Positions 1 to 47,642 of a stretch of DNA of 47,642 nt are shown piece by piece. The first letter of the stretch is position 1; each line of letters opens with the position of its first letter. The notes below the pieces were generated by a model. It saw only the letters and a program-made list of their open reading frames with translations, did not search any database and had not been told where the DNA came from. The DNA comes from a virus. The stretch lies in IMG/VR virus record IMGVR_UViG_3300046798_000067, positions 1 to 47,642 of that record; one strand, written 5' to 3'. The translations under genes were made by a program, and so were the position numbers.

Positions 1-142
1 CCTGAATGCGTGGCTACGCCGGGACATCGACATCGAGTTCGGAGACGACTTCGATACCGGAGACCTGAAGCTGAAGGGCGTCTTCCGTCTCGCGGCCGGT
101 CACGGCGACTGGCGCGGTTCGTTCGGCAGCTACGGAGCATAA
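1..142 (+). CDS. Major capsid protein, C-terminal end (partial copy)
   Basis: The first full codon starts at base 2 and the frame runs 46 codons to TAA at 140-142. The peptide is identical to the last 46 residues of the capsid protein at 46526-47467, ending in GSFGSYGA. It is cut by the window edge, not by mutation. It is best read as the same gene seen again across the circular join, with six silent differences. Confidence 0.9.
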   Translation, partial: LNAWLRRDIDIEFGDDFDTGDLKLKGVFRLAAGHGDWRGSFGSYGA

Positions 143-146
143 GAAC

Positions 147-272
147 ATGAAGAAGGCAGGAAGCAAGACGAACGTCGGGACGGCCAAGAGCCGGATTTCG
201 AACGGCATCAAGAGCTGGGACGGCAAGAAGCAGGGGCCGTCGTCCAAGAACAAGGGCTTCGGCTCCAAGTAG
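147..272 (+). CDS. Small basic protein next to the capsid gene
   Basis: This is a 41-residue protein rich in Lys, Ser and Gly, starting MKKAGSKTNVG and ending NKGFGSK. It starts 4 bases after the capsid stop. It has no membrane segment or known motif. The copy at the other end of the window (47472-47597) differs at residues 14-15 (KS here, GK there). The charge would suit binding DNA or the inner capsid surface, but that is a guess. Conservation of the frame in both copies supports it being a gene. Confidence 0.65.
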   Translation: MKKAGSKTNVGTAKSRISNGIKSWDGKKQGPSSKNKGFGSK

Positions 273-282
273 AGGGGATTCG

Positions 283-768
283 ATGGCAGACGTTGGAATC
301 GACGCAACCGACTTCGGTTACGTCTCGACTCTCCGCGATCAACCGAAGGATCTCGTCGACCAGACGGCAGTCCGGCAGGGTGGCTACTGCTACGGCCGGG
401 GTTTTGCGACCTCGGCCATGACCCCAGGTAATATCGTCGTCGTCGACACCGCAGCGGCCAATTCCTTCAAGACGACCACCTCGGCGGCTGCGACCACGGC
501 CGTCGGCTATGTAGTGGCGGGACTCGGCACGGTGATGGGCGGGCAACAGTGGGACTACAGCTCCACGATCGCCTCCGGACAGCAGATCCTCATTCTCCTG
601 AAGGGAGTCGTCATCGGAGTCGCCTCCACCTCGATTGCCATCGGCGCACGGGTGGGCACTTCGACGACCGCAGGGGCGGTAGTCACGACCACGACCCAGG
701 ACACAGCAGTCGGTCGGGCAATCTCTACGGCAACTACTGCTGGAGATGCGATCTACATCCTGGTATAA
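283..768 (+). CDS. Head decoration or stabilising protein, putative
   Basis: This 161-residue protein starts at ATG after a GAGGGG ribosome site. The second half is rich in Ala, Thr, Val and Gly with beta-type alternation (for example ILILLKGVVIG), as in small trimeric capsid decoration proteins such as the DUF2190 group. Its place just after the major capsid protein agrees. No catalytic residues are seen. The same gene begins again at 47608 at the end of the window. Role is inferred from position and composition. Confidence 0.6.
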   Translation: MADVGIDATDFGYVSTLRDQPKDLVDQTAVRQGGYCYGRGFATSAMTPGNIVVVDTAAANSFKTTTSAAATTAVGYVVAGLGTVMGGQQWDYSSTIASGQQILILLKGVVIGVASTSIAIGARVGTSTTAGAVVTTTTQDTAVGRAISTATTAGDAIYILV

Positions 769-813
769 GTAGTTTCCCTATATAGGCAGCTCGGCCGAAC
801 GCTACCGGCTAAG

Positions 814-1101
814 ATGTCCCAATCAAACTACAGAGCCCTCTGGTACCCGATTTCTCGGTGGCGTTGGCATACCCACGAGAACTTCGACGATTCCCGTTCC
901 TACACGCATCTAGTTAGGCGGCGGCTTGGCGCTCGGTGGGGACACGACCATCGGGGCCGGTTCTCGTTCACCATCTTCTACGACTCGGCGATGTGCCGGG
1001 AGGGGTGTGACGTGGTGGTTGGGCACAAGCCCTACATCGGCCAGTCCACACTCGCTATCGGGACGAAGCACTGGTGGACTCTTCTCGGGCACCGGCCATG
1101 A
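814..1101 (+). CDS. Hypothetical protein, 95 aa
   Basis: The frame opens at ATG 814 and ends in an ATGA overlap with the epimerase gene at 1098, the coupling style used through this cassette. The protein is basic and aromatic, with many Arg, His and Trp, and has no family I recognise. The 45 bases before it contain a CTATATAG element but no strong ribosome site. Coding is supported mainly by the neat overlap. Confidence 0.5.
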   Translation: MSQSNYRALWYPISRWRWHTHENFDDSRSYTHLVRRRLGARWGHDHRGRFSFTIFYDSAMCREGCDVVVGHKPYIGQSTLAIGTKHWWTLLGHRP

Positions 1102-2123
1102 AGAGCATTTACATAACCGGCATCGGCGGCCTTGTCGGCTCTGCGGTAGCGGAGCGGGCGCTTGGGCTTGGGTATAGGGTCTCTGGCTCCGAGTCCGATG
1201 CTCGGGGGCGGTGGTTTGCCGGTGGTTCGGTGGGGTGGCGAGTCACCGAACTCGAAGCCAAAGGCGTGGAAGTCTTTCGTCGGGATTTTCGCGTGCGCCC
1301 GGAAGAAGCGGTCAAGGGCGCGGACGTGATCGTACACTGCGCGTCACAGCCCTCTCACGATCTCTCGAAAGAGCAGCCCGTGGAGGACTCCGCCCTCAAC
1401 TTCATGGGAACGGTAGAACTGCTTGACGCCGCACGTCTCTACGCACCCGGTGCCGTGTTCGTGTTTCTTTCAACGAATAAGGTCTATGGAGATCGTGTAA
1501 ACAAGTTTCGGTACCGTCAAGTGGGGGATCGCCTCGAGCTTGACGAAGCAGGAACAGGTCTAACGCCATGGTTCGGCGTGAGTGAGGAGATGAGCCTCGA
1601 TTCTTCACTTCATACCCCTTTCGGTGCCTCTAAAGCGGCGGCCGACCTGATGGTTCAGGAATACCGCCGTTGCTACGGGTTAAAAACAGTCTCTTTCCGT
1701 TGCGGTTGCTTAACCGGCCCTACTGGCTCTGCCGTAGAGCTGCACGGATTCCTAGGCTATCTGGTCAAGTGCGCCATGAGCGGAATTCCTTACACAATAT
1801 ATGGGTACGGCGGCTTCCAGGTACGCGATAACTTGTGTGCGTCGGACTTAGCTCAGGCAATCCTGACGTATGGGGAAAACCCCAAGGGGGCCGTCTACAA
1901 CATGGGCGGAGGCCGGGCGAACTCGGTGTCCGTTCTCGAAGCGATCAAGTATCTGAAGAAGCTAGGCCACTCGATGCCGACCCTTCACGGCCCCCAGCGC
2001 CTAGGGGACCACAAGTGGTGGATATCGGATCTCCGTAGGTTCCAGAGCGACTATCCCGGCTGGAAGCCGGAGACGGATGTCTACGAGACGATCGACTCGA
2101 TAGCGCAGAGGTACCGGGAATGA
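1098..2123 (+). CDS. NAD-dependent epimerase/dehydratase (RfbE-like)
   Basis: This 341-residue extended short-chain dehydrogenase probably remakes a nucleotide sugar. The N-terminus carries the NAD-binding GxxGxxG (ITGIGGLVG, glycines 8, 11 and 14). FLSTNKVYGD lies near 123-132 and the active-site region reads PFGASK (174-179). Phe takes the place of the usual catalytic Tyr, which I recall also in a branch of CDP-paratose 2-epimerase-like proteins. The later GCLTGP and QVRDN motifs fit that branch. ATG 1098 is chosen because it overlaps the upstream stop as ATGA; an earlier TTG at 1074 is less likely. It heads the sugar cassette running to 5741. Confidence 0.85.
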   Translation: MKSIYITGIGGLVGSAVAERALGLGYRVSGSESDARGRWFAGGSVGWRVTELEAKGVEVFRRDFRVRPEEAVKGADVIVHCASQPSHDLSKEQPVEDSALNFMGTVELLDAARLYAPGAVFVFLSTNKVYGDRVNKFRYRQVGDRLELDEAGTGLTPWFGVSEEMSLDSSLHTPFGASKAAADLMVQEYRRCYGLKTVSFRCGCLTGPTGSAVELHGFLGYLVKCAMSGIPYTIYGYGGFQVRDNLCASDLAQAILTYGENPKGAVYNMGGGRANSVSVLEAIKYLKKLGHSMPTLHGPQRLGDHKWWISDLRRFQSDYPGWKPETDVYETIDSIAQRYRE

Positions 2124-2377
2124 ACATCGCGCGGATTGTAGCTGAGGAGTTCATTAAGGCACTCGATAGGCCCGGCGATCAGGTCATCACCGCCGATTAC
2201 GCCCGCGTGGAGGACATGCGAAGGGCTGCGGTTGCCGCATGCGAGCGGGTGGCTGCGGAAATGGCGGAAATGGCGGCGAAGGATTTTCTAGCCACCTCCC
2301 TGCTTCAGCAGTCGAGCTATGTCGTTGATGCGTTGGGTGAGATTAAGCGCGGCCGTGACGAGGTGCTTTCCAAGTGA
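2120..2377 (+). CDS. Hypothetical helical protein, 85 aa
   Basis: The gene overlaps the epimerase stop (ATGA) and its own stop overlaps the GTG of the next gene. The protein is predicted helical, with Ala and Glu repeats such as AAEMAEMAAKDF, and has no membrane segment or motif. Its tight coupling inside the sugar cassette suggests co-expression with the flanking enzymes, but no function can be read from the sequence. Confidence 0.65.
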   Translation: MNIARIVAEEFIKALDRPGDQVITADYARVEDMRRAAVAACERVAAEMAEMAAKDFLATSLLQQSSYVVDALGEIKRGRDEVLSK

Positions 2378-2970
2378 AGGCTCGCGACGCGAACGATGTA
2401 GTGGAGGAGTTAAGGGCAGATACGCGCCTCTACCTCCCCGCCCTCACCAAGCGCCGGGGCTTCTCGACTTCGCGCGTCGAGCATCTCTTGAACGGACTCG
2501 TCCGGAAGATGCCGAAAGACGAGTGCTACTTCGAGGTAGGGACTCTCGAGGGCCGGACGCTCGAAGCTGCTGCGGTCGGAAATGAGACAAAAATGCTCTT
2601 CGCGTGCGACCCGTGCGAGAAGTACGGAAGAGAGCCGGAGCCGTTTCCCTCCAACGTCTACTTCATGAAGCGGACTTGGCGGGATGTCCTTCAGTTGGAG
2701 AAACTCCCACCGATCGGCCTCTGCTTCTACGACGGGCTACACGACGAGGGCGAGACGTTCTCGTTCATGATGGAGCTTCAGCGCTACGCCGCGGACGAGC
2801 TGATGCTCGTGCTCGACGACTGGGACCGGCTAACGGTCCGGCGAGGCGCATTCCGCGCCGCCGGATGGGATCTCTTCCGAGAGATGCCGAGTTACGGAGA
2901 CGGTCTCACGTGCCCGCAGGATCACTTCGGGTGGTCATTCGGCGTAGCCCTCTTCAGGTACGGACGATGA
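2374..2970 (+). CDS. Class I methyltransferase-like protein
   Basis: This 198-residue protein starts at GTG. It has the pattern of the Methyltransf_24 type: YFEVGTLEGRTL (a glycine-containing SAM-binding loop, about residues 50-61), then an acidic strand end FACDP, then CFYDGLHDEGET and LVLDDWD, which resemble the DG-H and DDW segments of cephalosporin-hydroxylase and sugar methyltransferases. It probably modifies a sugar made or transferred by its neighbours. The family is inferred from motifs alone, and the acceptor is unknown. Confidence 0.6.
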   Translation: MKARDANDVVEELRADTRLYLPALTKRRGFSTSRVEHLLNGLVRKMPKDECYFEVGTLEGRTLEAAAVGNETKMLFACDPCEKYGREPEPFPSNVYFMKRTWRDVLQLEKLPPIGLCFYDGLHDEGETFSFMMELQRYAADELMLVLDDWDRLTVRRGAFRAAGWDLFREMPSYGDGLTCPQDHFGWSFGVALFRYGR

Positions 2971-3137
2971 TCTACAGGCGGCGGGAAGGCGAACTGATCC
3001 GGTCGTGGCAGCTTGGGCTGCAGTGGTGGCGCGGGCCGCTTGTCTGGCTTGGGAGAAGCATTGCGTTCGGCCTCCACCTCTATCGCACCCCGAACGGCGG
3101 GGGCGAGCAAGGACTCGGGTTTTACCGATGGCGATAG
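2967..3137 (+). CDS. Small basic protein in the sugar cassette, 56 aa
   Basis: The ATG overlaps the stop of the methyltransferase gene (ATGA), and the last 10 bases overlap the start of the next glycosyltransferase. The protein begins MIYRRREGELIRSW and is rich in Arg, Trp and Gly, with one short hydrophobic stretch near residues 24-38. The double overlap is the main evidence that it is translated. No family recognised. Confidence 0.6.
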   Translation: MIYRRREGELIRSWQLGLQWWRGPLVWLGRSIAFGLHLYRTPNGGGEQGLGFYRWR

Positions 3138-4096
3138 TCTACCCCTGGGAAGATCCGAACGCAGCCGAGCACGTCCGGAAGCGCCAGCGTGTCTGGCAAA
3201 ACATGAGCGGCCCATCCATCCGGATCGACCTCCCGAAGCGCCGACCCGCAGTCGAGCTCCCGCGCGCCCTACAGGGACTCTCCTACGGAGCCGTCATCAT
3301 GACCCACAACGGCTTCGAGAACGGTCGACTTTCCATCCTGCTGTCATCCCTCCCCGAGAACCTCCCGGTGGTCGTGTCTTCGGACGCAATCGACGAGAGC
3401 GAGATGGAGCAGGACCGGAGAGTCGCCGAGTGGCACGGAGCCGACTTCAAGTGGTCTCGTCCGTGGGCTGGGAGAGCCGGGAACGCCATCAACTGTATGA
3501 AGGTGACGAACTGGGTCTACACGCTCTTCCTCATGGATGACGTGTGGCTCTTCCCGGAGACGACGCTCGAGGCGCTTCGCTGGGCGTACATCTACCAGCA
3601 GAACGGAATCCCGCTCGCGGGGCTAGCGATCGGTGGCTACGAGTCCTACCACGACTGGAAGAAGTGGGGATTCCAGTCCTGGCAAGACTGCCTCGATCGA
3701 CCGTTTCTGTTCGAGAAAATCCCGCCGCACCCCGGCTTCCTCCGTGCGCCCTGCCTTTACAAGAACCCGTTCGGGGCATGCATGCTCATCATGCGCCCCG
3801 CCTACGACGACCTCGGCGGCTTCACGCCGAAGTACTGGGCGAACGACGACGTCTTCAACCACGACGTCTGGTTGTCGGACAAGTGGGTGAACGCGGCGAT
3901 GCCCGGCCGCGGTTACATCCACTACGGAGCCCAGTCGAACCACTTCGGAGAGACAGCCGAGTGGATCGGGAAGTTCGAGGACGCGACTGGGATGACGGCG
4001 GAGCAGTCTGGAGCAAAGCAAGTCGAGTCGATCTATCGGTGGAAGGACAGGCTCGGCACGAAGTTCCTCGTGATGGGCGGAACGGAGTCGGTATGA
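3128..4096 (+). CDS. Glycosyltransferase, GT2/GT-A-like
   Basis: This 322-residue protein probably transfers a sugar from a nucleotide donor. GAVIMTHNG near residues 54-62 resembles the first strand and loop of GT-A enzymes. FLMDDVW (134-140) supplies a DxD-like metal site, and a later NDDVFNHD segment sits where an acidic catalytic motif is common. ATG 3128 is chosen because upstream sequence is used by the 56-aa gene in another frame. Its stop overlaps the ATG of the following gene fragment (ATGA). With the epimerase and methyltransferase it forms a likely virion- or host-glycan modification cassette. Confidence 0.65.
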   Translation: MAIVYPWEDPNAAEHVRKRQRVWQNMSGPSIRIDLPKRRPAVELPRALQGLSYGAVIMTHNGFENGRLSILLSSLPENLPVVVSSDAIDESEMEQDRRVAEWHGADFKWSRPWAGRAGNAINCMKVTNWVYTLFLMDDVWLFPETTLEALRWAYIYQQNGIPLAGLAIGGYESYHDWKKWGFQSWQDCLDRPFLFEKIPPHPGFLRAPCLYKNPFGACMLIMRPAYDDLGGFTPKYWANDDVFNHDVWLSDKWVNAAMPGRGYIHYGAQSNHFGETAEWIGKFEDATGMTAEQSGAKQVESIYRWKDRLGTKFLVMGGTESV

Positions 4097-4134
4097 AGAT
4101 CATTTGCCCGGCCGGTATCGGTGATTGGTCGTGA
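4093..4134 (+). pseudogene. 5' fragment of GT9-like gene (copy A)
   Basis: The frame reads MKIICPAGIGDWS and then stops at TGA 4132. The peptide is the typical start of a GT9-like glycosyltransferase. The continuing frame (DWSWIWSKL) is found 630 bases later, after the HNH gene. The 8-mer GATTGGTC occurs at 4123-4130 and again at 4752-4759, marking the break. This looks like the original 5' end of the gene, cut off by an insertion. Confidence 0.65.
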
Positions 4135-4145
4135 AGGGCTGGAAG

Positions 4146-4652
4146 ATGCCCGTCGGCTGGAAGTCTGTCACGGCCGAATTGCTCCTTCGTCGGCTACACG
4201 AGCGGATCGCCAAGGAGCCTGAGACGGGCTGCTGGCTCTGGATCGGCCAACGCTCAAAGAGCGGCTACGCGACGTTCTGGATCTTCAAGAAGAACTTCCG
4301 GGTGCATCGACTAATGGCTTGGATGTACTTGGGCTACGACGACGACGGTAAACACGAAGTCTGCCATCGCTGCAACATCAAGCTCTGCGTTAACCCGACT
4401 CATCTCTACATCGCTACTCACGCCCAGAACATGCGCGATGCGGCTCACGATGGGCTCATCCCAAAGCGGAAGGGCGAGAAGGCGGCGCACGCCATCCTCA
4501 CTGAACTACAGGTCAAGGACGCTATGGCCGCCGTTCGAGGAGGCATGACTCATCGGGCCGTGGCCGCGATATACGCCGTCGATCGAACCACCATCACCGC
4601 AATCATGCGCGGGAAGAACTGGAAGCATCTCAACCCAGAGGAAATGCACTAA
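4146..4652 (+). CDS. HNH homing endonuclease
   Basis: This 168-residue protein carries an HNH core of the HNH_3 type: HEVCHRC (70-76) followed by CVNPTHLYI (81-89), with upstream GCWLWIG and FRVHRLMAW. The C-terminal part (MTHRAVAAIYAVDRTTI) looks like a helix-turn-helix DNA-recognition segment. ATG 4146 is preferred for its GAAGGG site; GTG 4131 is possible. It sits inside a disrupted glycosyltransferase gene, as expected of a mobile homing gene. A second, related HNH gene is at 33023-33469. Confidence 0.9.
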   Translation: MPVGWKSVTAELLLRRLHERIAKEPETGCWLWIGQRSKSGYATFWIFKKNFRVHRLMAWMYLGYDDDGKHEVCHRCNIKLCVNPTHLYIATHAQNMRDAAHDGLIPKRKGEKAAHAILTELQVKDAMAAVRGGMTHRAVAAIYAVDRTTITAIMRGKNWKHLNPEEMH

Positions 4653-4741
4653 TGGATGACAGCCGGAAGCCTGTTGGAGAGGAGAAGCTCAACTCGATGC
4701 CGAAGGGAATGAAGATTATCGTTCCGGCCGGCATCGGTTGA
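4652..4741 (+). CDS. Second 5' end of the GT9-like gene (copy B)
   Basis: The frame begins in a TAATG overlap with the HNH stop and reads MDDSRKPVGEEKLNSMPKG, then MKIIVPAGIG, then TGA. The last ten residues duplicate copy A (MKIICPAGIG) but with third-base changes, so the copies are diverged. A +1 shift at GGT-TGA-G would lead straight into the main glycosyltransferase frame. Translation as a free 29-residue peptide is possible but doubtful. Confidence 0.4.
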   Translation: MDDSRKPVGEEKLNSMPKGMKIIVPAGIG

Positions 4742-5741
4742 GAAAACCCTCGATTGGTCATGGATTTGGAGCAAGCTCGTCAGCGTCAAGAACGAGATCG
4801 ATAGCGTCCGCGTCATCGACGGAGCCCCCCGCCGCACGGTTCCCTACGTGAAGGCTTGCGGAGTCGAAGACGCTAACTACGACATCGACTTCCCGGAGAA
4901 GGACGAAATCTCGATCACCAGGGGCAACTACCAGATGATCCTGACGGTGGAGAGCCACCAGGGACTCATGTGGCACCAGCGCCCGACCTGGGAGAAGATC
5001 CGGAAGCTGAATGTTCCTACGCTTCTCCTAGAAGCCAACCAGCACCTCGAGCAAGGCCTTCCCCTTCACGAGTGGCTGCCGGACCTCCCGACGGACTACC
5101 ACTACCCGCTCTTCGTCTCGGACGCGGACCGGGCTTCCGGCCGGAAGAAGACCCTGAACGCCATCACCGGCACTCCCAGAGAGGCCGGGCACCCGATGAC
5201 GGAAGGGCCAGTCGTCGGCTTCTCCTGCGCCTCCTACAAGGGCTCGGATGCCTGGGATACCTGGGGACGGGAGCAGTGGGTCGACTTCCTGACCCGCATC
5301 ATGGCGCTCGGCTGGAGGCCGCTTGCGGTCGGAGGAGGCTGGGATGATCTCACTTACACCGTCGCCCTGGAGCTCGACCTCCCGCACACCGTCGGGAAGA
5401 CGTCCGTCACCGAGATGATCGCCCAGATGGAATACCTCGATGCCTACATCGGCTTCTCGTCGGGGATGAACGTCATCCGCACAGTTTTGAACAAACCGGC
5501 AATGGCCCTCTGGCCGTGCAATGCCAAATGCGACCAGAAGGAGCTTTCCAGGTCGTGGGTTCCTCCCCTCATGCTGGAGTCCGAGCGGTACGTGGCGAGC
5601 GTGTGGCGGCCGGTCAACGACGTGTGGCCCGTCGCCAAGCGATTCCTTAACACCTGCGGCATGGAGCTAGGCCCAGACTCACTGGTAAAAGCGTATCCAA
5701 ACCGATACAACGGGAGCGGAGTGCAAGATGGCATTCGGTAA
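4713..5741 (+). pseudogene. GT9-like glycosyltransferase, 5' end disrupted
   Basis: The frame is open from 4713 and reads EKTLDWSWIWSKL from 4740, but the first ATG or GTG in frame is GTG 4848, which has no ribosome site. Without the HNH insertion the gene would begin MKIICPAGIGDWSWIWSKL, a usual start for GT9/heptosyltransferase-like phage proteins. The rest is intact for about 297 codons, with GPVVGFSCASYKG and DAYIGFSSGMN matching the donor-binding half of GT9 enzymes. It is either inactive, made as an N-truncated form, or rescued by frameshifting. The end overlaps the next gene by 14 bases. Confidence 0.65.
5693..5708. promoter_or_regulatory. Dyad GTATC-N6-GATAC, copy 1
   Basis: GTATC and GATAC form a perfect 5-bp inverted repeat around CAAACC. 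It lies inside the end of the glycosyltransferase frame, 19 bases before ATG 5728. The same dyad is seen at 41374, 42237, 44408 and 44548. It could be an operator or an RNA hairpin. Confidence 0.55.
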
Positions 5742-5895
5742 GCGCGGCAGTGGAGAGATCCTAAAGGCCGAGGTCGAGAAAGCTCGTCGCGGCACGCGGA
5801 AGCGCTCGAAGTCGAAGAAAAAGGCCATTGCGGCTAAGAAAAAGGCCGTTCCGAAGGCCAAGCCGAAGGCAAAGAGGCGGCGGAAGAGGGTCTAG
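5728..5895 (+). CDS. Small Lys/Arg-rich protein, 55 aa
   Basis: The protein starts MAFGKRGSGEILKAEVEKARRG, broken here at 22 only for naming; the C-terminal half is almost entirely Lys, Arg, Ala and Pro (a histone-tail-like AAKKKAVPKAKPKAK stretch). It overlaps the upstream gene by 14 bases and is followed at once by the TTG of the next gene. Such composition suits binding DNA or RNA non-specifically. It may be a nucleoid-type or packaged basic protein, but this is inference. Confidence 0.65.
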   Translation: MAFGKRGSGEILKAEVEKARRGTRKRSKSKKKAIAAKKKAVPKAKPKAKRRRKRV

Positions 5896-7791
5896 TTGCC
5901 GAGCAAGTGGCAATATCCACGATACGGAGAGGCTTGGAGCGAGTGCCAATGGTGCGGACAGGAGTATCCGGCATCGCTCATATGGCTGAATCCGCGCTAC
6001 GGCTGGCAATGCTACAAGTGCTGGGACGGTCTCGTACAGAGAGACCAGATCCTACAGCCGATCTTCCCGTACGAAGGCACCCGTAGGACCCCAGCGCCGG
6101 TAATTCCGAGGCTGGAAGGCGTCGGGGCCTCCCTAGAGCCGACTTACGACTACTTCCTCCGGGACCGCATCACCGGGATCGTCTACGAAGTCCATCTTCC
6201 GCCCTTTTCGATCGTCGAGGGCGGAATTATCGTCTATTTCACCACTACTCTCCCGACTCTGACCGTCTCCGACGAGACGGACAACGTCTGGGACGGCCTC
6301 CGGGGCATCACGAACGGCTGGGACCTCTACGTCCGTAACGGAGCGATCGCTACCGAGCTGAACCCGATTGCCCTGAACCTCGAGATCGTGGACGGAATCT
6401 GCGATTTCGGCACGATTACATCTCTCTGCTCGGTCTACATGCAGGACCAGGCAACGGCTGACGTCTACCTGGCCGACTTCTCGACGACTCCGCCGACTCT
6501 GACGCTTTCCGGCTCCCCCGGAACGACTTTCGACGCGGTACAGGCCGGAGACGGTTGGTTTATCGTCGTTTCTGGCGCGGCGCTCTTCTCGGCCGTATCC
6601 CCTCCAGCCGATGCAGTCGTCTTTTCGAACGATTGTATCGTGGGGGGTACTCCCATCGATTCGGGGGGCACTGGCCCCGGCATCACGCCGACTCCGGACC
6701 CACCGACGGTCACTTGCCCGTCCACCGTCATCACGGACCTGGACGTAGCTTTTACGGCAGTCGTGACGCTTCCCGCGGGGGTTACCGCAGTCGATTACCT
6801 ATGGGACTACGGAGACGGCACGACGGAGGACACGGGAACGACCCCGACTGCCTCTCACAGCTATGCCTCCATCGGCATCTACACGGTCAACGTGACGCTG
6901 ACGGACAATTTCGGTCGGCAGGTATCGGCCGGGGGATGTCCGTTGACACTCGAGGGCGAGCCGGTGGTTGTGGTCTGTCCGGATGCAGTAATTTCCGATC
7001 TCGATGTGGACTTCACAGCGACTCCTCCGGCCGGAGTCGTCACGAACTACCACTGGAATTTCGGCGACGGAAATACCGCAGATACGGGCACCACCGCGAC
7101 GACTTCACATACTTACGCCACCGCGGGCACCTACGACGTGGTTCTTACTGTCACCACGACGACGGGTAGCGGAGCAAGCCCCGACTGCCCCGTTACGACC
7201 ACCGCGCCGACGTGCAACGTTGCCCCCCTGCTCAGCGACGATACCTGCTGGAATGCCGATGGCAGCGGCCACGGCGTCACGTTCGACCGGCTATCGATTC
7301 CGCCGACCGTCACAATCGACAACATGGATGGGCTCGCCGATACGGCCTCCTTCGAGGCGTGCTCCGCGAGCCGCAGCGGCGGCCTAATTGCGGACTTCGG
7401 ATCGCACGTCCAAGAACTCGACACCGACCATGTGGGGGCGCTCACTTCGACGAACATACAGCTCCTATCAGCGGCGACCCAAGGCGGCGCAGGTGGAGCA
7501 ATCGATGGCTTCAGCGTCTACCTCCAGGACCCAGGCGGGAGCGGAGACCGGATGAGCACGTACTTCGTCCACTCCGATCAGTCCGGAGGCGAGTGGATGT
7601 CGCTGCGGCTCGGTGCCAAGCCGGGGCGGATCATCAAGTACTCCTGTCCGTATCTGTGCCTGAGGCTCCCGACTACGCCGCCCGTAGTATCTGGCGGAGG
7701 GTGCTTCTTCCCGAGCACCATGCACCCCGGGGACGAGTCGCACGTCGTATGCACGGATCTCGATGAAACCGGCTGTACGATACCGTCATGA
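5896..7791 (+). CDS. Virion surface protein with Cys4 site and two PKD domains
   Basis: This 631-residue protein begins at TTG directly after the upstream TAG. Residues 17-43 hold two CxxC pairs (CQWC and CYKC), probably a zinc site. Two PKD-like beta domains follow at about 269-342 and 357-428, each with a WDYGDG or WNFGDG turn and a SHSYA or SHTYA strand. The remainder is beta-rich and unassigned. PKD domains in phage proteins usually act in display or adhesion. The stop overlaps the next ATG. A role as accessory fibre or head decoration is inferred. Confidence 0.7.
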   Translation: MPSKWQYPRYGEAWSECQWCGQEYPASLIWLNPRYGWQCYKCWDGLVQRDQILQPIFPYEGTRRTPAPVIPRLEGVGASLEPTYDYFLRDRITGIVYEVHLPPFSIVEGGIIVYFTTTLPTLTVSDETDNVWDGLRGITNGWDLYVRNGAIATELNPIALNLEIVDGICDFGTITSLCSVYMQDQATADVYLADFSTTPPTLTLSGSPGTTFDAVQAGDGWFIVVSGAALFSAVSPPADAVVFSNDCIVGGTPIDSGGTGPGITPTPDPPTVTCPSTVITDLDVAFTAVVTLPAGVTAVDYLWDYGDGTTEDTGTTPTASHSYASIGIYTVNVTLTDNFGRQVSAGGCPLTLEGEPVVVVCPDAVISDLDVDFTATPPAGVVTNYHWNFGDGNTADTGTTATTSHTYATAGTYDVVLTVTTTTGSGASPDCPVTTTAPTCNVAPLLSDDTCWNADGSGHGVTFDRLSIPPTVTIDNMDGLADTASFEACSASRSGGLIADFGSHVQELDTDHVGALTSTNIQLLSAATQGGAGGAIDGFSVYLQDPGGSGDRMSTYFVHSDQSGGEWMSLRLGAKPGRIIKYSCPYLCLRLPTTPPVVSGGGCFFPSTMHPGDESHVVCTDLDETGCTIPS

Positions 7792-7940
7792 CGCAATCCT
7801 GGGTGCGCGCCACATGAAGAGAAACCCTCGATCAGTTGATCGAGCGAGTACGTAAAGACGGCTATGAAATCCTCGATACGGACCGGGTGTTTCGCCGGGT
7901 AAAGATCGAACAAAGGCAGGAGAACCAAAATGGCAGCTAG
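7788..7940 (+). pseudogene. Small gene interrupted by an in-frame TGA
   Basis: The frame starts in an ATGA overlap with the PKD protein, reads MTQSWVRAT, hits TGA at 7815-7817, then continues open as RETLDQLIERVRKDGYEI and onward to TAG 7938. The second part looks like real coding sequence and overlaps the next gene's ATG. A single base change would give a 50-residue protein. It is either a broken gene or a site of read-through; no good internal start is visible. Other genes here stop at TGA, so the code is standard. Confidence 0.45.
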
Positions 7941-8319
7941 GATTCCACTCGGAAAGGCGCTCACCAGCTCGGCCAATAGCGCGAGCATCCAGATCCGCCT
8001 CTCGAAGCCCCCTTACCTCTTCGTCTGCCCGTCGAACGGGTCGAATGGGTCGGCATGGACCGGGTCGGTCTATATACAGATGACCGAAGACTCCATGCCG
8101 TCGCCGAATAACGGCGGCGGGGTGACAAACGGCGGCATCACGGACGCCAACGCCGATTGGAAAACCATCATCACGCTCGCAAGCGGCGGGGACCAGACTG
8201 GGTGGATTTATCCGCTCTACCGAGTCCGAGTCCTCACTTCCGGCATCACGGGTGGGAGTCCGAACGTGTACATGCTGGAGGCTCCGTCCGAGGCGCTCGC
8301 CTTCGCCGAGTCAGACTGA
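7930..8319 (+). CDS. Hypothetical structural protein, 129 aa
   Basis: The gene starts at ATG 7930 behind AGGCAGGAG, a fair ribosome site, and ends in an overlap with the next ATG. The protein has alternating beta-type sequence with many Gly, Ser and Asn (SNGSNGSAWTGSVYIQM) and no hydrophobic segment. Position among surface proteins suggests a small virion component. I do not recognise the family. Confidence 0.6.
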   Translation: MAARIPLGKALTSSANSASIQIRLSKPPYLFVCPSNGSNGSAWTGSVYIQMTEDSMPSPNNGGGVTNGGITDANADWKTIITLASGGDQTGWIYPLYRVRVLTSGITGGSPNVYMLEAPSEALAFAESD

Positions 8320-8474
8320 TGGAACGGAAGCACAAAGTCGCCTTCGCTGTCGGCTTCATCGTGACCCTGGCTTTCTACGCAATCGGCTGGGCAATCACGG
8401 TCGATCAGATTTGGCAAAACGTCTACGATTCGGCCAATACGGCACTTCGGCTGATCGTAGTTGCTAGTTCGTAA
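8319..8474 (+). CDS. Small membrane protein with DQIxQNVYD motif, 51 aa
   Basis: Residues 6-26 form one membrane-spanning segment (VAFAVGFIVTLAFYAIGWAI), followed by TVDQIWQNVYDSANTALR. Nearly the same arrangement, TTDQIIQNVYDPVNTALR, opens the 472-residue protein at 11353. The small protein therefore looks like a free-standing copy of that protein's N-terminal anchor. It may be a membrane-bound partner or a remnant of a larger receptor-binding gene. Confidence 0.7.
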   Translation: MERKHKVAFAVGFIVTLAFYAIGWAITVDQIWQNVYDSANTALRLIVVASS

Positions 8475-8500
8475 CGCCTCCGGGCGGTTGGGAGGGGTGG

Positions 8501-11332
8501 GTGCGGGGAAGCTACAAAATCGGTGTCATTGCGGTCTTTTCCGCAGCTACAATCGCGCTTGCTGGCTCGACGCAGTCGCGCGGAAGGTTAACCGGCCGGG
8601 CTCACCACGGCGGGGGTAGTATCCCCCCGACGGCTACCGCTACTCCGACGTCCGCTCCGCCTGCTCCGACGGCGACTCGTACTCCGACCGCTACTCCGAC
8701 GTCTACGCCGACTCCGGTCGTGACGCCGAGCGGCTGGGGCGCGGATACGGCAGGGGGAACCGGTCAGTCCACGGTTCACGTCACCAATACGAACGATAGC
8801 GGCGCAGGAAGCCTCCGGACGGCCCTCTCGGCGGGCAACCGGAACATCGTCTTCGACGTCGGCGGGACGATCAGCTTGGCGTCTCGGCTACTCGTCAACG
8901 GCTCTTTCGTCACGGTAGACGGAAGCACCGCGCCGAGCCCTGGCATCACCCTGACGAACTACTCGCTCCGGCTCGAGGGGAGCACGGTCCACGACATCAT
9001 CCTGACGAACTTCCGCTCTCGCGCCCCGACGCTCGATACGGAGCCGGACAACGTCACGATCAAGAACGGGGCTTACAACATCCTGATCGACCACCTGTCC
9101 ACGGATAGCCCGTCGGACGGGAACATCGACATCACCCTCGGCAGCCACGACATCACGGTCCAGTACTCGATTCTGAGCAACGGCACGAAGTCGATGCTCT
9201 TGAATTACGCGACCTACCACGTCTCGATTCACCATAACCTCTTCATCAACGAGCAGTACCGGAGCCCGAATACCCAGTACGACGACGCGGCTACAAGCAT
9301 GTCTCCGAGCGTCATTTCGGACGTCCGGAATAACGTCATCTGGAACTGGGGAGACTCGGGCGGCGGCTCGATCTGGCAGTGCGGAGGCACCGGGAACGAC
9401 GTCGCCAATTACTACTACTCGGGCGCGACGACTCCCTCCCGGAAGGCCAACGGCATCGTCAACGACGGATGCTCGGGAGGCACCGCGCAGCCCCAGTTCT
9501 ACACCTCGGGGAACTTCTCCGGAGACGATTCGAGCTCGCATCTGAACGCGCAGGGAACGGTCGGCGGGGCCTGGTCGGCTCCGGTCATCGAGGAGCAAGC
9601 CGTCTGCGATGCGGCGACTCTCGTCAAGGGAGGGGCTGGAACGACCCCACTCGACGCAACCGATACGGCGCTTCTGAACTCGGTCTCCCTGGTCGGCTGC
9701 GTATCCCCGACTGCGACCCCAACTGCTACTCCGACGGCTACCAGGACTCCGACAGCAACGCCGACGGCTACCCGGACACCGACTCCGACGCCAACTCCGA
9801 GCGGGGGCATCAACCCGATCAATCCGGACTCGGACTTGACGTATTTGGGGGCTTTCCGGGTGCCGAACGACAACAACGCCGAGTGGACATTCGGGGGCAC
9901 GGCCATGACCGTGAACCCGGCTGGAGACTCCGGAAACGGCTCCCTCTACCTGTCCGGCCTGACGATCGGAGTTGGGCACGGGAAATTCGCCGAGATCAAC
10001 ATTCCGACTCCGATCATCGATCCGGACCTGAACAACCTGACCCGGGCAACGACGATTCAGGCAATGGCGGATATCGCTCCGGGGCTACACCCGAACGACA
10101 CACAGACGACCTTCCAGATGAGCGACCCGCTCTTCGGGGCCGTCTCGAACAAGCTCATGTGGACGAGGTACATCTTCTACCTGCCAGCGTCCGAGGCGAC
10201 ACTCGGGTGCTCTTCGACGACCATATCGTCCCCGGCTCCGACCGGCCCCTGGAAGATCGGCCCGACGCAGGCCAATAACTACGGTGGAGCGACGCTTGGG
10301 AGGTGGCTCTTCATGCTGCCGCAGTCCTGGGCGGACGCCCATACCGGAGGCCGGGCACTCGCTACCGGGCGCTTCAGAACGAACGCCAACGCGGGTGGAA
10401 CGTCCTGGGGGCCGTCCCTATTCGCGCTCCCGATGGCTTGCACGTCCGGAGCCTCGGACGCAGTCGAGGTCATGCACAACACCAGCCGCGATACGCGCTG
10501 GGCGCATGAGACCTGGGCAGACGACTGGAACGATGCCGACTGGGTAACGACTCCGACCGGGAACAAGGCAGCGATGGTGGTTGCCGGGGCGAAAGCGGAG
10601 CGGGAAGACGGCGGAAACGCCTGCGGCTTCAACTTCTGCGGCTCCAGCCGCGGTGCTCAGTACTACGGACACCCGCAAGCCCACGACTGTGGAGGCAAGG
10701 GAAACCACGGAGCACCCATCTTCGGGGCTCTCCTCTTCTACAACGTGAACCAACTCGCCTCGGCCGCCGATGGGTCGATAGCGAAAGACTCGATCGACCC
10801 CTACGCGGTCTACCAGATTCGGGCGAACCAGTACCTGACGAGCCAGTGCAAGAAGGGCGGATTCGGGGGCATTGCCTACGACTCGACCCATCACCGGCTC
10901 TACGTCGCGGAGCTGAATGCGGAGCTTCCCTCGACGACCCAGAAGCCGATCATCCACGTCTGGGCGGTTGCGGACGGCGGCGGCAGCGCAGACACAACGG
11001 CTCCGGCAGTACCGACGGGGCTTCATACGACGAGTGTTTCCGGGGCGGGTGTTGCGCTTGCCTGGAACGCGGTCACGGACCCAGCGGGTGGGGTCGTCTA
11101 CATCGTCTACCGTAACCCGATTGACCAGGAGCTATTCGCTCCGGAGACGACGGTGCCTTACGGGCAACGATATCCGGCTGGGCCACAGCCCTTCGCGATC
11201 ACGTCGAGTCTCTCCTACACGGACGACTTGGAAATCAACTCGGGCATTACCTACACGTACTATGTGGCGTCGAGGGATTCCCTCGGCAACACGAGCGTCA
11301 GATCGAGCGGCGTAACAGCGGCAATCCCATAG
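8501..11332 (+). CDS. Pectate-lyase-like surface protein with TP linkers and FN3
   Basis: This 943-residue multi-domain protein starts at GTG after GGGAGGGG. The start looks like a signal peptide (GVIAVFSAATIALAG). Thr-Pro-rich linkers at about 43-75 and 401-432 separate the domains. Between them is a right-handed beta-helix resembling pectate lyase (SGWGADTAGGTG, then DSGAGSLRTAL and VTIKNGAYNILIDHLS). A second large domain (about 433-829) is not recognised. A fibronectin type III domain ends the protein (about 830-943). It probably binds or cuts a surface polysaccharide. A signal peptide is unusual for a virion protein. Confidence 0.75.
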   Translation: MRGSYKIGVIAVFSAATIALAGSTQSRGRLTGRAHHGGGSIPPTATATPTSAPPAPTATRTPTATPTSTPTPVVTPSGWGADTAGGTGQSTVHVTNTNDSGAGSLRTALSAGNRNIVFDVGGTISLASRLLVNGSFVTVDGSTAPSPGITLTNYSLRLEGSTVHDIILTNFRSRAPTLDTEPDNVTIKNGAYNILIDHLSTDSPSDGNIDITLGSHDITVQYSILSNGTKSMLLNYATYHVSIHHNLFINEQYRSPNTQYDDAATSMSPSVISDVRNNVIWNWGDSGGGSIWQCGGTGNDVANYYYSGATTPSRKANGIVNDGCSGGTAQPQFYTSGNFSGDDSSSHLNAQGTVGGAWSAPVIEEQAVCDAATLVKGGAGTTPLDATDTALLNSVSLVGCVSPTATPTATPTATRTPTATPTATRTPTPTPTPSGGINPINPDSDLTYLGAFRVPNDNNAEWTFGGTAMTVNPAGDSGNGSLYLSGLTIGVGHGKFAEINIPTPIIDPDLNNLTRATTIQAMADIAPGLHPNDTQTTFQMSDPLFGAVSNKLMWTRYIFYLPASEATLGCSSTTISSPAPTGPWKIGPTQANNYGGATLGRWLFMLPQSWADAHTGGRALATGRFRTNANAGGTSWGPSLFALPMACTSGASDAVEVMHNTSRDTRWAHETWADDWNDADWVTTPTGNKAAMVVAGAKAEREDGGNACGFNFCGSSRGAQYYGHPQAHDCGGKGNHGAPIFGALLFYNVNQLASAADGSIAKDSIDPYAVYQIRANQYLTSQCKKGGFGGIAYDSTHHRLYVAELNAELPSTTQKPIIHVWAVADGGGSADTTAPAVPTGLHTTSVSGAGVALAWNAVTDPAGGVVYIVYRNPIDQELFAPETTVPYGQRYPAGPQPFAITSSLSYTDDLEINSGITYTYYVASRDSLGNTSVRSSGVTAAIP

Positions 11333-11352
11333 CAGGGAGGCGGGGAGCGTAG

Positions 11353-12771
11353 ATGAATAAACGGCGAAGTACCGTGATTATGTGGGGCCTGGTCGGCGTT
11401 CTCGCCGCATCCATGCTCGGCATCACCACGGACCAGATCATCCAAAACGTCTACGACCCGGTAAACACCGCGCTACGGGCAAACGTCATCGGTGGGAGCG
11501 GGTCGCTCTCGCTGACCGTCGGCACGACCCCGATCACGAACGGGGCCGATACGCGGGTTCTCTTCCAGGATGGGACTGTACTCGGGGAGGACTCGGGACT
11601 CGTCTTCAACAAGACGACGAATGCGGTGTCGGCGGGTGGGGACGTCACGGCGGGAGCCCTCGGGACGGGACCAGGAACCTTCACCGCGGACGCCGATAGC
11701 TGCGTCACGCTCTCCGGGGCCTCGACGAACGTCCTCTGCTCGGACGCGGTCGGTGGCTGGCTCGCCTCCGAGCTCGGCGGCGGGTACTCGCATCAGCTCA
11801 CGGCCAACTCTACAGACGTCGTCACGAACAAGACTTTTAACGGCATCACGTTTACCGGAGCTGTCACGGGACTCACGGCTGGACTCGTTCCACAGGCTTC
11901 CTCCTCGACGGGCCTTGCGGATTCGTCCTCCTACCGAGTGAGTCTGGCAAACTCCGGCTCTACCGGGACGACGGTGAACAAGACCGTCAAGCTATCGAGC
12001 GCGGGCGCAGGCGTCATCATGTCGGCGGGCGATACGGCAGGCATCTTCGGCATCGTCGAATCGGGCGCAGGGACGACGGGGAGCGCGATCGTCACCCTCA
12101 TTGGCCTGACGACTTGCGTCTCTGATAACTCCACGACCACGGGCCATTACGCTGGCCTGTCCTCGAGCGTCGCCGGAGACTGCACCGACCTCGGAGCTTC
12201 GTTCCCCGCTACCGGAGTCGCGGTCATCGGGACATGGAAAGAGACCGGAGCGGCGGCGGCTCGATCTCTCCTCTTCAACACCCCTGACGTGTCGAGCGTG
12301 AGCGCGGCGACGAACGGCAACGGCAACGGGCCGGGCGTCAAGGGCACCGGCACGGCCAACTTGATTCCCAAATTCAGCAACGGCAATACCATCGGGAACT
12401 CGTCGATCACGGACAACGGGACGACCATCAGCTCGAGCGAGATCCTGTCGGTTGGGGCACTCACCTACAACGGGAAGCTCAACATCGCGGACATCACCGC
12501 CGAGAACGCGAGCTTTACCATCGCCCACCGGATCGAGTACGTGACCACCTCGACGAGCACGATCGTAGCGACGACTCCGACCTCTCCGACGGTTGGGGAC
12601 ACCTACACGGTCGTCAAGGTAGACAGCGGAAACGGCAACATCACCTGGACGCGGGCAGGGTCGCAGACGCTCAACGGAGCAACCACGCGGGTCGTGTCGG
12701 CGCAGTACGCCGTCGATACCTGCACGTACATGGCCTCGAACGTCTGGATTTGCCAGGGTAACGGGACATGA
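11353..12771 (+). CDS. Fibre-like protein with N-terminal membrane anchor
   Basis: This 472-residue protein starts at ATG after GGAGCG. A hydrophobic segment (WGLVGVLAASMLGI, about 11-24) is followed by the TDQIIQNVYD motif shared with the 51-aa protein at 8319. The body is Gly-, Thr- and Ser-rich beta sequence typical of phage fibre shafts (TRVLFQDGTVLGEDSG, then TAGLVPQASSSTGLADSS). The C-terminal part (TVGDTYTVVKVDSGNGNITW) resembles fibre tip domains. It is likely a fibre or host-surface adhesin. The stop overlaps the next ATG. Confidence 0.7.
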   Translation: MNKRRSTVIMWGLVGVLAASMLGITTDQIIQNVYDPVNTALRANVIGGSGSLSLTVGTTPITNGADTRVLFQDGTVLGEDSGLVFNKTTNAVSAGGDVTAGALGTGPGTFTADADSCVTLSGASTNVLCSDAVGGWLASELGGGYSHQLTANSTDVVTNKTFNGITFTGAVTGLTAGLVPQASSSTGLADSSSYRVSLANSGSTGTTVNKTVKLSSAGAGVIMSAGDTAGIFGIVESGAGTTGSAIVTLIGLTTCVSDNSTTTGHYAGLSSSVAGDCTDLGASFPATGVAVIGTWKETGAAAARSLLFNTPDVSSVSAATNGNGNGPGVKGTGTANLIPKFSNGNTIGNSSITDNGTTISSSEILSVGALTYNGKLNIADITAENASFTIAHRIEYVTTSTSTIVATTPTSPTVGDTYTVVKVDSGNGNITWTRAGSQTLNGATTRVVSAQYAVDTCTYMASNVWICQGNGT

Positions 12772-13763
12772 TGCGTAGACTCTTAGTCGCCCTCCTGGTC
12801 ACGGTCGTCGCTGCGGGTGGAGCTTTCGGCTCCATCTACTCGACGACGATTGCCGCCGATGCCCCGGTCCATTGGTACAGGCTCGGGGAGTCGAGCGGGA
12901 CGGTGGCGAACGATTCCGGGTCGTCTATCGTGGCTGGGGACTACGCGGGAACCCTGAACACCGGGTACTTCCTGAGCGAAGTGGGTATCACCGGGGCGCT
13001 CCCGAATACTGCCGCTCGGTTCAACGGGACGACGGGGGGCGTGAACACGAACAACAATACGGTTGCGTCGATCGCGATTCCGTCATCCGTGAATACCGTC
13101 GGATGGACCTTCGAGGGTTGGGCGAAGACATCCGCCAACGCGACCACGCAGGCGATTGCCGGAAACAACAACACGAACGGCGGCTGGGTCGTCGGCCTCC
13201 ACTCGACGAACAAGTTCTTCTTCAATACGGACCAGGGTCCGGGCGCTCCGACTTGCGGCGGCGCTACCTACGGAACGACCGGGAACGTCGGGAGCTGGTC
13301 TACCGGAAACTACTACCACGTCGTCGCAACGACCGTCGGAGCCGGGTCGTCTACCCTGACGAACATGAAGCTCTACGTGAATAGCTCGCTTCTGACGACC
13401 ATCACGAGCTTCACCGGAACGATCTGTACCGGCACGTTTGCCGCCGTCACCCTGGCGGAGCGGAACGGCGGACTCTGGATGACCGGGACGATGGACGAGG
13501 CGGCCTTCTATTCGTCCGCGCTCTCCCAGACCCAGGTAACGACCCACTACAACGCGGGGATTGCGGTCTCCGGCTCCTCCGCGTGGCCTTTCCTGACGAG
13601 ACGGCCAGAACTTCCTGGCTTCATCAATAAAGATTACTTGGCCCAGGCCGTAGCACGCGGGTACAATACGGGGCTTCTGACGTCGCGGGAGATCCACCCA
13701 CAGCTCCTGAACGTCGGCTACGCGAACTTCGCACAGATGCCCTGGGGGAATGTTGGACACTGA
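12768..13763 (+). CDS. LamG/concanavalin-like lectin protein
   Basis: This 331-residue protein starts with a signal-peptide-like sequence (LLVALLVTVVAAGGAFG). Residues from about 28 to 250 match the LamG/concanavalin A-like fold used by many phage receptor proteins: APVHWYRLGESSGTVANDSG, then WTFEGWAKT, then LYVNSSLLTTI and MDEAAFYSSALS. The last 60 residues form a separate tail with PFLTRRPELPG. It probably binds glycans. It is the third protein in a row with a hydrophobic N-terminus. Confidence 0.75.
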   Translation: MMRRLLVALLVTVVAAGGAFGSIYSTTIAADAPVHWYRLGESSGTVANDSGSSIVAGDYAGTLNTGYFLSEVGITGALPNTAARFNGTTGGVNTNNNTVASIAIPSSVNTVGWTFEGWAKTSANATTQAIAGNNNTNGGWVVGLHSTNKFFFNTDQGPGAPTCGGATYGTTGNVGSWSTGNYYHVVATTVGAGSSTLTNMKLYVNSSLLTTITSFTGTICTGTFAAVTLAERNGGLWMTGTMDEAAFYSSALSQTQVTTHYNAGIAVSGSSAWPFLTRRPELPGFINKDYLAQAVARGYNTGLLTSREIHPQLLNVGYANFAQMPWGNVGH

Positions 13764-13845
13764 CACTAGCGGAATCGTCCGAATCGCGGCGCGGGTGATG
13801 ATGTATGCGGTGGCGGGACTCTGCCTTATCTACATCTTCAACTAA
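13750..13845 (+). CDS. 31-aa membrane peptide
   Basis: The frame begins 14 bases before the lectin stop and reads MLDTDTSGIVRIAARVMM, then YAVAGLCLIYIFN. The second half is a single membrane span. It opens a run of small membrane genes ahead of the endolysin, so a lysis accessory role is possible. The GGGGGA site before the ATG is good. Confidence 0.5.
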   Translation: MLDTDTSGIVRIAARVMMYAVAGLCLIYIFN

Positions 13846-13867
13846 GCCTCCGCTCCGGCTGAACGTC

Positions 13868-13960
13868 GTGGCAAGGATCGCCCTCGTCGTCTGGGCGATG
13901 CTGCTCGCTGCCCGCTGCCATTCCTACTGCGAAGTCTACGAGTGGGAGCAGCGCCCCTGA
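13868..13960 (+). CDS. Small exported or membrane peptide
   Basis: GTG 13868 gives 30 residues starting VARIALVVWAMLLAARC; an in-frame ATG at 13805 would give 51 residues and nest it over the upstream gene. A hydrophobic stretch followed by Cys is faintly like a lipoprotein signal, so a spanin outer subunit is one option. Evidence is weak: a short open frame, placement in the lysis cluster and a stop just before the next ATG. Confidence 0.35.
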   Translation: MARIALVVWAMLLAARCHSYCEVYEWEQRP

Positions 13961-13961
13961 G

Positions 13962-14147
13962 ATGACTCTCCTTGCCGACTACGCCCCGCTCCTGATCGCC
14001 GTCAGCGCGGGGATGCTGTCCTTCGCCTGTCTCTACTACTTCGCGCTCCTGATCGTCCTCTGGGCGATCCGGAATTCCATCGACCGGCTATCGCGCGCCG
14101 TCTACATGACTCGGAAACAGCCCGAACGAGAGCCGGAATGGCGATAG
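13962..14147 (+). CDS. Small membrane protein, holin-like
   Basis: This 61-residue protein has a long hydrophobic stretch (about 8-36: LLIAVSAGMLSFACLYYFAL then LIVLWAI) and a charged tail (TRKQPEREPEWR). It is followed with no gap by the PAS-domain gene. Size, charge pattern and place before a GH108 endolysin suit a one-span holin or holin partner. No sequence family is recognised. Confidence 0.5.
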   Translation: MTLLADYAPLLIAVSAGMLSFACLYYFALLIVLWAIRNSIDRLSRAVYMTRKQPEREPEWR

Positions 14148-14561
14148 ATGCCTGACATGATCCACGTTCTGGCCGACCAGCTTTCCACTCTCGCCAAGTC
14201 GGTCCGCCACCACGAGACGATTACAAATGCCGTCTTTGAGGGAAACCCCGACGGGCTCGTGGTAGTGAATGAACTCGGCACAATCGTTATGGTGAACGAG
14301 AGCTTTGAAAAGATGACCGGCTACGGCCGGAAGGACCTGATCGGGAAGCCGGTAGAGATTCTGGTTCCGGAAGGAAGCCGCGAAAGACACGTCATGCACA
14401 GACTCAGCTACCTCATCAAGCCGACCGCGCGGCAGATGAATGGGGCATTCACGATACAAACCGCAGACGGGGGCGCTCTTCCCGTAATGGTCGGGCTCTA
14501 TCCGGCAGGTTCCAACGGGGACCGCTGGGTCGTAGTCACCGTTCGGGGTCGGCTTGGGTGA
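14148..14561 (+). CDS. Stand-alone PAS-domain protein
   Basis: This 137-residue protein is nearly all one PAS domain. After a helix (HHETITNAVFEGNPDG) come GLVVVNELGTIVMVN, the classic ESFEKMTGYGRKDLIGKP helix region, then VEILVPEG and HVMHR, ending with a beta sheet (GDRWVVVTVRG). PAS domains sense small molecules, light, oxygen or redox state, or mediate dimers. There is no kinase, HTH or other output domain. Its ATG follows the stop of a holin-like gene and its end overlaps the next membrane gene, so it may govern those proteins. Ligand and output are unknown. Confidence 0.85.
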   Translation: MPDMIHVLADQLSTLAKSVRHHETITNAVFEGNPDGLVVVNELGTIVMVNESFEKMTGYGRKDLIGKPVEILVPEGSRERHVMHRLSYLIKPTARQMNGAFTIQTADGGALPVMVGLYPAGSNGDRWVVVTVRGRLG

Positions 14562-14925
14562 ACAGCATGACATCGCCTCTGAGCTCGACGCTGTAGCCAA
14601 GAAACTCATCCTCACCAAAGGGCAGCGGGAAGTCCGGATCGCCGACATCGTTGCCCTCCTGTCGATTGCCGGGATGATCTACACGTTCATCTCGTCCCAG
14701 TCGGCCCTCCAGGCAGCCATCGGCCTGAAGCTCGACCTCCTCGAGCGGGAGATTGCGGAGCTTCGGAAGACGGCCGATCCGGTGCCGATGATGGTCTACA
14801 AGGTCGATGCGCTCGCGCGGTCGCAGGAAGAGAACGAGCGGCAGAGGCAGATGGCCATGCAGGACCTCCGTGAGATGCACGACAGCCTGATTGCGATGGG
14901 CATCAACCTGAAAGGCAAGAGGTAG
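14554..14925 (+). CDS. Membrane protein with coiled coil, lysis-type
   Basis: This 123-residue protein starts at TTG 14554, overlapping the PAS gene by 8 bases. A membrane segment (IVALLSIAGMIYTFISSQSA, about 31-50) is followed by a long coiled coil (LLEREIAELRKTAD, then ARSQEENERQRQMAMQDL). This layout resembles an inner-membrane spanin (Rz-type), though here about 30 residues precede the span. It lies directly before the endolysin. A holin or anti-holin is also possible. Confidence 0.55.
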   Translation: MGEQHDIASELDAVAKKLILTKGQREVRIADIVALLSIAGMIYTFISSQSALQAAIGLKLDLLEREIAELRKTADPVPMMVYKVDALARSQEENERQRQMAMQDLREMHDSLIAMGINLKGKR

Positions 14926-15020
14926 TGGGTGGAGGAGGAGGACCAGGGGCCGCGGGAACGCCGCCCGCGATTCATGTTCAGGCTGTCTCTTACAGCCGTC
15001 CTCAAGTGGCTGTTCGGCAG

Positions 15021-15443
15021 ATGAGCGACTTCGATAAATGCGTCTCGATCATCATCGACGACTTCGAGGGGGGAGACAAAGTCGTCTACGACTCGGGCGG
15101 AGCCACCCGGTTCGGCATCTCCTCCAGGGCCCACCCCGGCCTCGACATCCCGAACCTGTCGAGGGAGCAGGCAATCGAGATTTACAGGCGGAGTTACTGG
15201 GACGAGATCGGGGCGGACAAGCACCCGTGGCCGATGAACCTGGTGCTCTTCGATGCGGCGGTGAATCAAGGCGCTCCCTACGCCGAGGCGCTCGCCATGT
15301 CCGCCGTCGATTACGTCGAGGCGCTTCTTATGAGGGTGGAGCGCTACACGGACATCGCAAAGAAGAACCCGCTCCTTCGGAAGTACCACTACGCATGGGT
15401 CAATCGTGTCGTCAGGATCTACGAAATGCTACAAAAGGCATGA
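15021..15443 (+). CDS. Endolysin, glycoside hydrolase family 108
   Basis: This peptidoglycan-cleaving enzyme carries the family signature DDFEGGDKV (Glu 16 is the likely catalytic acid) followed by DSGGATRFGIS, as in ZliS-type lysozymes. IYRRSYWDEIGAD and LFDAAVNQG match the later helices. ATG 15021 puts Glu near residue 16, as usual. The frame is open back to GTG 14925, which overlaps the upstream stop and would add a Gly-rich 32-residue leader. The 140-residue form is a normal length. It cuts the cell wall after membrane breach by the neighbouring proteins. Confidence 0.85.
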   Translation: MSDFDKCVSIIIDDFEGGDKVVYDSGGATRFGISSRAHPGLDIPNLSREQAIEIYRRSYWDEIGADKHPWPMNLVLFDAAVNQGAPYAEALAMSAVDYVEALLMRVERYTDIAKKNPLLRKYHYAWVNRVVRIYEMLQKA

Positions 15444-15453
15444 GGGAAAATCG

Positions 15454-15807
15454 ATGACTTGGGTACTAGACCTCCTGAAGCTCCTCTTCGGTAGCTCGTC
15501 GAACGCAGCCCTTCTGACCGTGGCTCGGGACGTGGTGGCAGAGGCTACGACCGCGCTCATCAACAACATCGCCGCGGTTGGGGTCGAAGACGGGGCGCGG
15601 TTCATCGCCGACGCCCGCGCGCTCTCCGTCCAGATCAACGCGAAGACGGACGCTACCGGGGTCCAAAAGATGGAGCTTTACCTCTCGGCGGCGAAGGAAC
15701 TGATCGTCGAGCTCGGCGGAGACGTCGGGCATGTGCTGGCGGAATCGGTCACTCGGACGCTCGCGGAGCTGTTCCACCAGACCGACGCCAATCTGCCGCG
15801 TGGATGA
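15454..15807 (+). CDS. Hypothetical protein downstream of endolysin, 117 aa
   Basis: ATG 15454 follows a GAGGGAAA site. The protein begins with an amphipathic stretch (WVLDLLKLLFGSSS) and continues as Ala-rich helices (VARDVVAEATTALINNI). No full membrane span or motif is clear. The stop overlaps the GTG of the next gene. It is probably translated with the lysis genes; function unknown. Confidence 0.55.
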   Translation: MTWVLDLLKLLFGSSSNAALLTVARDVVAEATTALINNIAAVGVEDGARFIADARALSVQINAKTDATGVQKMELYLSAAKELIVELGGDVGHVLAESVTRTLAELFHQTDANLPRG

Positions 15808-16162
15808 GAAGAAGAAAGTAAGAGAGTGGATCGAGACAACGTTCGCTCTCTCTTGGAAAGACGAAATCGAGTTATCGCTGGCGTGGGGAGTGCTGAAGCG
15901 GAAGGGGCCGATCATGAAGGAAGTGATAACGAGGTTCTGGACCGACCCGGCTTACTTCACGGCCGCGTGCCGGTCTCTCGCGACACTCGTAGCGACGCTC
16001 CTCCTGACGGGAGTCATTCCGGTCCCGGAGTCGATCTCGCATCAGGTCTGGTGGACGGCGGTCGTGCTACCGGCGCTTTCGCAGCTCTTCCCGGCTGGGC
16101 AGACAAACCGGACGGACCAGCAGATCAGGGACGTCGCGCGCGGGTTTCCCGGGAAGCTGTGA
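15800..16162 (+). CDS. Membrane protein, possible holin
   Basis: GTG 15800 overlaps the upstream stop and gives 120 residues. ATG 15914, behind a good AAGGGG site, would give an 82-residue form starting MKEVITRFWTDPAYF. Two hydrophobic segments (SLATLVATLLLTGVIPV and VWWTAVVLPALSQLF) fit a two-span holin. Two starts of this kind are used by some holin genes to make holin and inhibitor, so the pair deserves attention. The stop overlaps the next GTG. Confidence 0.55.
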   Translation: MDEKKKVREWIETTFALSWKDEIELSLAWGVLKRKGPIMKEVITRFWTDPAYFTAACRSLATLVATLLLTGVIPVPESISHQVWWTAVVLPALSQLFPAGQTNRTDQQIRDVARGFPGKL

Positions 16163-16257
16163 ACGACGGGAGCGCATGGAGGTGGCGAGATCTGCCCTTC
16201 CTGATTGCGCTCGCCTTCCTCGTCATCGCCGTCTGGGTCCTTCGGGAGAATGATTAA
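16159..16257 (+). CDS. 32-aa membrane peptide
   Basis: The GTG overlaps the upstream TGA, and the frame ends directly before the next ATG. The peptide has one span (LPFLIALAFLVIAVWVL) with a charged end RENDD-like tail (LREND). Perfect fit between neighbours supports translation. It may belong to the lysis group. Confidence 0.5.
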   Translation: MNDGSAWRWRDLPFLIALAFLVIAVWVLREND

Positions 16258-16941
16258 ATGGCAGTCTTCTACACGTTCCTACAAGCCAAGCAGGAGCTTC
16301 AGTACCGGCTCGGAAACCGGACCGACCTAGGGTCCGGGAGCCAGGACCGGCTCTCCCTCTGGCTCGACGTTGCACAGATCCAGGTCTCTTCCTGCGTCAT
16401 CTCGTGCGAGACGCTGGATGTCGTCAGCTTCCCGCTCACCACCGTGCAGGGGCAGACGGAGTACAGCCTCCAGTCGATTCTTCCTCCGGCGACGAACGTC
16501 ATCGGGCTCCGCGATCTCCGGAATAATACGACCGGAAACAAGATGCGCCGGTTCGATTGGCAGGAATACAGGTCCTTGAACCAGCAGGCACAGGGGCAGC
16601 CCCTCCGCTGGGCTCGGCTCGGGTATATCTTGGCGTTCGACCCGCAGCCGGACAACGAAGGCCCGTACACGATCTTCATCGATTACCGCAGGGAGCCGCA
16701 GCGGGGCATTTCGGAGCTTCCGAATCGGTTCCAGGACAGTTGGATCACGGCGGCCGAGTGGATCGGCTGGAAGGCGCTGCTCAAGCCGGAGCGGGCTCAG
16801 GCAGCGTTCGCGCTCCTCCCGGCCCAGCTACAGACGATGCTCGCTCGGCCCCTGGACTGGGATCAATGGGATGCCATGTGGGACAACGACCTCGGCATCA
16901 GGCCGCTCGGGTTCGAGTATCCGTATCTCGTAGGGCCGTGA
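16258..16941 (+). CDS. Head-tail adaptor-like protein
   Basis: This 227-residue protein starts MAVFYTFLQAKQELQYRLG, then DRLSLWLDVAQIQVSS, a helical start like that of short phage adaptor proteins that sit under the portal. The middle is beta-rich (GQTEYSLQSILPPATNVIGL) with a YRREP loop, and the end is helical with Trp residues. It is the first gene of the tail-assembly block before fibre and hub genes. Assignment as adaptor or connector rests on pattern and position only. Confidence 0.5.
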   Translation: MAVFYTFLQAKQELQYRLGNRTDLGSGSQDRLSLWLDVAQIQVSSCVISCETLDVVSFPLTTVQGQTEYSLQSILPPATNVIGLRDLRNNTTGNKMRRFDWQEYRSLNQQAQGQPLRWARLGYILAFDPQPDNEGPYTIFIDYRREPQRGISELPNRFQDSWITAAEWIGWKALLKPERAQAAFALLPAQLQTMLARPLDWDQWDAMWDNDLGIRPLGFEYPYLVGP

Positions 16942-16945
16942 CCGG

Positions 16946-17749
16946 GTGGCAACGCAATATCGAAAGGACGCCTCGACCGTCCTGAACATCCTCCTCCCCC
17001 GTCTCCCGGCCTCCAAGCCGTCGGACTGGTCGGAGAAGTCATCGTTCGACTGGGCGAAGGGACTTCTTCGGAGCCTCGATTCGTTCTTCGCAATCGTCCA
17101 CCGGATTCAAGACAACGGGACGGATCAGCCGCTACGGGCGAAGCTCGACTTCATCGGTGCGGCGATCACCGACGATCTCACGAACGACCGGATACAGGTA
17201 TCGATTGGCGGGGGCGCGGGTGCGGCTCCGGTCAACGCCACGTACATCTGCGTATCGCTGAACGGCACGCTCACGGCGGAGCGGAGCTTCGCGAACGGCA
17301 CGGGCATCACGCATACGGACGGCGGAGCGGGGAGCACGTTCACCGTTGCCCTCGATACGTCGAGTGCGCGGAACGTGGACCACTCGGCGGTCTCGATCAC
17401 GGCGGGTACGGGGCTTTCCGGGGGCGGAACGATAGAGTCCACCCGGACGATCAATCTCGCCAACACCGCAGTCACGCCGACGACTTACGGGGACGCGACA
17501 CACGTCGGACAGTTCGCGGTGGATGCTCAGGGACGCCTCACGGCCGCTGCGCCAATCGCCATCACGTTCCCGGTGCCGACTGTGGTGGGCGCGGCTTACA
17601 TCGTAGCGAATCTTCCGGTTGCTCCGCCACAGGGGACGCGGGCGTGGGTGACTGACGCGACTGCGCCGGTCTTCCTGACCCCCCTCGTCGGACTCGGTGG
17701 TGTGGTGTGTCCGGCCTTCTATGACGGAACAAATTGGGTGGCGGCTTGA
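16946..17749 (+). CDS. Tail fibre or spike-type protein
   Basis: This 267-residue protein starts at GTG. The N-terminal 75 residues are helical (a possible attachment domain). The rest is fibre-like beta sequence: GTGITHTDGGAGSTFTVALD, GTGLSGGGTIESTRTINLAN and FAVDAQGRLTAAAPIAI are repeats common in phage fibres. The C-terminus (GTRAWVTDATAPVF and PAFYDGTNWVAA) resembles a fibre tip domain. The stop overlaps the TTG of the next gene. Confidence 0.65.
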   Translation: MATQYRKDASTVLNILLPRLPASKPSDWSEKSSFDWAKGLLRSLDSFFAIVHRIQDNGTDQPLRAKLDFIGAAITDDLTNDRIQVSIGGGAGAAPVNATYICVSLNGTLTAERSFANGTGITHTDGGAGSTFTVALDTSSARNVDHSAVSITAGTGLSGGGTIESTRTINLANTAVTPTTYGDATHVGQFAVDAQGRLTAAAPIAITFPVPTVVGAAYIVANLPVAPPQGTRAWVTDATAPVFLTPLVGLGGVVCPAFYDGTNWVAA

Positions 17750-20466
17750 CGATCGAAAACAAACAGCTTCCGTTTCAAGGAATGAGCGATCACGACGCGC
17801 TCCAACTCGAGCCGCAGTTCGCGGCGAACGTCCGAAACGTCAGGAGCCTTCGGGAGAGGATCATCCGCGCACCGGGTGGGAGGCAGCTAGCCCCGCCGCC
17901 GCTCCCAGGCACCGCGGCCGGAGTCGGGATGCAGACCGGCACCTTCACGGCGAACACGACCACGGGGGCCCAGACCATCACGCATACGCTCGGAGCCACT
18001 CCGTGCGCGCTCATCCTCTATTCGGCGGGAACGCAGGCAGCGGGGACGTTCACGAATAACCCACGCTGGGCGATGGGCATGACGGACGGGACGACTTCCC
18101 GCGCGACGTGCAATTCGGTCAATAGGAACAACCCCGCAGCTACAGCCCGGCGCTATGCAAACGCGATCATCACGTTCGTCAACGGCGGAGCGACACTGGT
18201 TGCCGAGGCTTCGTTCACGTCCTTCTCTTCGTCGAACTTCGTCATCAACTGGACGACCGCAGACGGGACGGCTCGGGTCATCAACTACATGATCTTCGGG
18301 AACACGGCCCTCTCGGCAAAGGTTGTCGAGTGGACGTTCGGAGCCGGGACCGGAGCGCAGAGCGTCACGGGAGTCGGCTTCCTGCCGCAGCTAGCCGTGC
18401 ACTTAACAACGGCGCTCGCGGCTCCTGGGACATCTACCGGAAGTCAGTTCTGCTATGGGGCAATGTCCAATGCGGGCGGGCAGGTGACGAACTCGGTTGC
18501 GTCCAGAAACGGAACGGGTTCCCACCAGTGTGGCACGAGCTCCAGCATCAGCCAGACAATCGAGATAATCAACTCGACCGTGACGGGCTTCGAGTTCAGC
18601 GCCCAGTACACGTCGATGGATTCCGACGGGTTCACGGTCAACCGGACGACCGCTCCGGGCACCGGGAAGCTCGTGGCCACGCTCTGCATGAACGGCTTCA
18701 CGAATATCTTCGTCGGACGAACGGCGACTTCCCCCGCGGTCCCTATCCCCGGAGATGCCAATGTAACGGGGCCGGGGTTCCTTCCGAGTGGACTCTTTTC
18801 TGTCGGACCAGGGGGCAATCCCGGCTCGGTCTATGACGCGATCAACGTTCAATCATCCGATATAGAGTTCGGCGCTGTGGACGGGGTCAATCAGAACTCG
18901 ATCGCGACGACGGAGGGGGGCGCTACGGCTGGATCGTCCGCAAACCAGGCCCAAGGCATCCTTCGCTCAAATGCCTTTCGGATAGGGGCGGATATAAACT
19001 TCTACGACATCCTGGCCTACTGGAAAGCGTTCACCTCGACCGGCTGGACCATGAACATTCAGATCCAGAACGGCCCCGTCAAGACGGTCGGATTCCATGC
19101 GGTCGCCTTCTCAGTTCCCGGCAACCAGAACCTCATCGGTATCCCCAGGAACTACCCTGAGGTTTACGTCAACCCGAGCGGCCCGGCGATACAGCGCTAC
19201 GTCCTCCTGACTCACAAGTCGGCCTACATCTACACGCCCTCGACTCCATCGACAGGACTCTTCACGCCGACCGCCGAGGCATACACGGGCTCCGTCTACC
19301 AGCGCTTCTCGATTGCGAACACGCAGGGCATTGCCGCCTGGAGCCAGGGGAAGGACAATATCCGCGAGTGGGACGGGACGAGCTTCTCGGCTCTCATCAC
19401 GTCCGGACAGGACCATGCCGCGCCTGCGCTCATTGCCTTCGCGGACCGAATCGTATCCATCCGCCCCTTCTTCGGCGGAGTGGACCATCCGACGCAGATC
19501 CGGTGGTGCATCAACGGAAACGTCAACGATTGGAACGGGACGGGAAGCGGGACGCTCGAGATCATCGAAACGTCACAGGACCCGCTCGTAACCGGCTTCG
19601 TTCTCGCGGATAGAGCGTTCCTCGCCAAGCGCCGGGAGATCATCGAGCTTCTCTCCACCGGCACACTCAGCCCCGTCTTCGGTACGGTTCCCCGTATCCG
19701 CGGGATGGGGGTGCTAGCGCCTTACTCGGTGGCGCTCGGAGAGCAGCTCGCCTTCTGGCTCGGTCCGGACGACGTCTATATGTTCGACGGGTCCACACTG
19801 ACGGCGGTCGGCGAGCGGATGTACAACACGATCACGAGCTTCATCGACTACCAGAACCTCGACACCATCCAGGGAGCCGTCTACACGCCGGACTCCCAGT
19901 ACCACCTGGTCGTCCCGCCGTACAAATTTGTGTACGACTACCGCCGCGATATCTGGGACTGGGACGACGTCTACGACTTCCAAGCAATCGGCACGTACAA
20001 TGTCGGAGACGGGAACAACTTCACCGGCGACATCGACAAGTCGGAGTTCGTGGTCGTCGGGGATTCCTCGGCACAGACGACGCGCGTGGACTTCACGGCG
20101 ATGGACTGGCTCGGAGCTCCAATCGACTCCTACTTCGAGACGAAGGACTATACCGCCGACGACATCGGACGGCAGGCCGGGCAGATGGGGCGGTTCTCGG
20201 TCTCCCTGTGGGACCTGAATTCGCTCCGAGAGGTACGGTTCCAGGGGCCTCCGGGGAACATCGTGGAGGTCGGGATATCGCTCGACCGGGGAGCGACCTG
20301 GGAGCTTTGGCCGGTCACGATCAACCAGTTCGGAGTCGGGGCAGCGTGGTTCCAGCGGGCGTTCAGTATTGTGCGGTTCCGGTTCCGGGATTTCGGTACG
20401 GACAACTACGAGATTCGCGGGCAATGGGGATTCGATGTAGAACAAGCCGGGTACAACATCGCGTGA
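17746..20466 (+). CDS. Large tail hub/needle-type virion protein
   Basis: The gene starts at TTG 17746, overlapping the upstream stop, and encodes about 906 residues. The beginning (LPFQGMSDHDALQLEPQFA, then NVRNVRSLRERI) resembles large podovirus tail hub or stabilisation proteins (P22 gp10-like), which often start with a short segment binding the connector. A Gly/Thr-rich insert (about 50-330) looks added. The later part has strand repeats such as GISLDRGATWELWP. It is likely part of the tail tube or hub. An in-frame TTG at 17734 is an alternative start. Confidence 0.55.
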   Translation: MTIENKQLPFQGMSDHDALQLEPQFAANVRNVRSLRERIIRAPGGRQLAPPPLPGTAAGVGMQTGTFTANTTTGAQTITHTLGATPCALILYSAGTQAAGTFTNNPRWAMGMTDGTTSRATCNSVNRNNPAATARRYANAIITFVNGGATLVAEASFTSFSSSNFVINWTTADGTARVINYMIFGNTALSAKVVEWTFGAGTGAQSVTGVGFLPQLAVHLTTALAAPGTSTGSQFCYGAMSNAGGQVTNSVASRNGTGSHQCGTSSSISQTIEIINSTVTGFEFSAQYTSMDSDGFTVNRTTAPGTGKLVATLCMNGFTNIFVGRTATSPAVPIPGDANVTGPGFLPSGLFSVGPGGNPGSVYDAINVQSSDIEFGAVDGVNQNSIATTEGGATAGSSANQAQGILRSNAFRIGADINFYDILAYWKAFTSTGWTMNIQIQNGPVKTVGFHAVAFSVPGNQNLIGIPRNYPEVYVNPSGPAIQRYVLLTHKSAYIYTPSTPSTGLFTPTAEAYTGSVYQRFSIANTQGIAAWSQGKDNIREWDGTSFSALITSGQDHAAPALIAFADRIVSIRPFFGGVDHPTQIRWCINGNVNDWNGTGSGTLEIIETSQDPLVTGFVLADRAFLAKRREIIELLSTGTLSPVFGTVPRIRGMGVLAPYSVALGEQLAFWLGPDDVYMFDGSTLTAVGERMYNTITSFIDYQNLDTIQGAVYTPDSQYHLVVPPYKFVYDYRRDIWDWDDVYDFQAIGTYNVGDGNNFTGDIDKSEFVVVGDSSAQTTRVDFTAMDWLGAPIDSYFETKDYTADDIGRQAGQMGRFSVSLWDLNSLREVRFQGPPGNIVEVGISLDRGATWELWPVTINQFGVGAAWFQRAFSIVRFRFRDFGTDNYEIRGQWGFDVEQAGYNIA

Positions 20467-20894
20467 GATTCAAGACGGAGAAGATAGATGGTGGACTCAG
20501 ATTCACGGCCCCGGACGGCTGGGTCGATCTCCAATTCATCGACGACGGCCGGGCCTACGTCTTCCTCGGCACCTACAACGGGACCATCCCGGAGGTATTC
20601 GGGGCGAGACTTTGGCGTCTGCTTCATGATGGGGCCCCTGACCTCGGCCTCCGCGTGGTGGCGTATGATGACGCTGCGGACCCGTTTATTGAGCGAGTGC
20701 TGATCGCCGCTGGATTCTCGAAAGATGGAATCCGGCGCGGTTGGCGCGCCGATGGTCAAGACGGTGTAATCTATAGTATTCTCGCCTCGGAGCTTCGCTT
20801 CGAAATCAAGGAGCCGGTAGATGATGGAAACGGACAGGTTGGGGAGGCTGCTGAACCTCTGGACGCAGGAAATGCGGGGGCTCCCCTCTCATAA
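20463..20894 (+). CDS. GNAT-like acetyltransferase-fold protein
   Basis: The GTG overlaps the hub gene stop. The 143-residue protein has the spacing of a GNAT fold: VDLQFIDDGRAYVFLGTYN (beta strands), ARLWRLLHDGAPDLGLRVVA, then PFIERVLIAAGFSKDGIRRG, the usual last helix and strand. The acetyl-CoA-binding loop Q/RxxGxG/A is not clear, so it may be a non-catalytic relative. Similar genes occur among structural genes in other phages. Its end overlaps the next gene by 74 bases in another frame. Confidence 0.5.
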   Translation: MRFKTEKIDGGLRFTAPDGWVDLQFIDDGRAYVFLGTYNGTIPEVFGARLWRLLHDGAPDLGLRVVAYDDAADPFIERVLIAAGFSKDGIRRGWRADGQDGVIYSILASELRFEIKEPVDDGNGQVGEAAEPLDAGNAGAPLS

Positions 20895-21120
20895 CGCCGA
20901 CTCCTACTTTCAAGGCCAGAACCCGATGGATGCCCTTGCCGGGCTCCAGCAGCTCCACGGCGGAGCGCAGGGAGCCGGGCAAGACCCGCTCCAGATGCTC
21001 CGGTTTCTCCAACTTGGGAATCAGATCCAAGGAGAGATGGGCCACGGGCAGGACGATCAGGTGATGCAGCTAATCCAGGCTCTTCTTGGGCCGGGCGGCG
21101 CTGCAGCGAGGATGAAGTAA
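20821..21120 (+). CDS. Hypothetical Gln-rich protein, 99 aa
   Basis: ATG 20821 follows GGAGCCGGTAG, a usable ribosome site. The protein is helical and rich in Gln, Leu and Gly (LQQLHGGAQGAGQDPLQML). It opens a block of Ala/Gly/Gln-rich genes that resemble the internal or ejection proteins of podoviruses. No motif seen. Confidence 0.6.
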   Translation: MMETDRLGRLLNLWTQEMRGLPSHNADSYFQGQNPMDALAGLQQLHGGAQGAGQDPLQMLRFLQLGNQIQGEMGHGQDDQVMQLIQALLGPGGAAARMK

Positions 21121-21121
21121 T

Positions 21122-21709
21122 ATGGCGAATTTCTTTCAACCCGGCGACTCCAAGGGAACCCAGAACACCTCGACGACGCCGTCTCCCGCCGATCAGGCGA
21201 TGGCGAAGTTCAGGGCGGAGATTCTCGCGCATATCCTGAACTACCAGGGACAGCCCCGGACAGGGTTCGCTCAGTTCGCTGGGGGCGCGCCCATGTCGGC
21301 GAAGCTGCCTGCGAACCTCGGGGCGGGCCTCCCGGATCTTCTTCAGGCAATGAGCCAGCCGGGTGCCTTCACGAGAACCGCATCCCAGGACTTCTCCGGG
21401 CACGGAGCAACTCCATCGATGGCTTCGGACGTCGGACAGGGACTAGGGCTTCTCGCCCTGCTCTCCCAGTCGGGCATTCTTGGGGCGGGGGCGAAGGGAG
21501 CTGGGGACATCTTCGACTTCATTCGAGGACTCCCGTCGAGCAACCTCCAAAGCCAATCCTCGATGCCGACGTCTACGGGCGCGTTCGATGCGAGCATGCT
21601 CGGCAACCTCGGTACGGTTGGCTCCCCGACGGATCAAGTGCCCTATGCGAGCGCCGGGGACTCCGGGGCTAACCTACTCGCCAACATCCTCGGTTACGGC
21701 AGCTACTGA
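21122..21709 (+). CDS. Internal virion-type protein, 195 aa
   Basis: The protein begins MANFFQPGDSKGTQNTSTT and is rich in Ala, Gly, Ser and Leu. One mildly hydrophobic patch (GLGLLALLSQSGILGAG) could meet a membrane. It is coupled on both sides (2-base gap and TGATG overlap). Content and place suggest a packaged protein ejected with DNA, but no family is recognised. Confidence 0.5.
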   Translation: MANFFQPGDSKGTQNTSTTPSPADQAMAKFRAEILAHILNYQGQPRTGFAQFAGGAPMSAKLPANLGAGLPDLLQAMSQPGAFTRTASQDFSGHGATPSMASDVGQGLGLLALLSQSGILGAGAKGAGDIFDFIRGLPSSNLQSQSSMPTSTGAFDASMLGNLGTVGSPTDQVPYASAGDSGANLLANILGYGSY

Positions 21710-21927
21710 TGCCGCTCTTCGACGTAACGAAGTCGAACCTTCGCGCCTGCCGTGAGTGCAGGGCGGTGTTTCTCCCCGCCCATCGGAACCAATTCTACTG
21801 CTCGCTGCGCGAGGCGAACCGAGCGGCTTCCCGGAGATGGCGAGAACTGCACGGGCCACGGAAGCAGTACCGCAAGGCCAAGCCGGGGCCGACCCCGGTC
21901 GTCGTCGATCAGGGGATGATCGCTTAG
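21709..21927 (+). CDS. Small zinc-finger-like protein, 72 aa
   Basis: Residues 14-31 read CRECRAVFLPAHRNQFYC, a CxxC...H...C pattern like CGNR-type or recombination zinc ribbons. The rest is strongly basic (REANRAASRRWRELHGPRK). It probably binds nucleic acid. It is coupled to the upstream stop (TGATG) and lies among internal virion genes, so it may be packaged. Confidence 0.6.
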   Translation: MPLFDVTKSNLRACRECRAVFLPAHRNQFYCSLREANRAASRRWRELHGPRKQYRKAKPGPTPVVVDQGMIA

Positions 21928-22839
21928 GTGGCGGACGCAGCCGCAGCGCCGAGTCCGGAGCAGGCGTCTAACCCGCTCTTCCAGCAGCTAGCGAGCCGCT
22001 ACGGCATCAACGCAGCGCTTGCGCTCCTGCCGCTCTTCAGCGGGGATTCGAGCACGGCTTCCAAGGCGTTCGCTGGCGGGTCTCTCGCGGGCTCTGGTGC
22101 GCAGGCAGCGGGTGCCTTGGGGGGAAGCCCCGGCCTTGCGAGCCTAGGCTCGAAGATCGGGACTGGACTCGGCCTCGCCGGAGCAGGTTACAACGTCTAC
22201 AACACCGCCACCAACCCGAATCTCAATACGGCTCAGAAGGGCGCGGGCATCGGAGAGGGTGTCGGCGAGTCGCTTGCGTCTTTCGCAACTCCCTGGGGCG
22301 CGCTTCCGGGAATCGCTACCGCACTCGGTGGACAGTTCCAGAAGTCGAATAGCCCACAGGTACAGGGACTCGGCCGAGGGCTCTCGAAGGCGGGACGTCC
22401 GATCGACGACGTCACGAAGAGCCCGTTCAACGCCAAGGGAGCGAAGGACTTCACCGAGACAATGGTGCTCGGGGGGCCTGTTGGAATGGCTCTGTCGAGG
22501 GCGATCGGGTTCAACCCGTTCGAGCCGACGCCCACGAAGGGGACGGAGTTTCGGACGGGGATGCAGTCGATCTTCTCGAAACTGGGACTCCCTGGGTTCA
22601 ACCGGGCGGATGCGAACGTCTATACGGCGGGTGCTGACCCGGCTTCTTTCTACGCGAAGTACAACCCGCAGGCGGTGTCCGATGCACAGAGGCTCGGGAC
22701 GCTGCTCGCGCAGTACTCTCCGCACGGGAAGAACAACCCGGATTATGCCGTACAGAGCCAGAACATCCTTCTCAACACGTTCGGCAACAACATCTCCGGG
22801 CAGATGCCCGACATACTGAAAAAGCTCGGCGTTTCGTGA
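21928..22839 (+). CDS. Internal/ejection-like protein, 303 aa
   Basis: Starting at GTG right after a TAG, this protein is Ala/Gly-rich with glycine-zipper-like stretches (GSLAGSGAQAAGALGGSPG, then GLGLAGAGYNVYN). Such stretches are known in phage pilot and ejection proteins that enter the host envelope. A second half (NPFEPTPTKGTEFRTG) is more ordinary. Function is inferred from composition and from neighbours of the same kind. Confidence 0.5.
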   Translation: MADAAAAPSPEQASNPLFQQLASRYGINAALALLPLFSGDSSTASKAFAGGSLAGSGAQAAGALGGSPGLASLGSKIGTGLGLAGAGYNVYNTATNPNLNTAQKGAGIGEGVGESLASFATPWGALPGIATALGGQFQKSNSPQVQGLGRGLSKAGRPIDDVTKSPFNAKGAKDFTETMVLGGPVGMALSRAIGFNPFEPTPTKGTEFRTGMQSIFSKLGLPGFNRADANVYTAGADPASFYAKYNPQAVSDAQRLGTLLAQYSPHGKNNPDYAVQSQNILLNTFGNNISGQMPDILKKLGVS

Positions 22840-22851
22840 TAAAGGGAAGTT

Positions 22852-23496
22852 ATGGCAACGACTGACCTATTCGGCCAGACCTACGATCCGAAGATGGCCT
22901 TTGGCCCCTCGCCGCTACAAGGGAGCCTACCGAAGGACCCATTCGGTACGAACGGCGGGATGACGAGCGGGTCCATGACGAACATGCTCCAGGGCGGGAA
23001 TATGTCGTTTCCGACGACTCAGACCTGGAACAGTGGCGTGAATCCGACGGCTTCGCTCGGACCTCCGACGACTCAGGGGAACGTTTCCTATGGCCCTGTC
23101 GGGTCGCAGGAGACGCTCATGGACAAGCTCTTCGGCGGGGCGCTCACGGGACAGGGCGGTGGGCCGATCGGGAACATGCTCTACTCGCTCGGCCAAGGCA
23201 TTCTGCCGAAGCCCCTCCAGGACATGATTACCGGGACCACGAACGAGCAGTTCGGGAAGCTCGGTGCGCGGTTCGGCACGGACCTCGGCACGGCGGTCTC
23301 CCGGGGACTCGGGCAGGCGGGCTCTACGCAAGCCCTGAACGCCATCAACTCGATCATCGGGCTCGGCGGCACGACCGCTGGGTTCGAGTTCCAGAGGGGA
23401 GAGCACGGCATGGACCGGGCGCTCCAGGAGTTCCTCCAGGGGAACAACCAGGACTCCACGATGCAGCTTCTACAGATGCTCCTCGGCGGCGGTTGA
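22852..23496 (+). CDS. Internal/ejection-like protein, 214 aa
   Basis: ATG follows AAAGGGAAG. The protein is low in charge and rich in Gly, Gln, Thr and Met in the first half, with a helical end (ALQEFLQGNNQDSTMQLLQM) similar in style to the end of the 99-aa protein at 20821. It has no clear motif. The run of three such genes suggests one functional group. Confidence 0.5.
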   Translation: MATTDLFGQTYDPKMAFGPSPLQGSLPKDPFGTNGGMTSGSMTNMLQGGNMSFPTTQTWNSGVNPTASLGPPTTQGNVSYGPVGSQETLMDKLFGGALTGQGGGPIGNMLYSLGQGILPKPLQDMITGTTNEQFGKLGARFGTDLGTAVSRGLGQAGSTQALNAINSIIGLGGTTAGFEFQRGEHGMDRALQEFLQGNNQDSTMQLLQMLLGGG

Positions 23497-23499
23497 TAG

Positions 23500-24774
23500 A
23501 TGAACCTGTTCGACTTCATGGCCGCGAATAACGGCCCCCAGCAGCAGCAAGACCCCGCTGACATGCTCGGCGGCGGTGGAGTTGGGCTCTCTCACGGGGA
23601 CGCCATGACGCTGTCGCTCCTGAACGCGATGCAGCAGCAGGCGCAGGCGGGAACGCAGCGGACGGCTTCTCCGATCGGGTCGATTGCCGGGGCGCTTGGA
23701 CCGCTTCTGGCCGCGCCGATTCAGGCTCAGCAGATGGAGCAGCAGTCACAGCTCCAGGGGCTTCTCCTTCGGGCGAAGATCGCGAGCCTCCTCGGGAAGG
23801 ATCAAGCGGACCCGGCCGATGCGGCATACAAGACGGCGCAGACGCGGAACCTCAACGCGGAGGCGACGCTACATGAGAACGAGGCGAAGGACCCGCTTGC
23901 GAGCCTGAGGCTCGGCGGAGAAGATCGCCTCATTGCCCAGAACCTACAGGCTCAGGGCATCCAGCCGACCGCTCCGAACATCCTGAAGTACAAGGAAGAC
24001 CAGCAGCTAAAGAACGATCAGCGCTTCATCGAGCGTTCAAACGCAATCACTCAGAATGCGCTCGCTACGCGGGACGCGGACGCCCAGGCGAAGCGCCTCA
24101 TTGCCCCAGCAGACTCACTCCCGGAGAACAAGGGCTACACGGTCCTCGATCTCAATACCGGGAAGCCAGCGCGTGTTTCGCAGCGCGAGCTGGACGACCC
24201 GTCGAGCCAGTACGCGAAGTTCAGCACCAAGGACATGCAGATCATCAACGGGGCGAAGGTGCTTGCACAACAGACCGCTCGCCTGAGGGAACTCATTCCG
24301 CGCGTCCTCCCGGAGAACCGCGCGTGGGCTCCACTCTCTCTCGTCGGGCAAGCGATGTCGTCGGACGAGCAGTCGGGGAAGGACGCGGGCGAGTTCGACA
24401 ATTTGGCCGACCTGACGAACATTCAAGGGCTCAAGGAGGTCGTCGGACGCGGACCGAACCAGGCGGAAATCAACAACGTCGCCCCCATCCATCGCTCGAT
24501 CGACAATCAGTCGCGGGCCTTCGGTAAGGTGCAAGTGGTCGAAGATACGGCCCGCAGACACTTGGCTGCCCTCGGCATCAACCCGGAAGCCTTCTTCAAG
24601 CAACCGGCTGCATCGCTATCCGTCGCTCCTCGGGGTGGGGCACAAGCAACCCCGTCTCGACTGGATGAGGCGAGTAAGACCATCGAATGGCTCCGGGCTA
24701 ATAAGACTCCGAAGGCCGAGGCTGCGAAGTTCCTGAAGACTCTCTACGGGGACCTCTCCGTCGACATCAAGTAA
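23500..24774 (+). CDS. Internal virion protein with coiled coil, 424 aa
   Basis: The N-terminus is Gln-rich (AANNGPQQQQDPADMLGG). A long helical part follows (EQQSQLQGLLLRAKIASLLG). The C-terminal end (DEASKTIEWLRANKTPKAEA) looks like a small helical domain often seen at the end of phage particle proteins. The stop overlaps the next ATG (TAATG). Likely a DNA-ejection or portal-associated protein by position. Confidence 0.5.
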   Translation: MNLFDFMAANNGPQQQQDPADMLGGGGVGLSHGDAMTLSLLNAMQQQAQAGTQRTASPIGSIAGALGPLLAAPIQAQQMEQQSQLQGLLLRAKIASLLGKDQADPADAAYKTAQTRNLNAEATLHENEAKDPLASLRLGGEDRLIAQNLQAQGIQPTAPNILKYKEDQQLKNDQRFIERSNAITQNALATRDADAQAKRLIAPADSLPENKGYTVLDLNTGKPARVSQRELDDPSSQYAKFSTKDMQIINGAKVLAQQTARLRELIPRVLPENRAWAPLSLVGQAMSSDEQSGKDAGEFDNLADLTNIQGLKEVVGRGPNQAEINNVAPIHRSIDNQSRAFGKVQVVEDTARRHLAALGINPEAFFKQPAASLSVAPRGGAQATPSRLDEASKTIEWLRANKTPKAEAAKFLKTLYGDLSVDIK

Positions 24775-27113
24775 TGCCGACGATCAACGATCTCCTCGAG
24801 CAAGCCTACGGGCCTGACGGCGGGAAGTCCGAAGGCACGCGGGCGTTCGAGGCGGCGACATCCGCGACCCCGATCTCCCTCGGCCGGACCGAGCCCCTGG
24901 CGCAAGCGGCACAGTCCGACGAGAAGGGCATCTCCGCCCTGCTCGACTTCACGAACCCCCGTAACATGCCGCAGGCCGCGGGTGCGGCTATCCAAGCGGG
25001 CGGTACGGCTATGCTCGGCCCAGAGGCGAGCGTACTGATGCGCCTCCTCGTGGGAGCGGGTACGTCCATGCTCGGTGGAGCGATGCAGCGGGGAGAAGTC
25101 ACCCCGAGCGGACTCATGCAGGACGCGGCCCTTGGGGCAGGCAGCGAAGGGCTCGTATCGGGCGGCGGGTGGCTCGAGCGACAGTTGAGCGGGAAAGCAG
25201 GGCTACAAGCCGAAGCGGCCGCCGCAGAAGCCGAAGCAGCATCCAATCTCGCGGCCACTCGGAGCAATGCCGAGCTCGCGCAGAAGGCGAAGCTCGCCGA
25301 TGTCGAAGGCGCTGCTGCCGCAAAAGCAACAGCCGAGCAAACGGCATTCGACACGGCACGGACGGGGGCTATCGAGGATCAGAAGGCCCGGCTTGCCGAC
25401 GTATCGAAGGCAGCGGGAGCGGATGCTCTAGCGGGACGTGAGGCAGCGGTCTCTGACGTGGAGAGCGCCAGGGCGAAGCTCGATGATCTCCTGCTCCGGC
25501 ATTCGGACCGCGCCGCTCAGCTTGCCCACGGCGACGCGCTCGAGGCCGAAGTCCGGAGAGTCATCGGAGCCCCGTCTCCTCTCGAAAACCCGACGATCGA
25601 GAGCCTGAACGAAAGAGCCATGCCCGTTCGGTCCTTGGCGGAGCGAGGCGTCAGGGGCGTCTTTCGCGGCATCGGGCAGAAGTTCGAGGACCTCCTTCAG
25701 CCCTACTACCAGCTCCCCGTCTCGGGGGACTTCCGCTCCATCGTTGATGCGGAACGCTCCACGCTCGAGGCTGGCGGACAGACCGTGACGCCGAAGATGA
25801 CGAAGCTGATGGACGAGGTGGCGGGACTGAATCCACCCACCCCGCCCCCTCCGCCCTCCGGCCTGGTAGACCCGCGAGACGCGAACCGCCCTGGCCGGAT
25901 GACCCAAGCCGAAATCAAAGCGCGGACAATGGGTATGCTCGGACGAGGGCAGCCAGGGACGACCGTTCAAGAAGTGGACGGGCTTCGGAGGCGGCTGACA
26001 GGCGTCGTGACGGGCGACGGATCATCGACTGATCGGCTCGTTGCGAACCGGATGATCCAAGCTCTCGATAGCCACCTCGAAGGCGTCCTTCCTCCCGAGA
26101 CGCAAGCCGCGTGGACGCAGCTACGGAGCGACTGGCGAGAGGCCAACAACGTATTCTCCCCGAACTTCCGTTCCATGCTCTTCAAAGCCGATACGCCGGA
26201 GAGAGTAGCGGATGTCCTCTACGGGTCGGCGCAGGGGAAGAATGCGGACCGCGTCCTGACGGTCCTCGGGAAGACTCCGCCCGCAGAGAAGCCGCTTCTC
26301 CGGTCTGCGTTCGCCGAGAAACTCGCACGCGGGGATGTAGTCAAGAACGTCGAAGGGCTCGATCCTCGGGTCTTCAAGGCATTCTTCAACGGGAGCGGAT
26401 TCGAGAATCCGAAGGCATGGACGGACGCTCTCCGGACGAACATTTCCGAGAAGTTCGACATGCCGACGATCCTGTCAAATCCCGTTACGGCTGCCAAATT
26501 CAACGCCCGCATCCAGGAAGGCATGAACTCCTTCGGTGCTCGCAAGGCACAGGCAGCTATCGATGCCGCCGAGGCTCATCTCCGCTCGGTGAAAGATCCG
26601 GGTGCGGCAATCGCAGATGCGATGAAGGGCGAGCTTACGCCCCCGCAAGCCGGAGATATCGCGATGCGCGGGAAGGCCCGTCCCGACGTGAATCAGGCGG
26701 TTGCCTCGGCTCGCGCAGCCGAGCTCACGCCCCCGCAGGCGGGTGACGTTGCTACGGCGGGCATGGAGCGCCCCGACGAAGCGCGAGTACGAGGCGGCAT
26801 GGAGGGGATGCGAGAACCGCTCCTCGGCCAGCATTTCTCCCACTACATCCAGCGCCACATGGCCTGGAAGGTCGGACTCTCGATGGCCGCTATCGGGATG
26901 GTGTCTCACAACCCCGCAGCCCTTGCCGTCCCGCTCGTCTACCTGGGCGGAAGTAAGGCAATCGGCTCGGCGCTCGCCAACCCGGTGATCGGGAAGACCT
27001 GGTACAACATGCTCACGTCGAAGAACTACGAGCAGGCTGGGTTCTGGCTCGGTCGGCTTGCGGCGGGAGTCTTGTCCGAGTCGGTCCGAGAAGCCCGCCC
27101 ACGCGACAAGTAG
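24774..27113 (+). CDS. Large internal virion/ejection protein, 779 aa
   Basis: This is the last gene of the late block. An N-terminal region with Ala/Gly-rich patches (GAAIQAGGTAMLGPEASVLM) is followed by Ala-rich coiled coil (about 145-245, EAAAAEAEAASNLAATRSNA). The sequence GELTPPQAGDIAMRG recurs about 30 residues later as AELTPPQAGDVATAG, an internal duplication. A hydrophobic C-terminal stretch (VGLSMAAIGMVSHNPAALAV) could insert in a membrane. It is probably injected with the DNA. Its last 88 bases overlap a convergent minus-strand gene. Confidence 0.55.
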   Translation: MPTINDLLEQAYGPDGGKSEGTRAFEAATSATPISLGRTEPLAQAAQSDEKGISALLDFTNPRNMPQAAGAAIQAGGTAMLGPEASVLMRLLVGAGTSMLGGAMQRGEVTPSGLMQDAALGAGSEGLVSGGGWLERQLSGKAGLQAEAAAAEAEAASNLAATRSNAELAQKAKLADVEGAAAAKATAEQTAFDTARTGAIEDQKARLADVSKAAGADALAGREAAVSDVESARAKLDDLLLRHSDRAAQLAHGDALEAEVRRVIGAPSPLENPTIESLNERAMPVRSLAERGVRGVFRGIGQKFEDLLQPYYQLPVSGDFRSIVDAERSTLEAGGQTVTPKMTKLMDEVAGLNPPTPPPPPSGLVDPRDANRPGRMTQAEIKARTMGMLGRGQPGTTVQEVDGLRRRLTGVVTGDGSSTDRLVANRMIQALDSHLEGVLPPETQAAWTQLRSDWREANNVFSPNFRSMLFKADTPERVADVLYGSAQGKNADRVLTVLGKTPPAEKPLLRSAFAEKLARGDVVKNVEGLDPRVFKAFFNGSGFENPKAWTDALRTNISEKFDMPTILSNPVTAAKFNARIQEGMNSFGARKAQAAIDAAEAHLRSVKDPGAAIADAMKGELTPPQAGDIAMRGKARPDVNQAVASARAAELTPPQAGDVATAGMERPDEARVRGGMEGMREPLLGQHFSHYIQRHMAWKVGLSMAAIGMVSHNPAALAVPLVYLGGSKAIGSALANPVIGKTWYNMLTSKNYEQAGFWLGRLAAGVLSESVREARPRDK

Positions 27114-27310
27114 TCGCTGTCCCCGAGTAGCGTCTTAGCGATATCAGCGAGGTCCCAGGCGAGTATCCTGGTACTCTCCTTCTGCGTCAGCTCCCCTTCC
27201 TCGACTCGCTTCAAGTGAGCGGCCTCGGCCTTGCCCACGATAAGCTGTAGGCGAGCCTTCGTCTGAGAGCTCACGAACTCGATCACCTTCACCGTCGTCA
27301 TCTTGCTCAT
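27026..27310 (-). CDS. Hypothetical protein, 94 aa (end of early operon)
   Basis: Begins MSKMTTVKVIEFVSSQTKA and is helical with mixed charge up to about residue 70; the end (SRGRASRTDSDKTPAASRPS) is disordered. It overlaps both the convergent late gene and, in another frame, the upstream membrane gene. No family recognised. Confidence 0.5.
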   Translation of the reverse strand: MSKMTTVKVIEFVSSQTKARLQLIVGKAEAAHLKRVEEGELTQKESTRILAWDLADIAKTLLGDSDYLSRGRASRTDSDKTPAASRPSQNPACS

Positions 27311-27395
27311 CGGGGGACATACAAGCTACCTCCATCGCCCCGAAGACAAAGCCGAGGCCGAGCCCGATGAGGAGCCCCAGGAGAAATCCAGTCAC
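27144..27395 (-). CDS. Small membrane protein overlapping the next gene
   Basis: GTG 27395 overlaps the upstream TGA. A single span (GFLLGLLIGLGLGFVFGAM) is clear. After CMSPDEQDDD the frame runs for another 45 residues over the start of the 94-aa gene, where the sequence looks like out-of-frame reading. The N-terminal half is convincing; the long C-terminal half is doubtful unless both frames are used. Confidence 0.5.
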   Translation of the reverse strand: MTGFLLGLLIGLGLGFVFGAMEVACMSPDEQDDDGEGDRVRELSDEGSPTAYRGQGRGRSLEASRGRGADAEGEYQDTRLGPR

Positions 27396-27565
27396 GGGAG
27401 CCCTAGGAGGCCGTGGAAGAGCGTCATGCACGCCGCCGCGATCACGACCCCGCCGATACACCCCGACATCAATGCCTCAACCGGCCTATCGATCGTGAAG
27501 AATCGCGCCGACGCGACGCCCCAACAACCTGCCAGCGCCATTGACACGATGGTTCCGGTAATCAT
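27392..27565 (-). CDS. Two-span small membrane protein, 57 aa
   Basis: Starts MITGTIVSMALAGCWGVASA, then a charged loop (FFTIDRPVEA), then a second hydrophobic segment (GCIGGVVIAAACMTLF). The stop overlaps the GTG of the next gene. Two short spans with a small loop recall holins or superinfection-exclusion peptides, but in the early operon the latter is more natural (inference). Confidence 0.55.
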   Translation of the reverse strand: MITGTIVSMALAGCWGVASARFFTIDRPVEALMSGCIGGVVIAAACMTLFHGLLGLP

Positions 27566-27736
27566 TCAGTTGGCCTTTCTCGGGGCGAGCTTCAGGATGC
27601 GCGCCTCGATGCCGTTCATCCGCACCCCATGCACGTCGTGGAGGAGCTTGTAGAGGAGGAGCAGGATTCGTTCCTCGGATTGGAGCACCTCCGCGACTTT
27701 GTTCTGCTGCGCGAGTTCTGCTTCCTGATCGATCAT
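27566..27736 (-). CDS. Hypothetical helical protein, 56 aa
   Basis: ATG 27736 overlaps the upstream TGA. The protein (MIDQEAELAQQNKVAEVLQS onward) is one long helix with leucines spaced as in a coiled coil, then LLLLYKLLHDVHGVRM. No motif recognised. Confidence 0.55.
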   Translation of the reverse strand: MIDQEAELAQQNKVAEVLQSEERILLLLYKLLHDVHGVRMNGIEARILKLAPRKAN

Positions 27737-27969
27737 GGCTTGCCCCCCGCCCGCGTTGACGAGCACGCGCTTTCGATGATCGCCCCGACTGCTCCGGCGA
27801 TACCAACGAGGCCGTGATCCTCGGCGAGGTACTCCGCTACCTGCTTCGCCACACGCTTGACGTCCTCCTCGGAGAGGAGCCTACGAGACCTGTGCTCACA
27901 CTCCGCGCGTAGGCGGATGTTCTCTTCGAGGGCCACGATCAGCGCATCCTTCGCGTCAGCCTTGGTCAT
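27733..27969 (-). CDS. Hypothetical helical protein, 78 aa
   Basis: Begins MTKADAKDALIVALEENIRL, predicted coiled coil, followed by EEDVKRVAKQVAEYLAEDHG and a small Gly/Ala stretch (GIAGAVGAIIESAC). It shares one base with the gene upstream and overlaps the gene downstream. Function unknown. Confidence 0.55.
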   Translation of the reverse strand: MTKADAKDALIVALEENIRLRAECEHRSRRLLSEEDVKRVAKQVAEYLAEDHGLVGIAGAVGAIIESACSSTRAGGKP

Positions 27970-28268
27970 CAGTTCACCACGACCCTTCGGCGCGTTATCC
28001 CCCGCAGGTTACGGCGCGGAGTCTCGACGAGCCCTTCGAGCGCCCGTCTCCGAACCGCACTCGCATCGAGTCCCAAGTAGTCGCAGGCTTCGTTGAACAT
28101 GATGTCTCCGACGAATCCGTTCTCGATCCAGCGCCGGGCATTCTTCTGGATCGACCCCTCCGGGAGCCCGAGGTCGTGGATGGCTCCCCCGAGGACAGCC
28201 TCGAATAGCTCCCTCACTCCCCTGTGCTGATCGAATGCGTTTCCCTGCTCCGGGAGGAGACAATTCAC
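27969..28268 (-). CDS. Helical DNA-binding-like protein, 99 aa
   Basis: GTG 28268 overlaps the TGA of the nuclease gene. The middle reads NARRWIENGFVGDIMFNEAC and then DYLGLDASAVRRRAL. This pattern (RRWI...F..ACDxLGLD...VRRRL) recurs in short phage and prophage proteins that I associate with helix-turn-helix folding. Basic C-terminus (NLRGITRRRVVVN). It is coupled to the DUF559-like nuclease, so the two may act together on DNA. Function not established. Confidence 0.5.
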   Translation of the reverse strand: MNCLLPEQGNAFDQHRGVRELFEAVLGGAIHDLGLPEGSIQKNARRWIENGFVGDIMFNEACDYLGLDASAVRRRALEGLVETPRRNLRGITRRRVVVN

Positions 28269-28615
28269 CTCGTAGAGCTCTGAGGGAACGATTGCCCCAA
28301 ACTCTTCAAAACTCGAATAACCTGCTGCGCTGCCTCCCCCGACCGGATTTGCTCCGGCACGTAAGTGAGCACCCACCAACCCTCCTCTACCGCCAAGTTC
28401 CGCTTGACAGCGTCTGAAATATGACCCGCCCCCCTCGTATGGCGGCCCCCCGTCCAGACGCCGCCATCGACCTCGGTTGCTAGCTTATAATCCGGCCAGG
28501 CTAGATCGAAGCGAAATTTACGGACCGGATGAAAGCGATGCTCATGCACGGGCTCCGGAGCCCCGAGTACTTTCAGGTGGAACGCCAGCATCTCGTGTGG
28601 GCTCGACCGTTTCAT
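28265..28615 (-). CDS. DUF559/Vsr-like endonuclease
   Basis: This 116-residue protein shows the compact PD-(D/E)XK-type core seen in DUF559 and Vsr: FRFDLAWPDYKLATEVDGG (Asp 37, Glu 48 and Asp 50), then GGRHTRGAGHISDAVKRNLA and EEGWWVLTYVPEQI, matching the usual strand order. Such proteins nick or resolve DNA structures. In a phage lacking other resolvases it could process branched DNA before packaging (inference). Start and stop overlap the neighbours. Confidence 0.65.
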   Translation of the reverse strand: MKRSSPHEMLAFHLKVLGAPEPVHEHRFHPVRKFRFDLAWPDYKLATEVDGGVWTGGRHTRGAGHISDAVKRNLAVEEGWWVLTYVPEQIRSGEAAQQVIRVLKSLGQSFPQSSTR

Positions 28616-28818
28616 CCCCGGTACTCGAGGCGCTTGTGGCCGAGTTCGTCCGTGACGACGTCCACGCTCGGCACGGCAGAGTCTATGACCGCATCGTCGA
28701 TGAGGCCCTGGACTTCCTCGATCTGCTCGTCGAGCTCGGAGATCTTGTCGTAGAGATGGCCGATGCGTTCGCGGAGCGAGTCAACGGCAGTCTTCAGCTT
28801 CTCGACGGTCGCCCTCAC
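28612..28818 (-). CDS. Coiled-coil protein, 68 aa
   Basis: Nearly the whole protein is a heptad-type coiled coil (VEKLKTAVDSLRERIGHLYD, then KISELDEQIEEVQGLIDDAV). Both ends overlap neighbours as ATGA. It may be an oligomerisation partner. Unknown function. Confidence 0.6.
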   Translation of the reverse strand: MRATVEKLKTAVDSLRERIGHLYDKISELDEQIEEVQGLIDDAVIDSAVPSVDVVTDELGHKRLEYRG

Positions 28819-29024
28819 TGGAACACCACCCCGGTGATCGCCCAGAGGAGCATGACCGCTACGAATGCGAGGACTGCGACGTAGACACAGATCTCCGCTC
28901 CGTCGAGGGGCTGGTAGTTCTTGAGCGGTGGCGGGAGCGTGAAGCTACGACTCCGCGCCACTTGCTCGGCGTATCCGGATTCGTCCTGTTGTCTCAGGAA
29001 GTTCGTTTCTGACTCCTTTGCCAT
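28815..29024 (-). CDS. Tail-anchored membrane protein, 69 aa
   Basis: The start is polar (MAKESETNFLRQQDESGYA) and the end is one membrane span (ICVYVAVLAFVAVMLLWAIT). ATG 29024 follows GGGGAGGAG, a strong ribosome site. The first 80 bases overlap the end of the upstream gene in another frame. It probably sits in the host inner membrane. Confidence 0.65.
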   Translation of the reverse strand: MAKESETNFLRQQDESGYAEQVARSRSFTLPPPLKNYQPLDGAEICVYVAVLAFVAVMLLWAITGVVFQ

Positions 29025-29190
29025 TTCTCCTCCCCTTCTCCATCAACGTGATGAGTTCTCGGACGAGCCGTTTGGCCCGTTCCCTGTAGCGGACTGGGCA
29101 ATTTATGTAGTGATCGACCATGTCGAAGCGGTCGCACCCGACGCAAGCGAAGTGTTTCAGGACGAGGGCCTCGAGTTCCCCTTGCTTCAC
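28945..29190 (-). CDS. Small Cys-containing protein, 81 aa
   Basis: GTG 29190 overlaps the upstream TGA. CVGCDRFDMVDHYINC gives a CxxC...H...C pattern that may bind zinc, followed by a basic helical part (VRYRERAKRLVRELITLMEK). The last 80 bases run over the start of the membrane gene. Likely nucleic-acid related, but unproven. Confidence 0.55.
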   Translation of the reverse strand: MKQGELEALVLKHFACVGCDRFDMVDHYINCPVRYRERAKRLVRELITLMEKGRRNGKGVRNELPETTGRIRIRRASGAES

Positions 29191-29423
29191 TTCCCGCCGT
29201 CCTTCTCGGCGAGACAATCGCGCAGCTCGCAAAGTTCCTGGCAGTTCTCGACGCCCTCGCGCCGGTCGGCGGCTTCGTCGTGGGCAATGAGGCGACGTGC
29301 CGCCGCGCGCAGCCGATCGCGTTCGGCTTCGAGCGCGGCGATGCGTTCCAGGGCTTTTGCGGCGATCCCATCCCGCTCGGCTTCGGCCCTTGCCAGGCGT
29401 CGCCCTAATGCCTCGATGGTCAC
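29187..29423 (-). CDS. Coiled-coil protein, 78 aa
   Basis: A long coiled coil (RRLARAEAERDGIAAKALER, then IAALEAERDRLRAAARRLIA) ends with CQELCELRDCLAEKDGGK. The last eight residues resemble the end of the upstream gene product (VGEKDGGK), so the two genes share a duplicated 3' end. Start and stop overlap neighbours. Confidence 0.6.
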   Translation of the reverse strand: MTIEALGRRLARAEAERDGIAAKALERIAALEAERDRLRAAARRLIAHDEAADRREGVENCQELCELRDCLAEKDGGK

Positions 29424-29701
29424 TTGCCGCCGTCCTTCTCACCGACAGCGCGCAGGACTTCGCCGAGCTTGTGTAGGTCTCCATGTCGCCACATGCCGCT
29501 ATCGTAGACATCAAGCCATTCACGAATGCCCGCGCGCAGCTTCTCGTTCTCGGCCTTCAGCGCATCCCGCTCGGCTTCGAGCTTCGAGAGCGCTGACGCC
29601 ATCTCGCTCGCAAGGTACGAAGCGGCTTCGTCGCCCCAGCCGCCACAGAACTCGACCGTTCGCTTGATGAAGTCTGCTGCCGTGAACGTCGGCGTGCTCA
29701 T
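29420..29701 (-). CDS. Helical protein, 93 aa
   Basis: ATG 29701 overlaps the stop of a tiny upstream gene. The first part (FTAADFIKRTVEFCGGWGDE) precedes a coiled coil (SALSKLEAERDALKAENEKL). The ending GEKDGGK matches the downstream gene. Unknown function; probably a paralogue of its neighbour in the coiled-coil part. Confidence 0.6.
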   Translation of the reverse strand: MSTPTFTAADFIKRTVEFCGGWGDEAASYLASEMASALSKLEAERDALKAENEKLRAGIREWLDVYDSGMWRHGDLHKLGEVLRAVGEKDGGK

Positions 29702-29805
29702 TGCCAATACCCCCAAAGGAACCAGCGGGCGGCCTCGTAGAGAGCGCTGCAGGCGCAGCCCGCGCAGGTATGAGGTGCCAAGGAGGCACCGTGCGGATGC
29801 GTCAC
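29698..29805 (-). CDS. Cys/Trp-rich microprotein, 35 aa
   Basis: GTG 29805 overlaps the stop of the upstream gene (GTGA), and its own TGA overlaps the next ATG (ATGA). The peptide has HTCAGCACSALYE followed by AARWFLWGYWQ. The Cys cluster could bind metal. The perfect double overlap is the evidence; the product is too short for family calls. Confidence 0.55.
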   Translation of the reverse strand: MTHPHGASLAPHTCAGCACSALYEAARWFLWGYWQ

Positions 29806-30191
29806 GCCTTCCCCTTCGTCGGCTCGAGCTTCCAGACCCTGAGCACCCGCGCTCCGCCCTCGAAGACAGTCCGTGTCGCATAGCGCTCCTGGTGAGTCCG
29901 GTGCCGATAGGTGAGATTCGCCCGCACCCGGTCGGCATCGAGGGGAGACTTCATCGGAACGTCCACCGAGTCCCCCGGCACCATCAGCGCAAACGGGTAC
30001 ACCAGGCGAGAGCCGTTCCCTCCGGTCGGCGGAGGCGGGACGCCGCGACTGATCTTGAATCTGCCTAACTCTGTCCTCACCTTACCCATGTCCATCTCCT
30101 TAACCCATGTGGGCGTGCGGTCCATGCCCATGTCCTTCAGTAGACTATCCCCTACTATAACCCACATGGGCATGTCAAACAGATACCTCAC
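29802..30191 (-). CDS. Hypothetical protein, 129 aa
   Basis: GTG 30191 overlaps the upstream TGA. An internal ATG at residue 34-36 preceded by AAGGAG could give a shorter form starting MGKVRTELGRFKISRG. The body is beta-rich (RLVYPFALMVPGDSVDVPM). Two near-palindromes, CCCACATGGG and CCCATGTGGG, lie within the first 90 bases. No family recognised. Confidence 0.55.
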   Translation of the reverse strand: MRYLFDMPMWVIVGDSLLKDMGMDRTPTWVKEMDMGKVRTELGRFKISRGVPPPPTGGNGSRLVYPFALMVPGDSVDVPMKSPLDADRVRANLTYRHRTHQERYATRTVFEGGARVLRVWKLEPTKGKA

Positions 30192-30301
30192 TTCTTCTCG
30201 AATACACTACGCCTGATCCATTCCTCGACGGCGCGGTTAACGCGGTCCGATACGAGGATGCCGACCAGGAATCCAAACGCGATTGCAACGAGAATCGTCA
30301 T
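30188..30301 (-). CDS. 37-aa membrane peptide
   Basis: ATG 30301 overlaps the stop of the replication-type gene. The peptide begins with one span (ILVAIAFGFLVGILVSD) and ends in a charged helix (VEEWIRRSVFEKK). It overlaps its downstream neighbour as GTGA. Likely a small inner-membrane protein. Confidence 0.55.
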   Translation of the reverse strand: MTILVAIAFGFLVGILVSDRVNRAVEEWIRRSVFEKK

Positions 30302-30738
30302 CGTTCCTCCGTTACCTTGAGCCCCTTCACAGGTGACACCTTCGCCTTAGCGAGCCCCTCGAGAATCCCCCGGATCGATACGAGCCCCTCTTCGGCCTCC
30401 TCGTCCGTCCTCCCGAATGCCTTTGGGAGCGGCGCGTAGTCGCGATTAGGGGCGCTTGGGGGCGGTTTCTGGGTCAGATCGACCAAGTATGCCTTCCAGC
30501 GCTCGGCGGGGCCGTAGAAGGTTTGGGCCATGAGGACATACTCGGTGCCTTCCTTGCCCGCGCGCCGGACGTAGGAGGCGTAGTTTTTGGTGGCTGTTAA
30601 GAGATCGAGAATCGTGGCCCCTTCGTTGATTCGGGCGAGCCATTTCTGGAATGCAGGTTTCTTAGGATTGTCAGGTCTCTTCGGATACAGGGACCAGGCT
30701 TCTTCGAACGTTTGTGAATACTCGAGTTTCTTCGTCAC
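30298..30738 (-). CDS. Replisome-organiser-like protein
   Basis: This 146-residue protein resembles the C-terminal domain of phage replication initiators: TFEEAWSLYPKRPDNPKKPA, then KNYASYVRRAGKEGTEYVLM and AQTFYGPAERWKAYL. In the family this part contacts the host helicase or loader. The usual N-terminal DNA-binding domain is missing. GTG 30738 follows GGGAGGAAG. It is the first gene after a 505-base control region, a fitting place for a replication gene and origin (inference). Confidence 0.6.
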   Translation of the reverse strand: MTKKLEYSQTFEEAWSLYPKRPDNPKKPAFQKWLARINEGATILDLLTATKNYASYVRRAGKEGTEYVLMAQTFYGPAERWKAYLVDLTQKPPPSAPNRDYAPLPKAFGRTDEEAEEGLVSIRGILEGLAKAKVSPVKGLKVTEER

Positions 30739-31243
30739 GATCTTCCTCCCCAGGAAGTGGGCTCATTCCGTGCACAACCAGCCGTGACCAAAAGAACGAT
30801 TTATCTTGGGCGTTTACGGGCCTCCTGTCTGGGGACACACACCCCCCGAAGCGACCTTATCTATTAAGGCACTAAGTTAAGAGAGAAGTAAAAAAACTAA
30901 CGACTACGAACTCGGTTCGCGTGACCCCTGGTCGCATGCGGGGGCGCTTACCTTGTCCGAATATGTCTTCACCACCATCAACCCGCGCGCCGTACACGGG
31001 GGGTAATCCGTGCGGACCTCGGAGCTTGGCCGGGGGGGTGATTGCCGCGCTCGGTCTGCGGTGACTCCGTGAACGCCGCAGGCGCTGATCCCGTCAGTTT
31101 TACGAGCGGACGGGAAAGAATCGAAGCTCGGTGAAAAGAACCCCTTGCGCATTTTACCGATCGCGGGGTAATCTTCGGTCAGTTTCTGCCACACAGAAAC
31201 AATTACTCTTCTGGAGACGGGGGAGTCAAGAAAAGGTTGGTCC
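30739..31243. other. 505-base noncoding control region, possible origin
   Basis: No convincing gene is seen. The region splits two minus-strand blocks. It holds CCTTA-TCTAT-TAAGG (30855-30869), an A/T-rich patch at 30870-30902, GTTTCTG-CCACA-CAGAAAC (31182-31200) and the terminator at 31231. A promoter for the replication-type gene should lie here, reading leftward; no clear -35/-10 pair stands out. The AT patch next to a replication gene makes it a candidate origin. Confidence 0.4.
31182..31200. promoter_or_regulatory. Inverted repeat GTTTCTG-N5-CAGAAAC
   Basis: A perfect 7-bp inverted repeat with CCACA between the arms. It lies in the control region upstream of the leftward replication-type gene. 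It could be a dimer-binding operator or a hairpin. No matching copy was noticed elsewhere. Confidence 0.45.
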
Positions 31244-31263
31244 TCACGGATTAACCTTTTTTT
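31231..31263. terminator. Putative bidirectional terminator
   Basis: AAAAGGTT (31231-31238) and AACCTTTT (31253-31260) form an 8-bp stem with a 14-base loop, followed by three more T on the plus strand. On the minus strand it sits at the stop of the zinc-ribbon gene and ends in TTTTC, so it may end the upstream early block. Confidence 0.5.
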
Positions 31264-31540
31264 GTATCCAAAATAGTTCAGCCAAATCCTTCAGCCACAT
31301 GGATGGAGGCTTTAGCGGGGGAGGGGTCCAGTCCTTCGGGCGCATCCACTCCGAGTACCCGCAGGCCCGGCAAGCGAGGTCGATAGCCTCCGGGTAGTGC
31401 ATGTCGCACGCGCTGTAGATCGTGTGGGCCTTCTGGTAGCTGACGAGAGGAGGCTCGGCCGCGCCGCACTTCGGGCAAACGAAAGGCTCGCTCACGCGCT
31501 TTTCGTCGTAGGGCGCGGGGATAGTTGTCCAGTGAGGCAT
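31244..31540 (-). CDS. Zinc-ribbon protein, 98 aa
   Basis: Two CxxC pairs are visible: FVCPKCGAAEPP (about 20-31) and LACRACGYSEW (about 55-65), a zinc-ribbon arrangement. The rest is Pro- and Trp-rich. It may bind DNA, RNA or a host protein such as RNA polymerase, as small phage zinc proteins do. It is the last gene of the upstream early block. Specific role unknown. Confidence 0.65.
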   Translation of the reverse strand: MPHWTTIPAPYDEKRVSEPFVCPKCGAAEPPLVSYQKAHTIYSACDMHYPEAIDLACRACGYSEWMRPKDWTPPPLKPPSMWLKDLAELFWIQKKVNP

Positions 31541-31918
31541 TTACTTCGCTCTCCACGTAATCGCTCGCCGCTCGTGCCATTTGCTCGTCCGCGCTTCTCC
31601 TCGCACGACTAGCCCCTTCCGTTCAAGCTCGATGAGTCTCCGGTGCGCGTTGCCGCTCAGTAAAAACCACTCGTCGAGCTCGCGGGCCGTAGAACCGGGA
31701 TTCTGGCGAAGAAGATCGAGCACGATATCCTGTAGCTTGCCGAGCTTCCCCGTCGAGCGGATATGGGCCTCGGCTTCGTGGCTGGTTACGGGGTCGGAGC
31801 CTCTGCTGCGGGGAATCTCGGCGTAGCCCTGCTTTTTCAATTCCTCGGCCCTCCCCTCCCAAGTCGGATCGACGAGCCGATAGACCGTCTTCCCGTACAG
31901 GTCGAGTTGCTTGGTCAT
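31541..31918 (-). CDS. Winged-helix DNA-binding protein, 125 aa
   Basis: ATG 31918 overlaps the upstream stop. The C-terminal half is a winged helix: LQDIVLDLLRQNPGSTAREL, then LLSGNAHRRLIELERKGLVV and RGEARTSKWHERRAITW as the wing. The first half starts QLDLYGKTVYRL and includes DPVTSHEAEAHI, known in other phage proteins that precede such a domain. It is a likely regulator or replication accessory. Confidence 0.7.
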   Translation of the reverse strand: MTKQLDLYGKTVYRLVDPTWEGRAEELKKQGYAEIPRSRGSDPVTSHEAEAHIRSTGKLGKLQDIVLDLLRQNPGSTARELDEWFLLSGNAHRRLIELERKGLVVRGEARTSKWHERRAITWRAK

Positions 31919-32106
31919 TCCTTCTCCTTCTTCCTCTGCTCTTCTTTCCTCTGTTCCTCGAAGGTTTCCTTGGTGACGGCGATGCACCGATCGATGACAT
32001 CCCCCGCGACGTTCAGGGCAAACATACGCGCCTGCTCGCGGTCGAGCGCCGCGTTCTGCGCGAACGCCTGAAGGAGCCTGCGGGCAACGATGTCCGCGAC
32101 GGTCAC
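31915..32106 (-). CDS. Hypothetical helical protein, 63 aa
   Basis: Begins MTVADIVARRLLQAFAQNAA and ends with a highly charged tail (EEQRKEEQRKKEKE). Overlaps both neighbours. No motif; the tail may bind nucleic acid weakly or be disordered. Confidence 0.55.
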   Translation of the reverse strand: MTVADIVARRLLQAFAQNAALDREQARMFALNVAGDVIDRCIAVTKETFEEQRKEEQRKKEKE

Positions 32107-32222
32107 GGCGCAACCCTTTCGACGACTACGAGCAGCATCCCGACTGCGGCGAGCACGATGAACCAGGAGACCAGGAGACCCGCCAGCAGATTAGCCCCAG
32201 GACTGCTAAGGAATTTACTCAC
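32103..32222 (-). CDS. 39-aa membrane peptide
   Basis: GTG 32222 overlaps the exonuclease stop. One span (LLAGLLVSWFIVLAAVGMLL) follows VSKFLSSPGAN. The downstream end overlaps the next ATG region. It belongs to the set of tiny membrane genes in this operon. Confidence 0.55.
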   Translation of the reverse strand: MSKFLSSPGANLLAGLLVSWFIVLAAVGMLLVVVERVAP

Positions 32223-33022
32223 GGCACGAACTCCTTCTCGGCTTCGAGCACAGGGCAGAATTTCGCTACAGGGCAGTAACCCCGCTTCTCTTCGCTCCCG
32301 CACCGCGCGTAGGTGGAGGTGCCGGTTTTGCGGTCTTTCTTCTCCCAGCGCTCTTCGGGCGTGCATGGGGTGATGAGGTCGGCGTGGCCCTTGGCGAGTA
32401 GGTCGCGGGCGTTCTGGTGCAGGCGGACACGCTCTTCGATGTAGGCTTGGCGCTTGTCGGAGGACCAGAGCTTCAGCGGCACGATCTGTACCGGCGCTTT
32501 CGGGTAGTCGCCTTTCAGGGATCTTTCCACATCTTTCTGCGACCAGTCGCGGAGAATCGCGATAACCTCGATAGCGGAGACAGCGCGGCCACTCAGTTCG
32601 AGGAGGTGCGCGAGTACATTCGTCTGCTGTTCCCAGCTCTTTAGGCGATCCCCGAAGACGATGGTCCAGGCGGAAGTACACTTCCAGTCGGACAGCACGC
32701 CATTCTCGATATTGAGATGATCGTAGGCCCCTGAGACCTTCCATCCGGCAACGTCCATGGAGAGGCGTTGTTCGGACAGAACCCCCTCGGTTTTTTGTGA
32801 TGCTCGGTCGACGATCACATGGACTGCCTGCCCGAAGAGAGCCCATATTCTATCGGCCGCATCCTCCTCCAGTTCTGCCTCATGCTTTCGCTTCAAAGCC
32901 TGCAGCAATGGGGGATCGGAGAGGGTAGAGGCCGTAATATCTGCGCCCTCTGAGTCGTACGGATCATTGGCAATCGCCCGGACGAGCCCCGCGGGCAGGC
33001 CGGTGGCGTTCAGTATGCGCAT
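32219..33022 (-). CDS. PD-(D/E)XK exonuclease, RecB/Cas4-like
   Basis: This 267-residue nuclease of the RecB type degrades DNA ends. The core shows FGQAVHVI (His 68), VSGAYDHLN (Asp 101) and LSDWKCTSAW (Asp 112 and Lys 114), the order expected for this fold, followed by SWEQQTNVLAHLL, the Q-x3-x-Y-type helix. The C-terminus has Cys residues (ARCGSEEKRGYCPVAKFC) that might hold a metal or Fe-S cluster, as in Cas4. With the ssDNA-binding-like protein at 33482 it forms a plausible phage recombination pair. An HNH gene separates the two. Confidence 0.8.
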   Translation of the reverse strand: MRILNATGLPAGLVRAIANDPYDSEGADITASTLSDPPLLQALKRKHEAELEEDAADRIWALFGQAVHVIVDRASQKTEGVLSEQRLSMDVAGWKVSGAYDHLNIENGVLSDWKCTSAWTIVFGDRLKSWEQQTNVLAHLLELSGRAVSAIEVIAILRDWSQKDVERSLKGDYPKAPVQIVPLKLWSSDKRQAYIEERVRLHQNARDLLAKGHADLITPCTPEERWEKKDRKTGTSTYARCGSEEKRGYCPVAKFCPVLEAEKEFVP

Positions 33023-33469
33023 TTACAGGTGCCTCCATGTCTCGCGCTTGCGAAGCAGGCAGATCGTCGCAGGGGAGACGTTATGAGCCTTCGCTAGGTG
33101 ACGACCGACGGCGGTCGGGTCGGCGAGTATTTGTTGGGCCTCAGCCTCGGAGAGTTTCGCACCGCCGTGGCGCTCGCCGTGGGCGTGTCGTTTCTTGCTT
33201 TGAGAGTCTCGGAAGTTATCGAGATGGCTGCCGAGAAACAGATGATCGGGATTGACGCAGGGCGGGTTATCGCAGCGGTGGCAGATAATGTGTCCGTCAG
33301 GTATCGGACCGTGAACGAGCATCCACATGATGCGATGCGCGAATTCCCAGACGCTCCGCGTCGTGCCGATCTTGCCATACCCGAGGCTTGTTCTGGATGC
33401 AGTCCATTCCCAGCACCCAATGGGCGGGCGATCGATTTTCGCCCAGAAGCGATCCCCGAATGGCTTCAT
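33023..33469 (-). CDS. HNH endonuclease, free-standing
   Basis: This 148-residue protein has HIICHRC (60-66) and CVNPDHLFLG (71-80), with GCWEWTA and FAHRIMWML before it, the same layout as the HNH at 4146. The end (LAKAHNVSPATICLLRKRET) is a helix-turn-helix. It lies between the exonuclease and the ssDNA-binding-like gene with no broken frame, so it is intergenic. Confidence 0.9.
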   Translation of the reverse strand: MKPFGDRFWAKIDRPPIGCWEWTASRTSLGYGKIGTTRSVWEFAHRIMWMLVHGPIPDGHIICHRCDNPPCVNPDHLFLGSHLDNFRDSQSKKRHAHGERHGGAKLSEAEAQQILADPTAVGRHLAKAHNVSPATICLLRKRETWRHL

Positions 33470-33481
33470 TGGCTCCCCTTC

Positions 33482-34195
33482 TCAGTATTCGAGAGGCGGG
33501 CCTTCGTCTTCGTCGAGCGGCGGACGGTCGGCTTCGATCTTCGCCAGATTCACGCGGAGGGCCTCGATGAAGAGCTTCGCCTTATCGGCCGTCAGGTTCT
33601 TCCTGCTAGCGACTCCGCAAGTCGAGATCAGGAGAGCCCGCACGTTCTTCGGGTCGGTTTCCTTCGCGAGCTTCGTGTCGAGCTCCATCATGACATCCCA
33701 AGCGGGCTGCTCGATTCCGTCCGTCTCGATGTCGTTTCCCATGAACTTGACGATGGTTTTCGCCCTCACCGGGTTCTCGATCTTGCCCTCGAGAATCAGC
33801 CGAAAGACAACCTCGCATCCGGTAGGACCGAAATCGTCGAGGCAGCGCTTGAGCAGGAGGCTCGCCGACGCATAGTCCATTGCCTTGTGGTTGGGAGCCG
33901 AAACGGCTGTAGCGGGCGCTGGTGACGATTGCGGGGCATTCTGGGAGCCCCGCGGGGGCGCATCCGGGGCTTGGACTGCCTTGTATTTCTTGATGCCTTT
34001 GAATTCCTTGCCCGTAGGCTCGCCCCAGAAGACGATGCCTGCCTTATAGCGATCCGCGGATTTGGCGTTGATTTCGATCGTCTCGGGCTCTCCGTTCTCA
34101 TGGAAGCAATCGAGCTTAAACCCGTACATCGGGCCGTTCTGGCTCTGAAATTCGTTGACGTTCGCAACCCGTTGGACTGTGAATTTGGTTGGCAT
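33482..34195 (-). CDS. Single-stranded DNA-binding-like protein
   Basis: This 237-residue protein begins like an OB-fold (FTVQRVANVNEFQSQNGPMY, then GFKLDCFHENGEPETIEIN). A Pro/Ala linker (SSPAPATAVSAP, about 90-101) leads to a helical second domain. The last residues are acidic and end PPLEY, like the tail by which SSB proteins recruit partners. I infer an ssDNA-binding role in replication or recombination beside the exonuclease. Confidence 0.55.
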   Translation of the reverse strand: MPTKFTVQRVANVNEFQSQNGPMYGFKLDCFHENGEPETIEINAKSADRYKAGIVFWGEPTGKEFKGIKKYKAVQAPDAPPRGSQNAPQSSPAPATAVSAPNHKAMDYASASLLLKRCLDDFGPTGCEVVFRLILEGKIENPVRAKTIVKFMGNDIETDGIEQPAWDVMMELDTKLAKETDPKNVRALLISTCGVASRKNLTADKAKLFIEALRVNLAKIEADRPPLDEDEGPPLEY

Positions 34196-34202
34196 GGTCT
34201 CC

Positions 34203-34535
34203 TCAGAAGGGCTTGTCGGGCGTTTCGTTTCTGCCGTCTAGGTCGATCGAGAGCACGTAGCGCCCGCCCGTCGGGCACGAGCCGGTGTGCTCCTCCCCGA
34301 GCATCCGCTTGCATCCGGGGCAGCCCCTGATGGCGCTAACGAGCGCGGCGAGGAGGATTTGAATCCCCTTTGAGACGAAGCCGTCCGCTCCGATCAGGGC
34401 AGCCGCGTCGCTCGAGAGCGAGTGGAGGCGGAGGTCGACTTCATCCTCGGGGGACATCGGGGGCTCGTGCCAATCGCCCTGCGAACAGAACTCTTGCTCG
34501 TCTTCGTAGTCTTCTGGTAGGTTTGACACGTCCAT
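34203..34535 (-). CDS. Hypothetical Cys-containing protein, 110 aa
   Basis: ATG 34535 follows GAAGGAGA. The start is acidic (LPEDYEDEQEFCSQGDW), the middle helical (SKGIQILLAALVSAIRG), and CPGCKRMLGEEHTGSC near residues 72-87 could form a zinc knuckle. Function unknown. Confidence 0.6.
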   Translation of the reverse strand: MDVSNLPEDYEDEQEFCSQGDWHEPPMSPEDEVDLRLHSLSSDAAALIGADGFVSKGIQILLAALVSAIRGCPGCKRMLGEEHTGSCPTGGRYVLSIDLDGRNETPDKPF

Positions 34536-34549
34536 TCTCCTTCTCGTTT

Positions 34550-34589
34550 GGGGCCGGGGTGCTTGTCACACTACCGGCCCCGTCTTTTT
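34550..34589 (+). terminator. GC-rich hairpin with T-tract
   Basis: GGGGCCGG (34550-34557) and CCGGCCCC (34574-34581) form a perfect 8-bp stem with an inner GTG/CAC pair, followed by TTTTT at 34585-34589 on the plus strand. No plus-strand gene needs it, so it may block antisense transcription or act as an intergenic hairpin in the minus-strand message. Confidence 0.55.
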
Positions 34590-34827
34590 AGGTCGTCTTT
34601 GTTTTGAAGTGGCGGTTGAATGTCTGCCCTGCCATTACCCTGCTCGTGAACCACACGCCTATTTTCCCGCATGAGCAGCGATAGCGCGTGAGGGGAGCCT
34701 CGCTGCTGCCTGTGGTTTTCTTTTGCTCCCAGGTGGGGACGTGTCCCGGCTTCGCCATCATGATCGGTTTCGCCATTCCCTTCTCGAAAGGCCCGTCGAT
34801 GCCATCCTCATCGTAGAGTCCGCTCAT
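34588..34827 (-). CDS. Hypothetical protein, 79 aa
   Basis: ATG 34827 overlaps the upstream TGA. Begins MSGLYDEDGIDGPFEKGMA; YRCSCGKIGVWFT near the C-terminus has one Cys pair. Basic end (NRHFKTKTT). No family recognised. Confidence 0.55.
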   Translation of the reverse strand: MSGLYDEDGIDGPFEKGMAKPIMMAKPGHVPTWEQKKTTGSSEAPLTRYRCSCGKIGVWFTSRVMAGQTFNRHFKTKTT

Positions 34828-35015
34828 GTCCTCACGAGCCCCCATCGGTCATTCGGCGTCCATTCGTGCGGTCCCTTGTGTCCCTCCCACAGGAGACAGG
34901 TTGAGTCGGGGGCCGGGTCGATCATGCGGGCGACGTGCTCGGGTGATAGATCGCCCCATTTTTGCTGGGCAAACTCCCTGCGTCCCGTCAAACAAGGAAT
35001 CTTTGCTGTTTTCAT
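34824..35015 (-). CDS. Hypothetical protein, 63 aa
   Basis: ATG 35015 overlaps the upstream TGA and the stop overlaps the next ATG. The sequence (TAKIPCLTGRREFAQQKWGD, then DSTCLLWEGHKGPHEW) has Cys and His residues in a pattern seen in small phage proteins of unknown role. Longer in-frame starts exist but are not supported. Confidence 0.55.
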   Translation of the reverse strand: MKTAKIPCLTGRREFAQQKWGDLSPEHVARMIDPAPDSTCLLWEGHKGPHEWTPNDRWGLVRT

Positions 35016-35167
35016 TGTCGGCACCACCCGCAGCCCGCGTGTGACTGCTGGGCGCAAATCCGGCCTCGACACTCGTCGCACGTAGCGCCCGCGGCTGACT
35101 CCGCGAGGCTATCGGTTTGGGCAATCGTTGCCTTGCATTCATCGCACTTGATTTCATAGGCCATCAT
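35012..35167 (-). CDS. Zinc-ribbon microprotein, 51 aa
   Basis: ATG 35167 overlaps the stop of the tiny gene upstream. Two CxxC pairs (KCDECKATIA and TCDECRGRIC) and further Cys residues (GCGWC) near the end make a zinc-binding protein very likely. It is the second of two adjacent zinc microproteins. Confidence 0.65.
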   Translation of the reverse strand: MMAYEIKCDECKATIAQTDSLAESAAGATCDECRGRICAQQSHAGCGWCRQ

Positions 35168-35292
35168 GTTCTCACCCTGTAGAGGCCGCTGGTTTTGGCG
35201 CAGTTCTGCTCGTGTAGGTCTGCGACTGTTATCGGGAGCGTTCGCCCGCAAATCCTACATGCCACCAGGTCTTCGTCCTGCGGGGGGAGCAC
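35164..35292 (-). CDS. C2HC zinc-finger microprotein, 42 aa
   Basis: GTG 35292 opens a frame with CRICGRTLPITVADLHEQNC, a CxxC...H...C finger, ending in TGA that overlaps the next ATG (ATGA). It overlaps the 3' end of the 104-aa gene by 38 bases in another frame. The finger and the stop/start overlap support it; the start is less certain as its ribosome site is weak. Confidence 0.55.
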   Translation of the reverse strand: MLPPQDEDLVACRICGRTLPITVADLHEQNCAKTSGLYRVRT

Positions 35293-35569
35293 TTTTCCGG
35301 GGCTGCATCAGCCCGATCCTCCTCGTACTCGGCGGGGGCTGTTCCTGTTCGGGGGCGAGCTCGGGCTCGGGCTCGGGCATCGGGGCTGCGGGCGCAACGG
35401 GGGCCACCGGCGCAGATGTTCTCCGCGGCACGCCGAGGTCGACCTCGAGTGCATCGGCAACGGCAATGAGCGCTTCGCCCGGCGACTCGTAGGCCAGGCG
35501 TTCGGTGACGCCCTTGTCTTCCGCTGTTACGAGACAGCCCCTGTCCAGCACTTCAAATACGATTTTCAT
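35255..35569 (-). CDS. Hypothetical protein with Pro/Glu-rich linker, 104 aa
   Basis: ATG 35569 follows the stop of the ribbon-helix-helix gene with no gap. A small folded part (FEVLDRGCLVTAEDKGVTER, then SPGEALIAVADALEV) precedes a disordered Pro/Ala/Glu region (PVAPVAPAAPMPEPEPELAP). Unknown function; co-expression with the regulator is likely. Confidence 0.6.
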   Translation of the reverse strand: MKIVFEVLDRGCLVTAEDKGVTERLAYESPGEALIAVADALEVDLGVPRRTSAPVAPVAPAAPMPEPEPELAPEQEQPPPSTRRIGLMQPRKSAPPAGRRPGGM

Positions 35570-35767
35570 CTAATTGATCGTCCTTTCTCGCCACCAATAA
35601 TCGATTGCTTCGCGCAGGAGCCTATCGACCGCGCTTGCTAGCGTTCGCTGCTCCTCGGCTGCGATTGTTTTGACATCCTCGATGGTTGTTTTCGGAACCC
35701 TGACGTTTAGCTGTGCTGCTGGCTCGTCCGGGTGTTCCAGGCCCTCTAATTCCTTGCTTCTAGGCAT
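35570..35767 (-). CDS. Ribbon-helix-helix regulator, 65 aa
   Basis: AQLNVRVPKTTIEDVKTIAA gives the beta strand and first helix, and EQRTLASAVDRLLREAIDYW the second helix, of an Arc/CopG-type DNA-binding dimer. The strand residues (Q, N, R at alternating positions) would read the major groove. It is the best candidate for a phage repressor of the early or late promoters. Targets might be the repeats near 37970 or 41374 (inference). Confidence 0.75.
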   Translation of the reverse strand: MPRSKELEGLEHPDEPAAQLNVRVPKTTIEDVKTIAAEEQRTLASAVDRLLREAIDYWWRERTIN

Positions 35768-35792
35768 GAGTTAGCTTATCCGCCGAAACCTG

Positions 35793-35966
35793 CTAGCAAG
35801 TCAAGTTGTTTGCTTCGGCTCTCTTTCGTAGGACTCGAATCCCCTCGAATATCGTCCAGATAACCGCGGCATCTAGCGTGAGCTCTGTTTCGTTGCGTGC
35901 TAGCCAAACCTCGAGGTGCCGCTCGATCTCGGCAAAACGGGCCATTAGCTGGCGTTCGTCAATCAT
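35793..35966 (-). CDS. Hypothetical helical protein, 57 aa
   Basis: ATG 35966 overlaps the upstream TGA. Begins MIDERQLMARFAEIERHLEV and continues as an all-helical small protein (DAAVIWTIFEGIRVLRKRAE). No motif known. Confidence 0.6.
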   Translation of the reverse strand: MIDERQLMARFAEIERHLEVWLARNETELTLDAAVIWTIFEGIRVLRKRAEANNLTC

Positions 35967-36208
35967 ACGATCAGGGTTCGTTTCCAGTTTGGGCCGTAGA
36001 GGAAGCCTCGGCCCGCATGGTGGTTGTAGGGGATCTCGCGAGCGAACGTCACCTTGGGGATATCGACTTGACCGTGGACGCGGCACTCCGCGAAAGGCGC
36101 GTTGCACTCGGTGACTAGCTTGATGTCGCAAGCGGGATCGTCTTGAGAGCAAGGGGCGGACTGGCGGAAATCCCCCCAGGAGCAAATAGGATCGGTCGAG
36201 TAGATCAT
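35963..36208 (-). CDS. Hypothetical Cys-containing protein, 81 aa
   Basis: ATG 36208 overlaps the upstream TGA. Six Cys residues are spread through ICSWGDFRQSAPCSQDDPAC and VTECNAPFAECRVHG, suggesting metal binding or disulphides. Ends basic (YGPNWKRTLIV). Family unknown. Confidence 0.6.
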   Translation of the reverse strand: MIYSTDPICSWGDFRQSAPCSQDDPACDIKLVTECNAPFAECRVHGQVDIPKVTFAREIPYNHHAGRGFLYGPNWKRTLIV

Positions 36209-36423
36209 CGGCTCACCTTGTCGAATTGGGTATCGACGAGTCCGCGGATTGTGCGGGGGCGATCCACGCTGATAAATTCCCATCCTTCGCCGCTGTCGGA
36301 GTCGTGGAACTTCTCCTCGGCGTGTCGGGCATCGTAAGCGTAGGTACGCCAGGACTCACGCCGCGTGCGATCGGAGTCGTCGGTGTAGGTGACAATCCAG
36401 GCCTTCGTCGGTTTGTCCGTCAT
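36205..36423 (-). CDS. Hypothetical protein, 72 aa
   Basis: Begins MTDKPTKAWIVTYTDDSDRT with beta-type sequence, then YAYDARHAEEKFHDSDSG and WEFISVDRPRT. The pattern looks like a small alpha/beta fold. Overlaps both neighbours. Function unknown. Confidence 0.6.
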   Translation of the reverse strand: MTDKPTKAWIVTYTDDSDRTRRESWRTYAYDARHAEEKFHDSDSGEGWEFISVDRPRTIRGLVDTQFDKVSR

Positions 36424-36566
36424 CGGGTTTTCCTTTCCTTGGCTTTGCGGATGACCTTGTCGATCCTGTCGAGCTCGGGCTTGGTGAAAGAGGCTTTCAG
36501 CTTGATGGTCCTGAGCAGCCGAGCGATTGGCTCGAGATCTCTCGGTTCGAGAACGAGGGAGATCAT
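36420..36566 (-). CDS. Hypothetical protein, 48 aa
   Basis: ATG 36566 lies just after the upstream stop. The protein (MISLVLEPRDLEPIARLLRT onward) is helical and basic at the end (VIRKAKERKTR). It overlaps the next gene as ATGA. No family recognised. Confidence 0.55.
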   Translation of the reverse strand: MISLVLEPRDLEPIARLLRTIKLKASFTKPELDRIDKVIRKAKERKTR

Positions 36567-36568
36567 GG

Positions 36569-36784
36569 TTAGTTCACGATCACGCCGTCGGATAGGCGAA
36601 CCACAAAGAACTTCGCGGTTCCGTCCGCGTGGGCGGTGCGCACCTTGACGCAACCCGGATAGTCCGGAGTCGAATAGATGGTGGCATTCGGAGCATCCAT
36701 GATGGATCGCTCGCGCCACCCCACGCGATCTCCGACGAGTGCCCTAAGCATGCTCATACTGGCTTCGCGTTCGTTCTTGTTCAT
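36569..36784 (-). CDS. Hypothetical protein, 71 aa
   Basis: ATG 36784 is preceded by GGAGGTAAC, a near-perfect ribosome site inside the stop of the upstream gene. Starts MNKNEREASMSMLRALVGDR; the second half is beta-rich (GTAKFFVVRLSDGVIVN). Unknown function. Confidence 0.65.
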   Translation of the reverse strand: MNKNEREASMSMLRALVGDRVGWRERSIMDAPNATIYSTPDYPGCVKVRTAHADGTAKFFVVRLSDGVIVN

Positions 36785-36785
36785 G

Positions 36786-36935
36786 TTACCTCCACATTCC
36801 AATCGTCGCGGTTTCGCTGCAAAAGATGCAGCTGAAGATGTACTGCGAGCCCTGGACTAGGCCGGTGTTTTCCCATTCGTGAGCACACCCGCCATCCTCG
36901 AAATCGCAGTCCGCTGTTTTGTTGTCCTGGTTCAT
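36786..36935 (-). CDS. Small Cys protein, 49 aa
   Basis: ATG 36935 overlaps the upstream TGA. Two Cys sites, CDFEDGGC and SCIFCSE, with one His between give a possible zinc site. The stop codon region doubles as the ribosome site for the next gene. A further member of the small zinc-type proteins here. Confidence 0.6.
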   Translation of the reverse strand: MNQDNKTADCDFEDGGCAHEWENTGLVQGSQYIFSCIFCSETATIGMWR

Positions 36936-37165
36936 CGTGCACCGCCTTTCACGAGCTCGAACTCGCCGTCGTACAGGCCAATGCCGTAAGCATCGTCTTC
37001 GAGCTCGGGTGTGTTAATCCAGTAGCGGATATGCTCACCGCGGCCGTCCTGGGGCTGATTGTGCGCGAAGACCACCGGCACGACCGTGCCTGCTTTCAGC
37101 GGCGGGAATGAGAATACCCAATTTGCGGAATACTGCTTGTCTACGAGTAGTTTTGCTTTGAGCAT
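36932..37165 (-). CDS. Hypothetical protein, 77 aa
   Basis: ATG 37165 follows GAAGGAGAAGG. Starts MLKAKLLVDKQYSANWVFSF and is beta-rich, with an acidic end (ELEDDAYGIGLYDGEFEL). No family recognised. Its leader shares 19 bases with that of the gene upstream. Confidence 0.6.
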   Translation of the reverse strand: MLKAKLLVDKQYSANWVFSFPPLKAGTVVPVVFAHNQPQDGRGEHIRYWINTPELEDDAYGIGLYDGEFELVKGGAR

Positions 37166-37169
37166 TGTC

Positions 37170-37188
37170 CTTCTCCTTCGTTCGTTCG
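37170..37188 (-). repeat. Duplicated 19-base leader, copy 1
   Basis: Read on the minus strand, CGAACGAACGAAGGAGAAG lies just before ATG 37165; the same 19 bases occur at 37411-37429 before ATG 37405. It contains the ribosome site and three CGAA units. Confidence 0.75.
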
Positions 37189-37189
37189 G

Positions 37190-37405
37190 TTAGATCGCTC
37201 GGAGTCGGTCTGCGGGGATGGACAGAACCTTGCTCGGTAGCTTGTCGAGCCTGACCGATACTCGGCCCGGAGCGAACGCGAGCGAAGTTACAACCCCGTA
37301 ACGCGCACCTTGCGCCCAAAGATCCACGCCCGGGTGAAGCTCGACTCGATCGCCTACCGAGTAACCCGAGCCATCGTAGCCGTAGACTGATTTCGTGGTT
37401 TTCAT
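37190..37405 (-). CDS. Small beta-barrel-like protein, 71 aa
   Basis: The order SVGDRVELHPGVDLWAQGAR, then YGVVTSLAFAPGRVSVRLD resembles a KOW or SH3-like barrel that binds RNA or protein. The start follows GAAGGAGAAG. Without a closer match the role is open; RNA binding would suit an early phage regulator. Confidence 0.55.
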   Translation of the reverse strand: MKTTKSVYGYDGSGYSVGDRVELHPGVDLWAQGARYGVVTSLAFAPGRVSVRLDKLPSKVLSIPADRLRAI

Positions 37406-37410
37406 CTTGT

Positions 37411-37429
37411 CTTCTCCTTCGTTCGTTCG
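37411..37429 (-). repeat. Duplicated 19-base leader, copy 2
   Basis: Same sequence as at 37170-37188, placed 5 bases before ATG 37405 on the minus strand. Confidence 0.75.
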
Positions 37430-37438
37430 CTTGGGGGG

Positions 37439-37633
37439 CTAGTTGTTGGACTCGCCGGTTTGCAGCGTCCGCGCGCGGTAGTTGTTGTACATCACGATGG
37501 CGCGGTGACATTCGTCGCGTAGCTTTTGATTCTCGATCCTCAACGCGCTCGCATAGCTGACCAGCTGTGCCTTCGTCATGGCACTTAGGATTGGAACGCT
37601 CATGCTCGTTTTCATTCTCTTGTTCTTGCTCAT
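37439..37633 (-). CDS. Hypothetical helical protein, 64 aa
   Basis: ATG 37633 touches the upstream stop. Helical sequence (AMTKAQLVSYASALRIENQK, then LRDECHRAIVMYNNYRA) with a probable short coiled coil. No motif recognised. Confidence 0.6.
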   Translation of the reverse strand: MSKNKRMKTSMSVPILSAMTKAQLVSYASALRIENQKLRDECHRAIVMYNNYRARTLQTGESNN

Positions 37634-37848
37634 TAACGCTCCGTCGGGCTGAGAGGGCTGAGCGCCCGCTTGAGCAGAGGCGCGAATTCGGCGTTATCCA
37701 GAACCGCTCCGAGCAACGTCACACCCGTCGGACTCTCGGCGCTACGGCCATACACCCATACCTGACTCTTCCAGCACCCCGTCCCGATACGGGTATGGCT
37801 GACTCGCCCTTCAGCGATCGCCGTGGCCAGTTCATCGTATGACATCAT
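37633..37848 (-). CDS. First early gene, hypothetical protein, 71 aa
   Basis: Two adjacent ATGs (37848 and 37845) follow GGAGGATGG. The sequence (YDELATAIAEGRVSHTRIGT, then CWKSQVWVYGRSAESPTGV) suggests a small alpha/beta protein. It is the first gene of the leftward early operon, so probably among the first made after infection. Function unknown. Confidence 0.6.
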   Translation of the reverse strand: MMSYDELATAIAEGRVSHTRIGTGCWKSQVWVYGRSAESPTGVTLLGAVLDNAEFAPLLKRALSPLSPTER

Positions 37849-38027
37849 TCTTCCATCCTCCGTTCGTGCGTTGCTTCTATATAGCTAATAGGGAAGAATC
37901 ATGCCGAAATGAGCCTGAGAATCCCACCACACTCAATAGAATCAACAGCTTAACCCGCTAGATTAATGCCTCGGATAATCCCGAGATAATCGGAAGAAGG
38001 ACAAAAGAAGGCGAAAACTCGGAGGTA
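37849..38027. promoter_or_regulatory. Divergent control region between early and late genes
   Basis: This 179-base gap separates leftward early genes from the rightward small terminase gene. Leftward, CTATATAG (37876-37883) is a candidate -10 element. At 37970-37985 CTCGG-ATAATC-CCGAG is an inverted repeat, and GATAATC occurs twice, at 37974 and 37985, 11 bases apart (about one helix turn). These suit cooperative repressor binding. GGAGG before TTG 38028 is the ribosome site. Confidence 0.5.
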
Positions 38028-38567
38028 TTGAGCGAAACCGCACCTCCACCTAGAATCCGCCACATGGAAGCCACCGAGGCAGCTATCGCGGTTAACCCGC
38101 CGACATCCAATATCGGCCGACCTACCCTCTGCTCACCTCAGGTAGCCGAGAAGATCCGGTCAGCAATTGCCACCGGAAGCTACTGGGAGCCTGCCTGCGT
38201 AGCCGCGGGCGTCGCCTACCCTACCGTCAGGCAATGGCTCGCCAGAGCCCAGGAAGACTCAGCGAAGGGTATCAGTTCTGTCTATCGAGACTTCGCGGAT
38301 GTACTCTCTCGCGCGAGCGCGGAAGCTGAGGTGCACCTCGCCTCGGTAGTGGCAAACACCACCGATGACTGGAGAGCACAGGCGTTCATCCTCGAGCGGC
38401 GTTACCGCGAGCGATGGGGCAGGCAGGATGCTCCGACCGTGGCGGTACAGGTAGTAGTGTCGGATGCGCTCGCTGCGCAGCTTGCTGACGCCATGCGCGT
38501 CGCGCAAGTGCCTGCAGCGATAGAGGTTACTGCCACGCAGTCCACCGAGTCTGACGACTCGGCATAG
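38028..38567 (+). CDS. terS: Terminase small subunit
   Basis: This 179-residue protein recognises phage DNA for packaging. A helix-turn-helix is visible at GRPTLCSPQVAEKIRSAIAT and GVAYPTVRQWLARAQ, followed by YRDFADVLSRASAEAEVHLA and WRAQAFILERRYRERWG, the typical order in one TerS family. TTG 38028 is chosen because of the strong GGAGG before it. It lies upstream of the large subunit with a structured gap in between. Confidence 0.8.
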   Translation: MSETAPPPRIRHMEATEAAIAVNPPTSNIGRPTLCSPQVAEKIRSAIATGSYWEPACVAAGVAYPTVRQWLARAQEDSAKGISSVYRDFADVLSRASAEAEVHLASVVANTTDDWRAQAFILERRYRERWGRQDAPTVAVQVVVSDALAAQLADAMRVAQVPAAIEVTATQSTESDDSA

Positions 38568-38582
38568 TCGCTGCAGGCGAGT

Positions 38583-38615
38583 CCGCCCCGGGGGCGGCCT
38601 CCCCCCAGGGGGGGG
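38583..38615. other. Two adjacent G/C palindromes
   Basis: CCGCCCC-G-GGGGCGG (38583-38597) is a perfect 7-bp inverted repeat, followed by CCCCCC-A-GGGGGGGG (38601-38615). Both sit just after the terS stop. They may end the terS transcript or form part of a packaging or structural site. No T-tract follows directly. Confidence 0.55.
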
Positions 38616-38629
38616 TCTCTTCTGCACGA

Positions 38630-38641
38630 ACTAGGTCTAGT
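38630..38641. other. Palindrome ACTAG-GT-CTAGT
   Basis: A 5-bp inverted repeat with GT at the centre, between the GC palindromes and the three-way junction sequence. It could be a protein-binding site. Short enough to be chance on its own. Confidence 0.35.
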
Positions 38642-38660
38642 CTAACGCGCAATACAAAAC

Positions 38661-38707
38661 CTTAACTCTGTCTGACTTGTCAGACTACCCTATGGGTAAG
38701 GGTTAAG
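38661..38707 (+). other. Predicted three-way-junction element
   Basis: CTTAACTCT (38661-38669) pairs with AGGGTTAAG (38699-38707), with one G-U pair. Inside, with no unpaired base left at the junction, lie GTCTGAC-TT-GTCAGAC (38670-38685) and TACCC-TAT-GGGTA (38686-38698). It lies between terS and terL. It may be a packaging site, a structured RNA or a recombination site. Pairing was done by eye. Confidence 0.6.
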
Positions 38708-38795
38708 CGGGTGGAACCGAAGGTGAAACCCGCCCCTCCCCTGGGTTGGGCGAAGGAAGAGGATCGACCGATACGGGCGTTTACAGCCGCGGGTT

Positions 38796-38936
38796 ATGGT
38801 CGTCGCGTGCGCCTACTGTTTCGGGTCCCAAACGTTGGGTGCGCGGAAGTATCCCGAGTGCGGCGACTGTGGCAGTGCGCATTCCCCAGCACCCCCGGCT
38901 GGATCGCTTTCTGCCTTAGAAGCTGTGCGACGATAA
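38796..38936 (+). CDS. Zinc-ribbon microprotein, 46 aa
   Basis: ATG 38796 opens MVVACAYCFGSQTLGARKYP, then ECGDCGSAHSPAPP. Two CxxC pairs separated by 17 residues form a zinc-ribbon. Its stop overlaps the next ATG (TAATG). No strong ribosome site is seen. The coherent metal site argues for a real gene. Confidence 0.55.
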   Translation: MVVACAYCFGSQTLGARKYPECGDCGSAHSPAPPAGSLSALEAVRR

Positions 38937-39001
38937 TGAGTGATTGCATTGAGTGGCTGGTCTGTGTTGTAACGGAGCCTGCATGGGTGTGGCAACCCTG
39001 A
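38936..39001 (+). CDS. Possible 21-aa peptide
   Basis: ATG 38936 overlaps the upstream TAA. The peptide is MSDCIEWLVCVVTEPAWVW plus QP, hydrophobic and Trp-rich. A terminator-like hairpin follows. Only the overlap supports translation. Confidence 0.3.
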   Translation: MSDCIEWLVCVVTEPAWVWQP

Positions 39002-39025
39002 CTGTGCAAAAAAAGCATGGTCCAC

Positions 39026-39060
39026 AAACCCTCGGTCCCAACGCCGGGGGTTTTGTGTTT
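39026..39060 (+). terminator. Terminator-like hairpin
   Basis: AAACCCTCGG (39026-39035) pairs with CCGGGGGTTT (39044-39053) as a 10-bp stem with one G-U pair and an 8-base loop, followed by TTGTGTTT. It would end transcription from terS and the microproteins. Confidence 0.6.
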
Positions 39061-39074
39061 CTAGGAGACTAACG

Positions 39075-39239
39075 ATGTCGAAAGAGATGCATCAGCTCCG
39101 GGAAGACCTCAGGATCAACCGCCAGCACGACCCCGACGTCGGCATTCGCCGCCTAGTGGTGGAGAAGCGGGAATCTGCCATCAGCAAAGACCCCGATACA
39201 ATTCAGCGCCCCGATCAGGACGATGAGCCCGAGGAGTAA
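39075..39239 (+). CDS. Hypothetical protein, 54 aa
   Basis: ATG 39075 follows TAGGAG. The peptide (MSKEMHQLREDLRINRQHDP, then acidic end RPDQDDEPEE) is charged and soluble. Its 3' half overlaps a convincing minus-strand membrane gene, so one of the two may not be used, or the locus is read both ways. Confidence 0.5.
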   Translation: MSKEMHQLREDLRINRQHDPDVGIRRLVVEKRESAISKDPDTIQRPDQDDEPEE

Positions 39240-39362
39240 GCCGATCAGGTTGATGACCGGGGGCGGGGGAGTCCAGAAGACCTTCAGCAGCTCCTGTATG
39301 ACGTACCAGACGATTACGGCCACGATCACGTACACGATGAGCACGAGCAAACACTCCAACAT
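39153..39362 (-). CDS. Two-span membrane protein, 69 aa
   Basis: ATG 39362 follows AAGGAGGTG, the best ribosome site in the window. Two spans (LLVLIVYVIVAVIVWYVI and LIGLLLGLIVLIGALNCIG) flank PPPP. It is read against the late genes. Possible roles are superinfection exclusion or holin regulation (inference). Confidence 0.6.
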   Translation of the reverse strand: MLECLLVLIVYVIVAVIVWYVIQELLKVFWTPPPPVINLIGLLLGLIVLIGALNCIGVFADGRFPLLHH

Positions 39363-39474
39363 CCGACACCTCCTTCAGGGGGTTCCTGACCTCCGTTCCT
39401 AGCCACTCGGTGATGTACCAAACGGTGAGCACGATATCACAGTACAAGCCCAGGCCGCGGAGCGCATCGAGCAT
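39181..39474 (-). CDS. Minus-strand protein overlapping the membrane gene
   Basis: ATG 39474 follows GGAGGAGG. The first 37 residues (MLDALRGLGLYCDIVLTVWY, then ITEWLGTEVRNPLKEVSD) look coding and include a short hydrophobic segment. The rest runs over the next gene in another frame and is Arg-rich, so the true product may end earlier through an unseen frameshift or may simply overlap. Confidence 0.4.
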   Translation of the reverse strand: MLDALRGLGLYCDIVLTVWYITEWLGTEVRNPLKEVSDVGVFARAHRVRDRGRNRLVRHTGAAEGLLDSPAPGHQPDRLTPRAHRPDRGAELYRGLC

Positions 39475-39521
39475 GGCGCTGTCCTCCTCCAACGGGTAAA
39501 ACCAAAAAAACGAGGAACGCC

Positions 39522-39566
39522 GTGGCTGAAGTAACATTCGCCCCGCCATGGCTCCCTAGTATATAA
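39522..39566 (+). CDS. Possible leader peptide, 14 aa
   Basis: GTG 39522 with GAGG before it gives MAEVTFAPPWLPSI if GTG is read as Met. Its first bases, TGGCTGAAG, recur at the next two gene starts (39575 and 39784). It could be a translated leader. Very short, so uncertain. Confidence 0.3.
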   Translation: MAEVTFAPPWLPSI

Positions 39567-39574
39567 GAGCCGCG

Positions 39575-39784
39575 ATGGCTGAAGGCGTAAAAGCGAAGAG
39601 CCCGTGGGATGATCCTCGGGTGAATCGTCCCGTAGGCCCGACGGATCTCGGTTCCTGTGACTTCTACGAAAAGCGTATCGTGAACGGGAAGACCATAATC
39701 TTCCGCTGCGTGAAGCCATACGGCCACAATTCGGAGGAGCTCCACAGCCAGCTCAACACTCATCATCTCGGTCCGGAGGCCTAG
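39575..39784 (+). CDS. Small protein before the large terminase, 69 aa
   Basis: Begins MAEGVKAKSPWDDPRVNRPV, with a Cys/His pattern later (GSCDFYEKRIVNG, FRCVKPYGHNSEELHSQ). There is no ribosome site, but TATATAAG lies 10 bases ahead, so it may start a leaderless message. Its first codons match those of terL, and its stop overlaps the terL GTG. Confidence 0.5.
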   Translation: MAEGVKAKSPWDDPRVNRPVGPTDLGSCDFYEKRIVNGKTIIFRCVKPYGHNSEELHSQLNTHHLGPEA

Positions 39785-41340
39785 TGGCTGAAGGCGTAAC
39801 CTTAACCGAGGAACAGCGGCTCCCCATCCGCGAGCTCTGCCTGAAATCCACGTACGCGTTTGCGAAGTTCGTCTGCGATTTCCCCGACCTCGACGGCGAC
39901 TTCCACGGCATGATGTGCCGCTGGATCGAGAAGCCCACGCGCCTAAAGCTCGGCCTCGCTCCGAGATCTCATTTCAAGTCGCATGTGTGGACCATGGCCG
40001 ATAAGTTAAGGCGCGTCACGGTCGATCCGAACCTCCGTGTCTGCATCACGAACGAGGTGCTGGAGAACTCGATCAAGTTCATCAGTGTCATGCAGTCGAT
40101 CGTGCAGAACCCGATCTACAAGTGGCTGTTCCCCGAGAACGTCCCGGACCCGCTGAAAGTTAGGTGGAACCAGACTCAGCTCGAATTAAAGCGGCCTCGG
40201 AAGCACCCCCAGCCTACGGTCGAGGTATTCGGAGTCGGCGGCACCCCGACCTCCAACCACTACGACATCATCGTGAACGACGACCTCGCAACCAATAAAG
40301 CCCGTGAGTCTCCGGTTGTCATGGAAGACGCGATCCAGCAGCGCCAACTCGCCTGGTCCCTCATGGTCGACCCGACGACTTCAGAGGTGCACGACATCGG
40401 TACCCGCTGGCATCCGCAGGACGTCCATGACTGGGTCCTCAAGAACGTCAAGGAAGTGGACTTCCTGAAGCTGTCCGTATGGAGAGAGCCGGGCATCCCC
40501 TGGTTCCCGAAGCGCTTCCCCCCGCACGTTCTCGAACAGATCCGCCTCGAGCAGGGAGCCGTTCTCTGGAGCCTCAACTACCTGAACGAACCGATCGGAG
40601 AAGGAGTCTCCGACTTCAACATCAATCTCCTGAACAAGTACACGCTCATCCAGAACGAGAAAGGCGAAGATGTCATCAGGCTCGAAAAGAAAGTCGGATC
40701 GGAAACCAAAACCCGTAGCGTCCTCGCAGCCGACTGCCTCAAGTTCCAGCTCATTGATGCTGGACTTTCCCCCGAATCGAGAGACGCAAGAACGGCAAAC
40801 GTTGTCGTGGCGCTTTGTCCGCCCGAATCTAATGAGCCCTTCGACATCGTCGTCCTCGAATCGAGTGCCGTCAAAGCCGGACCCGCTGGAGTCATAAGCG
40901 CCGCCAAGGAAGTCTACGACCGCTGGGACCCGTTCAGCGCAAGCATCGAAGTCTTCGGAGGCCACGTCGTTTTCTTCAACTGGCTCCAGCGCGAATACCC
41001 GACCATGCGCCTCCGAAAACTCCCGACCGATACGAAGAAATCCAAGGACACGCGCATCCGCGAGTTCTACCCGTTCATCGAGCAGGGCCGCGTCTACGTC
41101 CACCGAAAGACCAGCATGGACCTGGTGGACGAGATGGCCGCTTACCCGAACGGCAAGACGGTGGATCTCCTCGATGCCTTGGCCTATGCGCCGAAGGTCT
41201 GGGTTCCGCCTGCGGCGAAAGACGAGAAGAAGAAGCGGCCCGCGGGCGTCTCCGACTTCGACCTAGCCGACAATCTCGAAGATGAGAATTTCGTTGGACC
41301 AGGCGGCAACCAGGGCCGGTCCGCTTTTACAGGCTATTAA
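39784..41340 (+). CDS. terL: Terminase large subunit
   Basis: This 518-residue packaging ATPase and nuclease has a deviant Walker A, APRSHFKS (59-66), and Walker B, YDIIVNDD (160-167), followed by GTRWHPQD as the coupling region. The nuclease half shows LIDAG and, near the end, VDLLDALAYAPKVW (460-473), the usual last acidic motif. GTG 39784 follows GGAGG and overlaps the upstream stop. It moves DNA into the head through the portal encoded at 42262. Confidence 0.9.
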   Translation: MAEGVTLTEEQRLPIRELCLKSTYAFAKFVCDFPDLDGDFHGMMCRWIEKPTRLKLGLAPRSHFKSHVWTMADKLRRVTVDPNLRVCITNEVLENSIKFISVMQSIVQNPIYKWLFPENVPDPLKVRWNQTQLELKRPRKHPQPTVEVFGVGGTPTSNHYDIIVNDDLATNKARESPVVMEDAIQQRQLAWSLMVDPTTSEVHDIGTRWHPQDVHDWVLKNVKEVDFLKLSVWREPGIPWFPKRFPPHVLEQIRLEQGAVLWSLNYLNEPIGEGVSDFNINLLNKYTLIQNEKGEDVIRLEKKVGSETKTRSVLAADCLKFQLIDAGLSPESRDARTANVVVALCPPESNEPFDIVVLESSAVKAGPAGVISAAKEVYDRWDPFSASIEVFGGHVVFFNWLQREYPTMRLRKLPTDTKKSKDTRIREFYPFIEQGRVYVHRKTSMDLVDEMAAYPNGKTVDLLDALAYAPKVWVPPAAKDEKKKRPAGVSDFDLADNLEDENFVGPGGNQGRSAFTGY

Positions 41341-41373
41341 GGAAATCCCTACGCCCTCAACGCTCCCTCGTAA

Positions 41374-41389
41374 GTATCCTTTCTGATAC
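41374..41389. promoter_or_regulatory. Dyad GTATC-N6-GATAC, copy 2
   Basis: Perfect arms around CTTTCT, ending 9 bases before GTG 41399. It takes the place where a ribosome site would lie, so it could control translation as a hairpin or be a DNA operator. Confidence 0.6.
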
Positions 41390-41398
41390 ACGGGTAGT

Positions 41399-42199
41399 GT
41401 GAGGCGTGTAAGCCTTGTCGTTATTGGATTAACAGCACTCCTGTCTCTCGGTTGCGAAAACGTCCAGCCGACGAGCCAAGCGACCGAACAAGTTTGCACT
41501 CCGCGCCCCGTCTCCGTCTCTCTCGTAAATAGCTGGCCCCTCATCGACGCCGAGTCCTACGCCACCGACCAGGAGCGCGCCTGCGCTTCGATGGTCTACT
41601 ACGAGATGTTCCCGTGGGCGGTGAGAACGGCAGAGTGCGACGAGGCCCACCCGACGTTCTGTACGAATGCGTACCGTCACGAGCGCCGCCTCCACCTGAA
41701 GGCGATGTCCGCTCACAAGATCAAGACCGTCTGGTCTCCGGAGAACTTCAACGCCTACGGACCGAAGCAGTGGACGGACTTCCAGTTTCGGGACTTCATC
41801 CGGGACTTCAAGGAAGACGCCGAAGACGTCGGGCTAGAGTGGGTGATGATGTCGATCGGCGGAGAGCCCTGGGCCTGGAACTACGACAGCGCCCGCACCC
41901 GTGCGGAGATCGTCCGGGCCGAATGGCCGGGACTCCTCGTCATGGCAGACGCCGGAGCCAACGAAGCAACGGGCCGTCCCTACTTCGAGGGCCTCCAGTA
42001 CGATCTCCTCGAGGTCCACCCGTGCTCGATCGAGCAAACGTACCGCTCTCTCCGCCACTCCGGAAACATCCTGACTGTCACGGACTGTGGTCCGGTGCTG
42101 GTGCCCGAGCAGCCGACTCGGTCGGACCTCGAATTGGAGGCCGTTCGCTCCGGCGTTCCCCTCCTCTTTTACGGCTTCCAGCTAGACTCGCTTTCCTAG
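41399..42199 (+). CDS. Lipoprotein with glycosidase-like barrel, cargo gene
   Basis: This 266-residue protein begins with a lipoprotein-type signal (VVIGLTALLSLGC, Cys near 19). The mature part resembles a TIM-barrel glycoside hydrolase or lyase: VWSPENFNAYGPKQW, EWVMMSIGGEPWAWN, LLVMADAGANEATG and LEVHPCSIEQTYR, with Glu in GGEP as a possible acid. It stands between terminase and portal, where packaging genes are normally adjacent, so it is an added gene. It may alter the host surface or block other phages. The enzyme call is tentative. Confidence 0.5.
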   Translation: MRRVSLVVIGLTALLSLGCENVQPTSQATEQVCTPRPVSVSLVNSWPLIDAESYATDQERACASMVYYEMFPWAVRTAECDEAHPTFCTNAYRHERRLHLKAMSAHKIKTVWSPENFNAYGPKQWTDFQFRDFIRDFKEDAEDVGLEWVMMSIGGEPWAWNYDSARTRAEIVRAEWPGLLVMADAGANEATGRPYFEGLQYDLLEVHPCSIEQTYRSLRHSGNILTVTDCGPVLVPEQPTRSDLELEAVRSGVPLLFYGFQLDSLS

Positions 42200-42212
42200 T
42201 GGCGGCGAATGC

Positions 42213-42237
42213 CGCGTGGGAAGGCTTTCCCACCGCG
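42213..42237 (+). other. Strong hairpin before the portal gene
   Basis: GTGGGAA (42216-42222) pairs with TTCCCAC (42227-42233) over a GGCT loop, and CGC pairs with GCG beyond a single bulged C, giving ten pairs. No T-tract follows, so it may protect or separate messages rather than end them. It abuts the GTATC dyad. Confidence 0.55.
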
Positions 42238-42252
42238 TATCCAATCTGATAC
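42237..42252. promoter_or_regulatory. Dyad GTATC-N6-GATAC, copy 3
   Basis: Perfect arms around CAATCT, ending 9 bases before GTG 42262, the same spacing as copy 2. CGGAGG lies between it and the start. Confidence 0.6.
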
Positions 42253-42261
42253 ACCGGAGGC

Positions 42262-44262
42262 GTGGCACGTAAACGCGGCCTCGAAGGCCTGCCCCCGTCC
42301 GATCCAGAGAATCCTGACGAAGTCCCGGCCGGGCCGGAACGCGTAGCCCCAGGCACCGGCACCCCGAAACCAGCGATAGCGGTCACCCTGACCGAAGAAG
42401 AAGTTCAGATTCTCGCTGAGGAATTCTCAACCGAGATCGAGCTTCAGCACGCGGCGCAGGAACCGAACCGGCAGGACTGGGAGAAATGGCTCCGCCTCTA
42501 TCGGGCGCAACCGAACTTCCAGGTCAAGACCTATCCGCTCCAGTCTTCGTCGAACGTCGTCGTTGCCTTGTCCGCGATCTACACGGATCAAGTCGTTGCG
42601 CGGATCATGCAATCGATCTTCCAGCCGGAGCCCCTCTGGGTCGTCTCCGAGCTGAACCGAAGAACCGCTGCCGCGGCGAAGCCTTACGAGCGCTGGCTCG
42701 ACTGGAACAGGAAGAATACCTGGGACGAGTACCGCTGCATCAAGCCCTTCGTCCAGGATGTCGTGAAGCTCGGGACGGGCATCGTCTACAACGACTGGCG
42801 AAGCGAAACCATCTATCGCTACGACGACAAGACGAGGACCACGGTCGAGTCGGGGTTCCGTCGCGGACCGAGGCCGGCTTGGGTGCCGAGGGAAGATTTC
42901 CTCCTCCCGATCGGATTCAACGACATCCAGCAAGCTCCGTGGTGCGCGCACCGGATCTGGTGCTCCTGGGATATGATGGAGCGCTGGGCGCACCAGAACA
43001 TCATCGACCGGACCCAGTTCGCAAAACTGAAAGGCCATTCCGACGACGAGAGCCAGCTCCGCCTCGAGCGCCGCGCGAACCACGAGCGGATGGCGGACGG
43101 AAGCTCCGACGATCGGTTCGGGATCTGGTCCCCCTGGTACGTCTGGTTCAACCGGGACTTAGACCGAGACGGCTGGCCCGAGTGCTACGTCATGCTCCTC
43201 CACACCGGGGAGAAGGCAGTGCTCCGGCTCCAATCGAACCCGTCCCCTTCGGCGACTCGCCCCTACGTTTCCGCACGCTTCATCGAGGTGGAGGGGGAGT
43301 TCGACGGCATCGGCATCCCCGAACAGGTCGAGTCCCTCCAAGAAGAAGCGACGACGATTCACAATCAGCGAAGAGATCGCTCGCACCTAGCCAACATCGT
43401 CATGTACAAGGGGTCGGCGACCGGGAACCTCCCGAACACAATTCGTCCCGAATCTGGGAAAGTCATCAAGGTTCTCGACCCGAAGGACCTTCAGGAGTTC
43501 CACCCGTCATCGAACGTTTCCGAACAAGTCTTCGAGGAAGAATCCGTCACTCGGCTAGCGGAGCTTCGCGTCGGGCTGAACGACCCGGGCCTCGGGAAAG
43601 CTACGAGTCCGGTCGGGCGCGCGGCGGCTACGACGATGATGGCGCTCATGCAGGAGGGCACACGCAGGTTCGACTTGAACGTCTCGGACATCCGGACGGC
43701 CCTCAACGAGCAGGGTCATCAGATCACGGAGGCTTGGCAAGTCTATGGACTCCCGGAGCCCGACGAATCTGGATCGCCAGAGCAAGTACTGGACGAAGAT
43801 GATGCAGCCATCGTTCGAGAGCTACTGTCGATGCCCGTCAATCTCCGAGGACTCATTGCCATCCAGATCAACATATCCACCGCGGCGATCAACAAAGAGG
43901 TGGAAAAGCAGTCGAACATCCAGCTGTACCAAATCGTACAAGGCTACATGCAACAGGTTCTGCAACTATCAATGGCGGTTGCGAACCCGCAGATTCCTCC
44001 CCCGATCAAAGACTTAATCGTCCACGGGGTCGAGGGACTCGACAAGCTCCTGAAGCGAATCTTCCAGGCGCACAACGCTTTCGACCTGGAGACCGTACTC
44101 GTCGGAGACATCTTCGGCGAGATGGCGATGCAGGTGCAGCAGCAGCCGATGCTGCCGGGTCCGCAGGGACAGATGCCGGGCCAGCAGCAAGCGGCAGCAG
44201 CGGCAGGGCAGCAAGGCGTTAGTCCGCTCATCGAGGCCCTTCACAAGGGCCAGATGCAATGA
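42262..44262 (+). CDS. Portal protein
   Basis: This 666-residue protein forms the ring through which DNA enters the head. The long helical and beta order (WEKWLRLYRAQPNFQVKTYP, SIFQPEPLWVVSELNRR, VQDVVKLGTGIVYNDW, FIEVEGEFDGIGIPEQVESL) fits portals of short-tailed phages. The end is Gln/Ala-rich (GQMPGQQQAAAAAGQQG), as in some portal barrels. GTG 42262 follows CGGAGG. The stop overlaps the next ATG. Confidence 0.8.
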   Translation: MARKRGLEGLPPSDPENPDEVPAGPERVAPGTGTPKPAIAVTLTEEEVQILAEEFSTEIELQHAAQEPNRQDWEKWLRLYRAQPNFQVKTYPLQSSSNVVVALSAIYTDQVVARIMQSIFQPEPLWVVSELNRRTAAAAKPYERWLDWNRKNTWDEYRCIKPFVQDVVKLGTGIVYNDWRSETIYRYDDKTRTTVESGFRRGPRPAWVPREDFLLPIGFNDIQQAPWCAHRIWCSWDMMERWAHQNIIDRTQFAKLKGHSDDESQLRLERRANHERMADGSSDDRFGIWSPWYVWFNRDLDRDGWPECYVMLLHTGEKAVLRLQSNPSPSATRPYVSARFIEVEGEFDGIGIPEQVESLQEEATTIHNQRRDRSHLANIVMYKGSATGNLPNTIRPESGKVIKVLDPKDLQEFHPSSNVSEQVFEEESVTRLAELRVGLNDPGLGKATSPVGRAAATTMMALMQEGTRRFDLNVSDIRTALNEQGHQITEAWQVYGLPEPDESGSPEQVLDEDDAAIVRELLSMPVNLRGLIAIQINISTAAINKEVEKQSNIQLYQIVQGYMQQVLQLSMAVANPQIPPPIKDLIVHGVEGLDKLLKRIFQAHNAFDLETVLVGDIFGEMAMQVQQQPMLPGPQGQMPGQQQAAAAAGQQGVSPLIEALHKGQMQ

Positions 44263-44510
44263 TCGGGAACAAGCGTCTCGATAGCCCGCTCGACTACCGC
44301 GAGCTCTGGCTGCAGCTAGCCGCTCGCGTCGAGGAACTGTCCGCCAAGGCAGCAACCGACGCGATGAACGACGACGACGAAGTCAGCATCCGTAAGAAGC
44401 AGGGGGCGTATCGATTCGGATACACTATCCTGTCCGAGATGGATCGAATGGTGGAAGAAGCCCGCGCGCAGTTCGGCCCGCTACGACAATCCCGCACGGG
44501 TCTAGCTTGA
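44259..44510 (+). CDS. Small helical protein after the portal, 83 aa
   Basis: ATG overlaps the portal stop. Helical and acidic (LWLQLAARVEELSAKAATDA, then GYTILSEMDRMVEEARAQFG). It might help portal or scaffold assembly. It contains dyad copy 4 within its frame. Confidence 0.65.
   Translation: MIGNKRLDSPLDYRELWLQLAARVEELSAKAATDAMNDDDEVSIRKKQGAYRFGYTILSEMDRMVEEARAQFGPLRQSRTGLA
44408..44423. promoter_or_regulatory. Dyad GTATC-N6-GATAC, copy 4 (inside a gene)
   Basis: Perfect arms around GATTCG, within the frame of the small gene at 44259 and not next to a start codon. It may be chance or may serve the region upstream of the scaffold gene. Confidence 0.35.
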
Positions 44511-44536
44511 CATTGTTGTACAGCGACCGCTAGAAA
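44507..44536 (+). promoter_or_regulatory. Candidate sigma-70 promoter before scaffold gene
   Basis: TTGACA (44507-44512) and TAGAAA (44531-44536) are 18 bases apart. Transcription would begin near 44543, so dyad copy 5 would lie in the first bases of the message. Confidence 0.45.
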
Positions 44537-44547
44537 CGCATAGGCAT

Positions 44548-44563
44548 GTATCCAATTCGATAC
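44548..44563. promoter_or_regulatory. Dyad GTATC-N6-GATAC, copy 5
   Basis: Perfect arms around CAATTC, ending 20 bases before ATG 44584. CGGAGG lies between. Downstream of a candidate promoter, so it could be an operator or a 5' hairpin. Confidence 0.6.
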
Positions 44564-44583
44564 TCGACGGAGGCCACGCGCTA

Positions 44584-45453
44584 ATGGCAGACGGCGACAT
44601 CGCTCCGGAGCGGACACCCGCCCCGAAGCCGACAGCACCAGACCCCGAAATGACTCGGCTCCGTGCCGAGGCTCAAGAAGCCGCCGCACTTCGCGGGCAG
44701 CTGAATCAGGTAGCCGAGATGGTTCAGTCCGGCCGCTTGATCCTGAAGCAGCCCGAAGCCCCGAAGGCCGCAGAGCCGGAAGACGATTCCGCGCTCATCG
44801 ACCGACGGGAACTGAAGCGGGCGGTGGACGAGATCAAGACGACCGCGGCGAACGTGATCGTCGAGACGGCCACTCACAGTGCCCGCCAGATGCGCGTTCT
44901 CGCCAAAGATTCCATGCGGGGCCGCCTGAAGAACTTCGACAAGTACGAGAGCGAGATCGACGCCCTCCTAGAGAAGATTCCTGATCCGCGCGTAGCGGCC
45001 TCTCCCGAGACGATTGCCCAGGTGCACAAGATTGTCCGGGCCAATCATATCGAAGACGAGATGGCTGACACGCTCGCCGAGAAGAAAACCGAGTGGGAAT
45101 CGGAACTCTCGGCCAAGGGCTGGACCAGGGACGAGATTGCCGAAGAGGTCGATGACCGCGCCGAGGCGCTACGGGAAGACGCGGTCGAGGCGGTGGGTGC
45201 GGGGCGGGGTGAGCGAGAGGGCTCCCGACAAGCGCGGCCAGTAGCCCGGTCAGCCGGGGTAGCGCCTGCGGGCAACGCCTCGGGAGCCCGTCTTGCCTCG
45301 AGCCGTCAACGAGCCGCCGTACCTCCTCTGAGCCGCGACGAGCGCGTCATGGCCGATCAGTTCGGCATCGCGAGCGCCGAGGAATACCGCCGTTACGGAG
45401 ACCCGAATTACCGCCACGATTCACTAGGCTTCAAGGGAAGGAAGAGGATCTGA
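44584..45453 (+). CDS. Scaffolding protein, putative
   Basis: This 289-residue protein is charged and helical, as capsid scaffolds are: MTRLRAEAQEAAALRGQLNQ coiled coil, EIDALLEKIPDPRVAASPET middle, long acidic helices, an Arg/Ala/Gly-rich flexible part (about 205-245), and a basic end (YRHDSLGFKGRKRI) suited to bind the inside of the capsid protein. Its place between portal and capsid genes is the usual one. Confidence 0.65.
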   Translation: MADGDIAPERTPAPKPTAPDPEMTRLRAEAQEAAALRGQLNQVAEMVQSGRLILKQPEAPKAAEPEDDSALIDRRELKRAVDEIKTTAANVIVETATHSARQMRVLAKDSMRGRLKNFDKYESEIDALLEKIPDPRVAASPETIAQVHKIVRANHIEDEMADTLAEKKTEWESELSAKGWTRDEIAEEVDDRAEALREDAVEAVGAGRGEREGSRQARPVARSAGVAPAGNASGARLASSRQRAAVPPLSRDERVMADQFGIASAEEYRRYGDPNYRHDSLGFKGRKRI

Positions 45454-45458
45454 CGGCA

Positions 45459-45953
45459 ATGGGAATCATGGTGACGAAGGACGAGGCGGACAAGCGACTC
45501 GAAGGCATGAAGGCCGAACGGCAGAAGATCGTTTCCTCCGGCCGCTCGGAACGCTCGATCACGGAAGAGCTCGTCGCCCGCGAAACCGAGCTTTCCCGCA
45601 CTGCGATCCACAATCCGAATCCCAGAAAATCGTACCGGCTCGCCAACAAAGACCAGAAGGGCCGCATCGGAATACTGAAGGGCCTCGGCTACAAGCCGAC
45701 TGACCCGAAGGACAAGGCGCAGCTCGTCACCGGAGAAGAAGTCGACGGGGCACAGACCCACGGCGACCTCATGCTCATGGAGACCCCAGTCGAGAACTAC
45801 GAGCGCCGCCGCGGACTCCGCATGAAGCGCCAGGCCGCCATTGCGGAAGAGCACGCCGAGGCGAGCCAAGAGACAATCAACCAGATCGCTCGGGACGGTG
45901 GTCTCGTCGGTCCTCATCAAGAAGCCGCTTTCGACGACAGTCGAGACGGCTAG
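45459..45953 (+). CDS. Hypothetical protein in head operon, 164 aa
   Basis: ATG follows AAGAGGA. Charged helical protein with an N-terminal half rich in Glu and Arg (KRLEGMKAERQKIVSSGRSE), a loop NPNPRKSYRL, and MLMETPVENYERRRGL later. It lies between scaffold and head protein genes. Possibly a second assembly factor. No family recognised. Confidence 0.55.
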   Translation: MGIMVTKDEADKRLEGMKAERQKIVSSGRSERSITEELVARETELSRTAIHNPNPRKSYRLANKDQKGRIGILKGLGYKPTDPKDKAQLVTGEEVDGAQTHGDLMLMETPVENYERRRGLRMKRQAAIAEEHAEASQETINQIARDGGLVGPHQEAAFDDSRDG

Positions 45954-45974
45954 AGAAGGCTAGGAGGCCCTCAA

Positions 45975-46484
45975 GTGGCAAAGACGGTTAGCAAGGATAT
46001 CTGCGAATTCGTACAGTCGCAGGCAAATGCCCCCGAGTACGTGGCCGTTGGCCTGGAGGCCGCTTCGCAGACCTTCAAGGACGGCGGTACGGTGGTGAAT
46101 GCGGTAGCCGGTTACATCACCGACTGCGGCTCGGACACCCCCGGAACCATTCTCGGAGTCCCGGCACAGGACGCCAACAACTCGACCGCGGGAGCCTACT
46201 CGACGACCGTGACGCTCGCGAATACCACGAATGTGTTCGCGGCGAACGTGCTCGAAAGCTCGCTTGCGGACCACGTCCTGGTTGCCTCGGATATCTTCTC
46301 GACGATGGCAATCCAGCGGGATACCTCGAACAACAGGCTCTTCCTGAACGCCTCGACGAAGGCCGGTACTTCCTGCCGGGTCTTCACCCTCGGGGTCGCT
46401 CAGAACACGGACATCGGGGACACGAACGGGCGGCTGCTCTTCGTATTCCTCCCGAACTTCTGTCAGTCGCTCGGTACCTCGTAA
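45975..46484 (+). CDS. Capsid decoration-type protein, 169 aa
   Basis: GTG 45975 follows AGGAGG. Beta-rich protein with few charges (NAVAGYITDCGSDTPGTILG, then VPAQDANNSTAGAYSTTVTL) like head decoration proteins encoded before the major capsid gene. It resembles in style the protein at 283 downstream of the capsid gene. Role inferred. Confidence 0.55.
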   Translation: MAKTVSKDICEFVQSQANAPEYVAVGLEAASQTFKDGGTVVNAVAGYITDCGSDTPGTILGVPAQDANNSTAGAYSTTVTLANTTNVFAANVLESSLADHVLVASDIFSTMAIQRDTSNNRLFLNASTKAGTSCRVFTLGVAQNTDIGDTNGRLLFVFLPNFCQSLGTS

Positions 46485-46525
46485 GAGGCCGACCCGGAAT
46501 CGAACCAACAGCGTAGGAGAAAACA

Positions 46526-47467
46526 ATGTCGGCAAGAATGCTCACTTCCAACAACCCGGATCTCTACAAGCCGGGACTACGGAAGGCGTATCTCTCGGAG
46601 GTCGATGACATCCCGAAGCAGGGACGTCAGTGGATCAACATCATCTCCGGGCCGAATCCGGGTGGACAGGCAGGGCGGAACTACTTCCAGGACGTCCAGG
46701 TAGCATCGTTCGGCCCCTGGCTCCCGAAGCCTCAGGGCGCGCCGATCCAGTACGACCGGATTCAAGAAGTCGGCCTCGTCACCTACCAGCCCTACACCTT
46801 CGGCATGGGCGCTCGGGTGACGATGGAAGCGATGGACGACGAGCTTTACGGCGTGATGGAGAAGATCGCGACCGAGCTCGCCGCCGCGGGCGCGTACCAG
46901 ATGGAGAATCAGTTCTTCCGGGTACTGAATAGCGGAGCGGGCACTCAGGGCGGAACCGGCTTTACCGCAACCGGCTTCGACTCGACGGCCCTTTTCTCGA
47001 CCGCGCACCCCCTGAAGCGGGGCGGCACCTGCGCCAACCGGGCCACCACCGACATGGACCTTTCCGTGACGGCGCTCGAAGTCGCACAGGAACTCATGCA
47101 GACGACCCTGTCCGAGAGCGGCACTCCGACTCCCCGGACTGGCGAGATGCTGGTCGTTCCTCCCGGCCTCTACTACACGGCGAAGGAACTGACGCAGAGC
47201 GAACTCAAGCCCTACACCGCGAACAACGAGATCAACCCGGTCCGCGGCGAGCAACAGTTCATCCAGGTCAACTACCTCTCCGACACCGATAGCTGGTTCC
47301 TGCTCGCGGCCAAGGAGAAGCACGACCTGAATGCGTGGCTACGCCGGGACATCGACATCGAGTTCGGCGACGACTTCGACACGGGCGACCTGAAGCTGAA
47401 GGGCGTCTTCCGTCTCGCAGCGGGTCACGGCGACTGGCGCGGTTCGTTCGGCAGCTACGGAGCATAA
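46526..47467 (+). CDS. Major capsid protein
   Basis: This 313-residue protein starts at ATG after TAGGAG. It has features of an HK97-fold capsid: an N-terminal arm, QVASFGPWLPKPQGAPIQYD, QPYTFGMGARVTMEAMDDEL (extended loop to spine helix) and later LSESGTPTPRTGEMLVVPPG and FLLAAKEKHDLNAWLRRDID, common in major capsid proteins of metagenomic phages. It is the last large head gene, after portal and scaffold. The 3' end is present again at 1-142. Confidence 0.85.
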   Translation: MSARMLTSNNPDLYKPGLRKAYLSEVDDIPKQGRQWINIISGPNPGGQAGRNYFQDVQVASFGPWLPKPQGAPIQYDRIQEVGLVTYQPYTFGMGARVTMEAMDDELYGVMEKIATELAAAGAYQMENQFFRVLNSGAGTQGGTGFTATGFDSTALFSTAHPLKRGGTCANRATTDMDLSVTALEVAQELMQTTLSESGTPTPRTGEMLVVPPGLYYTAKELTQSELKPYTANNEINPVRGEQQFIQVNYLSDTDSWFLLAAKEKHDLNAWLRRDIDIEFGDDFDTGDLKLKGVFRLAAGHGDWRGSFGSYGA

Positions 47468-47471
47468 GAAC

Positions 47472-47597
47472 ATGAAGAAGGCAGGAAGCAAGACGAACGT
47501 CGGGACGGCCGGCAAGCGGATTTCGAACGGCATCAAGAGCTGGGACGGCAAGAAGCAGGGGCCGTCGTCCAAGAACAAGGGCTTCGGCTCCAAGTAG
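47472..47597 (+). CDS. Small basic protein, second copy
   Basis: Same 41-residue gene as at 147-272, but with GK in place of KS at residues 14-15. The five changed bases lie within six positions (47511-47516), a cluster unlike the scattered silent changes in the capsid gene. Confidence 0.65.
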   Translation: MKKAGSKTNVGTAGKRISNGIKSWDGKKQGPSSKNKGFGSK

Positions 47598-47607
47598 AGG
47601 GGATTCG

Positions 47608-47642
47608 ATGGCAGACGTTGGAATCGACGCAACCGACTTCGG
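47608..47642 (+). CDS. Head protein start, cut by window end
   Basis: First 11 codons (MADVGIDATDF) of the protein given in full at 283-768. The window ends inside the gene. Confidence 0.8.
   Translation, partial: MADVGIDATDF

Follow-up and report, generated by a model that had tools for sequence, protein, structure and literature searches.

A stand-alone heme-type PAS domain encoded in the same gene run as the endolysin of a podovirus-like phage, and its possible part in lysis timing

Holins are thought to time phage lysis largely alone, and antiholins are the main known input to them. Could a phage also place a sensor of the host's chemical state among its lysis genes? This question is raised by a small gene upstream of the endolysin gene of a podovirus-like phage. 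A sequence-only reading of the locus had described its product as a PAS domain and nothing else, encoded between lysis-type membrane genes, and had proposed that it binds a membrane partner and adjusts the time of lysis to the state of the host.

The window analysed here is the whole 47,642-base IMG/VR record IMGVR_UViG_3300046798_000067. Its first 317 bases match the last 317 at 306 positions, and on account of this overlap the genome is close to complete; the record probably represents a complete genome that is circularly permuted or terminally redundant. The end repeat (1-317 and 47326-47642) includes a 41-aa basic ORF. The phage encodes a small and a large terminase, a portal, a major capsid protein and tail genes. 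Scans of about 45 ORFs against Pfam and/or PHROGs, a set from which many small early ORFs were left out, revealed no further signalling domain, be it a histidine kinase, a cyclase or a response regulator, and neither these ORFs nor a PAS search of the whole record yielded a second PAS domain. The genes surrounding the PAS gene are listed in Table 1.

Table 1. Genes and candidate genes around the PAS gene (window positions)
Feature	Position	Strand	Support
31-aa single-TM mini-protein, possible	13750..13845	+	codon score 13.5; TM 8-30
30-51 aa hydrophobic mini-ORF, doubtful	13868..13960 (longer form from 13805)	+	weak codon score; pN ~ pS
61-aa membrane protein with one long TM helix or two short ones	13962..14147	+	hydropathy
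137-aa PAS-only protein	14148..14561	+	Pfam; PDB sequence and profile matches; secondary-structure order in low-confidence model
123-aa TM/coiled-coil protein, TTG start	14554..14925	+	hydropathy; helical low-confidence model; purifying selection
GH108 endolysin (N-acetylmuramidase family)	15021..15443	+	PF05838 2.4e-16; phrog_315 endolysin 1.9e-27
117-aa protein, no significant family match	15454..15807	+	13 synonymous, 0 non-synonymous; strongly conserved
120-aa membrane protein, second possible holin	15800..16162	+	TM 55-75; no family match
32-aa single-TM mini-protein	16159..16257	+	codon score; hydropathy; sibling comparison

The description of the protein as a PAS domain alone was borne out. 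Its ORF matches PF00989 far above chance (51.2 bits, where the cut-off is 22.6) and also PF13426 (49.5 bits, cut-off 27), the PAS match (E 1.5e-13) spanning residues 28-133 of 137 over a nearly full-length profile. N-terminal helices (residues 4-30) precede the PAS core (31-133), and the protein ends right after the last strand; from the AlphaFold model, which was built on two sequences and reached a pLDDT of 40, only the order of secondary-structure elements was taken. The claim that the protein carries no signalling output also held: the Pfam search found no DNA-binding domain joined to the PAS domain, and no output domain of any kind is present in the 137 residues. The ORF is coding: its codon score lies above zero, and all its residue differences to the sibling phage described below are conservative. 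Its GC3 is 0.71 as against 0.77-0.84 in other genes, and no promoter or terminator that would isolate it scored above chance. An antisense ORF across the gene (14088-14648) was discarded, as it is interrupted by two stops in the sibling. The PAS gene is functional and maintained, and it bears signs of accessory status.

Which ligand, if any, might this domain bind? The nearest solved chains found with the single sequence are FG214 (10jx; the best PDB match, 1.7e-7), FixL and DosP, all of them heme PAS domains. We also built a profile from both phage sequences together with five relatives from bacteria, the ligand of the latter not being established. Heme PAS chains reached 80-107 bits with this profile, and no other PAS class exceeded 40 bits. 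The 31 Foldseek matches of lowest E-value, obtained with a poor model, are likewise all heme PAS domains. By these matches, the phage protein is placed in the FixL/DosP/FG214 heme-PAS subfamily.

The alignments further suggest how heme might be held. His81 aligns with the proximal heme ligand on the F helix, which is His156 in FG214 and His77 in DosP, Met97 with a Met that serves as alternative or distal ligand (FG214 Met172, DosP Met95), and His84 with FG214 His159. DosP uses His77 and Met95 as its heme ligands. In FG214 the heme is ligated by His156 together with His175 or Met172 (PMC13060918); the distal His175 is replaced by Ala100 in the phage domain. The distal arginine of FixL (R220) and DosP (R97, mutated to Ala in the PDB entry used for the alignment) is absent, with Gly99 in its place. 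Since FG214 works without this arginine, its loss speaks only to the O2-sensing mode of FixL and DosP. His81 and Met97 are both unchanged in the sibling phage, and the same two residues are kept in related bacterial PAS domains; as the ligand of those domains is not established, the heme assignment is to be read as a lead rather than as proof. Altogether, we consider it fairly probable that the phage domain binds heme, at a predicted His or His/Met site lacking the oxygen-stabilizing arginine. The earlier idea of redox or oxygen sensing is strengthened by the subfamily placement and the conserved proximal histidine.

The fold could, however, serve as a dimerization adaptor that binds no ligand and senses nothing, a protein-binding platform for lysis or tail proteins. 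Many PAS domains bind no cofactor, and the phage domain lacks both the distal Arg of FixL and DosP and the distal His of FG214, yet it retains His81 and Met97, and the solved members of its subfamily all bind heme; we regard such an adaptor as improbable.

Among the closest known systems is FG214 of Fimbriimonas ginsengisoli, a one-component HTH-PAS switch (10jx/10jy, PMC13060918), which shares with the phage domain the spacing of the ligand residues and an N-terminal helix ahead of the PAS core, but differs from it in its HTH output and its distal His175. The resemblance to the oxygen sensors FixL and DosP lies in the profile match at subfamily level, the proximal His and the equivalence of DosP Met95 and Met97, whereas their kinase or phosphodiesterase and distal Arg have no counterpart in the phage protein. 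By analogy of function, the closest precedent is VqmA of vibriophage VP882, also a phage-encoded PAS protein. VqmA combines PAS with HTH, binds DPO and acts on qtip transcription, and in this way senses the chemical state of the host and triggers the lytic programme (PMC8284805); unlike the phage domain studied here, it is neither a heme PAS nor a stand-alone domain within a run of lysis genes. For a protein dedicated to the timing of lysis, a precedent is the T/RI pair of phage T4, to which no sequence relation is claimed. RI works from the periplasmic side and lacks a PAS domain. This antiholin is described as binding the holin T and timing lysis to a signal (PMC11413866). Searches of the open-access literature yielded no case of a PAS domain with a lysis cassette or with holin and endolysin, nor of a heme-binding PAS domain in a phage.

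Whether the neighbouring genes act in lysis bears directly on the proposed role. The identity of the endolysin is certain from its family matches. An upstream extension of its ORF (14925-15020, 96 bases) shows two non-synonymous and no synonymous differences to the sibling phage, as compared to one non-synonymous and 17 synonymous differences in the endolysin body; by this substitution pattern, translation probably starts at ATG 15021 rather than at 14925. The PAS gene stands ahead of the endolysin gene with the 123-aa gene in between. The position between two membrane-protein genes was confirmed, but the labels "holin-like" and "lysis-type" were drawn from hydropathy only: in neither Pfam nor PHROG do the proteins flanking the PAS domain match a holin, spanin or other lysis family. 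The 61-aa protein, which has no Pfam match, is holin-like in size and hydropathy and could be a holin. The 123-aa protein consists of an N-terminal part of about 28 residues, a TM segment (29-47) and a coiled coil of about 75 residues in N-in orientation, and could be an i-spanin or a class III holin by topology only; no ORF with an o-spanin lipobox was found in 12.5-17.8 kb. The earlier proposal to predict the structures singly was followed for the PAS and the 123-aa protein, and both models are of low confidence, the latter being built from two sequences and reaching a pLDDT of 54.

The only relative of this phage found in IMG/VR is contig 3300046747_000203. In the lysis region its DNA is 93% identical, its genes follow in the same order, and its junctions are unchanged. 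In comparison with this sibling, the 61-aa gene (five synonymous changes against one non-synonymous), the 123-aa gene and the endolysin gene are under purifying selection, while the first mini-ORF of Table 1 differs at two positions only, so that divergence does not prove it to be coding. In the PAS gene, a 56-bp tract (14306..14361, + strand) holds 14 of the 17 differences, a clustering reached in none of 20,000 random placements. Together with a change at 14287, the tract leads to eight conservative residue changes at positions 47-69, away from His81 and Met97, and all other residues are identical. This suggests that the tract was exchanged with another PAS allele in the population.

Five differently built PAS queries brought up the sibling contig alone in IMG/VR, these pattern scans being insensitive to distant relatives; 50,697 phage records gave chance matches only, even at E 10. 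Scans with the terminase, the endolysin and the 123-aa protein found no further phage of this kind. One contig considered as a relative (L004) seems unrelated, with the GH108 gene alone in common. Of the search for the gene set in other phages, suggested earlier, there thus remains the same order in one relative and none in the 50,697 records. No PAS domain is present in phages with a distantly similar capsid or terminase (MW202785, MW202796, MW202554 and others), where synteny is too weak to tell gain from loss. Outside the sibling, the nearest sequences come from bacterial sensor proteins, whose PAS domains show about 30-40% identity; a PAS scan of genome contigs gave a weak match in a Sulfuricella MAG alone and was not informative. 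The heme-type PAS domain of this phage is real and rare, and a phage-encoded stand-alone domain of this type seems not to have been described in the open-access papers and phage records searched.

These observations touch on a quite different role, that of an accessory gene of the moron type, whose product would act on the host, for example by pairing with the PAS domain of a host sensor kinase or by processing signals from heme or a gas. The adjacency to the endolysin would then mean nothing more than that late-gene junctions tolerate insertions. The kinship with bacterial sensor proteins, the absence from distantly related phages, the lower GC3 and the exchanged tract all point in this direction. 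So does the dense packing of the genome, which makes position uninformative: it had been noted correctly, with the right coordinates, that the PAS gene touches one neighbour and overlaps the other, its start abutting the stop of the 61-aa gene (TAGATG) and its end overlapping the 123-aa ORF by 8 nt, but 25 of the 36 same-strand boundaries in 0-27 kb overlap or are at most 4 nt apart. As tight boundaries are usual here, the junctions say nothing on a link to lysis. On the other hand, both known phages retain the gene without any difference at its junctions, no amino acid is changed outside the divergent tract, and TAGATG apparently couples translation of the PAS gene to that of the 61-aa gene. 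An accessory role is accordingly a serious, if tentative, possibility.

The overlap with the 123-aa ORF also allows for a +1 shift at GGG TGA (14556-14561) that would fuse both proteins into a membrane-anchored PAS domain. The only start of the downstream ORF is a TTG inside the PAS end, the +1 frame is open, and the sibling has the very same junction; yet no known slippery motif is present, GGGG 5 nt ahead of the TTG makes a workable ribosome site, and short overlaps are common in this genome. Such a fusion is very unlikely.

We thus return to a PAS protein that modulates lysis by binding a neighbour. PAS and endolysin genes are co-directional in this phage and in its sibling, the two phages of this type known (93% DNA identity), and since they belong to the same run, the PAS protein is probably made late in infection. 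It would be a stand-alone cytoplasmic domain of the FixL/DosP/FG214 type holding heme b through His81 as fifth and possibly Met97 as sixth ligand. Reduction, or binding of O2, NO or CO, would change the ligand set and thereby alter a dimer or partner surface. Having no output domain of its own, the protein must act by contact, and the most economical partner would be one of its two co-translated membrane neighbours, most likely the 123-aa protein, contacted at its N-terminal stretch on the cytoplasmic side. Lysis would thereby come later or earlier depending on host redox or gas state.

Taken as a whole, a heme-PAS that binds a membrane neighbour and shifts lysis with host redox or gas state is our best explanation, though a tentative one that may well prove wrong. 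The membrane partner with its effect on lysis, which we infer, is for itself doubtful, and the narrower proposal of a heme-based redox or gas sensor in a lysis cassette, which would bind a membrane lysis protein and in this way set lysis time at the post-translational level, is unlikely. A lysis modulator that binds its neighbour and an accessory protein directed at the host appear about equally likely; we put the modulator marginally ahead because of the conserved gene order and the apparent translational coupling. Sensor-controlled lysis is plausible as one of several readings. If true, a cytoplasmic heme-PAS tied to lysis would let the phage read the oxygen, NO or redox state of its host directly when deciding to lyse, which is relevant in habitats with shifting oxygen.

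Further features lie elsewhere in the window. A 266-aa predicted lipoprotein (41399-42199; lipobox LSLGC) without family match occupies the interval between terminase and portal, an unusual place. Beside structural genes (1074-2970) there are an NAD-dependent epimerase and, as a weak match, a methyltransferase-like sequence, which possibly serve surface sugar modification. Putative virion surface proteins (5896-7791 and 8501-13763) display PKD repeats, a pectate-lyase-like fold and a LamG lectin domain, and the LamG gene evolves fast, with about 68 non-synonymous differences between the phage and its sibling.
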